Below, piece after piece: positions 1 through 64,000 of a DNA stretch of 64,000 nucleotides. Made by a program: the position numbers and the translations under genes. Position 1 is the first letter of the stretch, and each line of letters opens with the position of its first letter. The notes under the pieces were generated by a model. It was not told the origin of the DNA, did no database searches, and worked only from the letters and a program-made list of their open reading frames with translations. The DNA comes from Neolewinella litorea (GTDB lineage Bacteria > Bacteroidota > Bacteroidia > Chitinophagales > Saprospiraceae), in contig NZ_SRSF01000001.1 in the NCBI RefSeq assembly GCF_004803465.1, positions 62,501 through 126,500 of the forward strand. Direction: 5' to 3'.

Positions 1-2
1 TT

Positions 3-155
3 GGCGACTATGGTACCAAGTCGATGCTCGAGGAGTTCCTCTTCAAAATCGAGGACCGCGCTCACCATTGCGAGCACTTCCTCGGCGAAGACAGCCTGGC
101 GGTAGGCTACCTCCATACCGAGAAGGAGGTGGATAACAAGAAAAAGAAAAAGTAG
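3..155 (+). CDS. C-terminal fragment of a Dps/ferritin-like protein (partial)
   Basis: Reading frame open from the window edge to a TAG at 153-155, giving 50 residues. The visible part begins GDYGTKSMLEEFL and continues with an acidic helix rich in His and Glu (EDRAHHCEHFLGEDSL), then a lysine-rich tail ending in five Lys. A helix of this type followed by a basic tail resembles the last helix of Dps-like ferritins, which store iron and can bind DNA through a basic tail. Family placement rests on one helix and is tentative; the rest of the gene lies outside the window. Confidence 0.45.
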   Translation, partial: GDYGTKSMLEEFLFKIEDRAHHCEHFLGEDSLAVGYLHTEKEVDNKKKKK

Positions 156-177
156 CCCCTCGCCGAACGATCAATCG

Positions 178-211
178 ACCGCCGTTCCCTTCCGGGGAGC
201 GGCGGTTTTTC
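178..211. terminator. Bidirectional terminator hairpin
   Basis: ACCGCCG(T)TCCC pairs with GGGGAGCGGCGG around a short loop and is followed by TTTTT. It lies between the convergent ends of the Dps-like gene and the HAD phosphatase, so it can serve both. Confidence 0.75.
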
Positions 212-893
212 ATTTCAGCACATCGGGCAGTTCAGAAATGCGGCGAATCTGGTAAGTCGCTCCCAACTTCGGGTGGTTGGCGGTGCCGGGCAGGCGCAGC
301 CAGCAGGCGTCGTAGCCGAAATCGAGTGCACCGCGGATATCGGCATTCGGGTTGTCTCCGATCACCAGTACCCGGTCTTTCCCGGGGTGGCCCATGCAGG
401 CTTGGGCGTGAGCAAAAAAGGCCGCGTCGGGTTTTGCTACCCCGATCTCGTCGGAGATGGCGATAAAGTCGAAGAAGGGTGCGATCCCGGTATTCTGCAG
501 CCGCGGTCGCTGTACCTCCTTTAGTCCGTTGGTGATCAGCCCGAGCCGGTACCGGCCCTGCACCCGTTGCAGGACGTCGAGGGCACCTTCGAGCAAGTGG
601 TGGCTGGCGGCCAGGTAGTTGCGGTAGCTCAATGACAATTCTTCCGCGGGGTGGTCGTGCCGGTAGTGTTCCAGCAGACGTTTGAAGCGTATGTCGCGCA
701 ACTGTTCTTTCGGCAGTCGCCCTTTTTCGAAGTCGTCCCAGGCGGCACGGTTGATTAGGCGGTACGTGCTGAGTACCTCCTGAGACCATTCCAGGTCGCG
801 TTCGAGCAGGGTGCGTTCCAGGGCGTGGGCTTCGGCCGCGTCGAAGTCCCAGATCGTGTTGTCGGCATCGAAGAGCAGCCAGTCGTACATCAT
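210..893 (-). CDS. YjjG-type HAD-family nucleotidase
   Basis: About 227 residues. HAD motif I is FDADNT near residue 8 (Asp9 and Asp11 as nucleophile and acid/base), motif II is LITNG, the motif III lysine sits in GVAKPD, and motif IV is GDNPNADI. The order, length and the text around each motif match YjjG/YfnB 5'-nucleotidases that remove phosphate from pyrimidine and non-canonical nucleotides (family knowledge). The frame stays open upstream to 1070, but that extension is low-complexity and basic and crosses a dispersed GC-rich repeat. The start is therefore placed at the tandem ATG codons directly before the conserved first strand. Divergent from the DUF1573 gene. Confidence 0.85.
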   Translation of the reverse strand: MMYDWLLFDADNTIWDFDAAEAHALERTLLERDLEWSQEVLSTYRLINRAAWDDFEKGRLPKEQLRDIRFKRLLEHYRHDHPAEELSLSYRNYLAASHHLLEGALDVLQRVQGRYRLGLITNGLKEVQRPRLQNTGIAPFFDFIAISDEIGVAKPDAAFFAHAQACMGHPGKDRVLVIGDNPNADIRGALDFGYDACWLRLPGTANHPKLGATYQIRRISELPDVLK

Positions 894-968
894 CCGGTGG
901 GGTTTTTGCCGGGGCAAGGTAAGGGACGTGGGGCTGGTACCGGAACGAATGGCCTTGCGGGAATTCCC

Positions 969-987
969 GGCACCCGCGGCCGCGCCC
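969..987. repeat. Dispersed GC-rich intergenic motif, copy 1
   Basis: GGCACCCGCGGCCGCGCCC. The identical 19 bases recur at 32748-32766, and related forms occur at 8672, 16453 and 50662. It lies in the spacer between two divergent genes, 76 bp upstream of the HAD start. Confidence 0.6.
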
Positions 988-1097
988 TTGGCTTGTTTAA
1001 GGGAGGAATAGCGGGCCATTAACAAGTCATTTGCTACATGCGGGCCCAGCAATACCGTTGTAAGGCTCATATTTGTACCGAATTAAACCAATTCCAT

Positions 1098-1610
1098 ATG
1101 CTTACCCTCCGTTCTTCGCTGTTTGGTGCCGCCGTACTGGCCCTCAGCGTATTCTCCTGCCAGCAGGGCAACGACGACGTCCGCGACGCCGCCCGCCAGA
1201 ACATTGAGACCGTGACCCCCAAAGATCCCAATGCCGCTGCACCCCTCCAGCCCAACGTGGCTACTCCCGCCGGTCCTACAACCAGCCTGGCTTTTGAGGA
1301 GAGCTCCTTCAACTTCGGCGAAGTGACCGAAGGCGAGATCATCACCCACACCTACTCGTTCACCAACACCGGTAACGAACCCCTCATCATCACGGATGCC
1401 AAGGGCAGCTGCGGATGTACGGTACCTTCCCGGCCCACCGCTCCCATTGCACCGGGCGAGACCGGCGAGATCACCGTTCGCTTCGACTCCAATAACAAAG
1501 TTGGACAGCGGAACCAGCGCGTGACCATCACCGCCAACACCACGCCACCCCAGACCGTCATCTCCCTTGACGGAACCGTAGTAGCCGACCCCAACGCCGC
1601 TACTCAGTAA
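1098..1610 (+). CDS. DUF1573 lipoprotein
   Basis: 170 residues. The N-terminus is a hydrophobic signal ending VFSC (probable lipobox, slightly atypical), then a Pro/Ala/Asn-rich linker to about residue 75. The C-terminal ~95 residues form an Ig-like DUF1573 domain. Its hallmark segments are visible: FNFGEVTEGE, YSFTNTGNEPLII, and a Cys-containing turn SCGCTVP. DUF1573 proteins are common cell-envelope proteins in Bacteroidota with no defined reaction. The ATG at 1098 was chosen over 1038 because it puts the signal peptide at the N-terminus. A terminator follows directly. Confidence 0.85.
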   Translation: MLTLRSSLFGAAVLALSVFSCQQGNDDVRDAARQNIETVTPKDPNAAAPLQPNVATPAGPTTSLAFEESSFNFGEVTEGEIITHTYSFTNTGNEPLIITDAKGSCGCTVPSRPTAPIAPGETGEITVRFDSNNKVGQRNQRVTITANTTPPQTVISLDGTVVADPNAATQ

Positions 1611-1629
1611 GCGACTCCGAACCCGGAAG

Positions 1630-1665
1630 AAGCTCCGTCCGCTAACCGCGGGCGGAGCTTTTTTT
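1630..1665 (+). terminator. Rho-independent terminator
   Basis: AAGCTCCGTCCGC / GCGGGCGGAGCTT stem (one G-T pair) with a 5-nt loop and a T7 run, 20 bp after the DUF1573 stop. Confidence 0.9.
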
Positions 1666-1686
1666 ATGTATTAAGGCCAGAGAAAG

Positions 1687-1694
1687 TACTTTTG
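1687..1694 (+). promoter_or_regulatory. -7 promoter element TACTTTTG
   Basis: Exact match to the Bacteroidota -7 consensus TAnnTTTG, 19 bp before the phosphatase ATG and directly after the previous terminator. I see no good -33 TTG at the expected distance. Confidence 0.5.
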
Positions 1695-1713
1695 GCCCTC
1701 CCTAAGCGACCAG

Positions 1714-2409
1714 ATGCCCCGCAGAGTAGCCATTTCCGATATCCACGGCTGTGCCCGGACCTTTGAGGCCCTGCTCGACCGGATCAGCCTCGGCACCACG
1801 GACGACCTTTACCTTCTGGGCGACTTTGTGGACCGTGGTCCGCGCAGCGCCCAGGTACTCGATATGATCCTGCGACTGCGGGAGGAGGGGTACCGGATCC
1901 ACGCCCTGCGCGGCAACCACGACCAATACATGCTGGATGCCGTGCTGGTCGGCGACAAGCGCTCGCGGGCGGCCTGGCGCAGCGCCGGCGCCGCCTCCAC
2001 CAAGTCCAGTTACATCCAGCCGGGTAACCCGGAAGGTCGTATCGACCCGCTACACATCGCCTGGCTGAACCAGTTGCCCTACTACTACCTGCTCGACGAT
2101 TATATTCTGGTCCACGCGGGGCTGAACTTCCGCCGCAAGAATCCGCTTAAGGGCAAAAAAGCCATGCTCAACCGCCGCAACTGGTACCGGCATATCGACT
2201 ACGACTGGCTGGGCGTGCGCAAGATCGTACACGGCCATACCCCCCTGACGCGTGTACAGATCGAGGCGCAGGCCCATCCCCGGCGGCGGGCCTACCCGGT
2301 CTTTGATATCGACGCCGGCTGCTTCCACACCAAACCGGGCATGGGGCACCTTTGCGCGCTGAACCTGGACGACCGCACCTTCACTTTCGTGCCCAACATC
2401 GACCGATGA
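1714..2409 (+). CDS. PPP-family metallophosphatase (Ser/Thr phosphatase / diadenosine tetraphosphatase type)
   Basis: 231 residues with all PPP metal-binding motifs in order: SDIHG (residues 8-12), GDFVDRG, RGNHD, VHAG and HGHTP. These coordinate two metal ions for phosphoester hydrolysis. Small PPP enzymes of this size act either on phosphoproteins or on Ap4A-like dinucleotides; the sequence does not decide between the two. No signal peptide, so cytosolic. The stop codon overlaps the arfB start (ATGA), so the two are almost certainly co-transcribed and translationally coupled. Confidence 0.85.
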   Translation: MPRRVAISDIHGCARTFEALLDRISLGTTDDLYLLGDFVDRGPRSAQVLDMILRLREEGYRIHALRGNHDQYMLDAVLVGDKRSRAAWRSAGAASTKSSYIQPGNPEGRIDPLHIAWLNQLPYYYLLDDYILVHAGLNFRRKNPLKGKKAMLNRRNWYRHIDYDWLGVRKIVHGHTPLTRVQIEAQAHPRRRAYPVFDIDAGCFHTKPGMGHLCALNLDDRTFTFVPNIDR

Positions 2410-2807
2410 ACTGGGACATCATCGAAAGGGAACTGGAACTTCGTACCTCCCGGTCCTCCGGGGCGGGCGGACAGCACGTCAACAAGACCGAAAGTCGGGT
2501 AGAACTGGTGCTCGACGTTGAGGCCAGCCAGGGACTCAGCCGCCGCGAACGCGACAATATCCGTTTCCACCTGGGCAACCGCCTGGATGGACAGGGCCGC
2601 CTATCCGTCACCGACCAGTCGGATCGCTCTCAGCATACGAATCGCAAACGTGCCCTGGACCACCTGCGACAACTGCTGGAACGCGGCATCCGCAACCCCC
2701 CGAAGAAGCGCAAGGCCGGGGCCTTCAAGGCCAACAGCCGCAAGCGGCTGGCCAGCAAGAAGCGGCGGGGGGAGATAAAGGCCGGGCGGGGAAAGATAGA
2801 TTTCTAG
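2406..2807 (+). CDS. arfB: Alternative ribosome-rescue factor ArfB (peptidyl-tRNA hydrolase)
   Basis: 133 residues. The GGQ catalytic loop at residues 21-23 (SSGAGGQHVNK) is the peptidyl-tRNA hydrolysis motif shared with class I release factors. The protein lacks the codon-recognition domains of a release factor. It ends in a strongly basic tail (multiple Lys/Arg after residue 95), which in ArfB/YaeJ enters the empty mRNA channel of stalled ribosomes (family knowledge). The start at 2406 overlaps the upstream stop by ATGA; a longer TTG-started frame would run into the phosphatase gene and is not needed. Confidence 0.9.
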   Translation: MNWDIIERELELRTSRSSGAGGQHVNKTESRVELVLDVEASQGLSRRERDNIRFHLGNRLDGQGRLSVTDQSDRSQHTNRKRALDHLRQLLERGIRNPPKKRKAGAFKANSRKRLASKKRRGEIKAGRGKIDF

Positions 2808-2832
2808 TTGAGTCGAGGGCCGACCGGTCGGG

Positions 2833-3744
2833 TCAGCGCACCAGCCCTTCTTCGCGTAGTTCCTTCAGCAACTTGTCCAGGACCCCATTGAGGAAGTCCT
2901 TACTCTTGTCCGTGCTGTACAGCTTGGAGATGTCCAGGTACTCGTTCAGGGTCACCTGCGGCGGAATGTTGTCGAACTCCAGGAATTCGGCGATGGCCAT
3001 TTTCAGCAGGATCATGTCGATGATAGCGACGCGCTCGGCGTCCCAGTTCTGCAGCACGGACTTGATGCGGGTTAGCAGTTGGTCGTTGGCATCGACCACG
3101 AAGGTGAGCAGCACCTCACCGAATTCGCTGACGGATTCCGAGGTGGACTCGTACTCCTGATAGAATTCCGCGCCTACGGGGAGCGCCTTGATGGTCTTCT
3201 TCATGGCACCGACTACCAGGCTCTTGTCCTCGGTCCACAGGGGAGAATGGTCTTCCACCATGGCCAGGAAAAGTTCCTGACCCTGCAGCCACTTGTACAG
3301 CGAGAGCAGCACCTTGGTGGTGTCGGCCGGTGCGGGTTCTTCGAGGGCGGCGTAGGTGGCGTAGGCTTCGGTGCCGAGGAAGTCGCGGTACAACTGCTTG
3401 ATCTGGTCGGCGTCGATCAGACTGCGCGTATGGTACCGGTCGTATAGTCGGCTGAGCTCTTTATTATCGCTTAGGGAACGGACGGCCGGATTGGTGGCCA
3501 GGGTGGCGCGGAAGTTCTTGTCCTCGTCGCTCGGTCGGAACTTGGCGTTGCGGGTGGCCAGATCCTGCTTGGCGTACTCACAGCAGCGCTGCAGGATCAG
3601 CAGGTTCTGCAGGTAGAGCTCGAAGGAGCGCTTCACCATCTGGTTGTAGTGGCTGCGGATCGCCCGGAGGTCATGGCGCTCCTGCCGCTGGGCGGCGTAA
3701 AGGACCTGCATGATCTTGATGCGAACGTTGCGGCGACTCAGCAT
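2833..3744 (-). CDS. nusB: Transcription antitermination factor NusB (long Bacteroidota form)
   Basis: 303 residues, about twice the length of E. coli NusB. The first helix (SRRNVRIKIMQVLYAAQ) and the C-terminal helices (AIIDMILLKMAIAEFLEFDNIPPQVTLNEYLDISKLYS) carry the NusB fold signature. The central ~130 residues are an extra helical insert usual for this phylum. NusB binds boxA RNA with NusE/S10 during rRNA transcription. It is last in a minus-strand run after the helicase and DoxX-like genes, 74 bp from the latter. Confidence 0.9.
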   Translation of the reverse strand: MLSRRNVRIKIMQVLYAAQRQERHDLRAIRSHYNQMVKRSFELYLQNLLILQRCCEYAKQDLATRNAKFRPSDEDKNFRATLATNPAVRSLSDNKELSRLYDRYHTRSLIDADQIKQLYRDFLGTEAYATYAALEEPAPADTTKVLLSLYKWLQGQELFLAMVEDHSPLWTEDKSLVVGAMKKTIKALPVGAEFYQEYESTSESVSEFGEVLLTFVVDANDQLLTRIKSVLQNWDAERVAIIDMILLKMAIAEFLEFDNIPPQVTLNEYLDISKLYSTDKSKDFLNGVLDKLLKELREEGLVR

Positions 3745-3818
3745 ATCGGTATCCGGTTTTCAAAGTCGGGAAGCTGAACTGCCCCCCTACGAACCGCAAA
3801 GCAACGAAAAAAGCCCGA

Positions 3819-5189
3819 CTACTGCCGCGAGGCGGCCAAAATATCCCGCTCCGCGATGCGGTCGAAGGCGGGAAGCTTCTTGTGATGCCATTTATTGACG
3901 ATGACGCCCTTCTTCATCAGCACCACGCCGGGATTGGACCGGATGATGGTCTTGAGGAGGATGTCGTCGCCCCGGTAAAAGGGGTAGTCGGCACCGATGG
4001 TGCTGCGGAAGTCGTCGATGTAGGCATCGTCGGCAAACTTGGTCATGGCCATTACGGAGTGGCCGGCGGCCTGAGCCTGTTGTACGACCGGCTGAATTTC
4101 CTCGCGCCAGTGCTCCAGGTAGTCGGCATCCCAGTTGCCGGGCTCCCCCTTGAGGGTATAGGCCACGATGATAAAGGTGTAGCCGGGGTCAGCCAGCAGT
4201 TCGGGGACGATGTCGTTGCCATCCGCGTCGCTGACCTCGAAATCACTGATCTTGGTCGCCTCGATAGCGGGTTCGGAGGAGAAGGTCTCGTACTCCCAGT
4301 CTGATTCAGGGTAATCCTGGTAGACTTTCAGGAACTCATCGGTGGACATTTCCACGACGCGCCCGTCGGCCTTGTTTGTAAGCGTGTAGCCCAGAACCGA
4401 AACGCCGGCGGCGGCCTCGGCTTCGGCCTGTTTGACGGCGGCTACGTCGGTGCCGATCCGGAAGGGGCGGAAGTCCTGTCCGGGAAGGTCCCAGACGAAG
4501 TTGCTCAGGCAGAAGTACAGGGCCACGGCACCCACCGCCGCCACCGTGATGCCGCGCACCCCCGGCGAAAACAGCTGGTGCATACGGGAGGGGGCCAGCA
4601 GGAAGATCAGGGCGGGAATGAGCAACGCCACGTCCTTGAGGAAACTGACCCGCGGCTCCAGCTTCAGAAAATCGCCGAAGCAACCGCAGTCGGTCACTTT
4701 CATGTTTGTTTCAGCGTATTCTCCCCACTCACCGAAGGCGAAGAAATTGCTCCCCGACGGCACGTAGCCCGTCAGGTAGGTGAAGCCCGTAAGGGCCGTG
4801 AAAAACGCTACGATGACGAACAACAGTCCGGCCGTCAGTTTCGGCCGGGCACCGATGATGAGCATCACGCCGAGCATGATCTCGAGGACGATCATGAACA
4901 CGGAGAAACCCACCGAGAAACTGCTGAGCCAGGGGAAGAGCGGCACGAGAAAATCCGCCCCGGCCCCCTGGGCGGTGGAAGCGAACTCGGCGAAATACTG
5001 CTCCATTTTGTAGGCCGTCCCCAAAGGGTCGATGGCCTTGACGTAACCCGAGAACACGAAGAGTGCCCCGGTAAAATTTTGCAGCACGCTCATGCCCAGA
5101 TTGCGCGTAGCCTTCAGGAAAACGTGGGTCAGCGCCGTGAGCGACAGCGCGGCTATTCCAATGTACAGCAGGAGAGTAGTAAGCGTCAT
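3819..5189 (-). CDS. DoxX/MauE-type membrane protein with C-terminal thioredoxin-like domain
   Basis: About 456 residues. At least six hydrophobic segments are visible in the first ~260 residues. They include a DoxX-type start (LQNFTGALFVFSGYVKAIDPLG) and a CGCFGD motif in a loop near residue 175. The remainder is soluble, with a degenerate thioredoxin-like region (YTFIIVAYTLKG, then NPGVVLMKKGVIVNKWH). No classical CxxC is present in that domain, so any redox role would use the CGC pair. Such fusions are common in Bacteroidota (BT_3928-like) and are inferred to work in envelope thiol redox. Start placed at MTLTTLLLYIG, right before the first helix. 11 bp downstream of the Dna2-like gene. Confidence 0.7.
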   Translation of the reverse strand: MTLTTLLLYIGIAALSLTALTHVFLKATRNLGMSVLQNFTGALFVFSGYVKAIDPLGTAYKMEQYFAEFASTAQGAGADFLVPLFPWLSSFSVGFSVFMIVLEIMLGVMLIIGARPKLTAGLLFVIVAFFTALTGFTYLTGYVPSGSNFFAFGEWGEYAETNMKVTDCGCFGDFLKLEPRVSFLKDVALLIPALIFLLAPSRMHQLFSPGVRGITVAAVGAVALYFCLSNFVWDLPGQDFRPFRIGTDVAAVKQAEAEAAAGVSVLGYTLTNKADGRVVEMSTDEFLKVYQDYPESDWEYETFSSEPAIEATKISDFEVSDADGNDIVPELLADPGYTFIIVAYTLKGEPGNWDADYLEHWREEIQPVVQQAQAAGHSVMAMTKFADDAYIDDFRSTIGADYPFYRGDDILLKTIIRSNPGVVLMKKGVIVNKWHHKKLPAFDRIAERDILAASRQ

Positions 5190-5200
5190 GAGCGTAAATT

Positions 5201-8200
5201 CTACGGTAAAGTACAACGGGCGTCCGGAGAGGTTGTAACGTGGTCCAGCAGCTTTGCGTATATCTCGTTCTGCCGCAAAATATCGGGGCACCCCACAAGT
5301 ACCAGATGCTCCCGGGCGCGCGTCATGGCTACGTTCAGTTTTCGGTCGACCCCCTCGCTGCTGAGTTGCGACATGCGATCGAGTTGCACGCTCTCATTGG
5401 CGCAGAGCGACATCAGGATGATGCGTTTGGCGCTTCCCTGGTACCGCTCCACGGTGTCTACGGTGAAGTCGTCCGGTAAGTGGCCCGCCGCCGCCAGTTC
5501 CCGGCGGATGTATGCAATCTGCGCGCGGTAGGGGGTGATGATGCCGATGTCACCGGCGCGAATAGGGGCCGGGGTGGCCGCGTACAATTCCGTGAAAGCC
5601 TCTACCAGCCGGACGATCATCCGGGCTTCGTGGCGGTTCACCTTCGGGTCTGACGACTCCCAGTCTACCTCGGTGTCGATGAAGACCATTCTCCGGTCGG
5701 CCAGCTTCTGGTGCAGGGGGTGTCCGTTACCCCGCAGCATGAGGGGGGCCAACTGCAGTTCCCGGCGGCTCACCGAGGCCGGAAGGATATCGAGGGCACC
5801 GCCGTAGAAATGAAGCGCCGGAAACCGCATGATGTCCTGGTGCATCCGCCCCTGATGACTGAGTTGATCGTAGGCCCATGTCCAATCGTTTTGTTTAGCC
5901 TTCAGGTAGAGCCGCTCAAACAGACTGGTGCTCAAGTCATTAAGGCCAATGGTCTTAAGGTTTGGATCGTTCACCTTCGTGGCCTTTTCTCCCTGCTGCA
6001 CCACGGCCGGCAATTGGCGGTGGTCGCCGATGAGCAGGGTGCGGGGCGCCCGGGTGAGCAGGGTGCCGAGCAGGGGTTCGAGAATCTGGCTTGCTTCGTC
6101 GATGACGATCCGGTCGAACCGCTTCAATTGAAAGAGCTCGTTCTTGCCGCCTACGCTCGATACCGTGCCGACCACGATGCGCGTACGGTCGATCAAGGCC
6201 CGCAGGTCCTTGCGACGCTGGATGCCCTCGCTGCGGACCTGCAGCAGGCGGTCCGTGTAGGCTTCGTTAGTTCCCAACCGGCTGCCGATGCGGAGGTAGT
6301 TGCGGAAGGGAAGTCCCTCGGCCGTCCGGATCTTCTCGATACTTTCACAGATCTCGTCCACGGCCCGGTTGGTGTAGGCCACCAGCAGCACGTTCTCCTC
6401 GGTATTGGTCAGGAGGTAGCGCACCAGGTGGTGCAGCATCATGCTCGTCTTTCCGGTACCCGGCGGGCCCCACAGCAGGAAGTAATCGGGGGCGGTGATC
6501 ACCTTGCGCAGTATGCGGTCCTGTTCCGGCGTGAGTTCGGTGGCCACGCCGCCGCTGAGTGGGGCGGCTTTGGCGGGGGGCACCAGGCCCAGCCAGCGGG
6601 CACGGAAATCGGGTGCCGCGGCGGCCCAGAGGTACAGGCCGAGGTAGTGGTTTTTGAAACTGCTGTCGAGCACGTCCTTCTCAATGGCCCAGAAGGGATC
6701 GCGGCGGAAGGCCCCGTCGTTGAGTTGCGGGTTGCGGGGGCGCAGGAGCAGGGCGTCCTGACGCACCTCAATGATGGTGGATTTGAAGATCTGCGACCGC
6801 ACCGCGTCGCCCGGCTCGGAGACGGCGGCGGGCGTGCCGTATAGTGCCACGATGTCGCCTTGCCGGAACTTCACGAGGTGGTCGGCATCCGCGGCTCGGT
6901 TCAGGGTCAGGATGTTGGCTTCCACGTCGTAGTCGGCAAACTGCAGCCCGTCGAGCAACTCGAAGCGCTCGATCTTGTCGCGTCGCTCGTCCAGCCACAG
7001 GCTGGCCAGTCCGTTGATGTGGTCGGTACGCTGCTCGCCAATTTTGGCCAGCCGCTGCTCGCGGGCCACGAAACCGAGAAAGGCGCCGAAGTACCGGCGC
7101 TCCAGGTCGCTCAACGCCCCGTAGGTTCGCAGAACGGTGCGGTGGTCCTCTTCGGCGAAGCGTCCCAGGTTACGGAAGCGGTCCGGCGACAACCGTCCGA
7201 AAAGGGCATCGGTCTGCTTGCGCAGGTCCCGGAACCCTCCGTCCGCGTCGGCCTGACCCAATTGGGCGATCAGCATTTCCACGGCTACCAGTTGGTTGCG
7301 GGCTGACAGGGCGATCATCTGGTGGGTGAACTGCGGCGGGGCGTAGCGTACCGGATTATGGTAGTCGATGCTGTACAGGATGTAGGAGCGCACGTTCGCT
7401 TCTTTACCGAGGGCCCGGTTGATCATTAGGTCGTACAAGACGGTCTGGATGAAATTATCGTTCCGAATGCCGTGCTGATTGGCCTGGTAAATTTTACTCG
7501 TCTTGAGTTCGACTATCGATGTAAGTCCGGATTCGGTGTCGCGCTGCGATTGCAGCAAATCGAGGCGTCCCTGCAGTCCATAAGCGGGGGAGAGGAAAGT
7601 AGGCTCCAGCATCACCTTTTCCCGGTCGATGTCGAGGCCGGCCAGTAGCTCCACCACGAAGCGCTTCACGGTCAGGTAGTGGTGGTTCAGGTCCCGGACC
7701 AAATCGTATACCTCCCGGTCGGAAAAGGTGCACAGTTCCAGCGGTTGCAGGGCAAACATGGTGGGCAGCACCTCCTTGAATTCACTGTTGGGCTCCTGGA
7801 TGAGCACGTCGAGGAAGGTGTTGACGATGTTACCGCGCACCAGCGGTGGTTTCTTCTCGAAAGGGAGCAAGCGGCCTGGCAGCGAAGACCAGGGCTGGTA
7901 GTCGGTACCGCTGCTGAAGCAAAAGGCTACGTCGGTGACGTTAACCAGGAAGTCCGGTTCAATAACGATCTGTGAGGGGTACAGCCGGTCGTCTTCCCGC
8001 AACTGGGCGTTGATCAGGTTAAGGACTACGTAGGGGCCACTGATCTTTTCCAGGATCCGCACGGCTTCGGCTACGGGGGAGTCCGCAAGTTCCGCGTCGC
8101 CGTAGGGGATCGTGTAGCTTATTTCCGCCCGCTTTTCCTCTCGCACGGTCAGGAGCTGCATCTCCGGGTCCAGCTCCGTAGCCACCACCCGCAGCAGGTA

Positions 8201-8635
8201 AAATTGCCGTTTTACCTCCGCCGGCCGGTAGGGGGGGAAGGGCATCCGGTCGTACTCCGCCAGCTCCTCCGGGACCGGGGTGTCGAATAGGGTCTGGGTG
8301 AGGGCGACGGCCACTTTGAGTCCTAGGTTCACCCGTCCGGCCTGATCCGAATCGCCGAGCGCGGCAGCCATGGCCCGGCGGAATTGCCGTTCGTGGTAGA
8401 TCAGTTGCCGCGGTAGCCCGAATTTGTGTGCGGCGTAGGAAATGCGCGCGTAGAGCGTACTGAAATGCAGGTTGTCGGTTTCGGTCGCCCGCTCGAATAT
8501 CTCCTGGTGCAGCCGGCGCAGGGCGTCGCTACGGTCGGTGGCCGGCACATCGGTATTTCCGGCCACCACGCGGATGCGGCGGTAGAAAAAACTGCTGACG
8601 GCCTGGTCGCGCGGTGTACTGCTCATGGGCGACAA
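5201..8635 (-). CDS. Dna2-like nuclease-helicase (PD-(D/E)xK + superfamily 1 helicase)
   Basis: 1144 residues. Around residues 350-400, GLQGRLDLL followed by SIVELKTSK and a downstream QTVLYDLM is the Cas4/RecB-type PD-(D/E)xK nuclease arrangement (D, ExK, QxxxY-like). The helicase follows: Walker A GPPGTGKT near residue 727, motif II VIDEAS near 845, motif III LIGDHRQLPAV, and C-terminal VDTVERYQGSAKR and NVAMTRAREHL. This architecture is that of Dna2-type SF1B helicases acting on 5' flaps or resected ends. Start: a TTG at 8635 sits 7 nt after AGGAGG, whereas an ATG at 8626 sits just after a -7-like TATCTTGT; either is possible and only three residues differ. Confidence 0.8.
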   Translation of the reverse strand: MSPMSSTPRDQAVSSFFYRRIRVVAGNTDVPATDRSDALRRLHQEIFERATETDNLHFSTLYARISYAAHKFGLPRQLIYHERQFRRAMAAALGDSDQAGRVNLGLKVAVALTQTLFDTPVPEELAEYDRMPFPPYRPAEVKRQFYLLRVVATELDPEMQLLTVREEKRAEISYTIPYGDAELADSPVAEAVRILEKISGPYVVLNLINAQLREDDRLYPSQIVIEPDFLVNVTDVAFCFSSGTDYQPWSSLPGRLLPFEKKPPLVRGNIVNTFLDVLIQEPNSEFKEVLPTMFALQPLELCTFSDREVYDLVRDLNHHYLTVKRFVVELLAGLDIDREKVMLEPTFLSPAYGLQGRLDLLQSQRDTESGLTSIVELKTSKIYQANQHGIRNDNFIQTVLYDLMINRALGKEANVRSYILYSIDYHNPVRYAPPQFTHQMIALSARNQLVAVEMLIAQLGQADADGGFRDLRKQTDALFGRLSPDRFRNLGRFAEEDHRTVLRTYGALSDLERRYFGAFLGFVAREQRLAKIGEQRTDHINGLASLWLDERRDKIERFELLDGLQFADYDVEANILTLNRAADADHLVKFRQGDIVALYGTPAAVSEPGDAVRSQIFKSTIIEVRQDALLLRPRNPQLNDGAFRRDPFWAIEKDVLDSSFKNHYLGLYLWAAAAPDFRARWLGLVPPAKAAPLSGGVATELTPEQDRILRKVITAPDYFLLWGPPGTGKTSMMLHHLVRYLLTNTEENVLLVAYTNRAVDEICESIEKIRTAEGLPFRNYLRIGSRLGTNEAYTDRLLQVRSEGIQRRKDLRALIDRTRIVVGTVSSVGGKNELFQLKRFDRIVIDEASQILEPLLGTLLTRAPRTLLIGDHRQLPAVVQQGEKATKVNDPNLKTIGLNDLSTSLFERLYLKAKQNDWTWAYDQLSHQGRMHQDIMRFPALHFYGGALDILPASVSRRELQLAPLMLRGNGHPLHQKLADRRMVFIDTEVDWESSDPKVNRHEARMIVRLVEAFTELYAATPAPIRAGDIGIITPYRAQIAYIRRELAAAGHLPDDFTVDTVERYQGSAKRIILMSLCANESVQLDRMSQLSSEGVDRKLNVAMTRAREHLVLVGCPDILRQNEIYAKLLDHVTTSPDARCTLP

Positions 8636-8671
8636 GATAGAACCTCCTGCGGCTTCAACGAAAGCGGAAAA

Positions 8672-8693
8672 GGGCGGCGGCGCGCCGGTGCCG
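8672..8693. repeat. Dispersed GC-rich intergenic motif, copy 2
   Basis: Core GGGCGGCGGCGCGCCGGTGC in the 126-bp spacer between the divergent Dna2-like and nitronate monooxygenase genes. It is an inverted relative of the copies at 969 and 32748 and nearly identical to the copy at 50662. Confidence 0.6.
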
Positions 8694-8749
8694 TGCCCTT
8701 GTCCGGAAAGCAGAGCATAGTGGCGGTTCGGCTAAAAGCGAATATTCGC

Positions 8750-8756
8750 TACTTTG
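8750..8756 (+). promoter_or_regulatory. -7-like element TACTTTG
   Basis: One base shorter than TAnnTTTG and only 5 bp before the ATG at 8762. If used, it would give an almost leaderless mRNA. No -33 TTG seen. Confidence 0.3.
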
Positions 8757-8761
8757 CGTGC

Positions 8762-9736
8762 ATGAAGAATCGCCACCAAATTCTGAAAGGCCTCCACCTC
8801 GATATTCCGGTGGTGGTTTCCCCCATGTTCATCGTCTCCCAGCAGCGACTGGTGCTGGAAAGCTGCAAAAATGGTGTCCTGGGCACCTTTCCCGCCCTCA
8901 ACAACCGCACCACGTCCGGTTTCGAGGAATGGGTGGTCGAGATCAAGGAGGAACTGGCCGCGGAAGCCGACCGCCGGGGCAGTCCGCTTCCACCCTTCGG
9001 CGTCAACCTCATCGTACATAAGACGAACCCGAGGGTCCAGGCCGATCTGGAAGTCATCGTGCGCCAGCAGGTTCCCGTAGTGATTACCAGCCTGGGCGCC
9101 GTGAAGGAAGTGGTGGACGCGGTACACAGTAATGGCGGACTGGTTTTTCACGACGTCACCAATACCTACCACGCGCAGAAGGCCATTGACGCGGGGGTCG
9201 ACGGACTCATCCTCGTCTGCGCGGGCGCCGGCGGGCACGCCGGTACCCTGAATCCCATTCCCTTCGTAGCCGAGATCCGGCGTATGTTCGACGGCATCAT
9301 CCTGGTAGCCGGGGCCCTGAGCACCGGACGCGACGTAGCCACGGCACTGCAGATGGGGGCGGATCTGGCCTATATGGGGACGCGCTTCATCAGCACCCGC
9401 GAGGCGGTAGCGGACGAAGCCTATAAGGACATGATCGTGCGGGCCGGCACGCGCGACATCGTCTACACGGCATCCGTTTCGGGCATCCCGGCCAACTGGA
9501 TTGCGGCCAGCCTGGAAGCCGCCGGCATCACCCGCGAGATGTGGGACCAGAAGGCCAAGGCCGACTTCGGATCCGAGACGGAAGCCAAGGCCTGGAAAAA
9601 CCTCTGGAGCGCCGGTCAAGGCGTAGCTACGATCGCAGACACCATTCCCGCCGCCGAACTGATCGAACGGCTGAAGCGCGAAATGCACGAAGCGATAGCC
9701 GAACAGGCGCAACTGCTCAATAAATTTTCCGTCTGA
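8762..9736 (+). CDS. Nitronate monooxygenase-like FMN enzyme
   Basis: 324 residues, a TIM-barrel flavoprotein of the 2-nitropropane dioxygenase/nitronate monooxygenase family. Visible family marks: the N-terminal substrate/FMN segment PVVVSPMFIVS, ITSLGAVKEVVDAVHSNGGLVFHDV, the phosphate-binding stretch AGAGGHAGTLNPIPFV, LVAGALSTGRDVATALQMGADLAYMGTRF, and a late NWI segment. These enzymes oxidise nitronates or serve as NAD(P)H:flavin oxidoreductases. Substrate cannot be read from sequence. Start placed at MKNRHQILKGLHL; the longer frame upstream covers the intergenic repeat and is discounted. Confidence 0.85.
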   Translation: MKNRHQILKGLHLDIPVVVSPMFIVSQQRLVLESCKNGVLGTFPALNNRTTSGFEEWVVEIKEELAAEADRRGSPLPPFGVNLIVHKTNPRVQADLEVIVRQQVPVVITSLGAVKEVVDAVHSNGGLVFHDVTNTYHAQKAIDAGVDGLILVCAGAGGHAGTLNPIPFVAEIRRMFDGIILVAGALSTGRDVATALQMGADLAYMGTRFISTREAVADEAYKDMIVRAGTRDIVYTASVSGIPANWIAASLEAAGITREMWDQKAKADFGSETEAKAWKNLWSAGQGVATIADTIPAAELIERLKREMHEAIAEQAQLLNKFSV

Positions 9737-9850
9737 ACACCAACTATACCGCTCCACTTTGCGGACCCGTGCCCACGCGCACGGCACGACCGGATCGCTC
9801 CGGCACCTGCGTGCAGCGCCCATAATCCGGACGGACTATCTTACCCATGT

Positions 9851-10615
9851 ATGGAATACCGAGTAACCGACGGCGTGGCCCGACTGACCTTCAACCGCCC
9901 GGAGCGGGCGAATGCCCTGGACGAGGACGCATGGCAGGCCATGAAGGACGCCTTTGAACGGGCCAGTGCGGACAATGAGGTACGGGTGGTGGTGCTGGAG
10001 GGCACCGGAAAGCACTTTTGCGCGGGCATGGACCTGAGCGTACTGCAGAATCTGCAGACGAAATTTACCGGACCGCGGGAAAGGGTGCGGGAGGGGGTAC
10101 TCGCCTTCATTACCGACTTGCAGGCGTGCATCACGGCCATCGAGCGGTGCGACAAACCGGTCATCGCCGCCGTACACGGAGCCTGCGTGGGGGCGGGGGT
10201 AGACATCATCACCGCCTGCGATATACGCTACTGCCTTAAGGACGCATCATTTTCGATCAAGGAGATCGACCTCGGCATCGTGGCCGACCTTGGAACCTTG
10301 CAACGGATGCCTGCTTTGGTCAACCCCGGCGTTGTGGCCGAGCTGGCGTTTACCGGTCGCACCTTTGACGGAAAGGAGGCCGCCCGGATCGGGCTCGTAA
10401 ACGAGGCGCTCGCCAATGCCGGTCAGCTGCAATACAGGGTAGGTACCGTGGCCGATGCTATTGCCGCCAAACCACCCCGGATCGTGGCCGGCATCAAACG
10501 CACCCTGCTGCAGCAACGCGGCCGCCGGGTCTCGGAAGGTTTGTCCTACGTGGCCAGCCTGAGTGCCGGACTGATCGCAGGAATGCCCTTTGGCAGCGAC
10601 GGGGAGTCATCCTAG
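9851..10615 (+). CDS. Crotonase-fold enoyl-CoA hydratase/isomerase, dienoyl-CoA isomerase-like
   Basis: 254 residues. Both oxyanion-hole segments are visible: HFCAGMDLSVL, and AAVHGACVGAGVDIITACDIRY. The acid motif IKEIDLGIVADLGTLQRMP closely matches delta3,5-delta2,4-dienoyl-CoA isomerases (ECH1), where an Asp in this segment shuttles the proton, rather than the ordinary hydratase Glu pattern. It would act in beta-oxidation of unsaturated acyl-CoAs in the cytosol. Assignment to isomerase rather than hydratase is inference from that motif. It stands alone between two unrelated genes, with no acyl-CoA dehydrogenase or thiolase nearby. Confidence 0.8.
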   Translation: MEYRVTDGVARLTFNRPERANALDEDAWQAMKDAFERASADNEVRVVVLEGTGKHFCAGMDLSVLQNLQTKFTGPRERVREGVLAFITDLQACITAIERCDKPVIAAVHGACVGAGVDIITACDIRYCLKDASFSIKEIDLGIVADLGTLQRMPALVNPGVVAELAFTGRTFDGKEAARIGLVNEALANAGQLQYRVGTVADAIAAKPPRIVAGIKRTLLQQRGRRVSEGLSYVASLSAGLIAGMPFGSDGESS

Positions 10616-10750
10616 ACGGCAAAAAAACGCACCCAGCAAACTACCTGACCGGCAACTGGGAAGGGCACGCTCTGGTGGGCGGAAGGTCACGGAAAGGTCT
10701 TCATTACCAACATTTTCACCCAGGTATGGAATAAAAACCCGCATTTATTT

Positions 10751-10800
10751 AAGAATTCTTGTTGAAAACTTGCGCGGCTGTTTGAAAATGTTTTAATTTG
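10751..10800 (+). promoter_or_regulatory. Promoter/possible operator of the S24 regulator
   Basis: AT-rich stretch unlike its surroundings. It holds a perfect 10-bp palindrome AAGAATTCTT (10751-10760), a TTG at 10770-10772 and TAATTTG at 10794-10800 (spacing 21), ending 25 bp before the ATG. An operator just upstream of -33 would suit autoregulation, but this is inference. Confidence 0.4.
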
Positions 10801-10825
10801 GGCTTAAATAAACTGATACTGAATT

Positions 10826-11557
10826 ATGATAACCGAAGATCGCCGCGAATTGAACGACCGGTTCCGGGAAGTCTTCCAGATTCTGGAGGACCGCGGAGAG
10901 ATCATCAAGAACGACCGTAATGGTCGGGGTCTGGGTGATTTTGCCAAGCGAATCCTGAACAACCGGTCCTACGGGCACATCATCCGGGCTTACCTTAATC
11001 CCGACGACAAACGCTGCATCAACTACGAGCAGGCCCGCCGCGTGTGCAGCGAGTACGGGGTCAACCAGGAGTACCTGCTGGAAGGCAACGGCACGCCCTT
11101 CGGCATGGACCTGCCCAAGGTGGCCGACATCAGCGGCGTGGAAGTAAAGCAAAACATCCTGTTCACCTCCGTAGAAGCCTTTGCGGGTGCCAGTGTTGAC
11201 GGCGACAGTTTCCTGCGGGAAGAGGCGCAGTTCTTCTCCCTGCCGGATCTCTTCGGTGACGGATTCGTGGCCTTCCCCATCAACGGCAACTCCATGGAGC
11301 CGGTCATCAACGACGGCGACGTCGTCATCTGCCGCCAGATCGCCGGCGTCCACGAGATCAAGGAAAACAAGATCTATGCCGTCCGCTCCAAGGGAAGCCT
11401 GTGGGTCAAGTACGTGCAGCCAATCAAGGACAGCAAGGGCCGAATCCACTCCCTCAAGCTCATCTCGGCCAACTACCTCGAGCACGACCCCTGGGTAGAA
11501 GACGTAGACAAGAATACCCGCCTTTATGAGGTGCAGAAGCGCATTAGCGACCTCTAG
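10826..11557 (+). CDS. LexA/CI-like transcriptional regulator (HTH + S24 peptidase domain)
   Basis: 243 residues. The N-terminal ~90 residues look like an XRE-type DNA-binding domain ending INYEQARRVCSEYGVNQEYLLEGNGTPFG. The C-terminal half is an S24 domain: Ser156 in NGNSMEPVINDGD and Lys195 in SLWVKYVQ form the catalytic dyad, and Ala120-Gly121 (AFAGAS) is a plausible self-cleavage site. The spacings (36 and 39 residues) are close to LexA and UmuD, so autoproteolysis under RecA control is plausible. It could be an SOS-type repressor or a phage-derived regulator now alone; no phage genes are adjacent. A terminator follows. Confidence 0.8.
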   Translation: MITEDRRELNDRFREVFQILEDRGEIIKNDRNGRGLGDFAKRILNNRSYGHIIRAYLNPDDKRCINYEQARRVCSEYGVNQEYLLEGNGTPFGMDLPKVADISGVEVKQNILFTSVEAFAGASVDGDSFLREEAQFFSLPDLFGDGFVAFPINGNSMEPVINDGDVVICRQIAGVHEIKENKIYAVRSKGSLWVKYVQPIKDSKGRIHSLKLISANYLEHDPWVEDVDKNTRLYEVQKRISDL

Positions 11558-11586
11558 TCATCTTATTTCGGTAAACTATCACCCGC

Positions 11587-11623
11587 AAGCGGTGGTCCGG
11601 ACCCAGGGCCGGGCCACCGCTTT
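11587..11623 (+). terminator. Rho-independent terminator of the S24 gene
   Basis: AAGCGGTGG / CCACCGCTT stem with additional GC pairs inside, followed by TTTGTCGTTT, about 30 bp after the stop. Confidence 0.75.
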
Positions 11624-11729
11624 GTCGTTTCAGGGCCACCCGCTGCTTGAGGTTTTCGTCACTGCCTTTGACTGTTCGTGCCCGAAGTCGTGTAGACCAG
11701 AGATAGCTTTGTTGATGGTGCACTGGCCT

Positions 11730-12470
11730 CTTCCGCGCCGCGGAAGCATCGGTCTCTCCACGCGCCGCGGTAGCTCCTGACCCTCCACGCGCCGCGTGGA
11801 GTAAGGGTTAGGGCAGGTGACGCAGTTGCCCACGCGGCGCGTGGGCGGTCCGGCTGGTACCACGCGGCCTGATGCTCTCCCTTCTTCAATCGTAAGGGAC
11901 ATGACGTGAGGTCCACTCACCTTAAAATTGACGGAACCCTCCACTCACCGCGGTAGCTCCGGACCCTCCACGCGCCGCGTGGAGTAAGGGTAGGGTAGGG
12001 CAGGTGACGCAGTTGCCTACGCAGCGCGTGGGCGGTCCGGCGGGTACCACGCGGCCTGATGCTTTCTCTTCTTCAATTGTAAGGGACATGACGTGACGTC
12101 CACTCACCTTATAATTGCCGGTCCCTCAACTCACCGCGGAAGCCTCGGACCCTCCACGCGCCGCGTGGAGAAAGAGTCACACCAGGCAGGTGACGCAGTG
12201 GCCCATGCGGCGCGTGGGTGCTCCGGCTGGAACCACGCGGCCTGAGGCTCTCTCTTCTTCAATCGTAAGGGACATGACGTGACGTCCGCTCACCGTAAAA
12301 GTGCCGGTCCCTCAACTCACCGCAGAAGCCTCGGACCCTCCACGCGCCGCGTGGAGAAAGAGTCTCACCAGGCAGGTAGCGCAGCGGCCCGCGCGGCGCG
12401 TGGGTGCTCCGGCGGGTACCGCGCGGCGTGATGTTTTCACCTCTTCAAGTGTAGCGGAGATGCCTCGGCC
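11730..12470. repeat. Tandem array of four ~186-bp palindrome-bearing units (BIME-like)
   Basis: Four units lie between the convergent 3' ends of the S24 regulator and the GH3 gene. Palindrome A, CTCCACGCGCCGCGTGGAG, is perfect and identical in all four (11783-11801, 11966-11984, 12152-12170, 12338-12356). Palindrome B, CCCACGCGGCGCGTGGG in unit 1 (11829-11845), recurs with changes at 12016, 12202 and 12388. Each unit also carries CCACGCGGCC-like, TTCTTCAAT and GGGACATGACGTGA blocks; the last unit decays near 12460. A further 17-bp palindrome CTTCCGCGCCGCGGAAG opens the region at 11730. Unit 2 has a 4-bp expansion (GTAGGGTAGGG), which shifts the frame, so the short frames here are unlikely to be coding. 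Rest of 11624-12525: nothing else recognised. Confidence 0.9.
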
Positions 12471-12525
12471 ACTTATTGGCAAGCCAGGCTGGATAGAGCC
12501 GACTAAACACCGCAAAGCCTTCGCC

Positions 12526-14913
12526 TTAGCGTGCCTGGCTCACCACGGTCAGGGTGACGCTCTTCAGGTCTCCATTCCGGCTGCTGTTGCCCAGCATCAG
12601 CTGAAAGGTGCCGGGTTCGACGGCGTATTCCATATCCGCGTTCAGGTAGTTAAGTTGGTCGAATCCGATCTCGAAGGTTACGGCCTGGGTTTCACCGGGG
12701 GAGAGACGAAGCTTCTGAAAGCCTTTCAATTCCTTTATCGGACGGGTAACCGAACTGAAGTTATCGCGAATGTAGAGTTGCACCACCTCTTTGGCGGTAA
12801 CCTTGCCGGTGTTGGTTACGTCCACGGTCACCGTCGTGTTACCGTCGGTCGGGATGAGGTCGGTACCCAGCCGGGGCGGACCGATCTCGAAGGTGGTATA
12901 ACTGAGTCCGTAGCCAAAGGGATAGAGGGCGTTCACGTCTTCGAGCAAGTACCCCCGGCGGGCGGTCGGCTTGTAGTTGTAGTAGGCGGGAATGTGTCCG
13001 GCGGAGCGCGGGATGCTGATGGGCAATTTGCCGCTCGGAGCCACTACTCCGTGGAGTACGTCGGCCACGCTGTGTCCGGTCTCCTGTCCCAGGTAGAAGC
13101 ACTGGAAAACGGCGGCCGATTTCTCCGCCAGGTTGCGAATATTGAGGGGGCGCCCACCAAATACCAGACCGACAATCGGTATCTCCAGCTCGGAAAGGGC
13201 GTCGATGAGTTCATTCTGGGTGCCCATCAATTCTAGCGATGGCCGGTCGCCGAGGTGCGATTCCGCCCAGGCCTCGCGGCTCGTGAGTTCATTGCCGCCG
13301 ACCGCCAGGACGATGACGTCGGCTTCGCGGGCCACACTGACCGCGTGCTCGATCCGGGCACGATCGTCGGAGAGGCTGACGGGCACTACCGGGTCCTTGT
13401 ACCAGCTGCCGGGCTCAGTGACCCGTGATCCCTCGGCGTACAAGATCTTCCCCCCGTGTTTGGCGGCGTAGGCTTCCAGTCCCTGGCGTACCGTAACGAA
13501 ATGATGGGGCTCTCCGGTGTAACCACCGTGGAGGACGCGGTCAGCGTTTGGTCCGATCAGCGCGATGGTCAGACCGTCCTCCAGTGGCAGCAGGCCGTCG
13601 TTTTCCAGCAGGATCATGGCTTCCGTCCCCGCCTGCCGCACGAGCGTGTCGTCGTCCGGGGTGTTGGCGAGGGCGCCTTCCGGATCGGTGTACGGGTTTT
13701 CAAACAGGCCGCGCTCAAATTTCTGGCGGAGAATGCGCCCTACGGCGGTATCGAGGATCTCTTCGTTGAGTTCGCCGGAATTCACGGCGGCCACCAGATA
13801 GGGAAAGGCTTTGGCGTCGGGCAGTTCGATGTCAATACCGGCCCGAATGGCGCCGATGGCGGCGGCTTCCAGGTCATCGGCTACGGCGTGTCGGGTGGAC
13901 AGCTCCTCAATTCCGTAGTAGTCGGATACCACCGCGCCCCGGTAACCCCACTCACCGCGGAGGAGGTCGTTCAACATCCAGCCATTGGCGTGGCTGGGCA
14001 CCCCGTTCACTTCGTTATAACTGGCCATGATGTTGCGGACGTTGCCGTGGCGGACGATGTGCCGGAAAGGATACAGGAACACCTCGCGGAGCGTCCGCTC
14101 GCTGATGTTGGCCGGGGCGATGTTGTTCCCACCTTCCGGTTCGCCGTGGCCGGCCATGTGCTTCAGTGTGGCGTAGACTTCCCCCGGATCCCAGCGGTCG
14201 TTGTCTCCCTGAAAGCCGAGTACGGCCTGCAGGCCGATCTCACCGGCCAGGAAGGGGTCTTCCCCGAGCGTTTCTTCCACGCGTCCCCAGCGCGGGTCGC
14301 GGGCGATGTCGACCACCGGAGTCAGTACGACGTGTACGCCCCTACTGGCGGCCTGCCGCGCGGCGGTAGCGTAAAGACGACGGGTGAGGCCGCGGTTGAA
14401 AGTAGCCGCTACGGCGATGGGTTGGCCCCAGCTTGTCGCATCCTTGGCGGCCAGTCCGTGCAGACTCTCTTCGTGCATCAACGCGGGAATCCCCAAACGG
14501 GTCTCCTCCTTGAGGTAGCGCTGAATAGCATTGACATAAGCCACGTGCTGGGCCGGCGTGCGCCCGGGTTCGCCGTTACCGCTGGCTTCGCTGGGGCGGG
14601 CCACGTGACCGATGCCGTGCGGGATAATCTGCCGGGCTTTCACCGGGTCGAAGGAGTAATCCTCCGACTCCATCTGGTGCTTGTCGGACCAAACCGACAG
14701 CAGCTGGGCAACCTTCTCTTCGGTGGTCATACGCCCGATGAGGTCCGCGATGCGATCGTTTGTGGGTTGACTGACGTCCTTGTAAATGGCGGTTTCGGTG
14801 TTGGACCGGGGGACGGCCTCCGCGGCGGTCGTCGGAGCCGACGAGCCGTCTTTGGGCCGATCGCAACCGGCAAGAACCAGAACGATCAGAAGCAGGGCAA
14901 GGCGGGAGAGCAT
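12526..14913 (-). CDS. Glycoside hydrolase family 3 beta-glucosidase-type lipoprotein
   Basis: About 795 residues. The signal peptide ends in lipobox LAGC (Cys at residue 17), so it is a lipid-anchored envelope protein. The GH3 N-terminal barrel contains KHMAGHGEPEGG and the nucleophile Asp331 in VVSDYYG. The (alpha/beta)6 sandwich follows (LIGPNADRVLHGGYTG, VLAVGGNE). A FnIII-like domain closes the protein (FGYGLSYTTFEI ... VTVDVTNTGKVTAKEVVQLYIRD). The order and length match BglX-type periplasmic beta-glucosidases/xylosidases; exact sugar unknown. Start chosen at the Met that opens the signal peptide. It is not next to the SusC/SusD pair 9 kb away. Confidence 0.9.
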   Translation of the reverse strand: MLSRLALLLIVLVLAGCDRPKDGSSAPTTAAEAVPRSNTETAIYKDVSQPTNDRIADLIGRMTTEEKVAQLLSVWSDKHQMESEDYSFDPVKARQIIPHGIGHVARPSEASGNGEPGRTPAQHVAYVNAIQRYLKEETRLGIPALMHEESLHGLAAKDATSWGQPIAVAATFNRGLTRRLYATAARQAASRGVHVVLTPVVDIARDPRWGRVEETLGEDPFLAGEIGLQAVLGFQGDNDRWDPGEVYATLKHMAGHGEPEGGNNIAPANISERTLREVFLYPFRHIVRHGNVRNIMASYNEVNGVPSHANGWMLNDLLRGEWGYRGAVVSDYYGIEELSTRHAVADDLEAAAIGAIRAGIDIELPDAKAFPYLVAAVNSGELNEEILDTAVGRILRQKFERGLFENPYTDPEGALANTPDDDTLVRQAGTEAMILLENDGLLPLEDGLTIALIGPNADRVLHGGYTGEPHHFVTVRQGLEAYAAKHGGKILYAEGSRVTEPGSWYKDPVVPVSLSDDRARIEHAVSVAREADVIVLAVGGNELTSREAWAESHLGDRPSLELMGTQNELIDALSELEIPIVGLVFGGRPLNIRNLAEKSAAVFQCFYLGQETGHSVADVLHGVVAPSGKLPISIPRSAGHIPAYYNYKPTARRGYLLEDVNALYPFGYGLSYTTFEIGPPRLGTDLIPTDGNTTVTVDVTNTGKVTAKEVVQLYIRDNFSSVTRPIKELKGFQKLRLSPGETQAVTFEIGFDQLNYLNADMEYAVEPGTFQLMLGNSSRNGDLKSVTLTVVSQAR

Positions 14914-14974
14914 GGTCAGCGTTTTCGGGCGATAGGTTAAGGTAACAACTTTACCCGTAGCATTTGCCGCGGCG

Positions 14975-15466
14975 CTATTTAAGCCCGTCCAGCAGATGAA
15001 ACAACTCCCCACCGTCGATCAGAGCGCCTTCCTCCATGCGCAGAAAAATGTCCTGGTCGCGGCCGATCGGGAGGTAGGCCCGCTCGGCGGAGTAGATCTT
15101 GGGCCGGGCACCATCAGCTCGTAACTGGCGGAAAATTTCCTCCGGCGCGACCTTGGTGTCTGTAAGGTCTACGCTCGTTTCGCCGCTGATCAGCAAGCCG
15201 CGCATTTCAATCTTGTCCGGTCCGGTGCGGTAGGTGCGCAGGTCGTGAGGCTTGCGCTGCACGAGGTATTCGACCCGTTCGATAACTCCGGCAAAGACGA
15301 TCTGACTGAATTGCAGGATCAACGCGTCGGACCGTTGCGGGTCTTCGTTCTTGATCTTTACCCAGCTGTCGGCGTCGATGCCGTTGACGCTCAGGAACTT
15401 TACGAACTGACCCCGTACCTCCTCGAGTTCATCGCGTCGCAGGCGGCGGAATTTTGTTTCCTTCAT
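14975..15466 (-). CDS. Conserved protein resembling DUF6495
   Basis: About 163 residues, starting MKETKFRRLRRDELEEVRGQF and continuing with KFLSVNGIDADSWVKIK. No signal peptide or membrane segment; mixed alpha/beta, charged. The opening pattern is one I associate with the uncharacterised Bacteroidota family DUF6495, usually near envelope or lipid genes; function unknown. A start five codons upstream is possible. It is 61 bp upstream of the GH3 gene on the same strand, so it may share its transcript. Confidence 0.6.
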   Translation of the reverse strand: MKETKFRRLRRDELEEVRGQFVKFLSVNGIDADSWVKIKNEDPQRSDALILQFSQIVFAGVIERVEYLVQRKPHDLRTYRTGPDKIEMRGLLISGETSVDLTDTKVAPEEIFRQLRADGARPKIYSAERAYLPIGRDQDIFLRMEEGALIDGGELFHLLDGLK

Positions 15467-15544
15467 AGGCAGCACAAACAAATGGTGCAGGCCGTAGTTT
15501 TGCCGTTAGCGGGCTAATTCTACCCTCAGCACACTTCTGATTCC

Positions 15545-16402
15545 ATGTTTGAAATCCCCGATTTTGGCAGCGGCGCCGTTTGGCTGTCCTTGCTCACCCT
15601 GACCTTCCTAGAGATCGTTCTCGGTATCGACAACATCATCTTCATTTCCATCGCTAGTGGCAAACTCAAATCCGAGGCCGATCGCAAGAAAGCGACCAAT
15701 ATTGGGCTCATCCTCGCTATGGCCCTGCGGATCGCCTTACTTTTCGGCGTATCCTGGCTGGTATCGATGGACGATCCGTGGTTCGAATTCGACTGGGGCT
15801 GGGCCAGCGGCGGGTTCAGCGGACAAAGTCTGATCCTCATCGCGGGGGGTATCTTCCTGCTCTATAAATCCACCTCGGAAATCCACCACAAGTTGGAGGG
15901 AGACGAACACGTCGAAGGAGATCCCGGAGCCCCCAAGGCCGGGGCGAGTTTGCGCTCGGTGATCATTCAGATTACCATCATCAACATTGTCTTCAGTTTC
16001 GACTCCATCCTTACGGCGGTCGGGATGACCAACGGACTCGTCGGGGCACTGCTGATTATGGTGATTGCCGTGGTGGTGTCGGTAGGGGTCATGATGCTCT
16101 TCGCCGTTCCGGTCGGCAACTTTGTCAACCGCAATCCCACCGTTCAGATGCTGGGGCTGGCCTTCCTCATCCTCATCGGTTTCATGCTCATCGTGGAGGG
16201 CGCTCACCTGGCCGACCTGGTAATCTTCGAAAACCACATCGGCACCGTTCCAAAGGGCTATCTCTACTTCGCCATCGCCTTCTCACTGCTGGTCGAGTTC
16301 CTGAATATGCGTATCCGGCCCAAGTCTGCCGGCAAGCAGGTCAAGCTCAACACCTACGCTCAGGAGGCCGCGCGGGATCCGGAGTATACCCGCATGCAAT
16401 AG
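15545..16402 (+). CDS. TerC-family integral membrane protein
   Basis: 285 residues with about eight hydrophobic helices. The TerC signature is clear: FLEIVLGIDNIIFIS (acidic Glu and Asp inside helices) early on, and its repeat FSFDSILTAVGMT in the second half, giving the two-fold pseudo-repeat of the family. TerC/Alx proteins are linked to tellurite resistance and to manganese export or loading of exported metalloenzymes. The conserved in-membrane Asp/Glu residues are expected to bind metal. A cytosolic loop with acidic and Gly residues separates the halves. Convergent with the DEAD-family helicase. Confidence 0.9.
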   Translation: MFEIPDFGSGAVWLSLLTLTFLEIVLGIDNIIFISIASGKLKSEADRKKATNIGLILAMALRIALLFGVSWLVSMDDPWFEFDWGWASGGFSGQSLILIAGGIFLLYKSTSEIHHKLEGDEHVEGDPGAPKAGASLRSVIIQITIINIVFSFDSILTAVGMTNGLVGALLIMVIAVVVSVGVMMLFAVPVGNFVNRNPTVQMLGLAFLILIGFMLIVEGAHLADLVIFENHIGTVPKGYLYFAIAFSLLVEFLNMRIRPKSAGKQVKLNTYAQEAARDPEYTRMQ

Positions 16403-16452
16403 GTTGCTTTTTATCCCGACTCCGGAACTTAAGGCTTCCTAGCTCTTCATCC

Positions 16453-16472
16453 GGGCGGCGGCGCGCGGGTGC
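16453..16472. repeat. Dispersed GC-rich intergenic motif, copy 3
   Basis: GGGCGGCGGCGCGCGGGTGC, between convergent terC and helicase genes. This is the one copy that is not upstream of a start codon. Confidence 0.55.
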
Positions 16473-16527
16473 AGGGCGGCACCGGCAGAAGCGGTACCGA
16501 TGGTACCATGAATCCAACCTCCTCCAC

Positions 16528-16571
16528 AAAGAGAACGGCCGATCGCAGTCTTGCGATCGGCCGTTCTCTTT
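16528..16571. terminator. Bidirectional terminator with perfect 20-bp stem
   Basis: AAAGAGAACGGCCGATCGCA, loop GTCT, then the exact complement ending TTCTCTTT. The A-run and T-run at the two ends make it usable from either strand, as expected between convergent genes. Confidence 0.9.
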
Positions 16572-16589
16572 ACTATCGGGAAACGTACG

Positions 16590-17846
16590 TTACTTGTCGT
16601 AGAACGTAATGGCTTCTCCGCCCTTACCGGCACGACCCGTACGGCCTACGCGGTGTATGTAGGTATCGTAGTCGGTCGGTGCTTCGAAGTTCACCACGTG
16701 GGTGATGTCGTCGATGTCCAGACCGCGGGCGGCGACGTCCGTGGCGCAGAGGGCCGTGATCTTGCCGGCTTTGAAGGCGTTGAGTGCTTTTTGCCGGTAG
16801 TTCTGGCTCTTGTTGCCGTGGATCTCGTCGGCCGAGATGCCGGCCTGGTTCAGTTTCTTCGTAACCTTCTTGACGCGGTGCTTGGTTTCGGCGAATACCA
16901 GTACGCGCTTCATTTCGGGCTGCTGCAGCAGTTCGATAAGGGCATCGAACTTGTTGTCGGGCTCCACGAACTTGACGGTCTGGTTGATGTGCTCGGCCGA
17001 GGCTTCTCCGCTGCTCACCTTGATGGTGACGTAGTCGGTCAGGAAGTGGTCGATAAGTTTCTGCTGGCTCTTGTCGAGGGTGGCAGAGAAGAGCATAGTC
17101 TGGTCGCGGTCGCCCATCTTGTCCGTGAGGAACATAACGTCCTTTTGGAAACCCATGTCGAGCATGCGGTCAAACTCGTCGAGGACGAGCACCGAGGCCT
17201 CCTGCAGGTCGATCTTTCCTTGTTGGTACAGGTCCTTGAGGCGGCCGGGGGTGGCCACTACCAGATGGTAGCTGCGCTTCTTCAGGTTGACGATGTCGGT
17301 GTTGATGTTGCGTCCGCCGATCAGGGTGATGGCGTTGTACTTCATGCCGATCGTCAGGGCGCGGAACTCGTCTTCGATCTGGAGGGCCAGTTCGCGGGTG
17401 GGGGCCAGAACGAGGGTCTGGAAGGGCTGCTCGCTTTCGAGCAGGGCGTCGATGAGCGGGATCAGGAAGGCGCCGGTTTTACCGGTGCCGGTAGTGGCGA
17501 TGCCCATCACATCCTTGAGGGCGGCGATGTGCTCGAAGGATTTTTCCTGAATCTCGGTGGGGTAGACCCATCCGGCTGCCTTAATGGCGCTTTTCAGCTT
17601 GGCGTTGACGGGCCAGTCGACGAATTTGGTTTCGGCGCGGTACTCAACGGTTTTCAGGGAGACACCCTCGTGCACCATCATATCGGCGGGCAGGGGAATG
17701 TAGTTGTGGTTGGAACGGCCACCGCCGCTGCCGCGGCGATCGCGTTGTCCACCGCCACCCGAGGGCCGGCGGTTACCGCCGGAGCGATTGGGTTTATTGT
17801 TGCTGCGGCCTTTGCCGGAGCGGGAAGAGGGACGTTTACTGTCCAT
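16590..17846 (-). CDS. DEAD-box-family RNA helicase (RhlE-like) with DEFD motif II
   Basis: 418 residues. The first ~48 residues are a disordered Arg/Gly/Ser-rich segment, expected to bind RNA. The two RecA-like domains follow: a Q-motif region (YPTEIQEKSFEHI), motif I ATTGTGKT, Ia APTRELA, Ib TPGRL, motif II DEFD (residues 223-226), motif III SAT, and in domain 2 CATDVAARGLDID and HRVGRTGRAG. Motif II normally reads DEAD; Ala is replaced by Phe while both acidic ends remain, so ATPase activity is still expected. Probable role in ribosome assembly or RNA turnover. Long leader upstream (see 18025). Confidence 0.9.
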   Translation of the reverse strand: MDSKRPSSRSGKGRSNNKPNRSGGNRRPSGGGGQRDRRGSGGGRSNHNYIPLPADMMVHEGVSLKTVEYRAETKFVDWPVNAKLKSAIKAAGWVYPTEIQEKSFEHIAALKDVMGIATTGTGKTGAFLIPLIDALLESEQPFQTLVLAPTRELALQIEDEFRALTIGMKYNAITLIGGRNINTDIVNLKKRSYHLVVATPGRLKDLYQQGKIDLQEASVLVLDEFDRMLDMGFQKDVMFLTDKMGDRDQTMLFSATLDKSQQKLIDHFLTDYVTIKVSSGEASAEHINQTVKFVEPDNKFDALIELLQQPEMKRVLVFAETKHRVKKVTKKLNQAGISADEIHGNKSQNYRQKALNAFKAGKITALCATDVAARGLDIDDITHVVNFEAPTDYDTYIHRVGRTGRAGKGGEAITFYDK

Positions 17847-18150
17847 AAACTATAAGTGGGTTAGTAGCTCCGTAGAGATAGAAATGGAGCTTCGTCCTGC
17901 CCGGCTCACAAGCCGGTGGGCGGATCATAAAGGCTTCCATCCGAATGCAATAGCGGCCCTGGAAATAGCGGGCTGCGCGGGCGAGGCGTGGATCGGTGGA
18001 AGCAAAGGGTCCCGGCTCGCGCCGCAAAGGTACTCATTAAACGATTGGTAGTAACATTAAGTTTCACCGACCGCCGGATGGCGTACGAAGCGGGCGGAAG
18101 GGGGACAACCCTGGGTGGGGCTCGTGCGTTGATCGTATTCCACACGGGCC
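17847..18150. other. Helicase leader and spacer without recognised gene
   Basis: From the helicase start back to the small-RNA promoter. It includes a -7 element for the helicase at 18025-18032, implying a leader of about 170 nt. No convincing ORF, repeat or tRNA seen. Long leaders are common for cold-inducible helicases, but no specific structure is proposed. Confidence 0.4.
18025..18032 (-). promoter_or_regulatory. -7 promoter element TACCTTTG (minus strand)
   Basis: CAAAGGTA on the plus strand is an exact reverse match to TAnnTTTG, oriented toward the helicase. No clear -33 element. Confidence 0.45.
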
Positions 18151-18157
18151 CTAAAAC

Positions 18158-18187
18158 TTGGTTGACCCTACAATTTATTTAAATTGG
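18158..18187 (+). promoter_or_regulatory. Promoter of candidate small RNA
   Basis: TTG at 18158-18160, a 19-bp spacer, then TAAATTGG (18180-18187), one mismatch from TAnnTTTG. The spacing is the one expected for Bacteroidota promoters, in an AT-rich island within GC-rich DNA. No plus-strand ORF follows. Confidence 0.5.
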
Positions 18188-18191
18188 GAAG

Positions 18192-18393
18192 TGACTTCGG
18201 CCTGTCTAGGGCGGGCCTCAAACCCTTCGACTTGTCAGGGTTCCCGATTCGGTTCGCCGATGAAGGACAAGGGGATTACCGAACCAGGCCAGCTATCCCA
18301 ACCATGTTCTTAGCAGGAGTCAAACCACCTGGGGGCACGTGTGGATTTAAATAAGAAAAGCCCGACCGAGGATTCCTCGGCCGGGCTTTCTTG
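18192..18393 (+). ncRNA. Candidate ~200-nt small RNA of unknown type
   Basis: Between a plausible promoter and a strong terminator, with no ORF. The sequence can fold into a long interrupted rod: GGCCTG (18199-18204) with CAGGCC (18285-18290); inside that CTTGTC (18231-18236) with GACAAG (18266-18271); and at the tip CGG-TTCG-CCG, a UUCG-type tetraloop. A 3' hairpin (CAGG...CCTG near 18314-18331) precedes the terminator. The rod with an internal bubble resembles 6S RNA in outline, but I cannot match its conserved bases. It lacks SRP RNA, RNase P and tmRNA signatures. Boundaries are approximate. Confidence 0.35.
18356..18393. terminator. Strong hairpin terminator
   Basis: AAAAGCCCGACCGAGG, a short loop, then CCTCGGCCGGGCTTTCTT. 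A-rich on one side and T-rich on the other, so it can end the candidate small RNA (plus) and rplU-rpmA (minus). Confidence 0.85.
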
Positions 18394-18471
18394 TAGTGGT
18401 TTGATTCAGTCAGCTCCATCGGGTGGAATGGGCGGTACCGAGCGTGGTCCCGGCCCGATAGTATTGCGCAT

Positions 18472-18491
18472 GTATCAGCCGGAGCTGATAC
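18472..18491. other. Perfect inverted repeat downstream of rpmA
   Basis: GTATCAGC-CGGA-GCTGATAC, 26 bp beyond the rpmA stop. Stable stem without a T-run; it may protect the 3' end of the ribosomal-protein mRNA. Confidence 0.5.
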
Positions 18492-18517
18492 TCGGGTTAA
18501 CCACCGGGCAGTGGGAT

Positions 18518-18775
18518 TTAGTTGGCGGGCTCGACGCTGACGAACATGCGGTTGAGGCGGCTCTTGCGGAAAGAAACCTTGCCGTCTACTTTGGCGTGGA
18601 TGGTAAAGTCCTTGCCCATGTAAACGTTCTCACCGGGGTGGTACTTGGTACCCCGCTGACGGATGATGATGTTGCCGGCCTGGGCGGCTTGCCCACCGAA
18701 CAGCTTCACGCCGAGGCGCTTTGATTTGCTGTCGCGGCCGTTATCGGTACTACCTACACCTTTTTTGTGTGCCAT
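18518..18775 (-). CDS. rpmA: 50S ribosomal protein L27
   Basis: 85 residues beginning [20 protein letters not shown], the canonical L27 N-terminus with mature-form Ala-His-Lys-Lys, which reaches the peptidyl-transferase centre. Further hallmarks: [22 protein letters not shown] and [11 protein letters not shown]. Full length for the family. It lies 56 bp after rplU on the same strand, the usual bacterial L21-L27 operon; no obg gene follows. Confidence 0.97.
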
Positions 18776-18831
18776 GGTATATTAATGTTTTGGCTCCCCC
18801 CGAGGGAGGAAAGTTAGGAATGGGGCCGTGA

Positions 18832-19146
18832 CTAGCCCGCGATGGATTCGATTTTCAGTTTGGTGTACTGCTGACGGTGGCCCTTCTTCAGTCGGTAGCC
18901 CTTACGGCGCTTCTTCTTGAAAATGATCACTTTGTCTCCCTTTACGAGAGGGTCAACGACGGTGGCGCCAACGGTGGCGCCGCTGAGCATCGGCGTGCCT
19001 ACGGTCACGTCATCGCCGTTGGCGAGGAGGTGAACCGCATCGAAGCTGACGGAGTCGCCAGCTTGGGCTTCTAGCCGGTGGACGAAGATCTCCTGACCTT
19101 CCTCAACTTTGAATTGTTGACCGGCTATGGTTACGATTGCAAACAT
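18832..19146 (-). CDS. rplU: 50S ribosomal protein L21
   Basis: 104 residues. Starts MFAIVTIAGQQFKVEEGQEI and carries the conserved basic KVIIFKKKRRKGYRLKKGHRQQYTKLKI segment that binds 23S rRNA domain I. First gene of rplU-rpmA; its promoter element lies 40 bp upstream. Confidence 0.97.
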   Translation of the reverse strand: MFAIVTIAGQQFKVEEGQEIFVHRLEAQAGDSVSFDAVHLLANGDDVTVGTPMLSGATVGATVVDPLVKGDKVIIFKKKRRKGYRLKKGHRQQYTKLKIESIAG

Positions 19147-19186
19147 CTAGATGTGGATGTTGGTGAAAAAAATTGAATTCGGGGCG

Positions 19187-19194
19187 CAAAGGTA
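19187..19194 (-). promoter_or_regulatory. -7 promoter element TACCTTTG for rplU-rpmA
   Basis: CAAAGGTA on the plus strand, an exact reverse match to TAnnTTTG, 41 bp upstream of the rplU start. -33 not clear. Confidence 0.55.
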
Positions 19195-19375
19195 GGGAAT
19201 TTCGCTTGATTATCCACCAAAGGCAAGGGGTATAAATTGCGCCGCTCCGAATAAAGCTTGCCGCCAGCTCCCACAGCCGGTCGATGCCAGTGCAGCAATC
19301 GTCGATGTGTCTCTTCCGCCGTTTCGGTTTGACCGACATTGCAGTTACTATTCTTACCTGCTCAAATACCCAGCC

Positions 19376-19795
19376 ATGCTAGATGATATCCTTACCGGTG
19401 CCCGAAACGCCATTTCCGGTCTTGCCTCAACAGTGGGGGAGGGAACGCGGGAAAAAACCGCCAAATTACTTGAGGACTGGCTGCAGATCTTTCCCGTGCT
19501 GGAGAGCTACGGGTTGGAGATCACCAGTTTTTCCATGACGCTCGGCCTCAATCCGGCCTTGAACGTAGAACTACTGGGCAAACACGACGACTGGACGGAG
19601 GAGATCCTCCAGGAACGCTTTGCCGCCCACCGGGGCGATACCGCCCTGACTACCGTCTTTACGGCCATTCGCACCGCCTACCGGCTGCAGAAGCAGACCA
19701 GAGCCCGCTTACGCGATCCCCTTATCCTCAAGATCATCGTTCGCATCACGCCGGAGGTCAGGGTCGTCCTTGGGCAGCCGATACTCGAAGATTAG
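19376..19795 (+). CDS. Uncharacterised small protein
   Basis: 139 residues, starting MLDDILTGARNAISGL. Mostly helical and soluble with no signal peptide. A long acidic-basic helix is likely near residues 20-45, and the C-terminal third is basic. I do not recognise the family. Start placed at the ATG at 19376, since the frame upstream overlaps the rplU promoter region. Its last 87 bp overlap the 3' end of the DUF2520 gene on the opposite strand. Confidence 0.55.
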   Translation: MLDDILTGARNAISGLASTVGEGTREKTAKLLEDWLQIFPVLESYGLEITSFSMTLGLNPALNVELLGKHDDWTEEILQERFAAHRGDTALTTVFTAIRTAYRLQKQTRARLRDPLILKIIVRITPEVRVVLGQPILED

Positions 19796-20527
19796 GCGGC
19801 TGATGTCGCGGTAAAGCTGGCGGTACTCCGGCCGCTGCAACAGGGACAGGTGGCGCTCCATCGTCGCCGTATCGCCCCGCACCGCGGCGCCGGTTTGCCG
19901 CACGGCGGGTCGCCGGCCATCCTGGCTGTGGGCCGTATGCCGTATGATGGGCAGCAACAGTTCGAACGGAATGTCTTTCGCGTCGCAAAGCTGGTAGGCA
20001 ATATCGTAGAGGGCCGTGACGAAGTTATTGGAAAACACCGCCGCCAGGTGGAGCTGGGCCCGCTGCAGGTCGTCCAGCCAGGTAACCGTATCGCTGAGCT
20101 CAGCAGCCAACCGGCGCAAATAGGTCGCGCCGGGCTCGGTGGAGGCGTAGATGACCAGCGGCAGGTCGCGCCAGTGGCTCACCGCTTCTCCCCGGCGGAG
20201 GGAACGTATCGGCCAGAGGACTCCGCGGTGCTGAAAGTACCCACTGATTCGGTCCGCCGGGGTCGCGCCACTGGTATGGAAGATGGGTATGTGGGGTTGA
20301 AGTATGCCTCTCAGTTGTTGGCTTGCGGCAGCAATTTCGTTATCCGGCACGGCCAGGAATACCGCCTCCAGTGGGTAGTTCGAAAGTTGCGCGTAAGGGA
20401 CGGGGCTCTTGTCCCCACTATCGTCCTCGCGACGGTGACCGGCTACTACGCAACGCCCCCCCAAGACACGGGAAAAGTGCCAGGTCAGGTTACCGTTACC
20501 GACAATGGCGATGGTGGAAAGGGACAC
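19709..20527 (-). CDS. Rossmann-like / DUF2520 dehydrogenase-type protein
   Basis: 272 residues. The N-terminal NAD(P)-binding start is ISTIAIVGNGNLTWH-like, with VFLAVPDNEI. The C-terminal DUF2520 domain contains LAAVFSNNFVTALYDIAYQLC and the family hallmark QTGAAVRGDTATMERHLSLL. These proteins resemble ketopantoate reductase/6-phosphogluconate dehydrogenases but have no assigned substrate. The start lies 23 bp downstream of trpF, so it is probably the last gene of the trp transcript. Confidence 0.8.
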   Translation of the reverse strand: MSLSTIAIVGNGNLTWHFSRVLGGRCVVAGHRREDDSGDKSPVPYAQLSNYPLEAVFLAVPDNEIAAASQQLRGILQPHIPIFHTSGATPADRISGYFQHRGVLWPIRSLRRGEAVSHWRDLPLVIYASTEPGATYLRRLAAELSDTVTWLDDLQRAQLHLAAVFSNNFVTALYDIAYQLCDAKDIPFELLLPIIRHTAHSQDGRRPAVRQTGAAVRGDTATMERHLSLLQRPEYRQLYRDISRLIFEYRLPKDDPDLRRDANDDLEDKGIA

Positions 20528-20550
20528 GGGGCGGGCGAGCGAGGGGTGAC

Positions 20551-21204
20551 TTAATCCAATTGGTCCAGGAACGTCCTTAGTTCCGCAACGTCCTTAAAGC
20601 CGGGCCGGGTTTCGAAGCGACTGTTAAGGTCGATGCCTTTGAACTGGGGGTGGTCAATGGCGTTGATCGCGTCGGCGTCTTCCGGGCCGATCCCGCCGCT
20701 GAGCAGGAAGGGTACCGGACCGGTATATTCTTTGAGCTTGCTCCAGTCCCATTTGCGGCCCGTGCCGCCGGCCTGTTTATGCCCCCCGGTATCGAAAACG
20801 AAGAGTGAGCAACTACCGACGTAATCGTTGGTCCGCGAAAAATCAAAATCCGGAGTGATAGAAAAAGCTTTGCTGATGCCGGCTTTACGCAAGGTATTGA
20901 CGCTCCACAGCAACTTCAATTCTTGGCAGTAGCCGGGGCTTTCCGTACCGTGTAGTTGTACCCAGTCGAGGTGGAAATCGTGGACGGTATTCAGCAGGTA
21001 GTCAATCTCACCATTGACGAATACGCCGACCAGTTCCGTACCGTTCAGCAGGGCATCGTTGGCGGAGAGCCATTCGCTCAGGGAGGCTTGCCCGGCAAAG
21101 CGCGGCGAGTCGGGGTGAAAGATCAACCCGAGGTAATCGACGTCGAGCCCGTTCACGGCGGCAATATTCTCCGGATCACGCAGTCCGCACACCTTTACCT
21201 TCAT
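20551..21204 (-). CDS. trpF: Phosphoribosylanthranilate isomerase
   Basis: 217 residues, TIM barrel. KVCGLRD (residues 4-10) carries the catalytic Cys. Phosphate-binding ends are FLLSGGIGPEDADAI and KGIDLNSRFE, the latter supplying the catalytic Asp in this group. It catalyses the Amadori rearrangement in tryptophan synthesis. The start overlaps the trpC stop by 4 bp, indicating translational coupling. Confidence 0.93.
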   Translation of the reverse strand: MKVKVCGLRDPENIAAVNGLDVDYLGLIFHPDSPRFAGQASLSEWLSANDALLNGTELVGVFVNGEIDYLLNTVHDFHLDWVQLHGTESPGYCQELKLLWSVNTLRKAGISKAFSITPDFDFSRTNDYVGSCSLFVFDTGGHKQAGGTGRKWDWSKLKEYTGPVPFLLSGGIGPEDADAINAIDHPQFKGIDLNSRFETRPGFKDVAELRTFLDQLD

Positions 21205-22019
21205 GCGACAGCGTCTTTGTAGATGTCGTTGATCTTGTGGGCCTTGCGAATGAATTCGGCACAGGCGGCACCCGGATCGGCTTGCCGCATGAAGTAGGTG
21301 CCGATCAGAAAACCCTGGAAGTGAGCGTGGCGGAGTTTGACAACCGACTGCGGGTCGTCGATACCGCTTTCGCTGATACGCAGAATGCCTGGCGGCAGCA
21401 TTTGCTCGAGTTCCAGGCTGTTGGAGATGTCAACCTCGAAGTTCGTGAGGTTCCGGTTGTTGATTCCGATGATATCTACACTGGGGCTGATCTTCCCGAT
21501 CTCGTCCTCGTTGTGTACCTCGCAGATCACCTGCAGGCCAAGTTCATTGGCTTCCTCCGACAGTTCGTCGATCTGCTGGGCGGTCAGAGCGGTGGCGATC
21601 AGGAGTACGGCGTCGGCCCCCATTGCGCGGGATTCGTGTACCTGGTAGCGGTCGATGATGAAGTCCTTACGGATGATGGGGATGTCCACCGCGGCCCGTA
21701 CCCGGTCGATATCGTCGGGGCGGGCACCGAAGAACTGCACGTCGGTCAGGCAACTAATAGCCGCCGCGCCCGCCTTTGCGTAACCCTGGGCGACGGCGGC
21801 GGCATCCGCGTTGAGGTTGATGTCCTGCTGGGAGGGGGATTTGCGCTTGAACTCCGCGATGAGACCGAAGTGTTTGCTCTTCTCCAGGGCCCGGCACAGG
21901 TCGTGACGCTTGTGGTCGTAACCTTCCGAATCCTGCAAGGCCGACAGGGACACTTGTCCCTTCCGGCGTTCGACCTCCAGTTTCTTGTGTTCAATAATTC
22001 GCTCAAGGATGTTGCCCAT
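21201..22019 (-). CDS. trpC: Indole-3-glycerol-phosphate synthase
   Basis: 272 residues, monofunctional. Catalytic segments: LIAEFKRKSPS (Lys, binding phosphate and substrate), IIRKDFIIDRYQV (general-acid Lys), VICEVHNEDE, IGINNRNLTNFEVD, and ISESGID at the C-terminal phosphate site. It closes the indole ring from CdRP. It lies between trpD (51 bp upstream) and trpF (overlapping) in the operon. Confidence 0.95.
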   Translation of the reverse strand: MGNILERIIEHKKLEVERRKGQVSLSALQDSEGYDHKRHDLCRALEKSKHFGLIAEFKRKSPSQQDINLNADAAAVAQGYAKAGAAAISCLTDVQFFGARPDDIDRVRAAVDIPIIRKDFIIDRYQVHESRAMGADAVLLIATALTAQQIDELSEEANELGLQVICEVHNEDEIGKISPSVDIIGINNRNLTNFEVDISNSLELEQMLPPGILRISESGIDDPQSVVKLRHAHFQGFLIGTYFMRQADPGAACAEFIRKAHKINDIYKDAVA

Positions 22020-22070
22020 GGTGTAGCTCTTGTGGATTTAGATAAAGCGTTTCGCCGGGGCGGGGTTGTG

Positions 22071-23060
22071 TCAGCCCAGCAGTTTATGCAATACTGCGGC
22101 GGCCCGCCCGCTTTCGATACTTTCGCGCGCTTCTGCTACGCAGTCCGGCAAGCTTCTCTCCGGGTGGATAACTTGGATGGCCAGGCCGGCGTTGGCGCAA
22201 ACTACCGCCTGTTGCTCGGGAGTCGATGTACGGTCTAAAACACCCAGGAAGATGGCTTTTCCCTCTTCGGGAGTCTCACCGCCGTATAGCGAAGGGGGCG
22301 CCAGACTGGGCAAGCCAAAGTCGTCCGGATAGTATATGGCCTGGCACCTGCGGCCGCGCACACTGGCCCCTGATGTGAGGCTGATCTCGTCGTAGCCGTC
22401 GAGGGCATGTACGATCAGGTAGTCCCGACTGGTCTCACCCTGCAGGATGTAATCGTAGATCCTGCTTACTTCCCGGTCGTAGGTGCCGAAGAGTTGGTAA
22501 CGGGGTCGGGCGGGGTTGATGAGGGGCCCGAGAAGGTTGAAAAAGGTGCGTACGCGCAGCGACTTGCGGACCGGCACCACGTTTTTCATCGCCGGGTGGA
22601 ACAGCGGCGCGTGCAGGAAGCAGATGCCGGCGCGTTCGAGGTCCGCCATCAGCTTGTCGCGATCGTTAGAGAATTCGTAGCCGAGCGCCTGGAGCACGTC
22701 GCTGCTGCCCACGTTGCTACTCACACCGTAGCTACCGTGTTTCGTGACGGGGTATCCCGCTCCTGCAACCACGAAGCAGGAAAGCGTACTGATGTTGAAG
22801 GTATTCTTGCCGTCGCCCCCTGTACCGACGATATCGATCGTGGGGCGATCTTCCAGGTCGAAAGGGACGGCCAGTTCGAGCATGGCGTCGCGGAAACCCT
22901 GAATTTCGGAGAGGTGCGGCGGGCGCATATTGATGGCCGACACCACCGCGGCGATCTCTGGCTCCGCTGCCTCACCGTTGGCGATGCGCTTGAGTGTCTC
23001 ATGGGCCACCTCGCGGCTGAGCGGCTGGCGGGCGTAGAGCTGATTGAGGAGGTTCTGCAT
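22071..23060 (-). CDS. trpD: Anthranilate phosphoribosyltransferase
   Basis: 329 residues. PRPP-binding motif DIVGTGGDGKNTFNIST; the adjacent loop KHGSYGVSSNVGSSDVLQALG replaces the more common KHGNRAVSS form, a variant seen in this phylum. The anthranilate/dimer region includes PVRKSLRVRTFFNLLGPLINPA. trpE/trpG are not upstream: the gene in front is an outer-membrane protein 6 bp away. Anthranilate synthase must therefore be encoded elsewhere. Confidence 0.95.
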   Translation of the reverse strand: MQNLLNQLYARQPLSREVAHETLKRIANGEAAEPEIAAVVSAINMRPPHLSEIQGFRDAMLELAVPFDLEDRPTIDIVGTGGDGKNTFNISTLSCFVVAGAGYPVTKHGSYGVSSNVGSSDVLQALGYEFSNDRDKLMADLERAGICFLHAPLFHPAMKNVVPVRKSLRVRTFFNLLGPLINPARPRYQLFGTYDREVSRIYDYILQGETSRDYLIVHALDGYDEISLTSGASVRGRRCQAIYYPDDFGLPSLAPPSLYGGETPEEGKAIFLGVLDRTSTPEQQAVVCANAGLAIQVIHPERSLPDCVAEARESIESGRAAAVLHKLLG

Positions 23061-23066
23061 AGGCGG

Positions 23067-23939
23067 TTAGAAGCGGAATCCGATGCTGGCTTGCAGCGAG
23101 CGGTTGTAGTCCTTGTCGTCGGTGTTGTACTCGCGGTCCGTAACCCCTTCCGTACGCGTTAGGCGCTGGTCGTTTTCCCCGTTCGTGGCGTCGGTGAGTC
23201 CGTATTGATAGCGCAGCCCCAGGTAAAGCCCGTTATTCAGGAAGAAGGAAGCTCCGCCCACCAGGCCGAAGTCGAGGCGACGGTATAGGGGGGTGTTGTC
23301 GTCCGCGTTGTAGTAGGCGTCGATGACGGAGGGCAGATTGGACTGCTGCTGATTTGGCTCAATGATCGCGGCGAAGCCGATGGGGTCGTCGAAGTAGTTA
23401 AAATCGTAGTTGTACGAAACGCTGGGGATCACGCGCCCGTCGGGTAGGGTCGGGGAAGTAAAGGTGGCCGAGCCCGAGGCGCGGCTGTTGACGAGCAGTC
23501 CCGCGCTGAAACCGCCCTCCAGTTCAATGGGACCCACACGGTAATAAGTGACCACCGGTACGTCAATGTAGCTGTTGAGCACGTCGCGTTCGCTCTGCAG
23601 CTCCCCCACGATCCGGAGGGGTTCGGTATCGGCCGCATCGGCGTAGAGGTAAAAATAGGAGGGGCCGTCGTAGCGTACCTCGCCGCCCTTCTGGCTGTAC
23701 ATCAGATCGGCCTTGAAGCCGAACAGGTCGGTGACGGCGTAGGCGAAGGTGGCCCCGACGTGGAATCCGGTAGTACGGTTGAATTGCTCCAGCGTGGTGC
23801 CGTCATCCGCCATTTCCCGGTCACCGTCGAAGGTCGTGAAGTTCAGTCCGGCCCGGAAACCGCCGCTGAATTCCTGGCCGTAAAGGCAGGATACCGGAAG
23901 GAGGCAAAGCAGCAAAACTGCCAATCGGATGACGTGCAT
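23067..23939 (-). CDS. PorT-like outer-membrane beta-barrel protein
   Basis: 290 residues. Cleavable signal peptide ending LYGQEFSG, then alternating hydrophobic/aromatic strands typical of an 8-10 strand barrel (GFRAGLNFTTFDG, GFHVGATFAYAV, FGFKADLMYSQKGGEVRY), and the terminal strand SLQASIGFRF ending in Phe. Matches the outer-membrane beta-barrel family of Bacteroidota often labelled PorT-like. Role unknown. Only 6 bp precede trpD, so it is likely co-transcribed with the trp genes. Confidence 0.75.
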   Translation of the reverse strand: MHVIRLAVLLLCLLPVSCLYGQEFSGGFRAGLNFTTFDGDREMADDGTTLEQFNRTTGFHVGATFAYAVTDLFGFKADLMYSQKGGEVRYDGPSYFYLYADAADTEPLRIVGELQSERDVLNSYIDVPVVTYYRVGPIELEGGFSAGLLVNSRASGSATFTSPTLPDGRVIPSVSYNYDFNYFDDPIGFAAIIEPNQQQSNLPSVIDAYYNADDNTPLYRRLDFGLVGGASFFLNNGLYLGLRYQYGLTDATNGENDQRLTRTEGVTDREYNTDDKDYNRSLQASIGFRF

Positions 23940-24134
23940 AAGATATTTTTTGGGGCGGTAAAGATGAGGTTAATTTGTGGAAACAGCGGGTCGGCGGCGG
24001 GCGGCAATAAGTTGTGCATTATCAACACATTATACGTCTGCCCGCCCGGCTTCGCGGCCCGGGTCGTTTAGATATGACCCCTGCCCGGTTGATGCCGAAA
24101 GCGAGTAAAACCGCCATATTAACTACCGGTTTAG

Positions 24135-24164
24135 TTGTCGCACAAACTATCTTTAGTAGCTTTG
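24135..24164 (+). promoter_or_regulatory. susC promoter, TTG-N19-TAGCTTTG
   Basis: TTG at 24135-24137 and TAGCTTTG at 24157-24164: exact -33 and -7 elements of Bacteroidota sigma-ABfr at the standard spacing. The best promoter in the window. Confidence 0.75.
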
Positions 24165-24170
24165 TCACCG

Positions 24171-24282
24171 TCTACGGGGTTTTTAGGGTACAAAACGAAG
24201 TCTGATCATTTTAAGAACATTTTGGGCAGCCGCCACGGCTGTCCCCTTACTACTATCATCACTTTTAAATCAATTACCCTAA
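24171..24282 (+). other. susC 5' leader
   Basis: About 110 nt between the predicted start of transcription and the ATG. It contains a hairpin GGGCAGCC-GCCAC-GGCTGTCC near 24223-24243, then an AT-rich stretch. No RNA family recognised. The rest of the spacer back to 23940 holds nothing I can identify. Confidence 0.35.
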
Positions 24283-27200
24283 ATGCAGCGATTATCATTA
24301 GTCCTCGTTCTGGTCTTCGGAGCGTTCGGCGTTCTGCTGGCGCAACAGAAGATTACCGGTACGATTACGGACGACGCCGGTGAGCCCCTTATCGGAGCGT
24401 CCATTCTCGTCGAAGGCACCACCACCGGTACCGTTACTGATTTTGACGGCACCTTCGCCCTCACCGTCCCCGACGGGGGGGAGCGCCTCGTGGTCAGTTA
24501 TACCGGTTACGCCAGCCAGACCATCCCCCTCACTTCGTCCACCGCCTACCAGATTATTCTTCAGGAGGGTGTACAGCTCACTGACGTAGTCGTGACGGCA
24601 CTCGGCATCACCCGCAGCGAGAAATCGCTGGGTTACGCGGTAACCGAAGTCGACGGCGACGACGTCACAAAAACCCAGGAAAACAGCGTTGTCAGTGCCC
24701 TGAGCGGCCGGATTCCCGGTGCCCAGATCAACAACTCCAACAGCGGCCTGGGCGGATCGGCCAACATCATCCTGCGCGGTGCCACCTCCGTGACCGGCAG
24801 CAACAAGCCGCTCTTCGTGGTCGACGGTATCCCGATCGCCAACGACAACAACAACGGCGCCAACGCCGCTGTGGCCGCCGGCGGCCGCGATTACGGCACT
24901 ACGGCCCAGGACATCAACCCGGCCGACATCGCCTCCATTTCCGTACTGAAAGGCGGCGCCGCCGCGGCCCTGTACGGATCGCGAGCCTCCAACGGCGTCA
25001 TCCTGATCACCACCAAAAGCGGCAAGGCACGCAAGGGCATCGGCGTGACCGTCAATTCCGGCGTTACCTTCAACAACGTTGCGGTGCTGCCCGATTTCCA
25101 GGATCAGTACGGTGGAGGTTATACCCAGGAATTTTCCACTTTCGAATACGACCCCGATGTTCATCCGGCGGAGTGGGCTTCCTTCGACGGACAGTTTATC
25201 CCCGAGTACTACGCGGACGAAAGCTGGGGACCCGAAATGGACGGAACCCTGGTACGCCACTGGGACAGCTGGTACCCGGGCGAGAACTTCGGTGAGTTGC
25301 GGCCCTGGTCGCCCAACCCCGATAACGTGCGCGACTTCTACGACACCGGAGTTTCTTTCGACAACAACGTGGCCATCGCCGGCGGAAACGAGCAGACCCT
25401 CTTCCGCCTTTCGTACACCAACAGCTCCAACGCCGGTGTATACCCCGAGTCGAAGCTGAACCGCAACACGCTTAACGTAAACGCCACCCAGCAACTGGGC
25501 AGCAAATTCGAGGCCACCATCAACGGTACCTACGTCAATACCCGCGGCGAAGGACGCCCCGCCATCGGCTACGGCGGTTTCGGCAACGCGATCAACGTAC
25601 AGTCGAACTTCAACGAATGGTTCCAGCGCCAGTTGGATATGGACCGCCTGCGCGACTACAAGCAGCCCGACGGCACGCCGCGTACCTGGAACATCCGCAG
25701 CCCGACGAACCTTGACGCCCTATACTGGGAAAGCCCCTACTGGGTAGTCTACGAAGACCGCGGCAACGACAACCGCGACCGCGTGTACGGTAACCTGAGC
25801 CTGAAGTACGAAGTCATGCCCGGCCTGTCCATCACGGGTAGCGCACGGACCGACTACTACAACTTCCAGGTACACGACCGGCTGGCCGCGCGTTCCGCTG
25901 CCAATATTCCCTACGCGGAGCGCCTCGACGTGACCAACCGCGAGAACAACTTTGAACTGATCGGTAGCTATACGGCTAACTTCTCCAGTGAATTCAGCCT
26001 CGACGCCCAGCTGGGCGGCAACCTGCGCCAGGACGAGTACAGCTCCGTCCGCTCCAAGAGCAGCGGCGGCCTGAGCGTGCCCGGCATCTACACCGTAGAA
26101 ACCTCGGTAGACCGCCCCGAGCGGAACGACTTCCAGAGCCAGAAAGAGGTGCAGTCCGTCTACGGCCGACTCGGACTCGGCTGGCGCGCGATGCTTTACG
26201 TTGACCTGACGGCCCGTAACGACTGGTCTTCCGCCCTGGAAGCCGGCAACAACAGCTATTTCTACCCGTCAATCTCCTCCAGTTTCGTCTTCAGTGAGCT
26301 GCTGGAAAACAGTTTCATCAGCTTCGGTAAGATCCGGGCCGGTTTCGCCACGGTTGGTAACGACCCCGCTCCTTACCAGACCCGGCAGACCTACGGGGCC
26401 AGCAACCCCTACGGCTCGTTCCCGACCTTTGCCGTACCCAATACCCAGGCCAAATTCGATCTGGTTGCAGAATCCATCACCACCTGGGAGGCGGGTATCG
26501 ATATGCGGTTCTTCAACGACCGGCTCGGTTTCGACGTGACTTACTACGACATCCAGTCGCGGGACCTCATCATCGACCTCGGGGTGTCGGGTACTTCCGG
26601 ATTCAGCAACGTGACCACCAATGCCGGCCTGCTCACCAATAAAGGTGTCGAGGTACAGTTGTACGGTACGCCGATCCAGACGGAGAACTTCACCTGGAAC
26701 GCCCGCATCAACTTTGCCTCCAACGAAAACCAGGTAGTGGAACTGGCCGAAGGCCAGGACCTGCTCAGCCTGGGCAGCTACGGTACCCAGTTCGTGGCCC
26801 AGACGGGTCAGCCCTACGGTACCCTCATCGGCCTGGGTTACGAGCGCAACGACGCCGGACAGAAGGTCGTCGATGAGGATGGCTTCCCCATTCTCGCCTC
26901 GAACCTGAACTTTGGCAGCGTATTCCCCGACTACACGGGCGGCATCATCAACGACTTCGAAATTTACAAGTTCCGCCTAGGAACGGTAGTCGATTTCCGC
27001 AAGGGCGGCGTGGTGTACTCCGTCTCCAATCGTTGGGGAACCAACTCCGGTCTGCTGGCCAGCACCGTAGGCAAGAACGCCAACGGCGTGGACGTGCGTG
27101 AGCCCGTCTCCGAAGGCGGCGGCATACTGGTGGACGGCGTGACCGAGGACGGACAGCCCAACACCACCTACGTGAATGCTCAGGACTACTTCGGCGGACT

Positions 27201-27474
27201 GCGCAACTTCCGCGAGGAATTTACCTACGACGCCAGCTTCATCAAGCTGCGCGAGATCAGTCTGGGCTATGACCTGCCGGGCAGCTGGCTGGAGAACAAC
27301 TTCGTGGCTAACGCCGCCATCAGCGTCTTCGCCCGTAACGTGGCCATCCTGCACAAGAACACGCCCAATATCGACCCCGAAACTTCCGTCACCAACGGCA
27401 ACGTACAGGGATTCGAGAACGGACAGAACCCCAGCGTACGCAGCATCGGCATGAAGCTGCGTCTCGGATTCTAA
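24283..27474 (+). CDS. SusC/RagA-family TonB-dependent outer-membrane transporter
   Basis: 1063 residues. Signal peptide ending LLAQQ, then a carboxypeptidase-regulatory-like domain (residues ~23-95, ITGTITDDAGEPLIGASILVEG). The plug follows (SGRIPGAQINN, NIILRGATSVTGSNKPLFVVDGIPI, SISVLKGGAAAALYGSRASNGVILITTK), and then a large beta-barrel to the C-terminal MKLRLGF. This is the SusC energy-dependent importer that works under a SusD lid. No extracytoplasmic sigma/anti-sigma pair or polysaccharide enzyme is adjacent, so the substrate (glycan or peptide) is unknown. Confidence 0.95.
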   Translation: MQRLSLVLVLVFGAFGVLLAQQKITGTITDDAGEPLIGASILVEGTTTGTVTDFDGTFALTVPDGGERLVVSYTGYASQTIPLTSSTAYQIILQEGVQLTDVVVTALGITRSEKSLGYAVTEVDGDDVTKTQENSVVSALSGRIPGAQINNSNSGLGGSANIILRGATSVTGSNKPLFVVDGIPIANDNNNGANAAVAAGGRDYGTTAQDINPADIASISVLKGGAAAALYGSRASNGVILITTKSGKARKGIGVTVNSGVTFNNVAVLPDFQDQYGGGYTQEFSTFEYDPDVHPAEWASFDGQFIPEYYADESWGPEMDGTLVRHWDSWYPGENFGELRPWSPNPDNVRDFYDTGVSFDNNVAIAGGNEQTLFRLSYTNSSNAGVYPESKLNRNTLNVNATQQLGSKFEATINGTYVNTRGEGRPAIGYGGFGNAINVQSNFNEWFQRQLDMDRLRDYKQPDGTPRTWNIRSPTNLDALYWESPYWVVYEDRGNDNRDRVYGNLSLKYEVMPGLSITGSARTDYYNFQVHDRLAARSAANIPYAERLDVTNRENNFELIGSYTANFSSEFSLDAQLGGNLRQDEYSSVRSKSSGGLSVPGIYTVETSVDRPERNDFQSQKEVQSVYGRLGLGWRAMLYVDLTARNDWSSALEAGNNSYFYPSISSSFVFSELLENSFISFGKIRAGFATVGNDPAPYQTRQTYGASNPYGSFPTFAVPNTQAKFDLVAESITTWEAGIDMRFFNDRLGFDVTYYDIQSRDLIIDLGVSGTSGFSNVTTNAGLLTNKGVEVQLYGTPIQTENFTWNARINFASNENQVVELAEGQDLLSLGSYGTQFVAQTGQPYGTLIGLGYERNDAGQKVVDEDGFPILASNLNFGSVFPDYTGGIINDFEIYKFRLGTVVDFRKGGVVYSVSNRWGTNSGLLASTVGKNANGVDVREPVSEGGGILVDGVTEDGQPNTTYVNAQDYFGGLRNFREEFTYDASFIKLREISLGYDLPGSWLENNFVANAAISVFARNVAILHKNTPNIDPETSVTNGNVQGFENGQNPSVRSIGMKLRLGF

Positions 27475-27491
27475 GCCAGGCCACATTGTCA

Positions 27492-27530
27492 GACCGACCG
27501 GGGTGGGGCGGAAGTTCCCCCGGGTCGGTC
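27492..27530 (+). other. Intergenic hairpin between susC and susD
   Basis: GACCGACCGGGG pairs with CCCCGGGTCGGTC around GGCGGAAGTT. No T-run. Probably a processing or stability element setting the susC:susD ratio (inference). Confidence 0.55.
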
Positions 27531-27557
27531 CCCAATTCAACAATAAAAAATAATCAT

Positions 27558-29024
27558 ATGAACCGCATTTTTCTTGCGTGTCTCCTGTTGATCGGCTTTA
27601 CCGCGTGTACCGACCAGTTCGAGGAGATCAACACCAACCCCAACAGCCCGGTGGAGGTCCCGACCTCCTACCTCATCACCCAGGCCGAGCGCAGCCTGGT
27701 TGACCTGGTGCTGGGTGAAGGCTTCGCCGGAGTGGGCACCTACGGGTCGCACTACATCCAGCACCTTTCACAGACCCAGTACACCGACGTGACGCGTTAC
27801 GACGATGTACGTACCTCCTTCTATGGTTTCTACACCGGTGGCCTGGAGGATCTCGAGAACGTGATCCTGCTGAATACCAATGAGGAAACCAAGGGCTCCG
27901 TATCCGCATCCGGCCCCAACGCCAACCAGATTGCGTTGGCCAAGATCATGCAGAGCTGGGCTTTCCTTTCGATGACCGACTTCTGGGGCGATATCCCCTA
28001 CAGCGAAGCCCTCAAGGGACTGGAGAACCTGAATCCCCGCTACGATGAGCAGGAGATGATCTACCGCGGAGCGGTGAATACCCTGGTAGAAGCCGGCGAT
28101 ATGATCGTGCCCGGTCCGGTAGAAGGCGACATCATCTACAACGGCGACATGGAGTTGTGGCGCAAATTTGCCAACAGCATCATTCTTCGCGCCGGCATCC
28201 GCGTATCCGACGTGGCCCCCGAACTCGGACGCGAATGGGTGAATCTGGCCCTCAGCCGCGGCGTCATCTCCGACAATAGCGAGAACGCCCAGCTGAACTA
28301 CATCACCGGAGGTGAGTTTGCCAACAATACCTTCTATACTGACGCGCTTACCCGTACCGACTACGCCATCAGCGAGCCGCTTGTATCCTTCCTGGAAGAG
28401 CGCAACGACCCCCGACTCGCCGTCTACGCCCAGCCGACCGCCAACAGCGTAGCCGCCGGTAAGACCGAGTACGTGGGTATGCCCTACGGAATCAGCGAAG
28501 GCGACGCCGGTGCTATTCCCGTAGCCGAAGTTTCCTTCCCCGGACTGGCCTTCGTAGGCATCGACGCCCCCGCCGTTATGCTGACGTACAGCGAAGTGCT
28601 CTTCAATCGCGCCGAAGCCGCCGCCCGCGGGTGGATCGACGGCGACGCCGAGGAACTGTATGACGCCGCCATCACCGCCAGCATGATGCAGCACGGCATC
28701 AGCCATACCGACGCGATCGAGGATTACCTGGAGCAGGAGGAAGTGGCCTACGACGCGGCCAATTTCGAAAAGTCGATCGGACAGCAGAAGTGGATCGCCC
28801 TCTACTTTCAGGGTCTGGAAGCCTGGTCGGAATGGCGTCGCCTCGGCTATCCCGAGTTGGATCCCGCCCCCGCCGCCATTGTCATCAAGACCATTCCCAC
28901 GCGTCGGGGCTACCCCGACAACGAGTTCAGCCTCAACAAGGAGAACTACCTGGAAGCCCTGCAACGGCAGTTCGGCTCCGATGAGGATCCCCTCGATGGA
29001 CGGGTCTGGTGGGACGTAGACTAG
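27558..29024 (+). CDS. SusD/RagB-family outer-membrane lipoprotein
   Basis: 488 residues. The signal ends in lipobox GFTAC (Cys at residue 17), followed by DQFEEINTNPNSP, the characteristic opening of the SusD-like_2 subfamily. The body is TPR-like helical, with aromatic-rich segments (YGSHYIQHLSQTQYTDVTRYD) that could line a binding site, and a late YFQGLEAWSEWRRLGYPEL. It forms the surface lid of the SusC transporter and binds ligand. Start at 27558 chosen for the lipoprotein signal. The terminator at 29053 closes the operon. Confidence 0.95.
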   Translation: MNRIFLACLLLIGFTACTDQFEEINTNPNSPVEVPTSYLITQAERSLVDLVLGEGFAGVGTYGSHYIQHLSQTQYTDVTRYDDVRTSFYGFYTGGLEDLENVILLNTNEETKGSVSASGPNANQIALAKIMQSWAFLSMTDFWGDIPYSEALKGLENLNPRYDEQEMIYRGAVNTLVEAGDMIVPGPVEGDIIYNGDMELWRKFANSIILRAGIRVSDVAPELGREWVNLALSRGVISDNSENAQLNYITGGEFANNTFYTDALTRTDYAISEPLVSFLEERNDPRLAVYAQPTANSVAAGKTEYVGMPYGISEGDAGAIPVAEVSFPGLAFVGIDAPAVMLTYSEVLFNRAEAAARGWIDGDAEELYDAAITASMMQHGISHTDAIEDYLEQEEVAYDAANFEKSIGQQKWIALYFQGLEAWSEWRRLGYPELDPAPAAIVIKTIPTRRGYPDNEFSLNKENYLEALQRQFGSDEDPLDGRVWWDVD

Positions 29025-29052
29025 AACCGCCACGATTTCTATCAATACCCGA

Positions 29053-29082
29053 GGGGCGCAGTCACCGACTGCGCCCCTTTTT
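29053..29082 (+). terminator. Rho-independent terminator of susCD
   Basis: Perfect 11-bp stem GGGGCGCAGTC / GACTGCGCCCC with ACC loop and TTTTTA tail. Confidence 0.9.
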
Positions 29083-29141
29083 ACTTGGACGTGATGCAGC
29101 CACTTCCGGATATTCAACCCTACGGCCCAGGAGACGTTACT

Positions 29142-29777
29142 ATGCAAAAGACAACGATGAGTCAAGCTACCACTGCCACCAAGCGGCCCGTACTGCTCTA
29201 CACCGAGCAAACCCCGAACCCCGAAACCCTGAAATTTGTCACCAACCGCATGCTGTACAACGGCACCGCGGAATTCCGGGAAGAAGAGTTCGCCCGCGAG
29301 TGGTCTCCCCTGGCTACCGAATTGTACGATTTTCCCTACGTAAAGAAGGTCTACATCGCGAATAACTACGTGACCGTAACTAAGGAATTCAATTACAGCT
29401 GGGATGACATCATGCTCAAGCTGAAGGAGTTCATCAAGTCCTACCTGGAAGAGAATAAGCTCATCATCAAGGATGGATTCGCGGAGGCCATCGCCGAGAT
29501 GGAAGCCGAACGCGGGATCAGCTACGAATACACCGAGGACGAAGCCGAAACCGTCACCCAGATCAAAGAATTGATCGACACCTACGTGAAGCCCGCCGTG
29601 GAGTCCGACGGTGGTAACATCGAATTCAAGAGCTACCGCGACGGCGTCGTAACCGTGATCATGCAGGGTGCCTGCTCCGGATGCCCGAGCTCCACGGTTA
29701 CCCTGAAGTCCGGAATCGAGCAGATGCTCAAGCGGATGATGCCCCAGGTCAAAGAGGTACAGCAGGAAATGGGCTGA
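29142..29777 (+). CDS. Nfu-type iron-sulfur cluster carrier
   Basis: About 211 residues. The N-terminal Nfu domain begins LLYTEQTPNPETLKFVTNRML. The C-terminal NifU domain has VESDGGNIEFKSYRDGVVTVIMQGACSGCPSS; the CSGC pair binds a [4Fe-4S] cluster in the dimer. Nfu proteins pass clusters to target enzymes. AGGAG lies 8 nt before the ATG at 29142, favouring this start over the ATG at 29157 or the frame's earlier codon at 29085. First of a group with bioA, ferredoxin and iscX. Confidence 0.9.
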   Translation: MQKTTMSQATTATKRPVLLYTEQTPNPETLKFVTNRMLYNGTAEFREEEFAREWSPLATELYDFPYVKKVYIANNYVTVTKEFNYSWDDIMLKLKEFIKSYLEENKLIIKDGFAEAIAEMEAERGISYEYTEDEAETVTQIKELIDTYVKPAVESDGGNIEFKSYRDGVVTVIMQGACSGCPSSTVTLKSGIEQMLKRMMPQVKEVQQEMG

Positions 29778-29814
29778 CCTACCGGTCGCCTTTCCACAGA
29801 CCATAACAATTAAT

Positions 29815-29878
29815 CGGTGGGGTAACTTACTTGGCGGAGTCCGGCAGCGGCCGGAAGTCTGAGTAAGTTGCCCCACCG
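29815..29878. other. Long two-part hairpin between nfu and bioA
   Basis: Outer stem of 17 pairs, CGGTGGGG(T)AACTTACT with AGTAAGTT(G)CCCCACCG (one T-G pair). Inner stem TCCGGC-AGCG-GCCGGA. Ends 27 bp before the bioA ATG; a -7-like TTCGTTTG overlaps its foot. It could be an attenuator or a terminator of nfu; a strong T-run is absent. Confidence 0.6.
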
Positions 29879-29904
29879 TTCGTTTGCGCAGCAGCTTCCT
29901 CAAT

Positions 29905-31203
29905 ATGTCACCCGCACAGCTAGCCTTTGACCGGGATCACCTCTGGCACCCCTACACCAGTTTGGTCGACCCCCTGCCGGTCTATCCGGTCGCCTCCGCC
30001 GACGGATTCCTGATCAAACTGACCGACGGCCGCGAACTCATCGACGGCATGTCGAGCTGGTGGAGCGCCATTCACGGTTACAATGTACCCGCACTCAACC
30101 GCGCCGTCCAGGATCAGCTGGCTAAAATGAGTCACGTCATGTTTGGCGGACTGACCCACGAGCCGGCGGTTGCCCTGGGCCAGCGCCTGGTCGAGATCAC
30201 GCCGCAGGGTCTGGATCGCGTATTCCTTGCCGACAGCGGCTCGGTCAGCGTAGAGGTGGCCATGAAAATGGCCGTGCAGTATCAGCACGCCCTGGGCCAC
30301 CGCGGCCGGACCACCTTCCTCACCGTGCGTGGCGGCTATCACGGCGATACTACCGGTCCCATGTCGGTCTGTGATCCGGTCACTGGCATGCACCAGCTGT
30401 TCGCGGGATTTATGCCGCGCCATGAGTTCTTTGATCGGCCCCCGGGCGGGTACGATGCTGCCTTGGACAGGGATTACGTGTCCGGTTTGGAAGAATTCTT
30501 TCACCGCCACGCCGATCGCGCGGCCGCCTTCATCGTAGAGCCCGTGGTGCAGGGTGCCGGTGGCATGCACTTCTACAGCCCGCGTTACCTGGAGGAATTC
30601 CGCAGGCTTTGTGACGAGTACGGACTGCTACTCATCTTCGACGAGATCGCAACGGGATTCGGTCGTACCGGCCCGCTTTTCGTGGGCGCGGACGCGGGTG
30701 CCGGCACCGGTACCGAGCGCGGCGGTAGCCGGCAACCCGACATCATGACCGTAGGGAAGGCCCTCACCGGCGGATACCTGACGCTGGCCGCCACCTTGTG
30801 CAGCAACCGGGTAGCGGAGGTAATCGGGGCGGGGGAGGCTTCCGTGCTGATGCACGGTCCGACTTTCATGGCTAACCCCCTGGCCTGCGCCGTGGCCGTA
30901 GCGAGTATAGATCTGCTGCTTGGCCGCGACTGGCCTGCCGACATTGCCCGGATAAAGGCGGGCCTGGCCCGGCACCTGCGCGCCGCCGCACAAAAGCCAG
31001 GCGTAAAGGACGTTCGTGTGCTCGGGGGCATCGGCGTGGTAGAGCTCCACGATCCCGTGGATGTAGCCTCCATTCAGGCCCGATTTGTGGCGGAAGGAGT
31101 ATGGGTTCGTCCGTTCGGACGACTGGTCTACATCATGCCGCCTTACGTAATAAGTGACGCCGCCTTAGAACTGCTCTGCCGCGCGGTCGTTAAATATGTT
31201 TAG
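29905..31203 (+). CDS. bioA: Adenosylmethionine-8-amino-7-oxononanoate aminotransferase
   Basis: 432 residues, class III PLP aminotransferase. Hallmarks: DHLWHPYTS near the N-terminus, [53 protein letters not shown] with the cofactor-ring Asp, and the PLP Lys in [15 protein letters not shown]. The DGMSSWW and [15 protein letters not shown] segments are typical of BioA rather than ornithine or GABA aminotransferases. It makes DAPA from KAPA using SAM. No other biotin gene is in the window. Start at 29905 gives the standard N-terminus. Confidence 0.92.
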
Positions 31204-31233
31204 TTTCGCCCCCCCGATAAAGACCAACCACCG

Positions 31234-31575
31234 ATGGCTACCGTAAAATTCACCTTCGAAGATAAAAAGATCGCCCCCAAGACGGTCGAAAACGTCGAGG
31301 TCGACATGAGTATTCTGGAAGTCACCGAAGAAAATGGCATCCACCTCAACCACAACTGCGGTGAGGTCTGTGCCTGCTCTACCTGCCACGTTTACGTGCT
31401 AAGCGGAGAGGACGCGCTGGAGGAAATCAGCGACAAGGAAGAGGACTTCATCGACCGGGCCATCAATCCCCGTATCGAAAGCCGCCTGGGCTGTCAGGCC
31501 GTCATCCTCGACGAGGATGCCATCATCGAAGTCGAAATTCCCGACCAAAGCCGGATCATCGGCCACGAACACTAA
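31234..31575 (+). CDS. Adrenodoxin-type 2Fe-2S ferredoxin
   Basis: 113 residues. Cluster ligands fit C-x5-C-x2-C (HNCGEVCACSTCHVYV) with the fourth Cys in LGCQAVI. The sequence runs from a beta-grasp start (VKFTFEDKK) to a C-terminal acidic interaction helix (DALEEISDKEEDFI). This type feeds electrons to Fe-S assembly (Isc-type Fdx), to P450s or to biotin/lipoyl synthases. Position directly before iscX favours an Fe-S assembly role. It is 30 bp after bioA, so probably in one transcript. Confidence 0.92.
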   Translation: MATVKFTFEDKKIAPKTVENVEVDMSILEVTEENGIHLNHNCGEVCACSTCHVYVLSGEDALEEISDKEEDFIDRAINPRIESRLGCQAVILDEDAIIEVEIPDQSRIIGHEH

Positions 31576-31685
31576 TCCACCTCCAAGACCCCCAGGGGGA
31601 TACTCCGCCAATAGTGGAGGCCCTTCGGTTTGCGCCGCAGCTTACTTGCGGAAAGCGCCAGGACGTGTGAAAACTGTAACTAATT

Positions 31686-31931
31686 ATGAGCTTTAAAGAC
31701 TTCGACGATTTTCCTTTCGGCTGGGCCGACCACGAAGACATCGCTATCGCCCTGTACGACCGCTTCGGCGACGATTTCGGCCAGGATAAAATTTACCGCA
31801 TCCGGTTCACCGACCTGCTGGACTGGATCCTGGAAATTCCCCAATTCACCGGTACCCGCGACCAATCCACCGAAGAACACCTCGAGCAAATTCAGGCCAA
31901 GTGGGTGTACGAATGGCGGGAGAATCAGTAG
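31686..31931 (+). CDS. iscX: IscX-like Fe-S assembly protein
   Basis: 81 residues. GWADHEDIAIALYDRFGD, then IYRIRFTDLLDWILEIPQF and EHLEQIQAKWVYEW match the IscX/YfhJ fold: a small acidic winged-helix protein that binds iron and IscS and tunes cysteine desulfurase. A short insert (DDFGQDKIYRI) makes it slightly longer than the E. coli protein. It follows the ferredoxin by 110 bp, the same order (fdx-iscX) as in the E. coli isc operon. Confidence 0.85.
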   Translation: MSFKDFDDFPFGWADHEDIAIALYDRFGDDFGQDKIYRIRFTDLLDWILEIPQFTGTRDQSTEEHLEQIQAKWVYEWRENQ

Positions 31932-31933
31932 TG

Positions 31934-32114
31934 GTTCTTTAGTCCTTTAGTTCTTCAGGCGGGTAGTTCTTTAGGCTGTTCGGCGCAGTGTCCGCAGAGA
32001 CAAGCAGTGAGGGAGGCACGACCTGTCCTTGATAACTGCAGCCTCTACCAGACTAAAGAACTAAATGCCTAAAGAACTAACTGCCTAAAGAACTAACCGC
32101 CTAATAGGCTAATA
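31934..32114. repeat. 16-bp tandem repeats with matching inverted arms before kdsC
   Basis: Three exact-length 16-bp units (GACTAAAGAACTAAAT, GCCTAAAGAACTAACT, GCCTAAAGAACTAACC) at 32051-32098 and a degenerate fourth (GCCTAATAGGCTAATA) ending at the base before the kdsC ATG. About 75-105 bp upstream lie reverse complements: GTTCTTTAGTC (31934-31944) and TAGTTCTTTAGGC (31964-31976). The arms could form a large cruciform or RNA stem enclosing 31977-32050. Confidence 0.8.
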
Positions 32115-32648
32115 ATGAACGAGCTAGAACGCTTCGCGGAAATCACAACCTTCATATTCGACGTGGACGGTGTGCTTACCAATTCGCAATTGATCGTGTT
32201 GGAGGACGGCAATTTGCTGCGGCAGATGAACGTCCGAGACGGATACGCCATCAAGCGGGCCCTGGAAATGGGTTACCAGGTCTGCATCATTACCGGTGGG
32301 AAAAGCCAGGGCGTGGTTTCGCGGCTACAGGGTCTGGGAGTAGTAGACGTTTACTACGGGGTAGCCGATAAGGTGGAGGCGTATCGGGAGTACATGGACC
32401 TATACGAACTGGAGGACGAGCACGTGCTTTTCATGGGCGACGACTTGCCGGATTACGAAGTCATGCGCCTGGTCGGATTTCCCGCTTGCCCTAGGGACGC
32501 GTGCCCGGAAATCCTGTCCATTTCAAAGTACGTGAGTAACTGCGACGGCGGGGCCGGAGCGGTGCGTGATGTGATCGAACGTACCCTGCGCCTGCACGGA
32601 AAGTGGTTGCCTTCGGATCCTACCGAAGTGCTGCCCACCAGCGTCTAG
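32115..32648 (+). CDS. KdsC-like HAD-IIIA phosphatase (KDO-8-phosphate phosphatase)
   Basis: 177 residues. FIFDVDGVLTNSQL holds the two catalytic Asp. The short cap-less HAD layout continues with MNVRDGYAIKRALEMGYQVCIITGGKS, and VLFMGDDLPDYEVMRLVGFPACPRDACPEI is the KdsC motif IV region. Expected to dephosphorylate KDO-8-P (or an ACN-type sugar acid) for lipopolysaccharide core synthesis. No kdsA, kdsB or kdsD next door. Translation starts directly after the 16-bp repeat block, so the ribosome-binding region is made of repeat sequence. Confidence 0.85.
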   Translation: MNELERFAEITTFIFDVDGVLTNSQLIVLEDGNLLRQMNVRDGYAIKRALEMGYQVCIITGGKSQGVVSRLQGLGVVDVYYGVADKVEAYREYMDLYELEDEHVLFMGDDLPDYEVMRLVGFPACPRDACPEILSISKYVSNCDGGAGAVRDVIERTLRLHGKWLPSDPTEVLPTSV

Positions 32649-32747
32649 GGAGCTGCACCTGGACTGCATTCCCTGGATTGACCATGCTACCGGCTGGCAA
32701 CCATAGAAAATCTGGTGCTGAAGAACCCGGCTATCCGGCAGAAAGCG

Positions 32748-32766
32748 GGCACCCGCGGCCGCGCCC
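32748..32766. repeat. Dispersed GC-rich intergenic motif, copy 4
   Basis: GGCACCCGCGGCCGCGCCC, identical over 19 bases to copy 1 at 969-987, 45 bp before the uvrD start. Confidence 0.6.
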
Positions 32767-32811
32767 AAACAAATTGTTGCTTATCTTGGCGACCCGCTCA
32801 AAATACCCCTT

Positions 32812-35127
32812 ATGTCCGATCAACAGACCAGCAGCTACCTCGATTCCCTGAACGACGTACAGCGGCAGGCCGTGACCACGACGGACGGGCCGGTACTGGT
32901 AGTGGCGGGCCCCGGATCGGGAAAGACGCGGGTACTGACCTTCCGCATTGCCTACATCATCGAGCAGGGTACCGCCCCCTGGAAAATTCTGGCCCTGACC
33001 TTCACCAACAAGGCGGCCCGTGAGATGAAGGAGCGGATCGAGAAGGTGGTCGGCAAGCGCGCCAGTTATATCTGGGCGGGGACCTTCCACAGCCTGTTCG
33101 CGCGCATTCTGCGGGTGGAGGCCCAGCATATTGGCTACCCCAGCAACTTTACGATCTACGATACCGACGATACCAAGAGCCTGCTCGGGTCCATCATCCG
33201 CGAGATGAACCTCGACAAGCAAGTATACCAGGCTAACGCGATCAAAAACCGCATCAGCTCGGCCAAGAGCAGCCTGATTACGCCGAAGCTCTACGAGAAG
33301 AATGAGGAACTGCTCGCGCAGGACAAGATGGCCAATATGCCGCTTGTCCACAAGATTTACGCCGCCTACGTGGCCCGCTGTAAACAGGCCGGGGCGATGG
33401 ATTTTGACGACCTGCTTTTCCGCCTTTACGAACTCCTGCAGAACCACCCGGAAGTGGTGCAGAAGTACCGGGAGAAATTTAAATACGTACTGGTCGACGA
33501 GTTCCAGGATACCAATACGCTGCAGTATGCCATCATCAAGCGGCTGGTGCAGTACCCCAATAGTCCGCGTAACATCTGCGTGGTCGGCGACGACGCTCAG
33601 TCGATCTACGCCTTCCGCGGGGCGACCATCCAAAATATCCTCGATTTCGAGAACGACTTTGGACAGCACGGCATCAAGACCTTCAAGCTGGAGCAGAACT
33701 ACCGTTCCACCGAGAACATCGTCAATACGGCCAACGCCGTGATCAGCTACAACAAGCGGCAGATCCAGAAGGAGATCTGGAGCGACAAGGGGGTAGGGGA
33801 CAAGATCCGGGTCATCAAGGCCGTGGACGACAACGAGGAAGGGCGCCGCGTGGCCGATACCATCCTGGAGCAGAAGAACCGCTATCACCTGCAGAATAGC
33901 GACATCGCCATCCTCTACCGCACCAACAGCCAGTCGCGGATCTTTGAGGAATACCTTCGGCGCTTCAACATTGCCTACCGGGTGTACGGTGGTTTAAGTT
34001 TCTACCAGCGCAAGGAAGTGAAGGACCTCATCTCCTACCTGCGTATGGTGGTCAACCCCAACGACGAGGAGGCGTTCCGGCGTTCGATCAACCACCCCAA
34101 GCGCGGCATTGGCGGGACGAGTCTGGCCAAAGTGACCGACCTGGCGCGGCAGCAAAACATCACGCTTTTCGAAGCGCTCAAGCACGTAGCCCTGCCGAAG
34201 CGCACCCGGCACGCTGCCGACGGCTACATCCACATTATCCAGGAGGCTCAGTCGAAAGTGGATACCGCCAATGCCTACGAACTGGCGGACCTGATCGCCA
34301 AGGGATCGGGGCTCACGGACCTGCTCCGCAACGACAAAAGCATCGAAGGTATGGGCCGCCTGGAAAACCATGAGGCACTGCTGGACGGCATCAAATCTTT
34401 CGTGGAGGAGGATACTGTGATCGATACCGACACCTTGCCCGACAAGTCGCTGGCTACCTACCTCCAGAATATTGCGCTGCTTACCGACTTCGACAGCAAC
34501 GAGGAAAACCAGAACGGCGACGTGGTCACGTTGATGTCGGTCCACGCCGCCAAGGGGCTGGAATACAAGTCCATATTCGTCGTCGGACTTGAAGAAAAGC
34601 TTTTCCCGAGTTGGATGAGCATGGACAGTATGGAGGGGCTGGACGAAGAGCGCCGGCTATTTTACGTAGCGATTACGCGGGCGGAACTGTACCTGACGCT
34701 CAGTTACGCCAATACCCGTTATCGATACGGCAAGATGGTGATGAATGAGCCCAGCCGCTTCCTGGCCGAAGTGCCGGCGGATGCAGTGGAGAGTACGTCT
34801 ACCAATCCCCGCAGCGCCGACCACGAATACGACAAGGTGGCCCGACAGCGGGAACACCGGGCCCGGGTAACCGGCATTGCCCCCCGTACCCGACGGGGAA
34901 CCGCCCGTTTCGCCGCCCCCAAGGTCGATCCCGCCACCTTTGAACCCAGTCCGGCCAGCGAGGTCGAAACAGGGCGCAAAGTCCTCCACCTGAAATTCGG
35001 GGAAGGGAAGGTGTTGAACGTCGACGGAGGAAGCGACAATCGCATCGCCACCATTCACTTCAGCGATCTGCCGCAGCCCGAGAAACGGATCATGCTCAAG
35101 TTCGCCAAGTTACAGGTTCTAGACTAA
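32812..35127 (+). CDS. UvrD/PcrA-type DNA helicase
   Basis: 771 residues, SF1A. Motifs in order: LNDVQRQAV (Q), AGPGSGKTR (I), ALTFTNKAAREM (Ia), VLVDEFQDTN (II), VGDDAQSIYAFRGA (III), EQNYRST (IV), VTLMSVHAAKGLEYK (V) and YVAITRA (VI). The C-terminal ~60 residues include a Tudor-like FGEGKVLNVDGG, which in PcrA/UvrD contacts RNA polymerase. A Pro/Arg-rich linker (about 690-725) precedes it. Roles: excision repair, replication-transcription conflict. A -7-like TATCTTGG lies at 32782-32789. Confidence 0.93.
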   Translation: MSDQQTSSYLDSLNDVQRQAVTTTDGPVLVVAGPGSGKTRVLTFRIAYIIEQGTAPWKILALTFTNKAAREMKERIEKVVGKRASYIWAGTFHSLFARILRVEAQHIGYPSNFTIYDTDDTKSLLGSIIREMNLDKQVYQANAIKNRISSAKSSLITPKLYEKNEELLAQDKMANMPLVHKIYAAYVARCKQAGAMDFDDLLFRLYELLQNHPEVVQKYREKFKYVLVDEFQDTNTLQYAIIKRLVQYPNSPRNICVVGDDAQSIYAFRGATIQNILDFENDFGQHGIKTFKLEQNYRSTENIVNTANAVISYNKRQIQKEIWSDKGVGDKIRVIKAVDDNEEGRRVADTILEQKNRYHLQNSDIAILYRTNSQSRIFEEYLRRFNIAYRVYGGLSFYQRKEVKDLISYLRMVVNPNDEEAFRRSINHPKRGIGGTSLAKVTDLARQQNITLFEALKHVALPKRTRHAADGYIHIIQEAQSKVDTANAYELADLIAKGSGLTDLLRNDKSIEGMGRLENHEALLDGIKSFVEEDTVIDTDTLPDKSLATYLQNIALLTDFDSNEENQNGDVVTLMSVHAAKGLEYKSIFVVGLEEKLFPSWMSMDSMEGLDEERRLFYVAITRAELYLTLSYANTRYRYGKMVMNEPSRFLAEVPADAVESTSTNPRSADHEYDKVARQREHRARVTGIAPRTRRGTARFAAPKVDPATFEPSPASEVETGRKVLHLKFGEGKVLNVDGGSDNRIATIHFSDLPQPEKRIMLKFAKLQVLD

Positions 35128-35167
35128 AGAATCCCGTTGTAACTGAGTGGATGGCAGTAGAATCCGC

Positions 35168-36382
35168 CTACTGCATATTTGTCAGATTCCAGATGTAGAC
35201 CGTCAGGAAGGAGAGGACCGCCAGGGCGAGTCCGCCAATAAAGGTATTATAGCTAATGGTGAGCAGGAGGTATTTGCGGTGGAGCACCTGACCCAGGTCG
35301 TAAAGGTCGCGCGCCAGATCGTCGTAAAGGCTGTCCTGGTCCATCTTCATGCGGGACATATACTTGATGAAATCCGACTTCTCAATTTTGAGGAAGTTGC
35401 CGAAGTAGAGTAGGCTGGCTTCCTTGCTCTGGAGAAGTTTACGCTTTTTGATACGGTACTCGGTGACTTTTGGTCGGGCGGAAAAAACGGCGAAGATGAC
35501 GGCCGTGAGGGAGCTCATCAGCAGAATAATGATGGGTGCCAGAAATTCCGGGCTGTTGAATACCAGTTCCTCGAAAAAGCTCAGGCCCGCACCGGACACC
35601 GCGATCAGGATGGACAGGATGATCGTGTTGATGGAGATCATCATGTTGGCCTTGTCGTCGGCGATGCGGCTCAGGTTGATGTGGTTGCGGAAGGCGGTGC
35701 GGTACATCGTATCGATACCGCGGCCGAAGTTCTTGCCGGTCTTGGCTTTGACCTCCTTCTGCTGGATTTTGTAGTTGTTGCTCTGCTGCTTGCTGACGTT
35801 CTTGCGGCGGCGCACGTCAAATTCGCGTTTGCCTTCGTCGGTCAGGTAATTGAAGTTCAGAAGGAACTTCTGCATTTCCTGACCGAAGGGCACGGGGCTG
35901 CCTTTTTTGCTGTCGAGGGCCTCGCGCTCCAGCTGCAGTAGTTCGGAGCGTCGCTCGTAGCGCTTGCGGCCGAGCCAGTTCCACACTGCATCATGGAGCA
36001 GGCGGACCATCTCATCGCTTTGGGCGTTGGCTTCCGGCACGGCGGTGATCCAGTTGGCGGCATCCCCGGCGTCGTAACCCTGCTGGGTGGCGAAAGTGGT
36101 GAGTTCCTCGGCCGATCGCCGGGTGAAGTCTTTGGGGCCGCCGATGTAGCCCAGGGGATAGAACAGTCCGGCCAGCTTCAGGCGCTCGGTCGACTGCTCG
36201 TCGAGTTCGGCCTCCTTGGCCAGTTCCTCGGCCTTGTCGGCGATTTCTTCGGAGTAGGCGAAGTTGTGGAACAGGAAGATCGGGTCCAGTGCTTCGTTGA
36301 ACCGGCTGCGGACGTATTCACGAGCCTGGGAAAAGAAGGTCTTCTTTTCGGCTTCTACTTCCGTGTGTTGATCACTGCTCAT
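35168..36382 (-). CDS. HD-like domain + PycTM membrane protein (Pycsar effector family)
   Basis: 404 residues. Residues ~35-150 look like an HD-phosphohydrolase helical domain (FLFHNFAYSEEIADKAEELAKEA), but the HD dyad position reads LAGLFYPLGY, so metal-binding residues are lost. Residues ~245-320 match the PycTM domain: RIADDKANMMISINTIILSILI, a second helix FLAPIIILLMSSLTAVIFAVF, then ARPKVTEY. A third hydrophobic segment is near the C-terminus. PycTM proteins are membrane-disrupting effectors activated by cyclic pyrimidines in Pycsar anti-phage systems; related HD-PycTM proteins also occur outside defence loci. No cyclase is adjacent. Overlaps the next gene upstream by 11 bp. Confidence 0.7.
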   Translation of the reverse strand: MSSDQHTEVEAEKKTFFSQAREYVRSRFNEALDPIFLFHNFAYSEEIADKAEELAKEAELDEQSTERLKLAGLFYPLGYIGGPKDFTRRSAEELTTFATQQGYDAGDAANWITAVPEANAQSDEMVRLLHDAVWNWLGRKRYERRSELLQLEREALDSKKGSPVPFGQEMQKFLLNFNYLTDEGKREFDVRRRKNVSKQQSNNYKIQQKEVKAKTGKNFGRGIDTMYRTAFRNHINLSRIADDKANMMISINTIILSILIAVSGAGLSFFEELVFNSPEFLAPIIILLMSSLTAVIFAVFSARPKVTEYRIKKRKLLQSKEASLLYFGNFLKIEKSDFIKYMSRMKMDQDSLYDDLARDLYDLGQVLHRKYLLLTISYNTFIGGLALAVLSFLTVYIWNLTNMQ

Positions 36383-37307
36383 TGGTGGGGGGTTGCATGC
36401 GGGTAAGGGTAGCTACGATGCCGCGCCCGCCCCGGCCTTCGCTGCTGATGTAAAGGTCTCCGTTTGCCGCGAAAGCGATTCCCTCGGGCTGGGTGAAGGT
36501 GGACTTCTCAAGGAGTTCCACGTGTTTGATCTGGCTGTCGCGGTCGATCACCACCAGCACGTTGCCCACGGAGGAAAGAATGAAAATGTCTCTGGTAATT
36601 GGGTCGACGGCGATTCCGCTCGGCTTGATGATGTATTCGCGGTTGGATCCGAAAACGATCTGGCCGACCTCCAGACTGCTAACGTAGTAAGTGGGCTGGG
36701 GATTCAATTGACCGGTGGTAAGGTCGTAGGTATATACGCCCCGGCGGCTTTCGTTGTCGGCCGTAGGATTGAGTTCCTGTTCCTTGGGGACGATCAACAG
36801 GGTATTGGTTACGGAATCGTAGCAGATGCCCTCGGTATCGTTGCGGTAACTGAAATCCGTTTCCATCTTGGTGGCGGTCACATCCGTGGCACTGTCCTGG
36901 TAGGTGAAGCGGTGGATATCCCCGTCGGTTTCCAGGACAAATAACTCCCGGCCGCGGCGCGTGACCCCCTCGTAGTCGCGGTTCTTATCGAAGCGCACCT
37001 GGTGGATGGTTTCGCCGGTTACGGTATTGACCAGGAACAATTCCCCCTCCTCGTCCTGAATGGCGAACACCTCATCGGGATTAAATCCGGCACAGAGGCC
37101 ACTGATCTCGTTCAGGTCGGAGTGAAGTTTGACCACCCGGTCGAGCCGGTCAAAGTTGTAGGGAAAAAAGTAATCGTCGTCTACCGTAAAGCTTTCGGTT
37201 TCCGGCCGTTGGCTCACCGTTACGGCAACGTAAGTTATGCCGATGCCGAGTACGACCAGGAGAATGACGATGCTGATCAAATTCGGTTTTTCCCAGAGCT
37301 TGTTCAT
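36372..37307 (-). CDS. SdiA-regulated-type beta-propeller protein, membrane anchored
   Basis: 311 residues. One N-terminal membrane helix (residues ~10-30, ISIVILLVVLGIGITYVAV) leaves the rest outside the cytosol. The body shows repeated propeller blades: EISGLCAGFNPDEVFAIQDEEG, YEGVTRRGRELFVLETDG, TEGICYDSVTNTLLIVPKE, PSGIAVDPITRDIFILSS, FTQPEGIAFAANGDLYISSEG. This matches the SdiA-regulated domain family (PF06977-like), of unknown reaction. Upstream of and overlapping the PycTM gene, and 10 bp downstream of the phosphoesterase fusion; the three form one operon. Confidence 0.75.
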   Translation of the reverse strand: MNKLWEKPNLISIVILLVVLGIGITYVAVTVSQRPETESFTVDDDYFFPYNFDRLDRVVKLHSDLNEISGLCAGFNPDEVFAIQDEEGELFLVNTVTGETIHQVRFDKNRDYEGVTRRGRELFVLETDGDIHRFTYQDSATDVTATKMETDFSYRNDTEGICYDSVTNTLLIVPKEQELNPTADNESRRGVYTYDLTTGQLNPQPTYYVSSLEVGQIVFGSNREYIIKPSGIAVDPITRDIFILSSVGNVLVVIDRDSQIKHVELLEKSTFTQPEGIAFAANGDLYISSEGRGGRGIVATLTRMQPPTNEQ

Positions 37308-37317
37308 GTATAAATTT

Positions 37318-40300
37318 TTAGAATGGGAAACCGGCGGCGAAATTCACGCGCCCGCTCTCTTCGTCCAGGAAATACGTTAGGCTCAGGATAGTGGCTCCAA
37401 GGGGAGCAACCCAGACGCCACCACCGTACCCGACGTGCCAGGTACTGCTGTCTTCGCCCTCCAGCCACACCCGACCGTGGTCCAGGCCCAGGATAAAGCC
37501 GCCAACGGTGGGAACTTCCCCGCCCCCGAAACCGAAGCCCATAAAGCGCAGGTCGATGTTCTGGTACACCATCGTGTTGCCCAGGTAGCGGTCGACCCGC
37601 GCGGCACGGTAACTGCCGCGGCCCCCAAGGGAGGCGAGCTGGTAGAATTCAGGATCCCCGCTGGAGCGCTCCACACCGAAGCGGGTCGCAAAGTTGATCG
37701 CTTTGGTAAGCATACGGTAGAAGGTCAGATGACCCCCGTATTGGGTGGTGTTGATGCCCTCCCGTTCCAGGTTCCAGCTCTGACGGGCAAAGAGTTCGTA
37801 CTTGACCCCGTTGTCGGCCATCAGGGGGATGGCCAGGTTATTGGAACTCACGGTGGCAGCAATACCGGCAAAGGGCTGCCGGTTGAACACCTCAGGATCG
37901 ATTGCGTCGGTATTCTGGATCAGCGTAAAGGCAGGGGCCTCGTCGAGTTCGTAACTGTGGTAAAAGGGACCTACCGAAAAGCTGAAGCGATTGCGGCTGC
38001 CGCGGAACCGGAGCATGGGATTGATGAATACTTCCTCCCGGCGCGCGCGGTTGTATTCGAGCACTTGGTCTTCGGAAATTTCCAGTTCGTCAAGCTCGTC
38101 ATCATCCGGTTGCCCGACGCCCTCGTTGCCGAGGCCGAAGAAGTTGGCTACGTAGCCCGGACTGTAGTAGTGGGCCGAAAGGGTAAGGTCATTGCGGCGG
38201 CGGAACAGGTCGTTGAATTCCCCGTCGTAACGGAATTTGTAAAACTCGTTGGTGCTGTAGGTTCCCAGAATAGTGTGCCGCTGGGCGTAGGGGTCCGGCT
38301 TCCAGCCCGTAACGGTGCGGGTGATTCCGGCTCCGATAAAGAGGCCGTCGTCCACGTTGAAACCGATCGAGGGAATGGGAATGGTGTAACTGGGATAGTA
38401 CTCCTCGAAGTCGAAGGTGTTCAGATCGGGGTGGTTGTCGCTGCGCCGGTCTTTGAGTTTTCCGGTTTGCCCCTCCAATTCCATTCCTTCTTTTTCGTCG
38501 TAGACCTTCGCCTTGAGCTGCCCTTCGGCCACCGCAATGTCGCCATCCGTGCCGCCGATAAGGCGAATGGTGATGGGACTTGTGGCCCCCGACAGGACGA
38601 AGCGATCGTCTCCGTCCATACCATACACGACTACCTCCTTGGTCTCCCCGGGCAGGAAAGTGCGCTCGTAGAATTTCTCATCGGCCTCTCCTTCGCTGTC
38701 CGCGTCGAAGGCCTGGACGAGCAGGTTGCCGTTTTCCATGCCCTGCAGGACAAACACATCGTCGTTGTCAGTACCCAGTACGTTCACGCTCTCCGCGAGG
38801 GTGGCGTAGTACTCACCGGCGAAGCGGTCAAGTTGATCAAGACGTGATTTCAGTTTGCCGTCAATGTCCTCCACGTCCAGGCTGTATTCCAGTACTTCCG
38901 GCGGCATGCGGCGCAGGGCGGAATCGAGGGCGGCTTCACTGAGGTTCTGCTGGATGTAGCGGGCTTCGGCGACCATCTCCTCGCGGGTGATGGCATTGAG
39001 GAACACGCGGTCGTTCCACTTTCCGTTCAGTGCGCGCCACTTGGCCTTGGTCAGCTCGCCGGTAAAGGGGCGCAGCTTACGGGCTTCGGGCACAAAGATG
39101 CGCGCCAGAGCCAGCAGTCCGCCGTCGAAGTTGCTGAATACCTGGTCGCGGTCGCGGCCCACGGGTACATGGCGCGTGCGGCCATCCTCCCCTTCAAAGG
39201 CTGCCCACCGCCACTGATCGCGGTGGCGGTCCCAGTCGCCGATCAGCAGGTCAAAAAGCCGGGCACGAGCGTAATTATTCTGGTCGGCGTAGTTTTTCCA
39301 GCTGTCGCGGAGCGCCTCGCGCATATCGCTGTTGCTGATGATGCTTTTGCTGCCGCCGAAAAAGCGCGTGTCGCTCCAATCTTCGTCCGGGCGTTGCTCC
39401 ACCCAATACATCTCCCCGCCGAAGTTCGTATTGAAGTTGCCCAAGCCCGGCTGCTTTGGGATATAGTACAGCAGGGGATCGGCTCCCAGCAGACCAAGCT
39501 TGTCCTGCAGGGGCGGCAGGGCCAGGGGGGCGTAGGGGTGGATGGCAGTAAATTGATCCTTGGCCAGGTCGGCGGCGAAGCTGTTCTCCAGCAGACTTGG
39601 CAACAGCTGAGCGGGGTTCTTGCGTACCGAGCGCAGTTGGTACAGGTGACCGTCATTGCCTTCGGTATGCAGACTCATGGTGGTCATGCCGCCGCCACGT
39701 CGGTAGGGCTTAAGACCCCCGAAGATCGTATCGATGTTCAGCACGGGTACGGCAACCGGCAGGTAGTAAAGCGGACGGTAATGGCGGCCCAGGGTGGTCT
39801 TGTACGCGAGGCTGTTGTCGGTGGCCTCACCGGCGTAAATACCTGCCCGAACGGTATCATTATTGACTATTTCCGCGGGTACCGCGTCGACGCCTACGTC
39901 CTGAGGAGCGAAGCGGTCTTCAATGATGCGGCGGTAGTAGGTGCGTTGCTGCTCACCCTCCTCGTCGACGGTGTAAAAGCCAACGTAGACCGAGCCGTCG
40001 TCGTAAAAGTCCAGACGGCTGTAGCCCACCTCCCCCTGAACGTAGTTGGCGTCGTTGCCGCCCACGGCCGGGCCGCGGGTACTGCCGGAACCGGCCACGA
40101 TGTTGATGTACTCCTCTTCGTGGTTGAGCATCAGGTTATGCTCGTGGCCACTGACGAAGATGACGTTAACCTCATCGTCGATGCCGGCCTCGACCTTTCG
40201 GATAAATTGCTGATAGAGGAGGCTATTGACGTCCTGGGCGCCACCGCCCACGCCCTGGATCAGGCGGAAGACGCTGCCGACCACCGGCAGGGGTACGTAT

Positions 40301-41061
40301 GCGCCGGGGATGGCATCGGCCAGGGGAAAAAGGTGCTGGCGCACGCTGTACTGCCCGCCACGGTTACCGTTGCTCTGCAAGGGGTGGTGCATCATCACGA
40401 TCTTGACCTGGTCGCGGTACCCCTTGATCTCGTCCGCCAGGGCAAAGGTCATGGCATCGCGGTTGGTGAAGTCGCAGCCTTCGCTGACTTCCTCGTCGCG
40501 GTTCCAGTTGGCGAGGTACCAGGCGGTGTTGATGCCGATCAGGCCAATGCCTTCGTACAACTCTTTGTCGTCCGGACCGGAGCAAGCGTTGTTCGGCATG
40601 AAGCGCACCTTCTTTTTGCTGTTGTCGTCGAAGTATTCTTCCAACCGTTCCAGTCGGCTGAACTGTCCGTCACCGCCGATCTCGTTCTCACCGGGGGTGT
40701 AGTAGACCTGGCCGGGTACCCGCTGCAGCCGGCTGATCAACTGGTCGATGTAGGCCTGGTCATTCTCTTCGGCGTTCTTCTTCAGTCCTTGCCGGCCAAC
40801 TATATCGCCCAGGAGCAGCAGAGAACTGGCCTCTTCACCCTGCGGCATTTCGTCAATCATGGTTTCCAGGGTGGTCAGACCCCGAGAATAGTCATACCCC
40901 AGGTCGCCCACCATGAAGGTGGAGTATTGGAGGGCACCGGTGGGGGCTACTTCGGAAGTGAGTTCCTCATCGTCCTCTACGTGAAGCCGGTAATCGGCAC
41001 ACTGGGTAAGGAAGAGGGAGGCCACCATAAAAGCGGCCCAGCGGGTAAAAGCTTTACGCAT
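37318..41061 (-). CDS. Metallophosphoesterase / kinase-like / outer-membrane beta-barrel fusion
   Basis: 1247 residues. Signal peptide (residues 1-21, ending LFLTQC). Residues ~45-400 are a calcineurin-type phosphoesterase: MVGDLGYDYS, LLLLGDIVGRQG, VMMHHPLQ, FVSGHEHN. Residues ~460-660 contain LYQLRSVRKNP, RARLFDLLIGDWDRHRDQ near 606 and VGRDRDQVF near 639, an order reminiscent of HipA/FAM20-type kinases (Lys/Arg, IGxxDRH, metal-binding Asp). The last ~380 residues are a beta-barrel (RHTILGTYSTNEFYKFRYDG) ending VNFAAGFPF, like Omp85/surface-antigen barrels. Kinase-like assignment is inference. The whole is an envelope protein, probably exposing both soluble domains. Confidence 0.7.
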   Translation of the reverse strand: MRKAFTRWAAFMVASLFLTQCADYRLHVEDDEELTSEVAPTGALQYSTFMVGDLGYDYSRGLTTLETMIDEMPQGEEASSLLLLGDIVGRQGLKKNAEENDQAYIDQLISRLQRVPGQVYYTPGENEIGGDGQFSRLERLEEYFDDNSKKKVRFMPNNACSGPDDKELYEGIGLIGINTAWYLANWNRDEEVSEGCDFTNRDAMTFALADEIKGYRDQVKIVMMHHPLQSNGNRGGQYSVRQHLFPLADAIPGAYVPLPVVGSVFRLIQGVGGGAQDVNSLLYQQFIRKVEAGIDDEVNVIFVSGHEHNLMLNHEEEYINIVAGSGSTRGPAVGGNDANYVQGEVGYSRLDFYDDGSVYVGFYTVDEEGEQQRTYYRRIIEDRFAPQDVGVDAVPAEIVNNDTVRAGIYAGEATDNSLAYKTTLGRHYRPLYYLPVAVPVLNIDTIFGGLKPYRRGGGMTTMSLHTEGNDGHLYQLRSVRKNPAQLLPSLLENSFAADLAKDQFTAIHPYAPLALPPLQDKLGLLGADPLLYYIPKQPGLGNFNTNFGGEMYWVEQRPDEDWSDTRFFGGSKSIISNSDMREALRDSWKNYADQNNYARARLFDLLIGDWDRHRDQWRWAAFEGEDGRTRHVPVGRDRDQVFSNFDGGLLALARIFVPEARKLRPFTGELTKAKWRALNGKWNDRVFLNAITREEMVAEARYIQQNLSEAALDSALRRMPPEVLEYSLDVEDIDGKLKSRLDQLDRFAGEYYATLAESVNVLGTDNDDVFVLQGMENGNLLVQAFDADSEGEADEKFYERTFLPGETKEVVVYGMDGDDRFVLSGATSPITIRLIGGTDGDIAVAEGQLKAKVYDEKEGMELEGQTGKLKDRRSDNHPDLNTFDFEEYYPSYTIPIPSIGFNVDDGLFIGAGITRTVTGWKPDPYAQRHTILGTYSTNEFYKFRYDGEFNDLFRRRNDLTLSAHYYSPGYVANFFGLGNEGVGQPDDDELDELEISEDQVLEYNRARREEVFINPMLRFRGSRNRFSFSVGPFYHSYELDEAPAFTLIQNTDAIDPEVFNRQPFAGIAATVSSNNLAIPLMADNGVKYELFARQSWNLEREGINTTQYGGHLTFYRMLTKAINFATRFGVERSSGDPEFYQLASLGGRGSYRAARVDRYLGNTMVYQNIDLRFMGFGFGGGEVPTVGGFILGLDHGRVWLEGEDSSTWHVGYGGGVWVAPLGATILSLTYFLDEESGRVNFAAGFPF

Positions 41062-41313
41062 CGTGTGAGTAATGTTCGGACTATAACTGAATGCCCGAAG
41101 GGGAAGTTCGTCGTAAATCTTTCGGAACCTCATATATGGCGGGGTACACGCGGCACCGGCAACCTTCTTGGGCGGCTGGAGCAGCCAGGGCCTGGGCTAT
41201 CGGCACCGGAAACGGTGAAGTGCGGCCCGTGGGACAGCCCGCTGTTACAAACGATTTAAACCGCAGACGTACTCAGGGGTTGTGGTACCAAAGCTATATC
41301 AAGCACCGATTAG

Positions 41314-42045
41314 ATGAAAGTAGATATCCTTGCCGTTGGCGTGCACCCCGACGACGTAGAGCTCAGTTGCGCCGGCACCCTTTTACACCACGCCGATCTT
41401 GGATACACTTTCGGGATCCTGGACCTTACCCGGGGCGAGCTGGGTACGCGGGGCACGCCGGAAATCCGGGCGCAGGAGGCCTACGCCGCCGCCCGTAAGC
41501 TGGGTGCGAAGTTCCGCGAGAACCTGGGCCTGCCCGACGGCTTCATCTCCCACGATGAAAATTCCGTCCGCAAACTCATCACCGCCATCCGCGACTGCCG
41601 GCCCGATATCGTGCTGGCCAACGCCATTTCCGACCGCCATCCAGACCATGGCCGCAGCGCCCGCCTCGTAGCCGACGCCTGCTACTACAGTGGTTTGCAA
41701 AAGATTCGGACGAATAACCTGCAGGGTGCCGCCCAGGAGCCCTGGCGTCCGCGGGCCGTGTATCACTATATTCAAGACCGCAATCATCGACCCGATTTCG
41801 TAGTCGACGTGACCACTTACTACGGTCGTAAGATGGAGGCCATCGAGTGCTACGCTTCCCAGTTCAACGACCAGAACCCCGGCGAGTACGCCGAGGAGCC
41901 CACTACGCCCATCAGTGGTAAGGATTTTATGGATTTCCTCCACGCCAAGGCGCGCAACCTGGGCCGGGAAGCCGGCTACGACCTGGCCGAAGGATTCCGG
42001 GCCGCCCGCTACCCGGGCGTACGCGACCTATTCGATCTCGATTAG
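41314..42045 (+). CDS. bshB1: Bacillithiol biosynthesis deacetylase BshB1
   Basis: 243 residues, LmbE/PIG-L fold. The zinc/catalytic motif is HPDD at residues 11-14 (AVGVHPDDVELSCAG) with the later zinc His in DRHPDHGRSA. DLTRGELGTRGTPEIRAQEA, the VTTYYGRKMEAIECYASQF segment and the C-terminal GYDLAEGFRAARY are typical of BshB1. It removes acetyl from GlcNAc-malate in bacillithiol synthesis. bshA and bshC are not in the window. Its last 4 bp overlap the convergent deacetylase gene. Confidence 0.9.
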   Translation: MKVDILAVGVHPDDVELSCAGTLLHHADLGYTFGILDLTRGELGTRGTPEIRAQEAYAAARKLGAKFRENLGLPDGFISHDENSVRKLITAIRDCRPDIVLANAISDRHPDHGRSARLVADACYYSGLQKIRTNNLQGAAQEPWRPRAVYHYIQDRNHRPDFVVDVTTYYGRKMEAIECYASQFNDQNPGEYAEEPTTPISGKDFMDFLHAKARNLGREAGYDLAEGFRAARYPGVRDLFDLD

Positions 42046-43388
42046 CCCTTTCTGTCGCCCGACCAAGGCTCGGCCCCAGCGGCCAGCAATGATCGCAGGG
42101 TAGCCCTGTAGTTGTCCCACCAGCCGGCCCAGCCATAGGCGTCGGCAAAGCTGCTGTTGTGCCATAGCAGGGTAAACGAACCTCCGAAAGGTTTTACGGC
42201 GGCGGCCAATTGACCGATCCTGGCACCCGCGTCCGCGCCCGAAAGCCGCAAGTAATTCTTGAGGGTCACGTCCATGGCCGCGAAGGGGTGCACCACCAGC
42301 GGGGTAGCGCGCTCGCGCTCCAGGTCGTACCACGTAAAGGGCAGGTTGGTGCCCGCCCGCCAGCCCACGTCGTCGCTGTAGCCCATGCTGTAATCTTCCC
42401 GGATGCCCGCCTCCAGCAGTTCCCGGTACGTGCCAGGCAGGCGAAACCGCAGGAAATGCTGCCGCGAGCGGTTTACGTTGCGGCCCAGGATGGCCTCCAG
42501 TCGGACTCGCTCTTCGACCATTAGCGCAGGCTGGTCGGAACTGCGATAGCCGGGGTGCAGCCCGTTTTCCGCGTCGGATTCCAGTCGCCGCATCAGTTTC
42601 TGCTGGTCATCCGGAATGGGAAAGGGATTGGTGTCGCTGCGGCAGCCGGAACGCGCCACGAGCCAGAAGTAGGTGGCACGCATACCGAGTTCCCGGTGCA
42701 GGTCTTCCAGGCGATCAAGGGTATTGTACGGGTCATTTTCGGGCCCGGAACGCAGGCGTTGTACGCCCCGCGCAACTTCTCCGCTGAACAGGTCACGCAA
42801 CAGGGCCGCATAACCCCGCCAGCCCCGGTGGTGCCACGCCCACAGCAAGTCGATGTCGTAAGTGGGGCGCAGGAGCAGCGTGCGGCGGCGCGGCGGCGGC
42901 AGTTCCGGGAACCACGCCAGGAGTTGCCGCGCAATTTGGGCGGTCCATTCGCGCACCACCGGTCGGTACAGGTAACCGTGGCGCCCCGCGTGAGATAAGG
43001 CGGCGGTATAGCGGCCGTGGCCGTCCGGCACAAAGTCCTGGTACTCCTCGTACCGGCTGATCGTGTAAAAGATGCAGGCCAGCAAATCGGGGCCGCGGTC
43101 GGTATGAAAGAACACCGGCAGACCATCCTTTTGAAAGCTCGGGGCGGTATCCGCGGGTGCCGGGTCCCGTCCCGAGACCAAGGGGTGGTGGGGGAGCGTT
43201 CGGGGACCGTCGCCGCCGTAAGCAATGGTAAATGTGGCGGTGGGCGTACCGAAGACCGAGCGGTCGTTCTCGAAGCGGAAGCGATAACCGAGGTCATCGC
43301 CGATAAGCCGCAGGACGTAACGCAGGCGGGGATGGCGAACGGCGGACTTTACCCGGATTACGGGGGCGGATGACAAGTCGGGCGACAA
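42042..43388 (-). CDS. Polysaccharide deacetylase-family protein
   Basis: 448 residues. The first ~150 residues are an uncharacterised N-terminal domain common to Bacteroidota deacetylases. The second half has the NodB-like barrel in a divergent form: LLLRPTYDIDLLWAW (metal Asp), GLHPGYRSSD (His), RQHFLRFRLPGTYRELLEAGIREDYSMGYSD, and late TLLWHNSSF. No signal peptide. Such proteins usually sit in surface-polysaccharide or O-antigen pathways. The stop overlaps that of bshB1 by 4 bp, leaving no room for a terminator between the two. Confidence 0.7.
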   Translation of the reverse strand: MSPDLSSAPVIRVKSAVRHPRLRYVLRLIGDDLGYRFRFENDRSVFGTPTATFTIAYGGDGPRTLPHHPLVSGRDPAPADTAPSFQKDGLPVFFHTDRGPDLLACIFYTISRYEEYQDFVPDGHGRYTAALSHAGRHGYLYRPVVREWTAQIARQLLAWFPELPPPRRRTLLLRPTYDIDLLWAWHHRGWRGYAALLRDLFSGEVARGVQRLRSGPENDPYNTLDRLEDLHRELGMRATYFWLVARSGCRSDTNPFPIPDDQQKLMRRLESDAENGLHPGYRSSDQPALMVEERVRLEAILGRNVNRSRQHFLRFRLPGTYRELLEAGIREDYSMGYSDDVGWRAGTNLPFTWYDLERERATPLVVHPFAAMDVTLKNYLRLSGADAGARIGQLAAAVKPFGGSFTLLWHNSSFADAYGWAGWWDNYRATLRSLLAAGAEPWSGDRKG

Positions 43389-43460
43389 TTGGTGGACCTA
43401 AAGGTAAGCTGCGGCAACAAAGCCCGCCGCTTTGCTGTACTTTCGCTATATATTCCGCTC

Positions 43461-44261
43461 ATGTACCGATTGACACTCACCTTCTGTTTTCTGCTCTCGG
43501 CCCTTGTAGTTGCGGCCCAGCAGCAGCTGCCCGGTGACCGGAATATTTACAACGCCAACCCCATCGGGGTGGTGTACAACCACGAACTGACCTTCAACGT
43601 CGCCATCGCCACGCCGCGGAACTTCTTTCTCGGCGTGAGGTCCGGCCGACTCATCACCTACGACCGTACCCGCTTCTGGACCTTAACCTTCGGCGACATC
43701 CGGCACAGCCGTGAGCGCCGGGAAAATCCTGACCGCGTCAACGTGGTGAGCAACCGCGTCAGCCGCGCCTACGTCTTCGGCAAACAAAACCAGCTGTACG
43801 CCCTCCGACTGGGCTTCGGCACCAAGCGGTTCCTGAGCGAAAAGGCCTCGGAGCGCGGCGTAGCGATTGGGTACTCTTACGAGTTCGGCCCCTCGCTAGG
43901 GTTCCTCAAACCCTACTACCTCGAAATCGAACGGGCCGACGCCGCGCCCGTGGACGTGCGCTACACCGGTGATAATGCCGACGTCTTCCTCGACAACCAG
44001 GTCAACGTCTTTGGAGCCAGCGCCTGGACCGTAGGACTCGAAGAGGTGGGTATCCGTCCGGGGGTGCATGCCAAATTTGCCACGCACTTCGGCTTCGGGG
44101 CCTACGATGAGACAGCCAAGTCTCTGGAAGCGGGCGTAATGGCGGAATACTTCGTAGGCAACACCGACCTCATGATCGAGAGTTCCCTCACTCCGGGCGT
44201 GACCAACAGTCCGCTCTATCTCAGTCTATTCATCAACGTGCAGATCGGCAAGCGCTGGTAG
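43461..44261 (+). CDS. Uncharacterised outer-membrane protein
   Basis: 266 residues. Signal peptide of ~19 residues ending VVAAQQ, then beta-strand-rich sequence (LTFNVAIATPRNFFLGVRSG, YALRLGFGTKRFLSEKAS, GVAIGYSYEFGPSLGF, AGVMAEYFVGNTDLMIES) and a last strand LYLSLFINVQIGKRW. This looks like a small outer-membrane barrel; I do not recognise a named family. The upstream extension to 43389 lacks a signal and is not used. 16 bp before aroB, so probably co-transcribed. Confidence 0.65.
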   Translation: MYRLTLTFCFLLSALVVAAQQQLPGDRNIYNANPIGVVYNHELTFNVAIATPRNFFLGVRSGRLITYDRTRFWTLTFGDIRHSRERRENPDRVNVVSNRVSRAYVFGKQNQLYALRLGFGTKRFLSEKASERGVAIGYSYEFGPSLGFLKPYYLEIERADAAPVDVRYTGDNADVFLDNQVNVFGASAWTVGLEEVGIRPGVHAKFATHFGFGAYDETAKSLEAGVMAEYFVGNTDLMIESSLTPGVTNSPLYLSLFINVQIGKRW

Positions 44262-44277
44262 GCTCCCTCCTTTCCCT

Positions 44278-45345
44278 ATGACGCTGACCGTAAGTCAAGA
44301 GTACGATATCCGTATTGCCCCGCTGTCCGAAAGTCATCTCGACTGGCTCCGCCGCCAACGGTACGCCGGCTGGGTCGTGGTGGTGGACGAGCATACGGAG
44401 CGACACTGTCTGCCACTGCTCATGCCCCTGCTGGAGGCGGGACAGACCCCCTACACTTTGATCCGCGTTCCCGCCGGGGAGCGCCACAAAACCCTGGCCA
44501 CCTGCGAGACCATCTGGCAGGAAATGTTTCGCGCCGGGGTAGGGCGCCGGTGGTGCTGCCTGAACCTGGGCGGCGGCGTGATCGGCGACATGGGCGGCTT
44601 CGCGGCCGCCACCTTCAAGCGGGGGATCGACTTCGTGCAGTTGCCCACCACGCTTCTCAGCCAGGTAGACGCCAGTGTGGGCGGCAAGCTCGGGATCGAC
44701 TACCACGAGGTGAAGAACAGCATCGGGGTGTTCGCCAACCCGCGTGCGGTCTGGATCGACCCGGCGTTTCTGCGCACCCTACCTGCGCGGGAACTGCGCT
44801 CGGGATACGCCGAAGTGATCAAGCACGCCCTGATTGCCGATCGCCCGCAGTGGTTGGAACTTCAGCAGGTGACGGACCTCGACGCGGTAGAATGGAGTAA
44901 TCTGATCGCACGCAGCGTCAGCATCAAGCGGGAAGTGGTGGAGGAAGACCCTCACGAAAGAGGAAGGCGCAAGGCCCTGAATTTCGGTCATACGATCGGC
45001 CACGCGGTGGAGAGCCACCTCCTCATGGGCGAGGATCGACTGCTGCACGGGGAGGCCGTGGCGGTGGGGATGATCGCGGAGTCGTACATCAGTCACCGAC
45101 AACTATCTCTGGGTCGGGAGGAGCTGCGCGAAATAACCGACTACTGCCTCCGGGTGTACGGCCACCAAGCCTTGCCGGAGGCGGGGTTCAAAGAGATGCT
45201 GGCCCTTATGCGGCAGGACAAAAAGAACGAGGGCGCGGAGATTAATTTTACACTGCTCGAAGCCCCGGGCCGGGCGGTCGTAAACCAGACAGCGACCCCG
45301 GAAGTCATCCTGGAGTCGCTGCGGTACTATAATTCGTTGCGGTAA
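44278..45345 (+). CDS. aroB: 3-dehydroquinate synthase
   Basis: 355 residues. NAD/substrate region LNLGGGVIGDMGGFAAATFKRGIDFVQLPTTLLSQVDASVGGK is diagnostic. Zinc ligands are expected in GYAEVIKHALI, LNFGHTIGHAVES and LHGEAVAVGM. It converts DAHP to 3-dehydroquinate, the second step of the shikimate pathway. The stop lies 11 bp from that of the convergent hsp20 gene. Confidence 0.95.
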   Translation: MTLTVSQEYDIRIAPLSESHLDWLRRQRYAGWVVVVDEHTERHCLPLLMPLLEAGQTPYTLIRVPAGERHKTLATCETIWQEMFRAGVGRRWCCLNLGGGVIGDMGGFAAATFKRGIDFVQLPTTLLSQVDASVGGKLGIDYHEVKNSIGVFANPRAVWIDPAFLRTLPARELRSGYAEVIKHALIADRPQWLELQQVTDLDAVEWSNLIARSVSIKREVVEEDPHERGRRKALNFGHTIGHAVESHLLMGEDRLLHGEAVAVGMIAESYISHRQLSLGREELREITDYCLRVYGHQALPEAGFKEMLALMRQDKKNEGAEINFTLLEAPGRAVVNQTATPEVILESLRYYNSLR

Positions 45346-45356
45346 GTCGGTCGGGT

Positions 45357-45833
45357 TCAGGAACCGATTTCGATGCGCCGGGGGCTCTTCGTTTTCTCCA
45401 CTGGCTTGAGCACGGGGACGAACACCTCAAGGATGCCGTTGCGGTAGCCGGCGGTGATGTTTTCCTCGTCGGTGGATTCGGGCAGGGTAAAGCTGCGGCT
45501 GAAGGTGTGGTAATTGTGTTCGCGCCGGGTGTAGGAGTCGTGGGGCCGTTGGCGGCTTTCGTGCAGTTCTCCCTTGATGGTGAGAATATCCTTGTGGACG
45601 CTGATGTCGAAATCTTCGCGATCGTAACCGGGTGCGGCCAACTCGATCAGGTAGCCGCCACGTTCTTGATCGTCCATTTCCGTGATGTTCGCGCCGGGGA
45701 TGCTGAGCTCGTATTCGTTGTCGATGGTCTGGTTGCCGTACAGTCGTTGCCGCTCGAGGTCAAAGAGGTGGTCGCTGTTACGGTAGCGTGCGTTGCTGGG
45801 GGTTATGCCCCGGAAGCTGGTGAAGGTTCTCAT
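45357..45833 (-). CDS. Small heat-shock protein, Hsp20/alpha-crystallin family
   Basis: About 158 residues. The alpha-crystallin domain runs from GYLIELAAPGYDREDFDISVHKDILTIKGE to HTFSRSFTLPESTDEENITAGYRNGILEVFVP; the final NGILEVFVPV is the family's beta9 motif, followed by a short tail with RRIEIGS. An ATP-independent holdase chaperone. Another ATG at 45866 would add 11 residues; the inner Met (MRTFTSFRG) was chosen as the more usual N-terminus, with low certainty. Confidence 0.88.
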   Translation of the reverse strand: MRTFTSFRGITPSNARYRNSDHLFDLERQRLYGNQTIDNEYELSIPGANITEMDDQERGGYLIELAAPGYDREDFDISVHKDILTIKGELHESRQRPHDSYTRREHNYHTFSRSFTLPESTDEENITAGYRNGILEVFVPVLKPVEKTKSPRRIEIGS

Positions 45834-45956
45834 GTCTGGGTAATCGTTAAGGGTTTGGTAAATCATCCGGCGGACCGGTTATTTTTCCAACGAAAGCGCC
45901 AAAGGCCGTGTTCGCTGGGCGCCGGCCGGGTATACGGCCACCCGCGGGGGGATCGT

Positions 45957-45964
45957 TACCTTTG
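45957..45964 (+). promoter_or_regulatory. -7 promoter element TACCTTTG
   Basis: Exact TAnnTTTG match, 19 bp before the ATG of the thioredoxin-domain gene. Confidence 0.55.
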
Positions 45965-45983
45965 CGAAACATAATGTCTGCTG

Positions 45984-47414
45984 ATGTTCCCACGTCTTAT
46001 TGCCCTGTTCTTGCTGACTTCCCTGACCCTTGGCGCGCAGGATGAATCTTACCGCATCGCCGTTGACGTGAAAGGCTACGAGGAGGACTTCCTCACCCTG
46101 GGGTACTACCTGATGGACAAGCAGTATATCGTCGATACCGCATACCGGAGCGACGCGGGCACCTACGTATTCGAAGGCGACTCAGCCGCGCTGAACCCCG
46201 GCATCTACCTGGTGGTGCTATCGCCGGACAACAACTACTTCCAGTTTCTGATTGGGACCGACGGCGACCAGGACTTCGCGCTCTCGACCGACGTCAACCA
46301 GCTTAACCAGGTGAAGGCTGAGGGCAGTACCGAGAACGAACGCTTCTACGATTACCTGGATTTCCTGGCTGCCCGGCAGGAGGAGGGGGCGAACCTGCAG
46401 GCACGGCTTGCCGATACGACCCTGGCACCCGCGCTCGCCGCCCAGGCCCGACAGGAGATGCAGGAACTCGACGCCCGCGTGAAAGCCCATCAGGAGGAGG
46501 TGGTCACCAAGTATCCTGAGGCCTTCGTTTCCGCCATCATCCGGAGCAACCAACCCATTATTCCGCCCGACTACCCCGAAATCACGGACGAGGAAGCCCG
46601 CCGTACCCGGCAGTGGCGCTGGATGCAGCAGCATTACTTCGACGGCCTGGACCTCTCCGATCCACGGCTGGTGCGCACGCCCTTCCTCTTTCAGCGGGTC
46701 GACTATTTCATCAATACCCTGCAGGTCAAGCACCCCGACACCCTGGCGGCGGCCATCGATGAGGTGCTCAGCCGGGTCGACCCGCAATCGGAAGCGTTCA
46801 AGTTCTTCGTGGTCCACTACACCAATGAGGCGGCCAGCAGTAATATCGTCGGTATGGACGGCCTCTACGTGCATATGGTCGACAACTACTACCGCAACGA
46901 TCGGGCCTACTGGGCCGACGAGGAACAACTCCGCAAAATGATAGAGACCGCCGACCGGCTCAAACCACTCCTTATCGGGCGGAAAGCACCTGACCTGCAG
47001 ATGGTCACCCGCGCGGGTAACGACACCACCCTGTACGGCGTGGATTCTGACTATACGGTGCTGTATTTCTGGCGGTACGACTGCCCGGCCTGCAAGAAAT
47101 CCACACCGTACATGAAGGACTTCTACGAAAAGTACAAGGACCGGGGGGTGACCATCTTCAGCGTCTGCACGAAGGGGGTGGAAGAAATGGGTGAGTGTTG
47201 GGACTACGTCGATGAGCAGGGAACGGGCGATTGGGTGCAGGTGGTGGACCCCTACCAGCGGTTCTACCGCGACTACGACATCAAGTCTACCCCAGCGATA
47301 TTCCTGCTGGACAAGGATAAGAATATTATCAGCAAGCGCATCGGCGCCGAGCAGCTGGACGAAGTAATGGATAACCTCCTAAACCGTTCCGCTGCAACAT
47401 CATCCGGGCAATAA
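45984..47414 (+). CDS. Periplasmic TlpA-like thioredoxin protein (DUF4369/DUF5106 type)
   Basis: 476 residues. Signal peptide ending TLGAQ. An N-terminal DUF4369-like beta domain (AVDVKGYEEDFLTLGYYLMD), a central helical DUF5106 region (RRTRQWRWMQQHYFDGLDLSDPRLVRTPFL), and a C-terminal thioredoxin domain with active site Cys367-Pro-Ala-Cys370 (WRYDCPACKKSTPYM) and the cis-Pro loop STPAIFLL. Expected to act as a periplasmic thiol-disulfide reductase. A paralogue lies at 58749-60164. The stop overlaps the next ATG by one base (TAATG). Confidence 0.88.
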   Translation: MFPRLIALFLLTSLTLGAQDESYRIAVDVKGYEEDFLTLGYYLMDKQYIVDTAYRSDAGTYVFEGDSAALNPGIYLVVLSPDNNYFQFLIGTDGDQDFALSTDVNQLNQVKAEGSTENERFYDYLDFLAARQEEGANLQARLADTTLAPALAAQARQEMQELDARVKAHQEEVVTKYPEAFVSAIIRSNQPIIPPDYPEITDEEARRTRQWRWMQQHYFDGLDLSDPRLVRTPFLFQRVDYFINTLQVKHPDTLAAAIDEVLSRVDPQSEAFKFFVVHYTNEAASSNIVGMDGLYVHMVDNYYRNDRAYWADEEQLRKMIETADRLKPLLIGRKAPDLQMVTRAGNDTTLYGVDSDYTVLYFWRYDCPACKKSTPYMKDFYEKYKDRGVTIFSVCTKGVEEMGECWDYVDEQGTGDWVQVVDPYQRFYRDYDIKSTPAIFLLDKDKNIISKRIGAEQLDEVMDNLLNRSAATSSGQ

Positions 47415-47854
47415 TGGAACTACAGCACTTCACCCCGGAACGCCTCGACCTTTACGCCACCCTTGTGGGGTGCGGCCTGGGTTTTCTCGTAATGCTGTAC
47501 CTGGCCTACCGGGCCAGCCGGGCGGGGCATACCGACCCCCGGCAGCGGGTATTGCTGCCCATGTTGGCCTACTTCGGGGCCTTGCTGTTCCTTATGGCCT
47601 TTCTTGGGGGATTTTGGACGAGTTTCAAGTACCCCGACGTGGCCATCGGTCCCAATACCTTCGTGGTCAAAGGGGAAGAGATGCCCCTGCCCAGCCTCAA
47701 CAGCGTGCGCATGGAAGCGGTGGGCCGGGGAGCCAACCTTGATCAGAAGATCCTGCTTATTCAGACCCGCGACCGGCGCAACTGGGTGTTTCCGGCCGAC
47801 CGCTACGACATCAATACGATGTACGGACTGCTGCGGGAGTACAACCAGCGCTAG
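47414..47854 (+). CDS. Small membrane protein of unknown function
   Basis: 146 residues. Two predicted membrane helices (residues ~12-33, LYATLVGCGLGFLVMLYLAY; ~46-67, LLPMLAYFGALLFLMAFLGGF) then a soluble tail with a beta-rich PH-like look (VAIGPNTFVVKGEEMPLPSLNSVRME ... NWVFPADRYDINTMYGLLREYN). Coupled to the thioredoxin gene by a one-base stop/start overlap, so it probably serves the same envelope function. Family not recognised. Confidence 0.7.
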   Translation: MELQHFTPERLDLYATLVGCGLGFLVMLYLAYRASRAGHTDPRQRVLLPMLAYFGALLFLMAFLGGFWTSFKYPDVAIGPNTFVVKGEEMPLPSLNSVRMEAVGRGANLDQKILLIQTRDRRNWVFPADRYDINTMYGLLREYNQR

Positions 47855-47860
47855 CTCCCC

Positions 47861-48823
47861 TTATCGCAATTTTGGCAGTACCTGCTCGCCGTAGAATTTA
47901 AGGAAGTACTCCTGATTCAGGCCCACGTTGTGCAGGATGATCTTGTCGACACCGAGGCTCAGGTCCTTTTTCAACAACTCCACGTGCTCTTCCGGATCGG
48001 TTGAGATTCGAATGGACTCCGCCACCTCGTGCGGACCGATAAACTGGGAAGCCGCCTCAAACTGCTCGGGGTTGCGCAGTTCTCCGTGGACCGCGGAGGT
48101 GCCGACGTTGGTGCGCCACTGCTCGTAGGCCAGTTCGACCGCCTCCTCGCGGGTGGGCGCGCAGCAGAGATCCACTTTCAGGTAGATCGGTTTGCCCTCC
48201 CCGCCGTTCGAACGAAAGGCGTCGATCACGTCGTCCAGTTTATTGTGAGGTTTCCAGACGGTGTACAGGCCATCGGCCCAGCTGGCGATTTCCCCCGCCG
48301 TTGCGGCGGTGATGGCGCAGCCTATGGCTACGGGTGGCTCCTCGGGTAGGGTATACAACTTTACGTCCTCGGCGGTAAGAAATTCGCCACGGTGCGTGAA
48401 ATGCTCGCCGGCCCAGAGGCGCCGCATGATACTGACGGCTTCGGCCAGTTTGCGGTTGCGCGCGGCCTTGTCCGGCCAGTGGTTGCCGGTCACGTGCTCG
48501 TTCAAAAATTCCCCGCTACCAAACGATGGCCAGAAGCGCCCGGGGTACATCTGGCAGAGCGTAGCTACGGCCTGGGCAATGATCACGGGGTGGTAGCGTT
48601 CGTTCGGACAATTTACAACACCGCAGGGTATGGTTGTGGCTTCCAGGGCCGACCCCAGCCACGACCAGGTGAAGCCGCTCTGACCCTGCGCGTCGCTCCA
48701 CGGGAACAGGTGGTCGGAAGAGGCCAATTCGTCGAAGCCAGCCGCTTCGGCCTTTTTGGCCAGGTCGAGCAGGCGGCGCGGGGTGAACTGTTCCTGGGAA
48801 ATCTGGTAGCCGAAGGATGCCAT
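47861..48823 (-). CDS. LLM-class FMN-dependent oxidoreductase (non-F420 type)
   Basis: About 320 residues, luciferase-like TIM barrel. MASFGYQISQEQFTPRRLLDLAKKAEAAGFDELASSDHLFPW is close to F420-dependent glucose-6-phosphate dehydrogenase relatives, with VVNCPNERYHPVIIAQAVATLCQMYPGRFWPSFGSGE. Such sequences in organisms without F420 form a 'non-F420 flavinoid' subgroup and probably use FMN; that cofactor choice is inference. Start placed at the Met before the conserved first strand. Divergent from treS. Confidence 0.8.
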   Translation of the reverse strand: MASFGYQISQEQFTPRRLLDLAKKAEAAGFDELASSDHLFPWSDAQGQSGFTWSWLGSALEATTIPCGVVNCPNERYHPVIIAQAVATLCQMYPGRFWPSFGSGEFLNEHVTGNHWPDKAARNRKLAEAVSIMRRLWAGEHFTHRGEFLTAEDVKLYTLPEEPPVAIGCAITAATAGEIASWADGLYTVWKPHNKLDDVIDAFRSNGGEGKPIYLKVDLCCAPTREEAVELAYEQWRTNVGTSAVHGELRNPEQFEAASQFIGPHEVAESIRISTDPEEHVELLKKDLSLGVDKIILHNVGLNQEYFLKFYGEQVLPKLR

Positions 48824-48946
48824 ATTGTAAAATTTGCTGTTGTACTCCGCGGCAGGGGCCAATGTTCGGCCAAACATTCGCCGTCGGACTTGCGTCACTA
48901 CCGCGGGGGCTCCCCTCACTATCGCAAAACACCCGCACTTCCGACT

Positions 48947-50626
48947 ATGATTGACGAATACTGGTACAAGAACGCCATCGTGTACAGCCTCGACCTAGAA
49001 ACCTTCATGGACGGCAACGGAGATGGGGTAGGGGACTTCGCCGGACTGAACCGCCGGCTCGAATACCTGCACTCCCTGGGTGTCGACGTCATCTGGCTGG
49101 CCCCCTTCCAGCCCACGCCAAACCGCGATAACGGCTACGACATCAAGGACTATTACGGGGTAGACCACCGCCACGGCAGCAGCGGCGAATTCGCGGAATT
49201 CCTGGTGCAGGCCGGCAACCTGGGCATCAAAGTGATCATCGACCTGGTGGTCAACCATACCAGCGATGAACACCCGTGGTTCCAGAACGCCCGACAGAGC
49301 GAGGATGCGCGGTACCGCGACTGGTACGTCTGGTCCAAGAAAAAGCCCTCCGACTGGGATGAGGGCATCATCTTTCCCGGAGTGCAGGAAGCTACCTGGA
49401 CCAAAGACAAAAAGGCCAAGGCGTACTACTTCCACCGCTTTTATGACTTCCAGCCCGACCTTAACATGGCGAATCCGGAAGTGCGGGAGGAGATTAACCG
49501 CATCATGGGCTTCTACCTCTCCCTCGGCGTTGCCGGCTTCCGCGTGGACGCCGTACCCTTCGTACTCGAAACGCAGGAACCCGGTACCAACGGCAAACGC
49601 GAGATCAAATTCGAGTACCTGGAGGAAATGCGCCGCTTCCTGCAGTGGCGGAACGGCAGCGCCATCCTGCTTGGCGAGGCCAACATCGCCCCGGATGAGG
49701 CCAAAAAGTACTTCGGCGAGCAGGGCGGCGGACTGCACATGATGTTCAACTTCTACGTGAACCAGTTCCTGTTCTACGCCCTGGCCAGTGGCAATTGTAC
49801 CCTCCTGCAGGAAGCGTTGCGGGAAACCGCGGGGATCCACCCCATGGCCCAGTGGGCCAACTTTCTGCGCAACCACGACGAACTGGACCTCGGGCGGCTC
49901 ACGGAGGAGCAACGCCAGCTGGTTTTCGAGCACTTCGGTCCCGAAAAGGAAATGCAACTGTACGACCGGGGGATCCGTCGGCGGCTGGCCCCCATGCTGG
50001 GCGAACGGGCGCGCATTGAACTGGCTTACAGCTTGGTTTTCGCCCTGCCGGGCACGCCGGTGCTGCGGTACGGCGACGAACTGGGGATGGGCGAAGACCT
50101 CAGCCTGAAAGAAAGGGACGCGGTGCGCACGCCCATGCAGTGGAGCGACGAAGACAATGCGGGCTTTTCCTCCGCGGCGGAAAAGGAGCTCGTGCACCCC
50201 GTCATCGACGAGGGGCCCTACCACTACGAAGCCCTGAACGTGGAGCAACAGATGAGGGAACGCGACAGCCTGCTGAATTGGACCAAGCGGATGGTGCGCT
50301 TGCGCAAGGAATGCCCGGAAATCGGCTACGGGGAATGGAAAATTCTCGACGTCGGCCACGATTCGGTGCTGGCCATGTCTTACCGGTACCGCAACGTAGT
50401 GGTCGTCACGGCCCACAACTTCCTGGCGGGCCCCGTGGTGGTCAGCCTCGATCTGGAATCCGATTCGGGCACGCCCCTCGTCGATCTGGTGGAGCCGCTG
50501 TCCGTACATCCCGGCGACGAGGGCAAGTACACCATTCGGCTCGGCTCGTACGGCTACCGCTGGTTCCGGCTCCGCGGCGTAAAACCGACCATGTCCGGCC
50601 CCATGGATTCGAAACTTGACGGGTAA
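48947..50626 (+). CDS. treS: Trehalose synthase-type GH13 enzyme
   Basis: 559 residues. Alpha-amylase motifs: VIDLVVNHTSDEHPWF, nucleophile Asp201 in GFRVDAVPF, acid/base Glu244 in LLGEANIAP, and Asp311 in FLRNHDELDL. YKNAIVYSLDLETFMDGNGDGVGDF and EAKKYFGEQGGGLHMMFNFYVNQFLF follow TreS rather than ordinary alpha-glucosidases. It interconverts trehalose and maltose. The neighbouring maltokinase gene supports this. The longer frame upstream overlaps the divergent LLM gene and is ignored. Confidence 0.85.
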   Translation: MIDEYWYKNAIVYSLDLETFMDGNGDGVGDFAGLNRRLEYLHSLGVDVIWLAPFQPTPNRDNGYDIKDYYGVDHRHGSSGEFAEFLVQAGNLGIKVIIDLVVNHTSDEHPWFQNARQSEDARYRDWYVWSKKKPSDWDEGIIFPGVQEATWTKDKKAKAYYFHRFYDFQPDLNMANPEVREEINRIMGFYLSLGVAGFRVDAVPFVLETQEPGTNGKREIKFEYLEEMRRFLQWRNGSAILLGEANIAPDEAKKYFGEQGGGLHMMFNFYVNQFLFYALASGNCTLLQEALRETAGIHPMAQWANFLRNHDELDLGRLTEEQRQLVFEHFGPEKEMQLYDRGIRRRLAPMLGERARIELAYSLVFALPGTPVLRYGDELGMGEDLSLKERDAVRTPMQWSDEDNAGFSSAAEKELVHPVIDEGPYHYEALNVEQQMRERDSLLNWTKRMVRLRKECPEIGYGEWKILDVGHDSVLAMSYRYRNVVVVTAHNFLAGPVVVSLDLESDSGTPLVDLVEPLSVHPGDEGKYTIRLGSYGYRWFRLRGVKPTMSGPMDSKLDG

Positions 50627-50661
50627 TTTCCGACTTTGCCGGCGCAAGACCACATACCCAC

Positions 50662-50683
50662 GGGCGGCGGCGCGCCGGTCCCG
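50662..50683. repeat. Dispersed GC-rich intergenic motif, copy 5
   Basis: Core GGGCGGCGGCGCGCCGGTCC between treS and mak, 83 bp before the mak start; nearly identical to copy 2 at 8672. Confidence 0.6.
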
Positions 50684-50766
50684 CGTTCAAACCCAGCCGC
50701 GGGCCGTACCGGTAAACAATGCGCGACCCACGACGCTATAGGAAAACCGCACCCACAAGAAACAAT

Positions 50767-52269
50767 ATGTCAGAAAACACTGCATTCAGTAAGCTCTTTC
50801 AGGATCCCGACTTCCGTGAGGCCCTCACTTCTGTCCTTCTGCCCGGTTACCTGCCCAAGCAGCGCTGGTTCACAAGTAAGGGCAAGCACATTGAAAATTG
50901 CCGGATCGCCGGTGTTTATCCCATCCAGGACGATGGCGGCGTTGTTTTGGTTGAGGTGAGCTTCAGCGACGGTTCCCGCGAGCAGTACCAGATGCCACTG
51001 GCGATCAATGCCCGACCGGAGCAGCGTGCGCTTTACCAGGAAAACCACCCCCGCCTGATATTAGGCGAGATCACCGGCACGGGGATGCTGGTAGACGCCG
51101 TGGCCCGGGAGGACTTCCGCAGCCGCCTCTACACTCTCATCCGGGAAGGTGAGACGCTGGAGCACGGGCTCTGTGCCGAAGCCGGTAAGGCGGTGCGCGA
51201 AGGTGCAGCATCTGCGACGAGCGTAGTGCCGGCCATCGATACCAGCAATACGGCAATCGTGTACAACGATACCTTTTTCTTCAAGTTGTTCCGCAAGCTC
51301 GATCCGGGCCTCAATCCCGACCTGGAACTGGTTCGCTTTCTGTCCGAGCACACCGATTTCGCTTACTGCCCCCCTTACGGCGGGTGCCTGGGCGTCGGCA
51401 GGATGGAGGAAGAGGGTTACCTGAATCTCGGTCTGATGAGCGGCAAGGTGGACAACCACGGTGATGCCTGGGAACTCTTTCAGCAGCTCACCGAACGCTA
51501 CTTCAGTGGTACGGAGCAGACGGTAGACACCGAAACCCTGGCACGCGCCCGGCTGTTGGGGGTACGCACCGCCGAAATGCACAAGGCGCTGGCTTCCGCC
51601 GGCCCGGATCGTCCGGATCTGGTGCCGGAACCCATGACGGCCGAATACCGTACGGAAATTACCGAGGCGGCCCTCCGCTTACTTGAACGTCAGTTCGCCC
51701 AGCTGGCGGAGAAATTGTCTTCGCTTCCCCCCGCCACCCAGGTGCTGGCCCGCCGGGTGCTGGGCGTACACCAGCAACTTAACGACCGGCTCGGCCGGCT
51801 GCGCGAACGGGAAATGGAAGCGCAGCTGACGCGCATTCACGGGGATTACCACCTCGGCCAGGTGCTGTACACCGATACCGACTTTTACATTATCGACTTC
51901 GAGGGCGAGCCCTTGCTCAGCATACCCGAACGGCGACGCAAGCGCCCGCCCCTCAAGGACGTGGGCGGCATGGTGCGCTCCTTCCACTACGCGGCGCAGG
52001 GACAGCTCTTGCTGAACGAGGAGCGCTATCGGGGCCGCGAACTGACGGACCGCGCCGACCACTGGTATCAGGTGGTCTCCCAGACTTATCTGGACGCCTA
52101 CTTCGAAGCGTGCGGACACGCCGGCTTTTTGCCGCGCGAAGAGGCCGACCGGCACGCACTGCTCGAGCTTTTCATCCTCGAAAAGGCCGTTTACGAAGTG
52201 GCCTACGAACTCAACAGCCGGCCGGGTTGGCTGGCCATCCCGCTCAAGGGGGTATTGTCGCTCGTTTAA
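50767..52269 (+). CDS. mak: Maltokinase
   Basis: 500 residues, aminoglycoside-phosphotransferase-like fold. The N-terminal cap has LPGYLPKQRWFTSKGK, a Mak signature (QRWF). TFFFKLFRKLDPGLNPDLELVRFL holds the ATP-binding Lys and Glu. Catalytic loop RIHGDYHLGQVL, then the metal-binding Asp in FYIIDFEGEPLLSIPERR. Phosphorylates maltose to maltose-1-phosphate, the donor for GlgE. It follows treS on the same strand (140 bp, with a GC-rich motif between). glgE is not in the window. Confidence 0.9.
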   Translation: MSENTAFSKLFQDPDFREALTSVLLPGYLPKQRWFTSKGKHIENCRIAGVYPIQDDGGVVLVEVSFSDGSREQYQMPLAINARPEQRALYQENHPRLILGEITGTGMLVDAVAREDFRSRLYTLIREGETLEHGLCAEAGKAVREGAASATSVVPAIDTSNTAIVYNDTFFFKLFRKLDPGLNPDLELVRFLSEHTDFAYCPPYGGCLGVGRMEEEGYLNLGLMSGKVDNHGDAWELFQQLTERYFSGTEQTVDTETLARARLLGVRTAEMHKALASAGPDRPDLVPEPMTAEYRTEITEAALRLLERQFAQLAEKLSSLPPATQVLARRVLGVHQQLNDRLGRLREREMEAQLTRIHGDYHLGQVLYTDTDFYIIDFEGEPLLSIPERRRKRPPLKDVGGMVRSFHYAAQGQLLLNEERYRGRELTDRADHWYQVVSQTYLDAYFEACGHAGFLPREEADRHALLELFILEKAVYEVAYELNSRPGWLAIPLKGVLSLV

Positions 52270-52278
52270 ATCCACTCC

Positions 52279-52959
52279 ATGAAAATCGCACTTCTCGGTT
52301 ACGGCAAAATGGGCCGGTACATCGAACAACTTGCCACCCAGGCCGGCCACCAGGTCGTATTGAGGGTTGACGAACATAACCGCGACCGCACCGGGGTATC
52401 CGACCTGGAAGCGGCTGACGTGGCCATCGAATTTTCCCGACCCGACGCCGCCGTGAATAATATCGAACTGGCACTGGCTGCCGGTGTCCCGATCGTAGTG
52501 GGAACTACCGGGTGGCTGGACGCCCTGCCCGCCGTACGCCTGCGCGTGGAGCAGGCCGGTGGTGCCTTGTTCTATGCCTCCAATTTCAGCATAGGGGTCA
52601 ACCTCTTCTTTTCCGCCGCCCGTGACCTTGCGCGCAAATTGGCACACGAGGGCTACACCGCACGCATTGAAGAAACCCACCATACCGAAAAGCTTGATGC
52701 TCCGTCCGGTACCGCCCTTACCCTCCAGCAAAAGATTGGGGGAGCATTTCCCAAGGCGGCAATTCCGATCGAATCATTCCGTGAGCCCGACGTACCGGGA
52801 ACACACCGGCTCATTTTCCAATCCGCCGTCGACACCATCGAGCTTACGCATACCGCCCGCTCGCGGGAGGGCTTTGCGCGCGGGGCGCTCGCGGCAGCCG
52901 CCTGGCTGGTTGGCAAACAGGGCACTTTCACCATGTCCGATTTACTTCAATCCGAGTGA
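52279..52959 (+). CDS. dapB: 4-hydroxy-tetrahydrodipicolinate reductase
   Basis: 226 residues. The N-terminal nucleotide-binding motif begins IALLGYGKMGRYIEQ. GTTGW and YASNFSIGVNLFF lead to the substrate motif EETHHTEKLDAPSGTA (catalytic His and Lys). Shorter than E. coli DapB, as usual in Bacteroidota. Reduces HTPA in lysine and diaminopimelate synthesis. Begins 9 bp after mak, so co-transcribed. Confidence 0.95.
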   Translation: MKIALLGYGKMGRYIEQLATQAGHQVVLRVDEHNRDRTGVSDLEAADVAIEFSRPDAAVNNIELALAAGVPIVVGTTGWLDALPAVRLRVEQAGGALFYASNFSIGVNLFFSAARDLARKLAHEGYTARIEETHHTEKLDAPSGTALTLQQKIGGAFPKAAIPIESFREPDVPGTHRLIFQSAVDTIELTHTARSREGFARGALAAAAWLVGKQGTFTMSDLLQSE

Positions 52960-52969
52960 TCCCTTGCGC

Positions 52970-52977
52970 TATCTTTG
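52970..52977 (+). promoter_or_regulatory. -7 promoter element TATCTTTG
   Basis: Exact TAnnTTTG match, 22 bp before the ATG of the propeller protein at 53000. Confidence 0.5.
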
Positions 52978-52999
52978 GCTCACGTTTCAATTTACCACC

Positions 53000-53884
53000 A
53001 TGCACCGTTTGCTTACCGGCCTGATTCTTTTCTGGGTAGCTTCCCTGGGCGCCCAGGCTCCCCCCACCCAGCTGTACGTCTTTGATATTCAGGTGCGCGA
53101 TACCTCGGTTACGCTGACCAACCCGCGCTACCTCACGGCCTTCAACGCCAACGGCTACAATAATCACCCGAACTGGGCCGATGAAAACCGGCTCTTTGCT
53201 TCGGTCATGACGCCGGATATGGCTCAGCCCGATGTGTACCTTTTCGATCTGGCTGATCAGTCGCGGACCCGCCTTACCCAGACGGCCTCCGGGGAATACA
53301 GCCCCAAGAAGCGTTTCACCGCCGGCAGGTTCTCCGCGGTACGCCAGGAAATGGCCGGCCGGGATACCGTTCTACGGTTGTGGGATTTCCCCATCGACCG
53401 CTCCGACAACGGACAGCCGGTACTGAGCACCATGGCCGGGATCGGCTACTACGAATGGCTGAACAACACCCAATTGGTCCTCTTCATGGTCGAGAACCCG
53501 AACCGGCTGGTAATGACCTCTTCCAACGGCGACACCCCGCGCACCCTGGCAACCAATACCGGCCGCACCTTCACGCGGCTCACCAATGGCAATTTGGTGT
53601 ACGTAGACAAGTCTACCACCCCCTGGCGGCTCATGGAGCGGAACCTGTACCAGCTGGACCAGGAGGCCACCGTTGTCGCCGAAATGCCCGAAGCAACGGA
53701 GGACTTTGTGGTCTTGAACGACGGTAGCTACCTTGCCGGCTCCGGCAGCAAACTGTACCGGCTGAAGCCCGCTGCTTCTGGCAACTGGCGTCAGGTTGTT
53801 GACCTTACCTACTACGGCTTCGACGAAATTACCCGCCTGGCCCTCAACGGGCGCGGACAACTTGCACTCGTCGCCCGACCCTAA
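53000..53884 (+). CDS. TolB-like beta-propeller periplasmic protein
   Basis: 294 residues. Signal peptide ending SLGAQAPP. The remainder has PD40/TolB-type blades: NNHPNWADENRLFASVMTPDMAQPDVYLFDLADQSRTRLTQTASGEYSPKK, then WLNNTQLVLFMVENPNRLVMTSSNGDTPRTLATN. Probably a scaffold or sensor outside the cytosol; no catalytic motif. The longer frame starting within dapB is not used because the signal peptide begins at 53000. Confidence 0.75.
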   Translation: MHRLLTGLILFWVASLGAQAPPTQLYVFDIQVRDTSVTLTNPRYLTAFNANGYNNHPNWADENRLFASVMTPDMAQPDVYLFDLADQSRTRLTQTASGEYSPKKRFTAGRFSAVRQEMAGRDTVLRLWDFPIDRSDNGQPVLSTMAGIGYYEWLNNTQLVLFMVENPNRLVMTSSNGDTPRTLATNTGRTFTRLTNGNLVYVDKSTTPWRLMERNLYQLDQEATVVAEMPEATEDFVVLNDGSYLAGSGSKLYRLKPAASGNWRQVVDLTYYGFDEITRLALNGRGQLALVARP

Positions 53885-53929
53885 TCTTATTCTTTCCCCC
53901 TAACCATAGTTCGAAAAACCACCACCCCG

Positions 53930-55024
53930 ATGATCATTGGATGTCCTAAAGAAATTAAAAACAACGAAAACCGGGTGGCACTGACCCCCGGCGGTACCCT
54001 GGAACTGGTGCGCCGCGGCCATACCGTGCTGGTGCAAACCAACGCCGGGGTGAACAGCGGCTACAGCGATGCCGATTACGTGGAAGCCGGTGCGGAGATC
54101 ATGCCCGACATCGAGTCGGTCTACGCCCGTGCCGAAACCATCGTCAAGGTTAAGGAGCCCATCGAATCCGAGTATTCGCTGATCCGCGAAGACCAGCTGG
54201 TCTTTACCTACTTCCACTTCGCCAGCTCCCGGCCGCTTACCGAGGCCATGATCAAAAGTAAATCGATCTGCCTGGCCTACGAAACAGTGGTAGGACCCAA
54301 CGGTGGCCTGCCACTGCTCATCCCCATGAGTGAGGTAGCCGGCCGGATGTCGGTACAGGAAGGAGCCAAGTACCTCGAGAAGCCCGCTGGTGGCCGCGGT
54401 ATCCTGCTGGGCGGCGTTCCCGGCGTGCCGCCGGCGCGCGTACTTATCCTCGGAGCCGGTGTCGTAGGTACCGAAGCGGCCAAAATGGCCGCCGGCCTGC
54501 ACGCCAACGTGACGGTAATGGACATCAACCTGGATCGCCTGCGGTACCTCGCCAACGTCCTGCCTCCGAACGTTACGCTGGTCTTCAGCAGTGAATACAA
54601 CATCCGCCGTGAACTGGAACGCACCGACCTCATCATCGGGGCCGTACTGATCCCCGGCGGCAAGGCCCCCAACCTGATCACCCGACAAATGCTGAGCGAA
54701 ATGCGCGACGGTACCGTGGTGATCGACGTGGCCGTCGACCAGGGCGGTTGTATCGAGACCTGTCACCCCACCACCCACGAGGACCCTACCTACGTGATCG
54801 ACGGCGTGATCCACTACTGCGTGGCCAATATGCCCGGTGCCGTACCCTTTACCAGTACCCTCGCCCTGACGAACGCCACCTTCCCCTACCTGCTGCAGAT
54901 CGCGGAGAAAGGGTGGGAGCGCGCCACCGAAGAGAACGCCGGACTGAAGGAAGGCCTGAACATCGTTCGCGGAGAGATCGTCTACCGCGAGGTAGCCGAG
55001 GCATTTGAGGAACTGGTAAACTAA
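53930..55024 (+). CDS. ald: Alanine dehydrogenase
   Basis: 364 residues. N-terminal IIGCPKEIKNNENRVALTPGG, substrate-binding Lys in IVKVKEPIESEY, and a His in FTYFHFASSRPLTEAM. The NAD fold has VLILGAGVVGTEAAKMAAGL; the C-terminal part has DQGGCIETCHPTTHEDPTYVIDGVIHYCVANMPGAVPFTST. NAD-dependent interconversion of alanine and pyruvate plus ammonia. Length and motifs are standard. Confidence 0.95.
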   Translation: MIIGCPKEIKNNENRVALTPGGTLELVRRGHTVLVQTNAGVNSGYSDADYVEAGAEIMPDIESVYARAETIVKVKEPIESEYSLIREDQLVFTYFHFASSRPLTEAMIKSKSICLAYETVVGPNGGLPLLIPMSEVAGRMSVQEGAKYLEKPAGGRGILLGGVPGVPPARVLILGAGVVGTEAAKMAAGLHANVTVMDINLDRLRYLANVLPPNVTLVFSSEYNIRRELERTDLIIGAVLIPGGKAPNLITRQMLSEMRDGTVVIDVAVDQGGCIETCHPTTHEDPTYVIDGVIHYCVANMPGAVPFTSTLALTNATFPYLLQIAEKGWERATEENAGLKEGLNIVRGEIVYREVAEAFEELVN

Positions 55025-55093
55025 GGTCGGAGGAGCGGTCGGCCGGCAACCGGCTTGCCATTCGAATAGACGGGTTTCCATTACTTTTACGCA

Positions 55094-56620
55094 ATGAAGA
55101 ATACCCTGTTCCTGCTGTTGATTGCTTCCCTTGGTTTACTCGCCCAGGGGGGCAAGCCAGGAGCGGTCGACCGCTCACTACCTGAATTCTCTTTCGACCG
55201 GCTCGAACTGGCCGGCCAGCTCTATTTCCTCTCTTCCGACTACCTGCAGGGCCGGCGCACCGGCTCGGTGGGGAACGAGATCGCGGCGGAATTCATCGCC
55301 GCCCAGCTTAAGGCTTACGGCTACGAACCAATCAACGCTGCCGACTCCAGCTATTTTCAGCGGGTGCCGCTGCGCATGGTTAACGCACCCACCCGCGCGG
55401 CACTGGACATAAACGGTTCTTCCTACACCAACGGGGATGACCTCCTGGTGATTCGCGGACCAGAGGCGGAGGCCACCGCACAGGTGGTGTACGCTAATTT
55501 CGGTTGGGTGGACCCGGCCGCCGATCACGACGATTACGCCAACCTGGACGTGAAGGGCAAGATCGTGATCACCCGCGCGGGCCTGCCCGGCGACCAAAGT
55601 CAGCAAGCCGTGTTCCGCGGCATGGAAGAAAAGGCCGCCATGGCCGCCGCGGCGGGGGCCGTCGGAATCTTCGAACTGTTCACCCTTCCCTTCCCCTGGG
55701 AAAGCTTCAAGCGGTACCTCGGCGGAGAGCGGATCACCATGACCGAAGAAGGGAGTGAAGCCACCATTCCCTACGGTTTCATCCGCCTGCCCGCCGAAAG
55801 GGTGAACGAACTGCAGTCTGCTACCGGTGGCCTGCGCGGGTCCCTGGCCAGCACGGGGATGCGCACCACCGGACTCGGCAGCCGTAACGTTGGCGGCATA
55901 CTGCGCGGCAGCAATCCCGCGCTCGCCGACGAATACCTCCTGATGACCGCCCACTTCGACCACGTAGGCGTGGGCCGACAGGGTGGGGGAGCCTACACCG
56001 CCGAGGACAGCATCTTCAACGGCGCACGCGACAACGCCTTTGGTACGGTGAGCCTCCTGGCCGCCGCCCGAGCCTTCGCGCAAGAACCGCCGGAGCGGTC
56101 CATAATCGTCCTGGCCGTCACCGGGGAGGAGATGGGATTGCTGGGCAGTAAATACTACGCCGATAACCCGCTCGTTCCCCTGGAGCAGACCATCTTCAAC
56201 TTCAATACCGACGGTGCCGGCTACAACGATACCTCAGCTATTTCCCTGATCGGGATGGGGCGTACCGGTATCGACGAGCAAATCGAGACCGCCGCCGCGG
56301 CTTTCGGATCATCGGTGATTGCCAACCCGGCCCCGGAGCAGGGGCTCTTTGACCGGTCGGACAATGTTAATTTTGCCGTTAAAGGCGTTCCGGCCTTGAC
56401 CTTTTCCCCCGGCATGACGGGTTTTGACGATGCCATCGCCCGGTACTACCACCAGGTGACCGACAATCCGGAGACCGTCGACGTGGATTACCTGAAACGG
56501 TATTGTCAGATCTACACCCTGGCCGTCCGCCTGATCGCCAACCGCCCCTCGGCTCCGTTCTGGAAGGAGGGCGACAAATACGAATCGGCCGGAAAGGCAC
56601 TTTACGGTAATCGTAAGTAA
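55094..56620 (+). CDS. M28-family zinc peptidase
   Basis: 508 residues. Signal peptide ending GLLAQGG. Two-zinc ligands of the M28 core are visible: His/Asp in LMTAHFDHVG, Asp in NGARDNAFGTV, Glu-Glu in AVTGEEMGLLGSKYY, Asp in NFNTDGAG, and a later His in ARYYHQVTDNPE. An inserted PA-like domain (VYANFGWVDPAADHDDYANLDVKGKIVIT) sits near residues 115-250. An exported aminopeptidase, common in Bacteroidota. Six bp before the hydroxylase gene, so likely one transcript. Confidence 0.9.
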   Translation: MKNTLFLLLIASLGLLAQGGKPGAVDRSLPEFSFDRLELAGQLYFLSSDYLQGRRTGSVGNEIAAEFIAAQLKAYGYEPINAADSSYFQRVPLRMVNAPTRAALDINGSSYTNGDDLLVIRGPEAEATAQVVYANFGWVDPAADHDDYANLDVKGKIVITRAGLPGDQSQQAVFRGMEEKAAMAAAAGAVGIFELFTLPFPWESFKRYLGGERITMTEEGSEATIPYGFIRLPAERVNELQSATGGLRGSLASTGMRTTGLGSRNVGGILRGSNPALADEYLLMTAHFDHVGVGRQGGGAYTAEDSIFNGARDNAFGTVSLLAAARAFAQEPPERSIIVLAVTGEEMGLLGSKYYADNPLVPLEQTIFNFNTDGAGYNDTSAISLIGMGRTGIDEQIETAAAAFGSSVIANPAPEQGLFDRSDNVNFAVKGVPALTFSPGMTGFDDAIARYYHQVTDNPETVDVDYLKRYCQIYTLAVRLIANRPSAPFWKEGDKYESAGKALYGNRK

Positions 56621-56626
56621 CCACCT

Positions 56627-57766
56627 ATGAACAAGCCCCTGTATACCTTCGAAGACATTCAGAACCTCGAATTCCCCCCCGTCATCGTGTATGCGGTGCC
56701 GGTGATGGTGGCCCTGACGGTGATTGAGTGGTTCTTGCGTCGCCGGGAATACATCCACGAACTGGAGGAGGCCGCCGCCGCCCTGGGATACCCGCTGGGC
56801 AACGCCCCGACGCTGCGCAATGCCGGTTTCAACCCCTTTACCTACACCCGCAATCGCAATCTCTACGCCGAGTCGCTGAAGACCTTCATAGCCGACCAGG
56901 CCGGCACGAGTCGCGCCGAGAAGCACAACTACGATATCAAGGACGGCCTCGCCGCCGCGGGCGTCGGCGTGGGCAACCTCATCAGCACCGCTCTGGTGAA
57001 GGCGGCGACTTTCGGCGTCATTCTCTTTTTCTATAACCTGAGTCCGCTGTACATCCCGACTACCTGGTGGAGTTTCATTCTCTGCTTTATCGTGGTCGAC
57101 TTCTGCCGGTACTGGGCGCACCGCGTCAGTCACGAACAACGGTTCTGGTGGGCTACCCACGTCACCCACCACAGCTCCGAGCAGTACAACTTTACGGTAT
57201 CCTTCCGACTGAGCTGGACGCAGCACATCAAGGTCATCTTCTTTATTCCGGCGGCGCTGCTCGGCTTTGATCCATTCGTGTTTTTCATCTGCATGCAGAT
57301 TGGGGTCCTGTACCAGTTCTGGATCCACACCGAACTCATCGACCGTATGTGGGCTCCGATCGAGTTCCTGTTCGTTACTCCAAGCCATCACCGGGTTCAC
57401 CACGCCACCGAGGAGAAGTACCTGGACAAGAATTACGGATCCAGTCTGATCATTTGGGACCGTATGTTCGGCACCTTCTGTCCGGAAGAGGAAACCCCGA
57501 ATTACGGTATCCTCAAGCCGGTCAACAGCTACAACCCCATTACGCTGGTGTTCCATGAGCACATCGATATGCTGCGCGATATGAAGACCTACCGCCACCC
57601 GAAAGCCTGGTGGCGAATCATGTTCCACGGCCCGGGCCTAACCCTCGACAAGGAAAAGCACTACGGCTTCTACAAGCGCAAGAACGTGCAGGAGGAAGAC
57701 GAGTCTACCGCGCCCCGGCAGCAGGAGGCCAGCGAGCGCAAGAACCCCCGCAACGTGGTGGTGTAG
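56627..57766 (+). CDS. Sterol desaturase / fatty-acid hydroxylase family membrane protein
   Basis: 379 residues. Several membrane helices (for example PVIVYAVPVMVALTVIEWFL, and around WWSFILCFIVVDFCRYWAH). The three histidine boxes of di-iron hydroxylases are present: HRVSHE, HVTHHSSEQYN and HHRVHHATE. The C-terminal ~40 residues are charged and disordered. The family hydroxylates or desaturates lipid substrates, including sphingoid bases or alkylglycerols; the substrate here is unknown. Confidence 0.85.
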   Translation: MNKPLYTFEDIQNLEFPPVIVYAVPVMVALTVIEWFLRRREYIHELEEAAAALGYPLGNAPTLRNAGFNPFTYTRNRNLYAESLKTFIADQAGTSRAEKHNYDIKDGLAAAGVGVGNLISTALVKAATFGVILFFYNLSPLYIPTTWWSFILCFIVVDFCRYWAHRVSHEQRFWWATHVTHHSSEQYNFTVSFRLSWTQHIKVIFFIPAALLGFDPFVFFICMQIGVLYQFWIHTELIDRMWAPIEFLFVTPSHHRVHHATEEKYLDKNYGSSLIIWDRMFGTFCPEEETPNYGILKPVNSYNPITLVFHEHIDMLRDMKTYRHPKAWWRIMFHGPGLTLDKEKHYGFYKRKNVQEEDESTAPRQQEASERKNPRNVVV

Positions 57767-57820
57767 CGCGAACTTCACGGGCGGCACCGTATTTTAGCAA
57801 CGGATCCAATACCCTTCATT

Positions 57821-58735
57821 ATGCCGCTTTTCAACGACCTCAAAAAGATTTTCTTCGGTGCTAAATCCGTCGCCCGGCACCAGTCCGAGCGCGCCGGCGA
57901 AAAAGCCCGTGAGGCCGGAGACGAGTTGGCCGAGCAGGGTGAGGAGCTCCTGGACAAGACGAAACGCGCCGCGGGGGAATTCGTGGCCCGCGCCCCGGAG
58001 TACATCGACCGCGGCCGCGAGGCCCTGAGTGAACTCGGCGATGCGGTATGGAAAGAACCGGAAACGGAACACCCTTCCTCTACCCGGCAGGCAAAAGACC
58101 TCATCGACGAGGAACTGAATTTCGGTAACCTCGACCTCACGCGCGAATCCGAAGCCCCGAAATCAGGCAGTATCAATTTCGAGGAGGATCTCCTGGAAAG
58201 CGAGCCCCCGAGTCCAAAAGAACCCTCCGCCTTCCGGCAGGTTGCCGATTCCGGACTGGATGCCGCCGCCCTGGCCGGCCTGAAGGCCAAGAAAGCCGCG
58301 GAAGCTGCCGGCGAAGAACTGCTCAACCGCGCCGCCGAAACCGGTGCCCGTCTGAAGGGGAAGACCGATGCTTTCATCGAGCACGCCAATCGCGAAGCGG
58401 AGCGCATGAAGGCCGAAGAAGAGATCAAAAAGGCAAAGGCCGCCGCCGAGCAGGCCGAAGCACGCGCGCGCGCTTTCGGCAACCGGGAGGGCGAGCGGGA
58501 CGCCAGCGGCTCAACACTCAGCGGCACGGATTCCTTCTTCGACCGGGCAGACCGTTTCGCGCGTGGCGATTACCACAACGAGGGCGGAAAGGATATGCGC
58601 ATCCTGCAGGACCCCGACTACCAGGCTCCGAAAAAGGGTGACCGCATCGCCGGTTTTGACGACCGCGATAACGACGGCGACAGCCTCATAGACGATGCGG
58701 AAATCGAGGAGGACGACGAACCGACCACTACTTAA
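57821..58735 (+). CDS. Uncharacterised coiled-coil protein with acidic C-terminus
   Basis: 304 residues, very rich in Ala, Glu, Lys and Arg. Long amphipathic helices are predicted at residues ~15-75 (RHQSERAGEKAREAGDELAE...) and ~145-225 (AALAGLKAKKAAEAAGEELL...), separated by acidic linkers (~85-140). The tail FDDRDNDGDSLIDDAEIEEDDE resembles a calcium-binding D-x-D-x-D loop. No signal peptide or membrane helix. Composition resembles YtxH- or LEA-like stress proteins, but I do not recognise a family. 54 bp after the hydroxylase gene. Confidence 0.65.
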   Translation: MPLFNDLKKIFFGAKSVARHQSERAGEKAREAGDELAEQGEELLDKTKRAAGEFVARAPEYIDRGREALSELGDAVWKEPETEHPSSTRQAKDLIDEELNFGNLDLTRESEAPKSGSINFEEDLLESEPPSPKEPSAFRQVADSGLDAAALAGLKAKKAAEAAGEELLNRAAETGARLKGKTDAFIEHANREAERMKAEEEIKKAKAAAEQAEARARAFGNREGERDASGSTLSGTDSFFDRADRFARGDYHNEGGKDMRILQDPDYQAPKKGDRIAGFDDRDNDGDSLIDDAEIEEDDEPTTT

Positions 58736-58748
58736 AGATTGCTGTCTT

Positions 58749-60164
58749 TTAGCCCTCCGCCCCGGTGATCGCTGCGTTCAATTCATCCGGTGCTAGGTTC
58801 TTCGCGATAATGGTCCGGTCGCCGTCCAGCAGATAGATTTCGGGCGTGTGGTCCACAAAGTAGGTCTTGAAAACAGCCTGGTTGGTGGGATCATAGACGT
58901 TGGTCCAGTCGCCGAGGCCAAAACGGTCAACAAATGACCGCCACTTGGCATCATCGGTATCCAGGGCAATGGCGTAGACAGCCGCCCGGCTCCGGTTCTG
59001 GCGGTACCAGTCGAGCAGTTTGGGGGTTTCTTCGATGCAGTGGTCGCACTCCGGATTGTAGATGTAGACCACGACGTACGGTTTGGTTTCCCCGTAAATC
59101 TCCTTTGTTTTTCCGTCAAGGCCAGGCACCTTCAGGTTTGGCCCGGGCTGCCCTACCAGACTATGGGCCATCATATCGGCCTGGTCCAGCAATCCGAATA
59201 CGGTCATGCTGTCCGTCCAGAAGGCCCGCTCACGGGTATAATAATTCTGGATCATGTGTACGTAGACGGCTTCCCCGTCCATGAGCGCCGAGGTGCCCGG
59301 CTGGTATTGCAGGGTGATGTAGTTGGCGAAGAAGCGGTAAAATTCGTTTTCGTCCAGTACCCTCGACAGCAGGTGATCCGCGGCGGCGGTGACGGAGTCC
59401 GCCCGTTGTGGCGTCAGTTCCGTAATGTACCGGCGCAGTTTGTTGGCCACCGCCGGCGTGCGCAGTAGCCGCTCGTCGGAAAAATCCACACCGTCCCAGA
59501 AGTTTTTGCGGTAGGCGGCCACCTGGGCGGACTTGTCGCGGCTGCCGTCGGCCTTCCGCAGATCCTGGACTGGAGGGTTCTGGGCCGCCCGTTGGTACGC
59601 CGTATAGAAGGCATTCGGGTTTTCTCCGTACTGCTTTTCGTAGAAGGCGTTGAGATCGGACAGTACCCGGTCGCGCGCGTCCAGAAGTTGGGCATACTCG
59701 GGCTGTTCGGGTTGCATCGTGCCGAGCAACTGGTTCATGGCCGCCAGGGGCTGGGCGATCGTGCGTTCGTACTGCAGGCTTTCGTACAGCAGCTGATTGT
59801 CAATGCTGCCTTCTACGCCCATCGATCCGACGGGTTGCTGCCGGTTGGCGCGTAGGGTAAAGGTTTGGTCCTGGTCGAGCAGCAGGGGTACCGTAGTCTG
59901 GTCCGTGAAGAAAGCAAAATAGTAGCCCGGCTCGTAGGGTACGTCACGCTGAAAGCGAACCGTCCCGTCCGTCTCCACCCGGGCGGAATCCATGCGGTAT
60001 TGCTGATCCATGTACTGGCCGACCAGCAGGACGTTGCCGGGCGCGGCGCCATTGAGCACAATGGTGATGTCGGCTGAAGCATCGCCCCCGTTGGAGCTGT
60101 CGGAATTCTTTTCGGAACAGGCAAGAAGTAACAGGGGAAGGAGGGAGAGAAAGCAGCGGCGCAT
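58749..60164 (-). CDS. TlpA-like thioredoxin lipoprotein (DUF4369/DUF5106 type)
   Basis: 471 residues. Lipobox LLAC with Cys16. A DUF4369-like domain (ITIVLNGAAPGNVLLVGQYMDQQYRMDS), a helical DUF5106 region (WDGVDFSDERLLRTPAVANKLRRY), and a thioredoxin domain with Cys373-Asp-His-Cys376 (YNPECDHCIEETPKLL) and cis-Pro loop HTPEIYLL. Paralogue of 45984-47414 with the same layout, but lipid-anchored and with CDHC instead of CPAC, so probably a different redox potential (inference). Has its own -7 element at 60184. Confidence 0.88.
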   Translation of the reverse strand: MRRCFLSLLPLLLLACSEKNSDSSNGGDASADITIVLNGAAPGNVLLVGQYMDQQYRMDSARVETDGTVRFQRDVPYEPGYYFAFFTDQTTVPLLLDQDQTFTLRANRQQPVGSMGVEGSIDNQLLYESLQYERTIAQPLAAMNQLLGTMQPEQPEYAQLLDARDRVLSDLNAFYEKQYGENPNAFYTAYQRAAQNPPVQDLRKADGSRDKSAQVAAYRKNFWDGVDFSDERLLRTPAVANKLRRYITELTPQRADSVTAAADHLLSRVLDENEFYRFFANYITLQYQPGTSALMDGEAVYVHMIQNYYTRERAFWTDSMTVFGLLDQADMMAHSLVGQPGPNLKVPGLDGKTKEIYGETKPYVVVYIYNPECDHCIEETPKLLDWYRQNRSRAAVYAIALDTDDAKWRSFVDRFGLGDWTNVYDPTNQAVFKTYFVDHTPEIYLLDGDRTIIAKNLAPDELNAAITGAEG

Positions 60165-60183
60165 GAATGGGGTTATTAGGCCG

Positions 60184-60191
60184 CAAAGCTA
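60184..60191 (-). promoter_or_regulatory. -7 promoter element TAGCTTTG (minus strand)
   Basis: CAAAGCTA on the plus strand, an exact reverse match to TAnnTTTG, 19 bp upstream of the thioredoxin lipoprotein start. Confidence 0.55.
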
Positions 60192-60223
60192 ACGGTACGT
60201 GGCTTGCTGGGGGGCAGGTTCAA

Positions 60224-60949
60224 CTATTTTGCCCCGTCAAGCTCCCGACGAACTGCCATGGCCCGGTCTACGGCACCGGTGTGATCCCCGTGGATACAGA
60301 GCGTCTGCACCCGCAGGGGGTAGTCCCGTCCGTCGCTGGCGGTGACCTTCCCTTCGCGTGCCAACTTCCGTGCCTGCTCCGCCGCCCGCTTCGGATCGTC
60401 GATGGAAGCGTTTTCCAGTTGGCGCGACCGCAGGTGCAGTGAGGGCTCATAGACGCGGTCCACGAACCCCTCAGCGTAAAAGGTGCGTCCGGCCTGCTCC
60501 GCGGCCCGTTGCAACTCCCCGCCGGGCGGGCCATAGAGGGTGGGTATGTCCAGTAGCTTCATGACTTCTACGATCGCGGCGGCCGAGGCACGGTCACCGT
60601 CGGCGAAGTGGTACAGCGCACCGTGGGGTTTGAGGTGGTGCAGCTTGGAGCCCGCTGCCCGTACCATACCGTCCAGGGCACTGACCTGGTACAGCAGCAG
60701 GGCGCGCAATTGCGCTACGGGAAGGTGGAGGGTGCGGCGTCCGAAGTGCTTGCGATCGGGGAAACTGGGGTGGGCTCCGATACGGACGCCGTGGTTCAGC
60801 GCCAAATCGATGGTTTGCACCATGGTCAGGGCATCGCCGCCGTGGAACCCGCACGCCAGGTTACAGGCGTCGAGGTAGGGCATCAGCGCGGCGTCGTCGC
60901 CCACGCGATGGTCGTACCACGATTCGCCCAGGTCGGCATTGAGTTCCAT
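60224..60949 (-). CDS. pxpA: 5-oxoprolinase subunit A (LamB/YcsF family)
   Basis: 241 residues. ELNADLGESWYDHRVGDDAALMPYLDACNLACGFHGGD is the family signature, with GVRIGAHPSFPDRKHFGRR, HLKPHGALYHF and VQTLCIHGDHTGAV following. PxpA works with PxpB and PxpC in ATP-dependent opening of 5-oxoproline; pxpB/pxpC are not adjacent here. Divergent from the Gfo/Idh/MocA gene. Confidence 0.9.
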   Translation of the reverse strand: MELNADLGESWYDHRVGDDAALMPYLDACNLACGFHGGDALTMVQTIDLALNHGVRIGAHPSFPDRKHFGRRTLHLPVAQLRALLLYQVSALDGMVRAAGSKLHHLKPHGALYHFADGDRASAAAIVEVMKLLDIPTLYGPPGGELQRAAEQAGRTFYAEGFVDRVYEPSLHLRSRQLENASIDDPKRAAEQARKLAREGKVTASDGRDYPLRVQTLCIHGDHTGAVDRAMAVRRELDGAK

Positions 60950-61053
60950 GATTGTGAACCAGAGTTGATGGCCCGAAGAAAATTACCCGGCACCGGCGTT
61001 TGCGCAATATAAATCGATTGTAATGTAGTAACTTGACCACATAATTCCATTCC

Positions 61054-62439
61054 ATGCATCGAAGAACATTCCTGAAGTCAAGCACCATTCTCACCGCTGC
61101 CCTGGCCGCAAGCCAGGCGAGCGCATTCGCCCTCTGGAAAAATACGGAACAGAAAAGGGTAGCCCTGGTCGGTACCGGCATACGGGGCAGCTCACTCTGG
61201 GGCCGCAACCTGGTGGAAAATTATTCCGAGCAGGTGGAGTTCGTCGGCTTGTGTGACATTAATCCCGGCCGGGTAAAGTTCGTCAAGGGTGCCATGGGCG
61301 TCGACTGCCCTACGTTTACGGACTTCGACAAGATGATGCAGGAAACGAAACCCGGATGGGTGATCGTGACCACGATGGATTCGACCCACGACGAATTTAT
61401 CATCCGCGCCATGGAGCAGGGGGCCAACGTCATCACCGAAAAGCCGATGACCACCACCGCCGAGAAATGCCAGGCCATCCTGAATGCCCAGGAGCGGACC
61501 GGACGCAAGGTCCTGGTTACCTTCAACTACCGCCATTCCCCCCACAATACCGCCATCAAGCAATTGCTGCACGATAAGGAAGTGGGGCCGGTAACGAGCG
61601 TAGATTTCCACTGGTACCTCAACGTGCACCACGGCGCCAGCTACTTCCGCCGCTGGCACGCCTACGTCGAGAATAGCGGCTCCCTGTGGGTACACAAGGC
61701 CACCCACCACTTCGACCTGCTCAACTGGTGGGTCAACGCCACGCCGGTGGCCGTGACCGCCATGGGTGCCCTGGAACACTACGGCAAGAATGGCCCCTTC
61801 CGCGGCGAATCCTGCCGGACCTGCCCGCACAAGACCGAATGCCCCTACTATTGGGACATCACCAAGGAGGAGTACCTGATGGACCTGTACGTAGACAACG
61901 AGGAATACGACGGCTACATCCGCGACAGCTGCGTGTTCCGCGAGGACATCGACATCTGGGACAAGATGAGTGCGCAGATCCTCTACGACAACGGTGTGGT
62001 GGTCAATTACAGCCTGACCACCTATTCGCCCTACGAAGGCTACCGGATCGCCTTCAACGGCCACGACGGCCGCATCGATTCCTGGGAGGATATCCCCTTC
62101 CAGCGCGGCGAGTACAACAAGGAGGAGCAGGCCGCCTTGCACAGCGACGAAATGACCTTCAAAACGGAAGAGGTGCCCACGGAATTCCACGAAATTATCG
62201 TGCACAAAAACTTCGAGCGCGATTTCGAAAGTATTAAGGTGCCCAAGTACCGCTACGGACACGGCGGCGGCGACCGGCGCATGCTGGACTACCTCTTCGT
62301 GAATCCCGACGCCGCCGACCCATTGAGCCACATGGCGGGTACCCGCGACGGGGCCCTTTCGGTCCTCATCGGCATCGCGGCCCGGCGGAGTATCGCCGAG
62401 GGGCGGATGGTCCGGCTCGACGAATTGGTGAAGGTGTAA
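61054..62439 (+). CDS. Gfo/Idh/MocA-family oxidoreductase with Tat-like signal
   Basis: 461 residues. The N-terminus MHRRTFLKSSTILTAALAAS is a twin-arginine-type signal (RRTFLK), so it is probably exported folded with cofactor. The NAD(P) fold follows: VALVGTGIRGSSLWG, then FVGLCDINPGR. The EKPMTT motif carries the family Lys. KATHHFDLLNWWVN supplies the catalytic His region. An unusual CRTCPHKTECPYYWD segment (C-x2-C-x5-C) near residue 255 could bind metal. Such secreted oxidoreductases act on sugars or are glycosidases with tightly bound NAD; the substrate is unknown. Confidence 0.85.
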   Translation: MHRRTFLKSSTILTAALAASQASAFALWKNTEQKRVALVGTGIRGSSLWGRNLVENYSEQVEFVGLCDINPGRVKFVKGAMGVDCPTFTDFDKMMQETKPGWVIVTTMDSTHDEFIIRAMEQGANVITEKPMTTTAEKCQAILNAQERTGRKVLVTFNYRHSPHNTAIKQLLHDKEVGPVTSVDFHWYLNVHHGASYFRRWHAYVENSGSLWVHKATHHFDLLNWWVNATPVAVTAMGALEHYGKNGPFRGESCRTCPHKTECPYYWDITKEEYLMDLYVDNEEYDGYIRDSCVFREDIDIWDKMSAQILYDNGVVVNYSLTTYSPYEGYRIAFNGHDGRIDSWEDIPFQRGEYNKEEQAALHSDEMTFKTEEVPTEFHEIIVHKNFERDFESIKVPKYRYGHGGGDRRMLDYLFVNPDAADPLSHMAGTRDGALSVLIGIAARRSIAEGRMVRLDELVKV

Positions 62440-62483
62440 GGGCCTTGTGCTGAATACTGGCCGGATAAAATCTACGGCATGCC

Positions 62484-62519
62484 GGGGCGGCGGGAACATT
62501 TTCCCGTCGCCCCGATTTA
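62484..62519 (+). terminator. Rho-independent terminator
   Basis: GGGGCGGCGGGAA-CATT-TTCCCGTCGCCCC (one G-T pair) followed by GATTTAGTT, 45 bp after the oxidoreductase stop. Confidence 0.75.
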
Positions 62520-62543
62520 GTTAGCATCACCCAAGAACCGAGC

Positions 62544-63227
62544 ATGTCCGCCGTCAACGTACAAATTGAACCCACCTGGAAGGAAGCCCTACAGGATGAA
62601 TTCAGCAAACCCTACTTCCGCACCCTTATCGGATACATCAAGCAGGAGAAGGCCGATGGAAAGACGATCTACCCGCCCGGATCCCTGATCTTTAATGCCT
62701 ACAATACCACCCCCCTCGACGAAGTGAAGGTGGTCATCCTCGGACAGGACCCGTACCATAACCCCGGTCAGGCTATGGGCCTAAGCTTCAGCGTACCCCG
62801 CGGCGTGACCCCACCCCCCAGTCTGCGCAACATTTACCAGGAGATCGAGGACAGCCTCAACATCCCCCGCCCGGCGCACGGCGACCTGACCCGCTGGGCG
62901 GAGCAGGGCGTGTTCCTCCTTAACGCCATGCTGACGGTGGAAAAGAACCAGCCCGGCAGCCACAAACGCTCCGGCTGGCAGTACTTCACCGACGCGAGCA
63001 TCAAGGCGGTGAGCGACCGGACCGAGCACACCGTTTTCATGCTCTGGGGTGCCTTCGCGCGCAAAAAGGCGGAGTTGATCGACCGGGGCCGCCACCTCAT
63101 TCTGGAAAGTGCGCACCCTTCGCCCTTCTCGGCCGACAAGGGCTTTTTCGGCAACCACCACTTCAAACAGGCCAACGAATACCTGGAGGCACACGGCAAG
63201 ACTCCGATCGATTGGAGTTTGGACTAA
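62544..63227 (+). CDS. ung: Uracil-DNA glycosylase
   Basis: 227 residues, family 1 UDG. Water-activating motif [15 protein letters not shown], uracil-binding [27 protein letters not shown], the [11 protein letters not shown] strand, and the DNA-intercalation loop [15 protein letters not shown] with catalytic His. Starts base-excision repair of uracil. All family-1 motifs are intact. Confidence 0.97.
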
Positions 63228-63239
63228 GCCGGGGAACGC

Positions 63240-63247
63240 TACATTTG
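63240..63247 (+). promoter_or_regulatory. -7 promoter element TACATTTG
   Basis: Exact TAnnTTTG match whose 3' end lies only 7 bp before the TTG start at 63255, predicting a leaderless or nearly leaderless mRNA. Confidence 0.5.
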
Positions 63248-63254
63248 CAAAAAA

Positions 63255-63902
63255 TTGCCCTTGCGCATCCTTGTTCCCTCATTGTTGACCTTGCTCCTGG
63301 CGTGCGGACCGGCCGAGCCCACCCCGATCCTGGAGGTGAAGTCGGTGAGCGGCCACGTACGGTACCAGCAGGGGAACCAGAGTCTGCAGGCGGATCTGTT
63401 ACTGCCCGATTCCACCGACCGGGTACCCAGTTTCCTCGGGAGCGCCATGGAACCCATCGGACAGTTGCCCACGGACCGCTTCCGGCACTACGCCACCGGG
63501 GATCTTCCCTCGGTACTCCGCTTCGGGGTGGATGCGGATGGCGAAACCACCGCGACCTTCAGTTTCGTGAGCCACCCGATCTACGTCGATTCCCTGCCGG
63601 ATACGCTATACCGCAGTGAGGCAGTCAATTTCCCGGTAGCCGATCGCGGCCTCACCGAAGTGGAAAGCCTGGTGCTGTTCTTCGAGCCCACCGATCGCAG
63701 CACCCCCAAGCGCATCCTGGTGACCGGTCCCACGGCCACCGGAACGGTATCGCTGCCCACCTCGGCCATCGACGACATTGCCCCCGGGGAATATGAGGTG
63801 TACATCGTCAAGCAACGCCTCTTCAAAGACCAGATTCGAACCGTAAAGGCGAGTATTCAAACCGAGTTCTTCACCCGATCCGCTCCCGTCACCGTCCAAT
63901 AG
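63255..63902 (+). CDS. Uncharacterised lipoprotein with non-ATG start
   Basis: 215 residues. The only starts that keep the signal peptide are TTG codons at 63255 and 63261; no in-frame ATG precedes the signal. Signal PLRILVPSLLTLLLAC gives lipobox LLAC. The body is beta-rich and polar (ILEVKSVSGHVRYQQGN, VLRFGVDADGETTATFSFVS, LTEVESLVLFFEPTDRS), suggesting an Ig-like envelope fold. Family not recognised. 18 bp before purD, so the two may share a transcript. Confidence 0.65.
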   Translation: MPLRILVPSLLTLLLACGPAEPTPILEVKSVSGHVRYQQGNQSLQADLLLPDSTDRVPSFLGSAMEPIGQLPTDRFRHYATGDLPSVLRFGVDADGETTATFSFVSHPIYVDSLPDTLYRSEAVNFPVADRGLTEVESLVLFFEPTDRSTPKRILVTGPTATGTVSLPTSAIDDIAPGEYEVYIVKQRLFKDQIRTVKASIQTEFFTRSAPVTVQ

Positions 63903-63920
63903 CTCTCAAAAGAAATCACC

Positions 63921-64000
63921 ATGAATGTATTACTCCTCGGCAACGGCGCCCGCGAAGACGCACTGGCGTGGCGAGTGTCCGAAAGCCCCCTCTGCGGCGA
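63921..64000 (+). CDS. purD: Phosphoribosylamine-glycine ligase, N-terminal fragment (partial)
   Basis: 26 residues visible before the window ends: MNVLLLGNGAREDALAWRVSES. This matches the PurD start, which normally reads GNGGREHALAW; Gly-to-Ala and His-to-Asp changes are present in the otherwise conserved loop. Second step of purine synthesis. The fragment is short, so the call rests on this motif. Confidence 0.75.
   Translation, partial: MNVLLLGNGAREDALAWRVSESPLCG

Follow-up and report, generated by a model that had tools for sequence, protein, structure and literature searches.

The window, by which we mean the whole 64,000-nucleotide stretch of Neolewinella litorea DNA analysed here, contains a tandem array at 11750-12448 with a period of 186 bp, 3.8 copies, 87% matches and a score of 942 (TRF, run on the window). 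The four-unit, ~186-bp repeat described in the initial annotation is thus real, and so is its position between convergent gene ends, the neighbours being a Peptidase_S24-domain gene on the plus strand and a GH3 family glycosidase gene on the minus strand. The conserved repeated element is only ~82 bp long, with ~104 bp of linker making up the rest of the period; the earlier remark that the unit is much larger than in BIME/REP arrays therefore falls away. The features of the locus are listed below, with bit scores from covariance model R1, which was built from 27 units of the N. litorea genome (alignment A1).

10826-11557, plus strand: flanking gene with a Peptidase_S24 domain
11587-11622, plus strand: terminator-like hairpin of the upstream gene, outside the array and conserved in N. 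marina
11734-11775, no strand: degenerate partial repeat copies before unit 1, 27-bp period (TRF row 11734-11796)
11776-11853, plus strand: putative REPIN unit 1, 78 bp; REP A 11776-11801, spacer, inverted REP B 11828-11853; 78.8 bits (in model)
11854-11958, no strand: linker 1, used in the sequence identity comparison
11959-12040, plus strand: putative REPIN unit 2, 82 bp; REP A 11959-11984, REP B 12015-12040; 81.4 bits (in model)
12041-12144, no strand: linker 2, used in the same comparison
12145-12226, plus strand: putative REPIN unit 3, 82 bp; REP A 12145-12170, REP B 12201-12226; 81.5 bits (in model)
12227-12330, no strand: linker 3, used in the same comparison
12331-12412, plus strand: putative REPIN unit 4, 82 bp; REP A 12331-12356, REP B 12387-12412; 78.3 bits (in model)
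12413-12470, no strand: remains of a fourth, diverged linker; the 104 bp compared (12413-12516) match linkers 1-3 at 61-64% identity
12526-15012, minus strand: flanking, convergent GH3 family glycosidase gene

Each element consists of CCGGA, two variable bases, the 19-bp palindrome A, ~30-35 variable bases, the 19-bp palindrome B and nnTCCGG. Read from its own end, palindrome B presents the same type of motif as A (CCGGAnn followed by a palindrome with a central C), and the element is therefore an inverted doublet. Palindrome A, CTCCACGCGCCGCGTGGAG, is the same in all four window units (11783-11801, 11966-11984, 12152-12170 and 12338-12356), an invariance already noticed in the initial annotation, whereas palindrome B differs among the units. 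The 15-bp cores of A and B are spaced 45, 49, 49 and 49 bp apart, start to start. This pattern had been read as a 4-bp expansion in unit 2, but unit 1 is better described as 4 bp short, since the four elements measure 78, 82, 82 and 82 bp and, of the 23 remaining copies in A1, 19 fall within 80-83 bp. Linkers 1-3 are mutually 87-90% identical, so that element and linker were probably duplicated as one piece. Elsewhere in the window, at 31934-31976 and 32053-32104, lie two adjacent tandem arrays with 16-bp units, GTTCTTTAGGCCGGTA and CTAAAGAACTAACTGC.

Copies in the genome and in a sister species

The 15-bp core CCACGCGNCGCGTGG occurs above chance in the N. litorea genome, with 46 sites at no more than one mismatch compared to two for a reversed-pattern control. 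A genome-wide search with R1 returned 30 full-length units in seven clusters at 57.9 bits or more (27 of them in the model, three outside it), which is a lower bound, as 150 of 3586 first-look candidates were scored. Besides the four units of the window there are six clusters elsewhere, with two units at 17 kb and two at 427 kb on contig C1, nine on C4, five on C6, seven on C10 and one on C36; single palindromes are present beside the full units. The inverted REP pair with a linker is present in each of the four window units and in the 23 remaining rows of A1, rows that had been chosen for this arrangement. Before A1 was made, one mispaired candidate of 28 was swapped by hand for its neighbour (L041:2749-2832), and a copy with a damaged palindrome B (L049:9688-9768) was omitted. 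Between clusters, identity is 0.914 in palindrome A, 0.842 in palindrome B and 0.342 in the spacer (31 units, 389 pairs). The identity, stem-pair and strand-bias counts were taken from alignment A3 after removal of 11 of its 51 rows, which were opposite-strand duplicates.

The family is thus multi-copy, dispersed and extragenic, as expected of REPINs or BIMEs, and each REP is able to fold as a stem-loop. Extragenic status was judged by gene homology in the window and at locus L040 and from mechanical ORFs elsewhere, some of which overlap units in the C1 427 kb, C4, C6 and C10 clusters. At the hairpin foot stands CCGGA, with two variable bases after it, in place of a 5' GTAG or GTGG tetranucleotide. 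Because of this foot, and because non-GT[AG]G REPs have been reported for a Bacteroidetes subclass, we class the array as a putative variant rather than a GTAG REP.

Several other repeats adjoin copies of the family. At L049 (G000 C10:9150-14800), units are interleaved with the palindromes CGGGCC-TGT-GGCCCG and GACGGCT-GAAA-GCCGTC, the first of which resembles repeats adjoining a RAYT-like gene in L125. Near 187 kb on contig C12 (L051:2300-3100), dense short repeats of the type GGTTCGTCACCTCCAGGTGxCGCATG stand beside single copies of palindrome B. Single palindrome B copies on contigs C2 and C34 (L044:3150-4100 and L053:2600-3500) are surrounded by long similar stretches, including GCCGGCCGGATGCCGGGCCGCGGC, which look like a larger duplicated repeat.

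A probe consisting of the 19-bp palindrome A, with up to one mismatch, matched one of 60 genomes, that of N. litorea, at four places, all in the window array; it is too specific for the family, because other copies have C-G rather than G-C at one stem pair. R1 run over 298 family genomes found N. litorea alone (1/298), with 15 candidates per genome, strict filters and N. marina possibly outside the sample. When the GTDB genome collection was searched for exact matches to a degenerate REP, seven stretches came up, six in Neolewinella marina MKG-38 and one in Nocardioides, a count that may omit records of the N. litorea genome itself. The Nocardioides stretch, judged from a scan, looks like chance in a G+C-rich genome. 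According to the initial annotation, a lack of further copies in any relative would be among the signs reducing the array to a local duplication; copies exist in N. marina, which speaks against this.

At the window site, the two convergent genes recur in N. marina, where the region between them is short and free of the array, 48 bp lying between the aligned flanks compared to 868 bp in N. litorea. The C4 array is likewise absent from its orthologous site (69 compared to 1311 bp). At the C6 site the N. marina region is of similar length (622 compared to 627 bp) and carries a related REP, CTCCACTCGCCGAGTGGAG, four times, with T-A instead of C-G at a stem pair (L151, G016 C17:90500-93000); no REP B is recognisable there. 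Four of the seven sites were compared: the family is present in both genomes at one, the RAYT locus described below, is lacking in N. marina at two, and is represented by a sister REP at one.

These comparisons bear on the idea that the array is a double-stranded DNA site, for example a cluster of operators for a protein that reads palindromes, of which the adjacent S24-domain regulator would be one candidate. The palindromes are symmetric and conserved between arrays, and the Peptidase_S24-domain gene does adjoin the array; N. marina, however, keeps that gene (89% DNA identity over the matched stretch) without the array, and six other clusters lie elsewhere in the N. litorea genome. Such a site does not predict an inverted doublet with CCGGA/TCCGG ends or an association with a RAYT, and we regard it as very improbable. 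Still less credible is that the element is a MITE belonging to a DDE insertion sequence of the classical kind, whose terminal inverted repeats would be CCGGA/TCCGG. The complementary 5-bp ends and the non-coding ~82-bp body would suit a MITE, but the ends are very short, conservation is highest in the two internal palindromes, and related copies flank a Y1-type ORF.

RAYT-like genes

The N. marina locus L091 contains ten R1 units scoring 35.7-80.9 bits, none of which is in the model. Six lie at 1622-2122, upstream, and four at 2936-3268, downstream, of an ORF of 172 codons (2256-2774), and their period is ~84 bp. Counts based on A3 take nine of the ten, the weak unit at 1958-2038 falling below the threshold of that alignment. 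The ORF scores 25.1 bits against Pfam Y1_Tnp (cut-off 23) and 30.1 bits, under the cut-off of 80, against NCBIfam REP_Tyr_transpos. N. marina thus has the arrangement of a REPtron, in which REPs of one family stand on both sides of a RAYT gene, and N. litorea does not. The likeness to BIME/REP arrays proposed in the initial annotation is borne out by these related doublets around a RAYT-like ORF, by the dispersed inverted REP doublets of N. litorea and by the palindrome arrays that other RAYT-like genes of that genome have of their own.

The reading frame of the N. marina ORF meets a TGA at codon 173, with the motif YILNNP downstream in the same frame. YILNNP corresponds to the catalytic-tyrosine motif in the motif table of PMC6006769. 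Since the stop precedes it, the product would be without this motif, unless the stop is a sequencing error; the ORF does not encode an intact transposase, in which a single open frame would span the HUH and tyrosine motifs. Of 21 genomes in the genus, 20 have relatives of the ORF, and the motifs of those inspected are mostly NHVH with WYVLNNP or near. The N. marina frame, with NHVH, W then A, and YILNNP after the stop, agrees in full with neither row 2.4 nor row 2.6 of the table in PMC6006769.

The N. litorea locus L040 aligns with L091 on either side, over 1515 bp at 83.7% and over 1767 bp at 80.2% identity. Between these syntenic flanks N. marina has the ten units and the RAYT-like ORF, and N. 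litorea has two units and no RAYT. Because both genomes carry units at one site, we infer that family and RAYT were present at this home locus in the common ancestor, and that the RAYT was later lost in N. litorea; alternatively, the RAYT could have arrived in N. marina alone. We failed to find a cognate RAYT anywhere in the N. litorea assembly (98.8% complete, 39 contigs), where the L091 protein has its best-scoring match at 36% identity and no match above 41%.

We also looked at the RAYT site across the genus. Of 36 matches listed, 16 loci were compared by protein and 12 were scanned with R1. The RAYT query matched N. marina alone among the 16, and of the 12 scanned loci only those of N. litorea and N. 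marina had strong R1 matches, with weak ones in L178 (19.4 bits) and, on the opposite strand, in L167. The upstream neighbour is visible in four of the 12 loci, which extend 1500 bp past the match, and so the comparison says little on timing. Outside N. marina, the protein nearest to its RAYT is 49% identical and is encoded at L099 (G002 C41:138040), a locus in which the palindrome GCACGCGGAGCGTGC occurs three times; its core is similar to that of palindrome B.

Each RAYT is described as paired with its own REP family (PMC8266576, PMC6006769, PMC3733652, PMC3116915). The N. litorea genome has four Y1_Tnp matches, and a protein search added two more, at C12:24756 and, weakly, at C34:210579. Five of these Y1/RAYT-like genes (L036-L039 and L125, at C12:366942, C3:34390, C36:120403, C23:220856 and C12:24756) were considered as the cognate RAYT and rejected; their flanks, read in part for L037 and L038, carry other palindromes. 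Several REP families thus seem to coexist in this genome. The IS200-like protein at L036:840-2480 has a YVERQKEHH motif and is flanked by ~120-bp repeats with GGGCCCGG palindromes. A similar motif is that of subclass 1.2, listed without REPs in PMC6006769.

Hairpins and strand preference

A model with two hairpins and a closing CCGGA/TCCGG stem pairs 94.9% of the alignment cells, compared to at most 50.1% for slid versions. Covariation in the 27-unit alignment is modest: five cells changed on both sides (two of 500 shuffles were as high), and two pairs changed on both sides (186 of 500 shuffles as high). In palindrome A, pair 15/21 is C-G in 27 of the 31 N. litorea units and G-C in the other four, all of them window units; related REPs of N. 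marina have T-A. In palindrome B, pair 68/74 is G-C in 28 of the 31 units, A-T in seven of the nine units of the N. marina locus and again G-C in scattered single copies of that genome. Each of these paired changes could be one event copied within an array. They preserve the hairpin on either strand, as DNA or as RNA, and a double-stranded DNA site would also keep the symmetry of the palindromes.

Through the change at pair 15/21, palindrome A of the window units has the core of B. With one core common to both stems, these units fold as one long hairpin; the one C4 unit that we folded gives two. A single long hairpin pairing REP A with REP B suits the window units. For the family at large it was rejected, since two of its pairs are broken in 23 of 27 units and it shows no more covariation than shuffles do.

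The initial annotation favoured a structured plus-strand RNA over a DNA site, on the grounds that most substitutions in palindrome B would give G-U pairs. The observation is correct in the window units, where five of five departures at paired positions of palindrome B are plus-strand G.T. Over 40 units (31 from N. litorea, nine from N. marina), with events counted once per pair, type and locus, there are 28 G.T and 13 A.C departures. The nominal p of 0.028 is optimistic, since copies within an array share descent. The counts are 5 and 6 in palindrome A, 12 and 4 in palindrome B (p 0.077) and 11 and 3 in the outer stem (p 0.057). A hairpin of single-stranded DNA can hold G.T pairs too, and for that reason such a bias would not separate RNA from DNA.

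A plus-strand transcript from between the convergent genes, with hairpins that serve stability, regulation or termination, would draw on this excess and on the folding of the units. As RNA, both strands of all four window units fold better than nearly all shuffles (0-2 of 200 as good; z -2.8 to -5.1), and there are two plus-strand promoter-like sites in the linkers, 12088-12115 and 11901-11928, compared to 0.2 expected in the region. However, the two strands fold about equally, palindrome A is unbiased, and as DNA both strands of the two units that were folded also do better than nearly all shuffles (0-1 of 200 as good). Terminator-like sites are without clear excess, two found and 0.9 expected, one of them outside the array, and a scan of the window with Rfam 15 gave no match at the gathering score. 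N. marina has both neighbouring genes without the array, and the remaining clusters adjoin different genes. With a weak bias and both strands folding beyond shuffles, the preference for RNA is not established, and we consider this reading improbable.

Interpretation and significance

Our preferred interpretation, to which we give a probability of roughly 0.87, is that the array is a tandem cluster of REPINs (inverted REP doublets, or BIMEs) which were spread by a RAYT via hairpins of single-stranded DNA and are now probably orphaned. As far as sequence comparison goes, it fits the REP/REPIN pattern in its anatomy, in the association with a RAYT in the sister species and in its presence and absence at orthologous sites. 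The hairpins, folded in single-stranded DNA, would have been the target of a RAYT (an HUH/Tyr single-strand DNA transposase), which would have relocated REPINs, or inserted copies of them, between genes in this lineage. The 186-bp array may then have arisen when an element and its linker were duplicated locally, and loss of the RAYT in N. litorea and its truncation in N. marina would have left an orphan family. The array might also have a side effect on its convergent neighbours, for example by blocking read-through.

Comparable clusters are known from Pseudomonas fluorescens SBW25, where REPINs are tandemly repeated together with their flanks, the largest cluster having four REPINs and more than 700 bp (PMC3116915). 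The family described here shares with those REPINs the inverted doublet as its unit, the tandem clusters of REPIN plus flank and the clusters adjoining RAYT genes; it differs in its CCGGA foot, its Bacteroidota host, the 30 full-length units found as opposed to hundreds of doublets, and the failure to find a cognate RAYT in N. litorea. E. coli BIMEs also consist of a REP and an inverted REP separated by a linker, often in tandem copies, and the E. coli TnpA-REP recognises the REP as single-stranded DNA (PMC8266576). Unlike E. coli BIMEs, the present elements lack the GTAG tetranucleotide, and their consensus stem is a perfect palindrome with a 3-base loop and without a conserved bulge.

TnpA-Y1 subclass 2.6 of Bacteroidetes is reported to have atypical, non-GT[AG]G REP structures (PMC6006769). 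The likeness extends to the Bacteroidota host, to non-GT[AG]G REPs flanking a RAYT-like gene and to copies elsewhere in the genome. With respect to the REP dimers of PMC3733652, 27 of the 31 N. litorea units resemble heterodimers in having different stems, and the window array resembles homodimers in that its two stems share one core; unlike those dimers, the elements belong to neither the GTAG nor the CGTC family. A limited literature search for the family in Neolewinella took in PMC6006769, where the term 'Lewinella' does not occur.

It is rather unlikely, in our estimation, that the REPIN family outlived its transposase and is retained, or amplified locally, because it serves the host, or else is cross-mobilised by one of the unrelated RAYTs in the same genome, with the change in palindrome A as an adaptation to the orphan state. 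If this were true, the gain of the B core by palindrome A, and with it the passage from two hairpins to one long hairpin, would be such an adaptation. Whichever reading holds, the two genomes provide a snapshot of a REPIN family whose RAYT is truncated in one species and missing from the corresponding site of the other; at further sites, just one of the two species has arrays. This adds a well-defined non-GTAG type of REP in Bacteroidota, and makes it testable in marine bacteria whether REPINs persist, decay or gain a role after the loss of their transposase.
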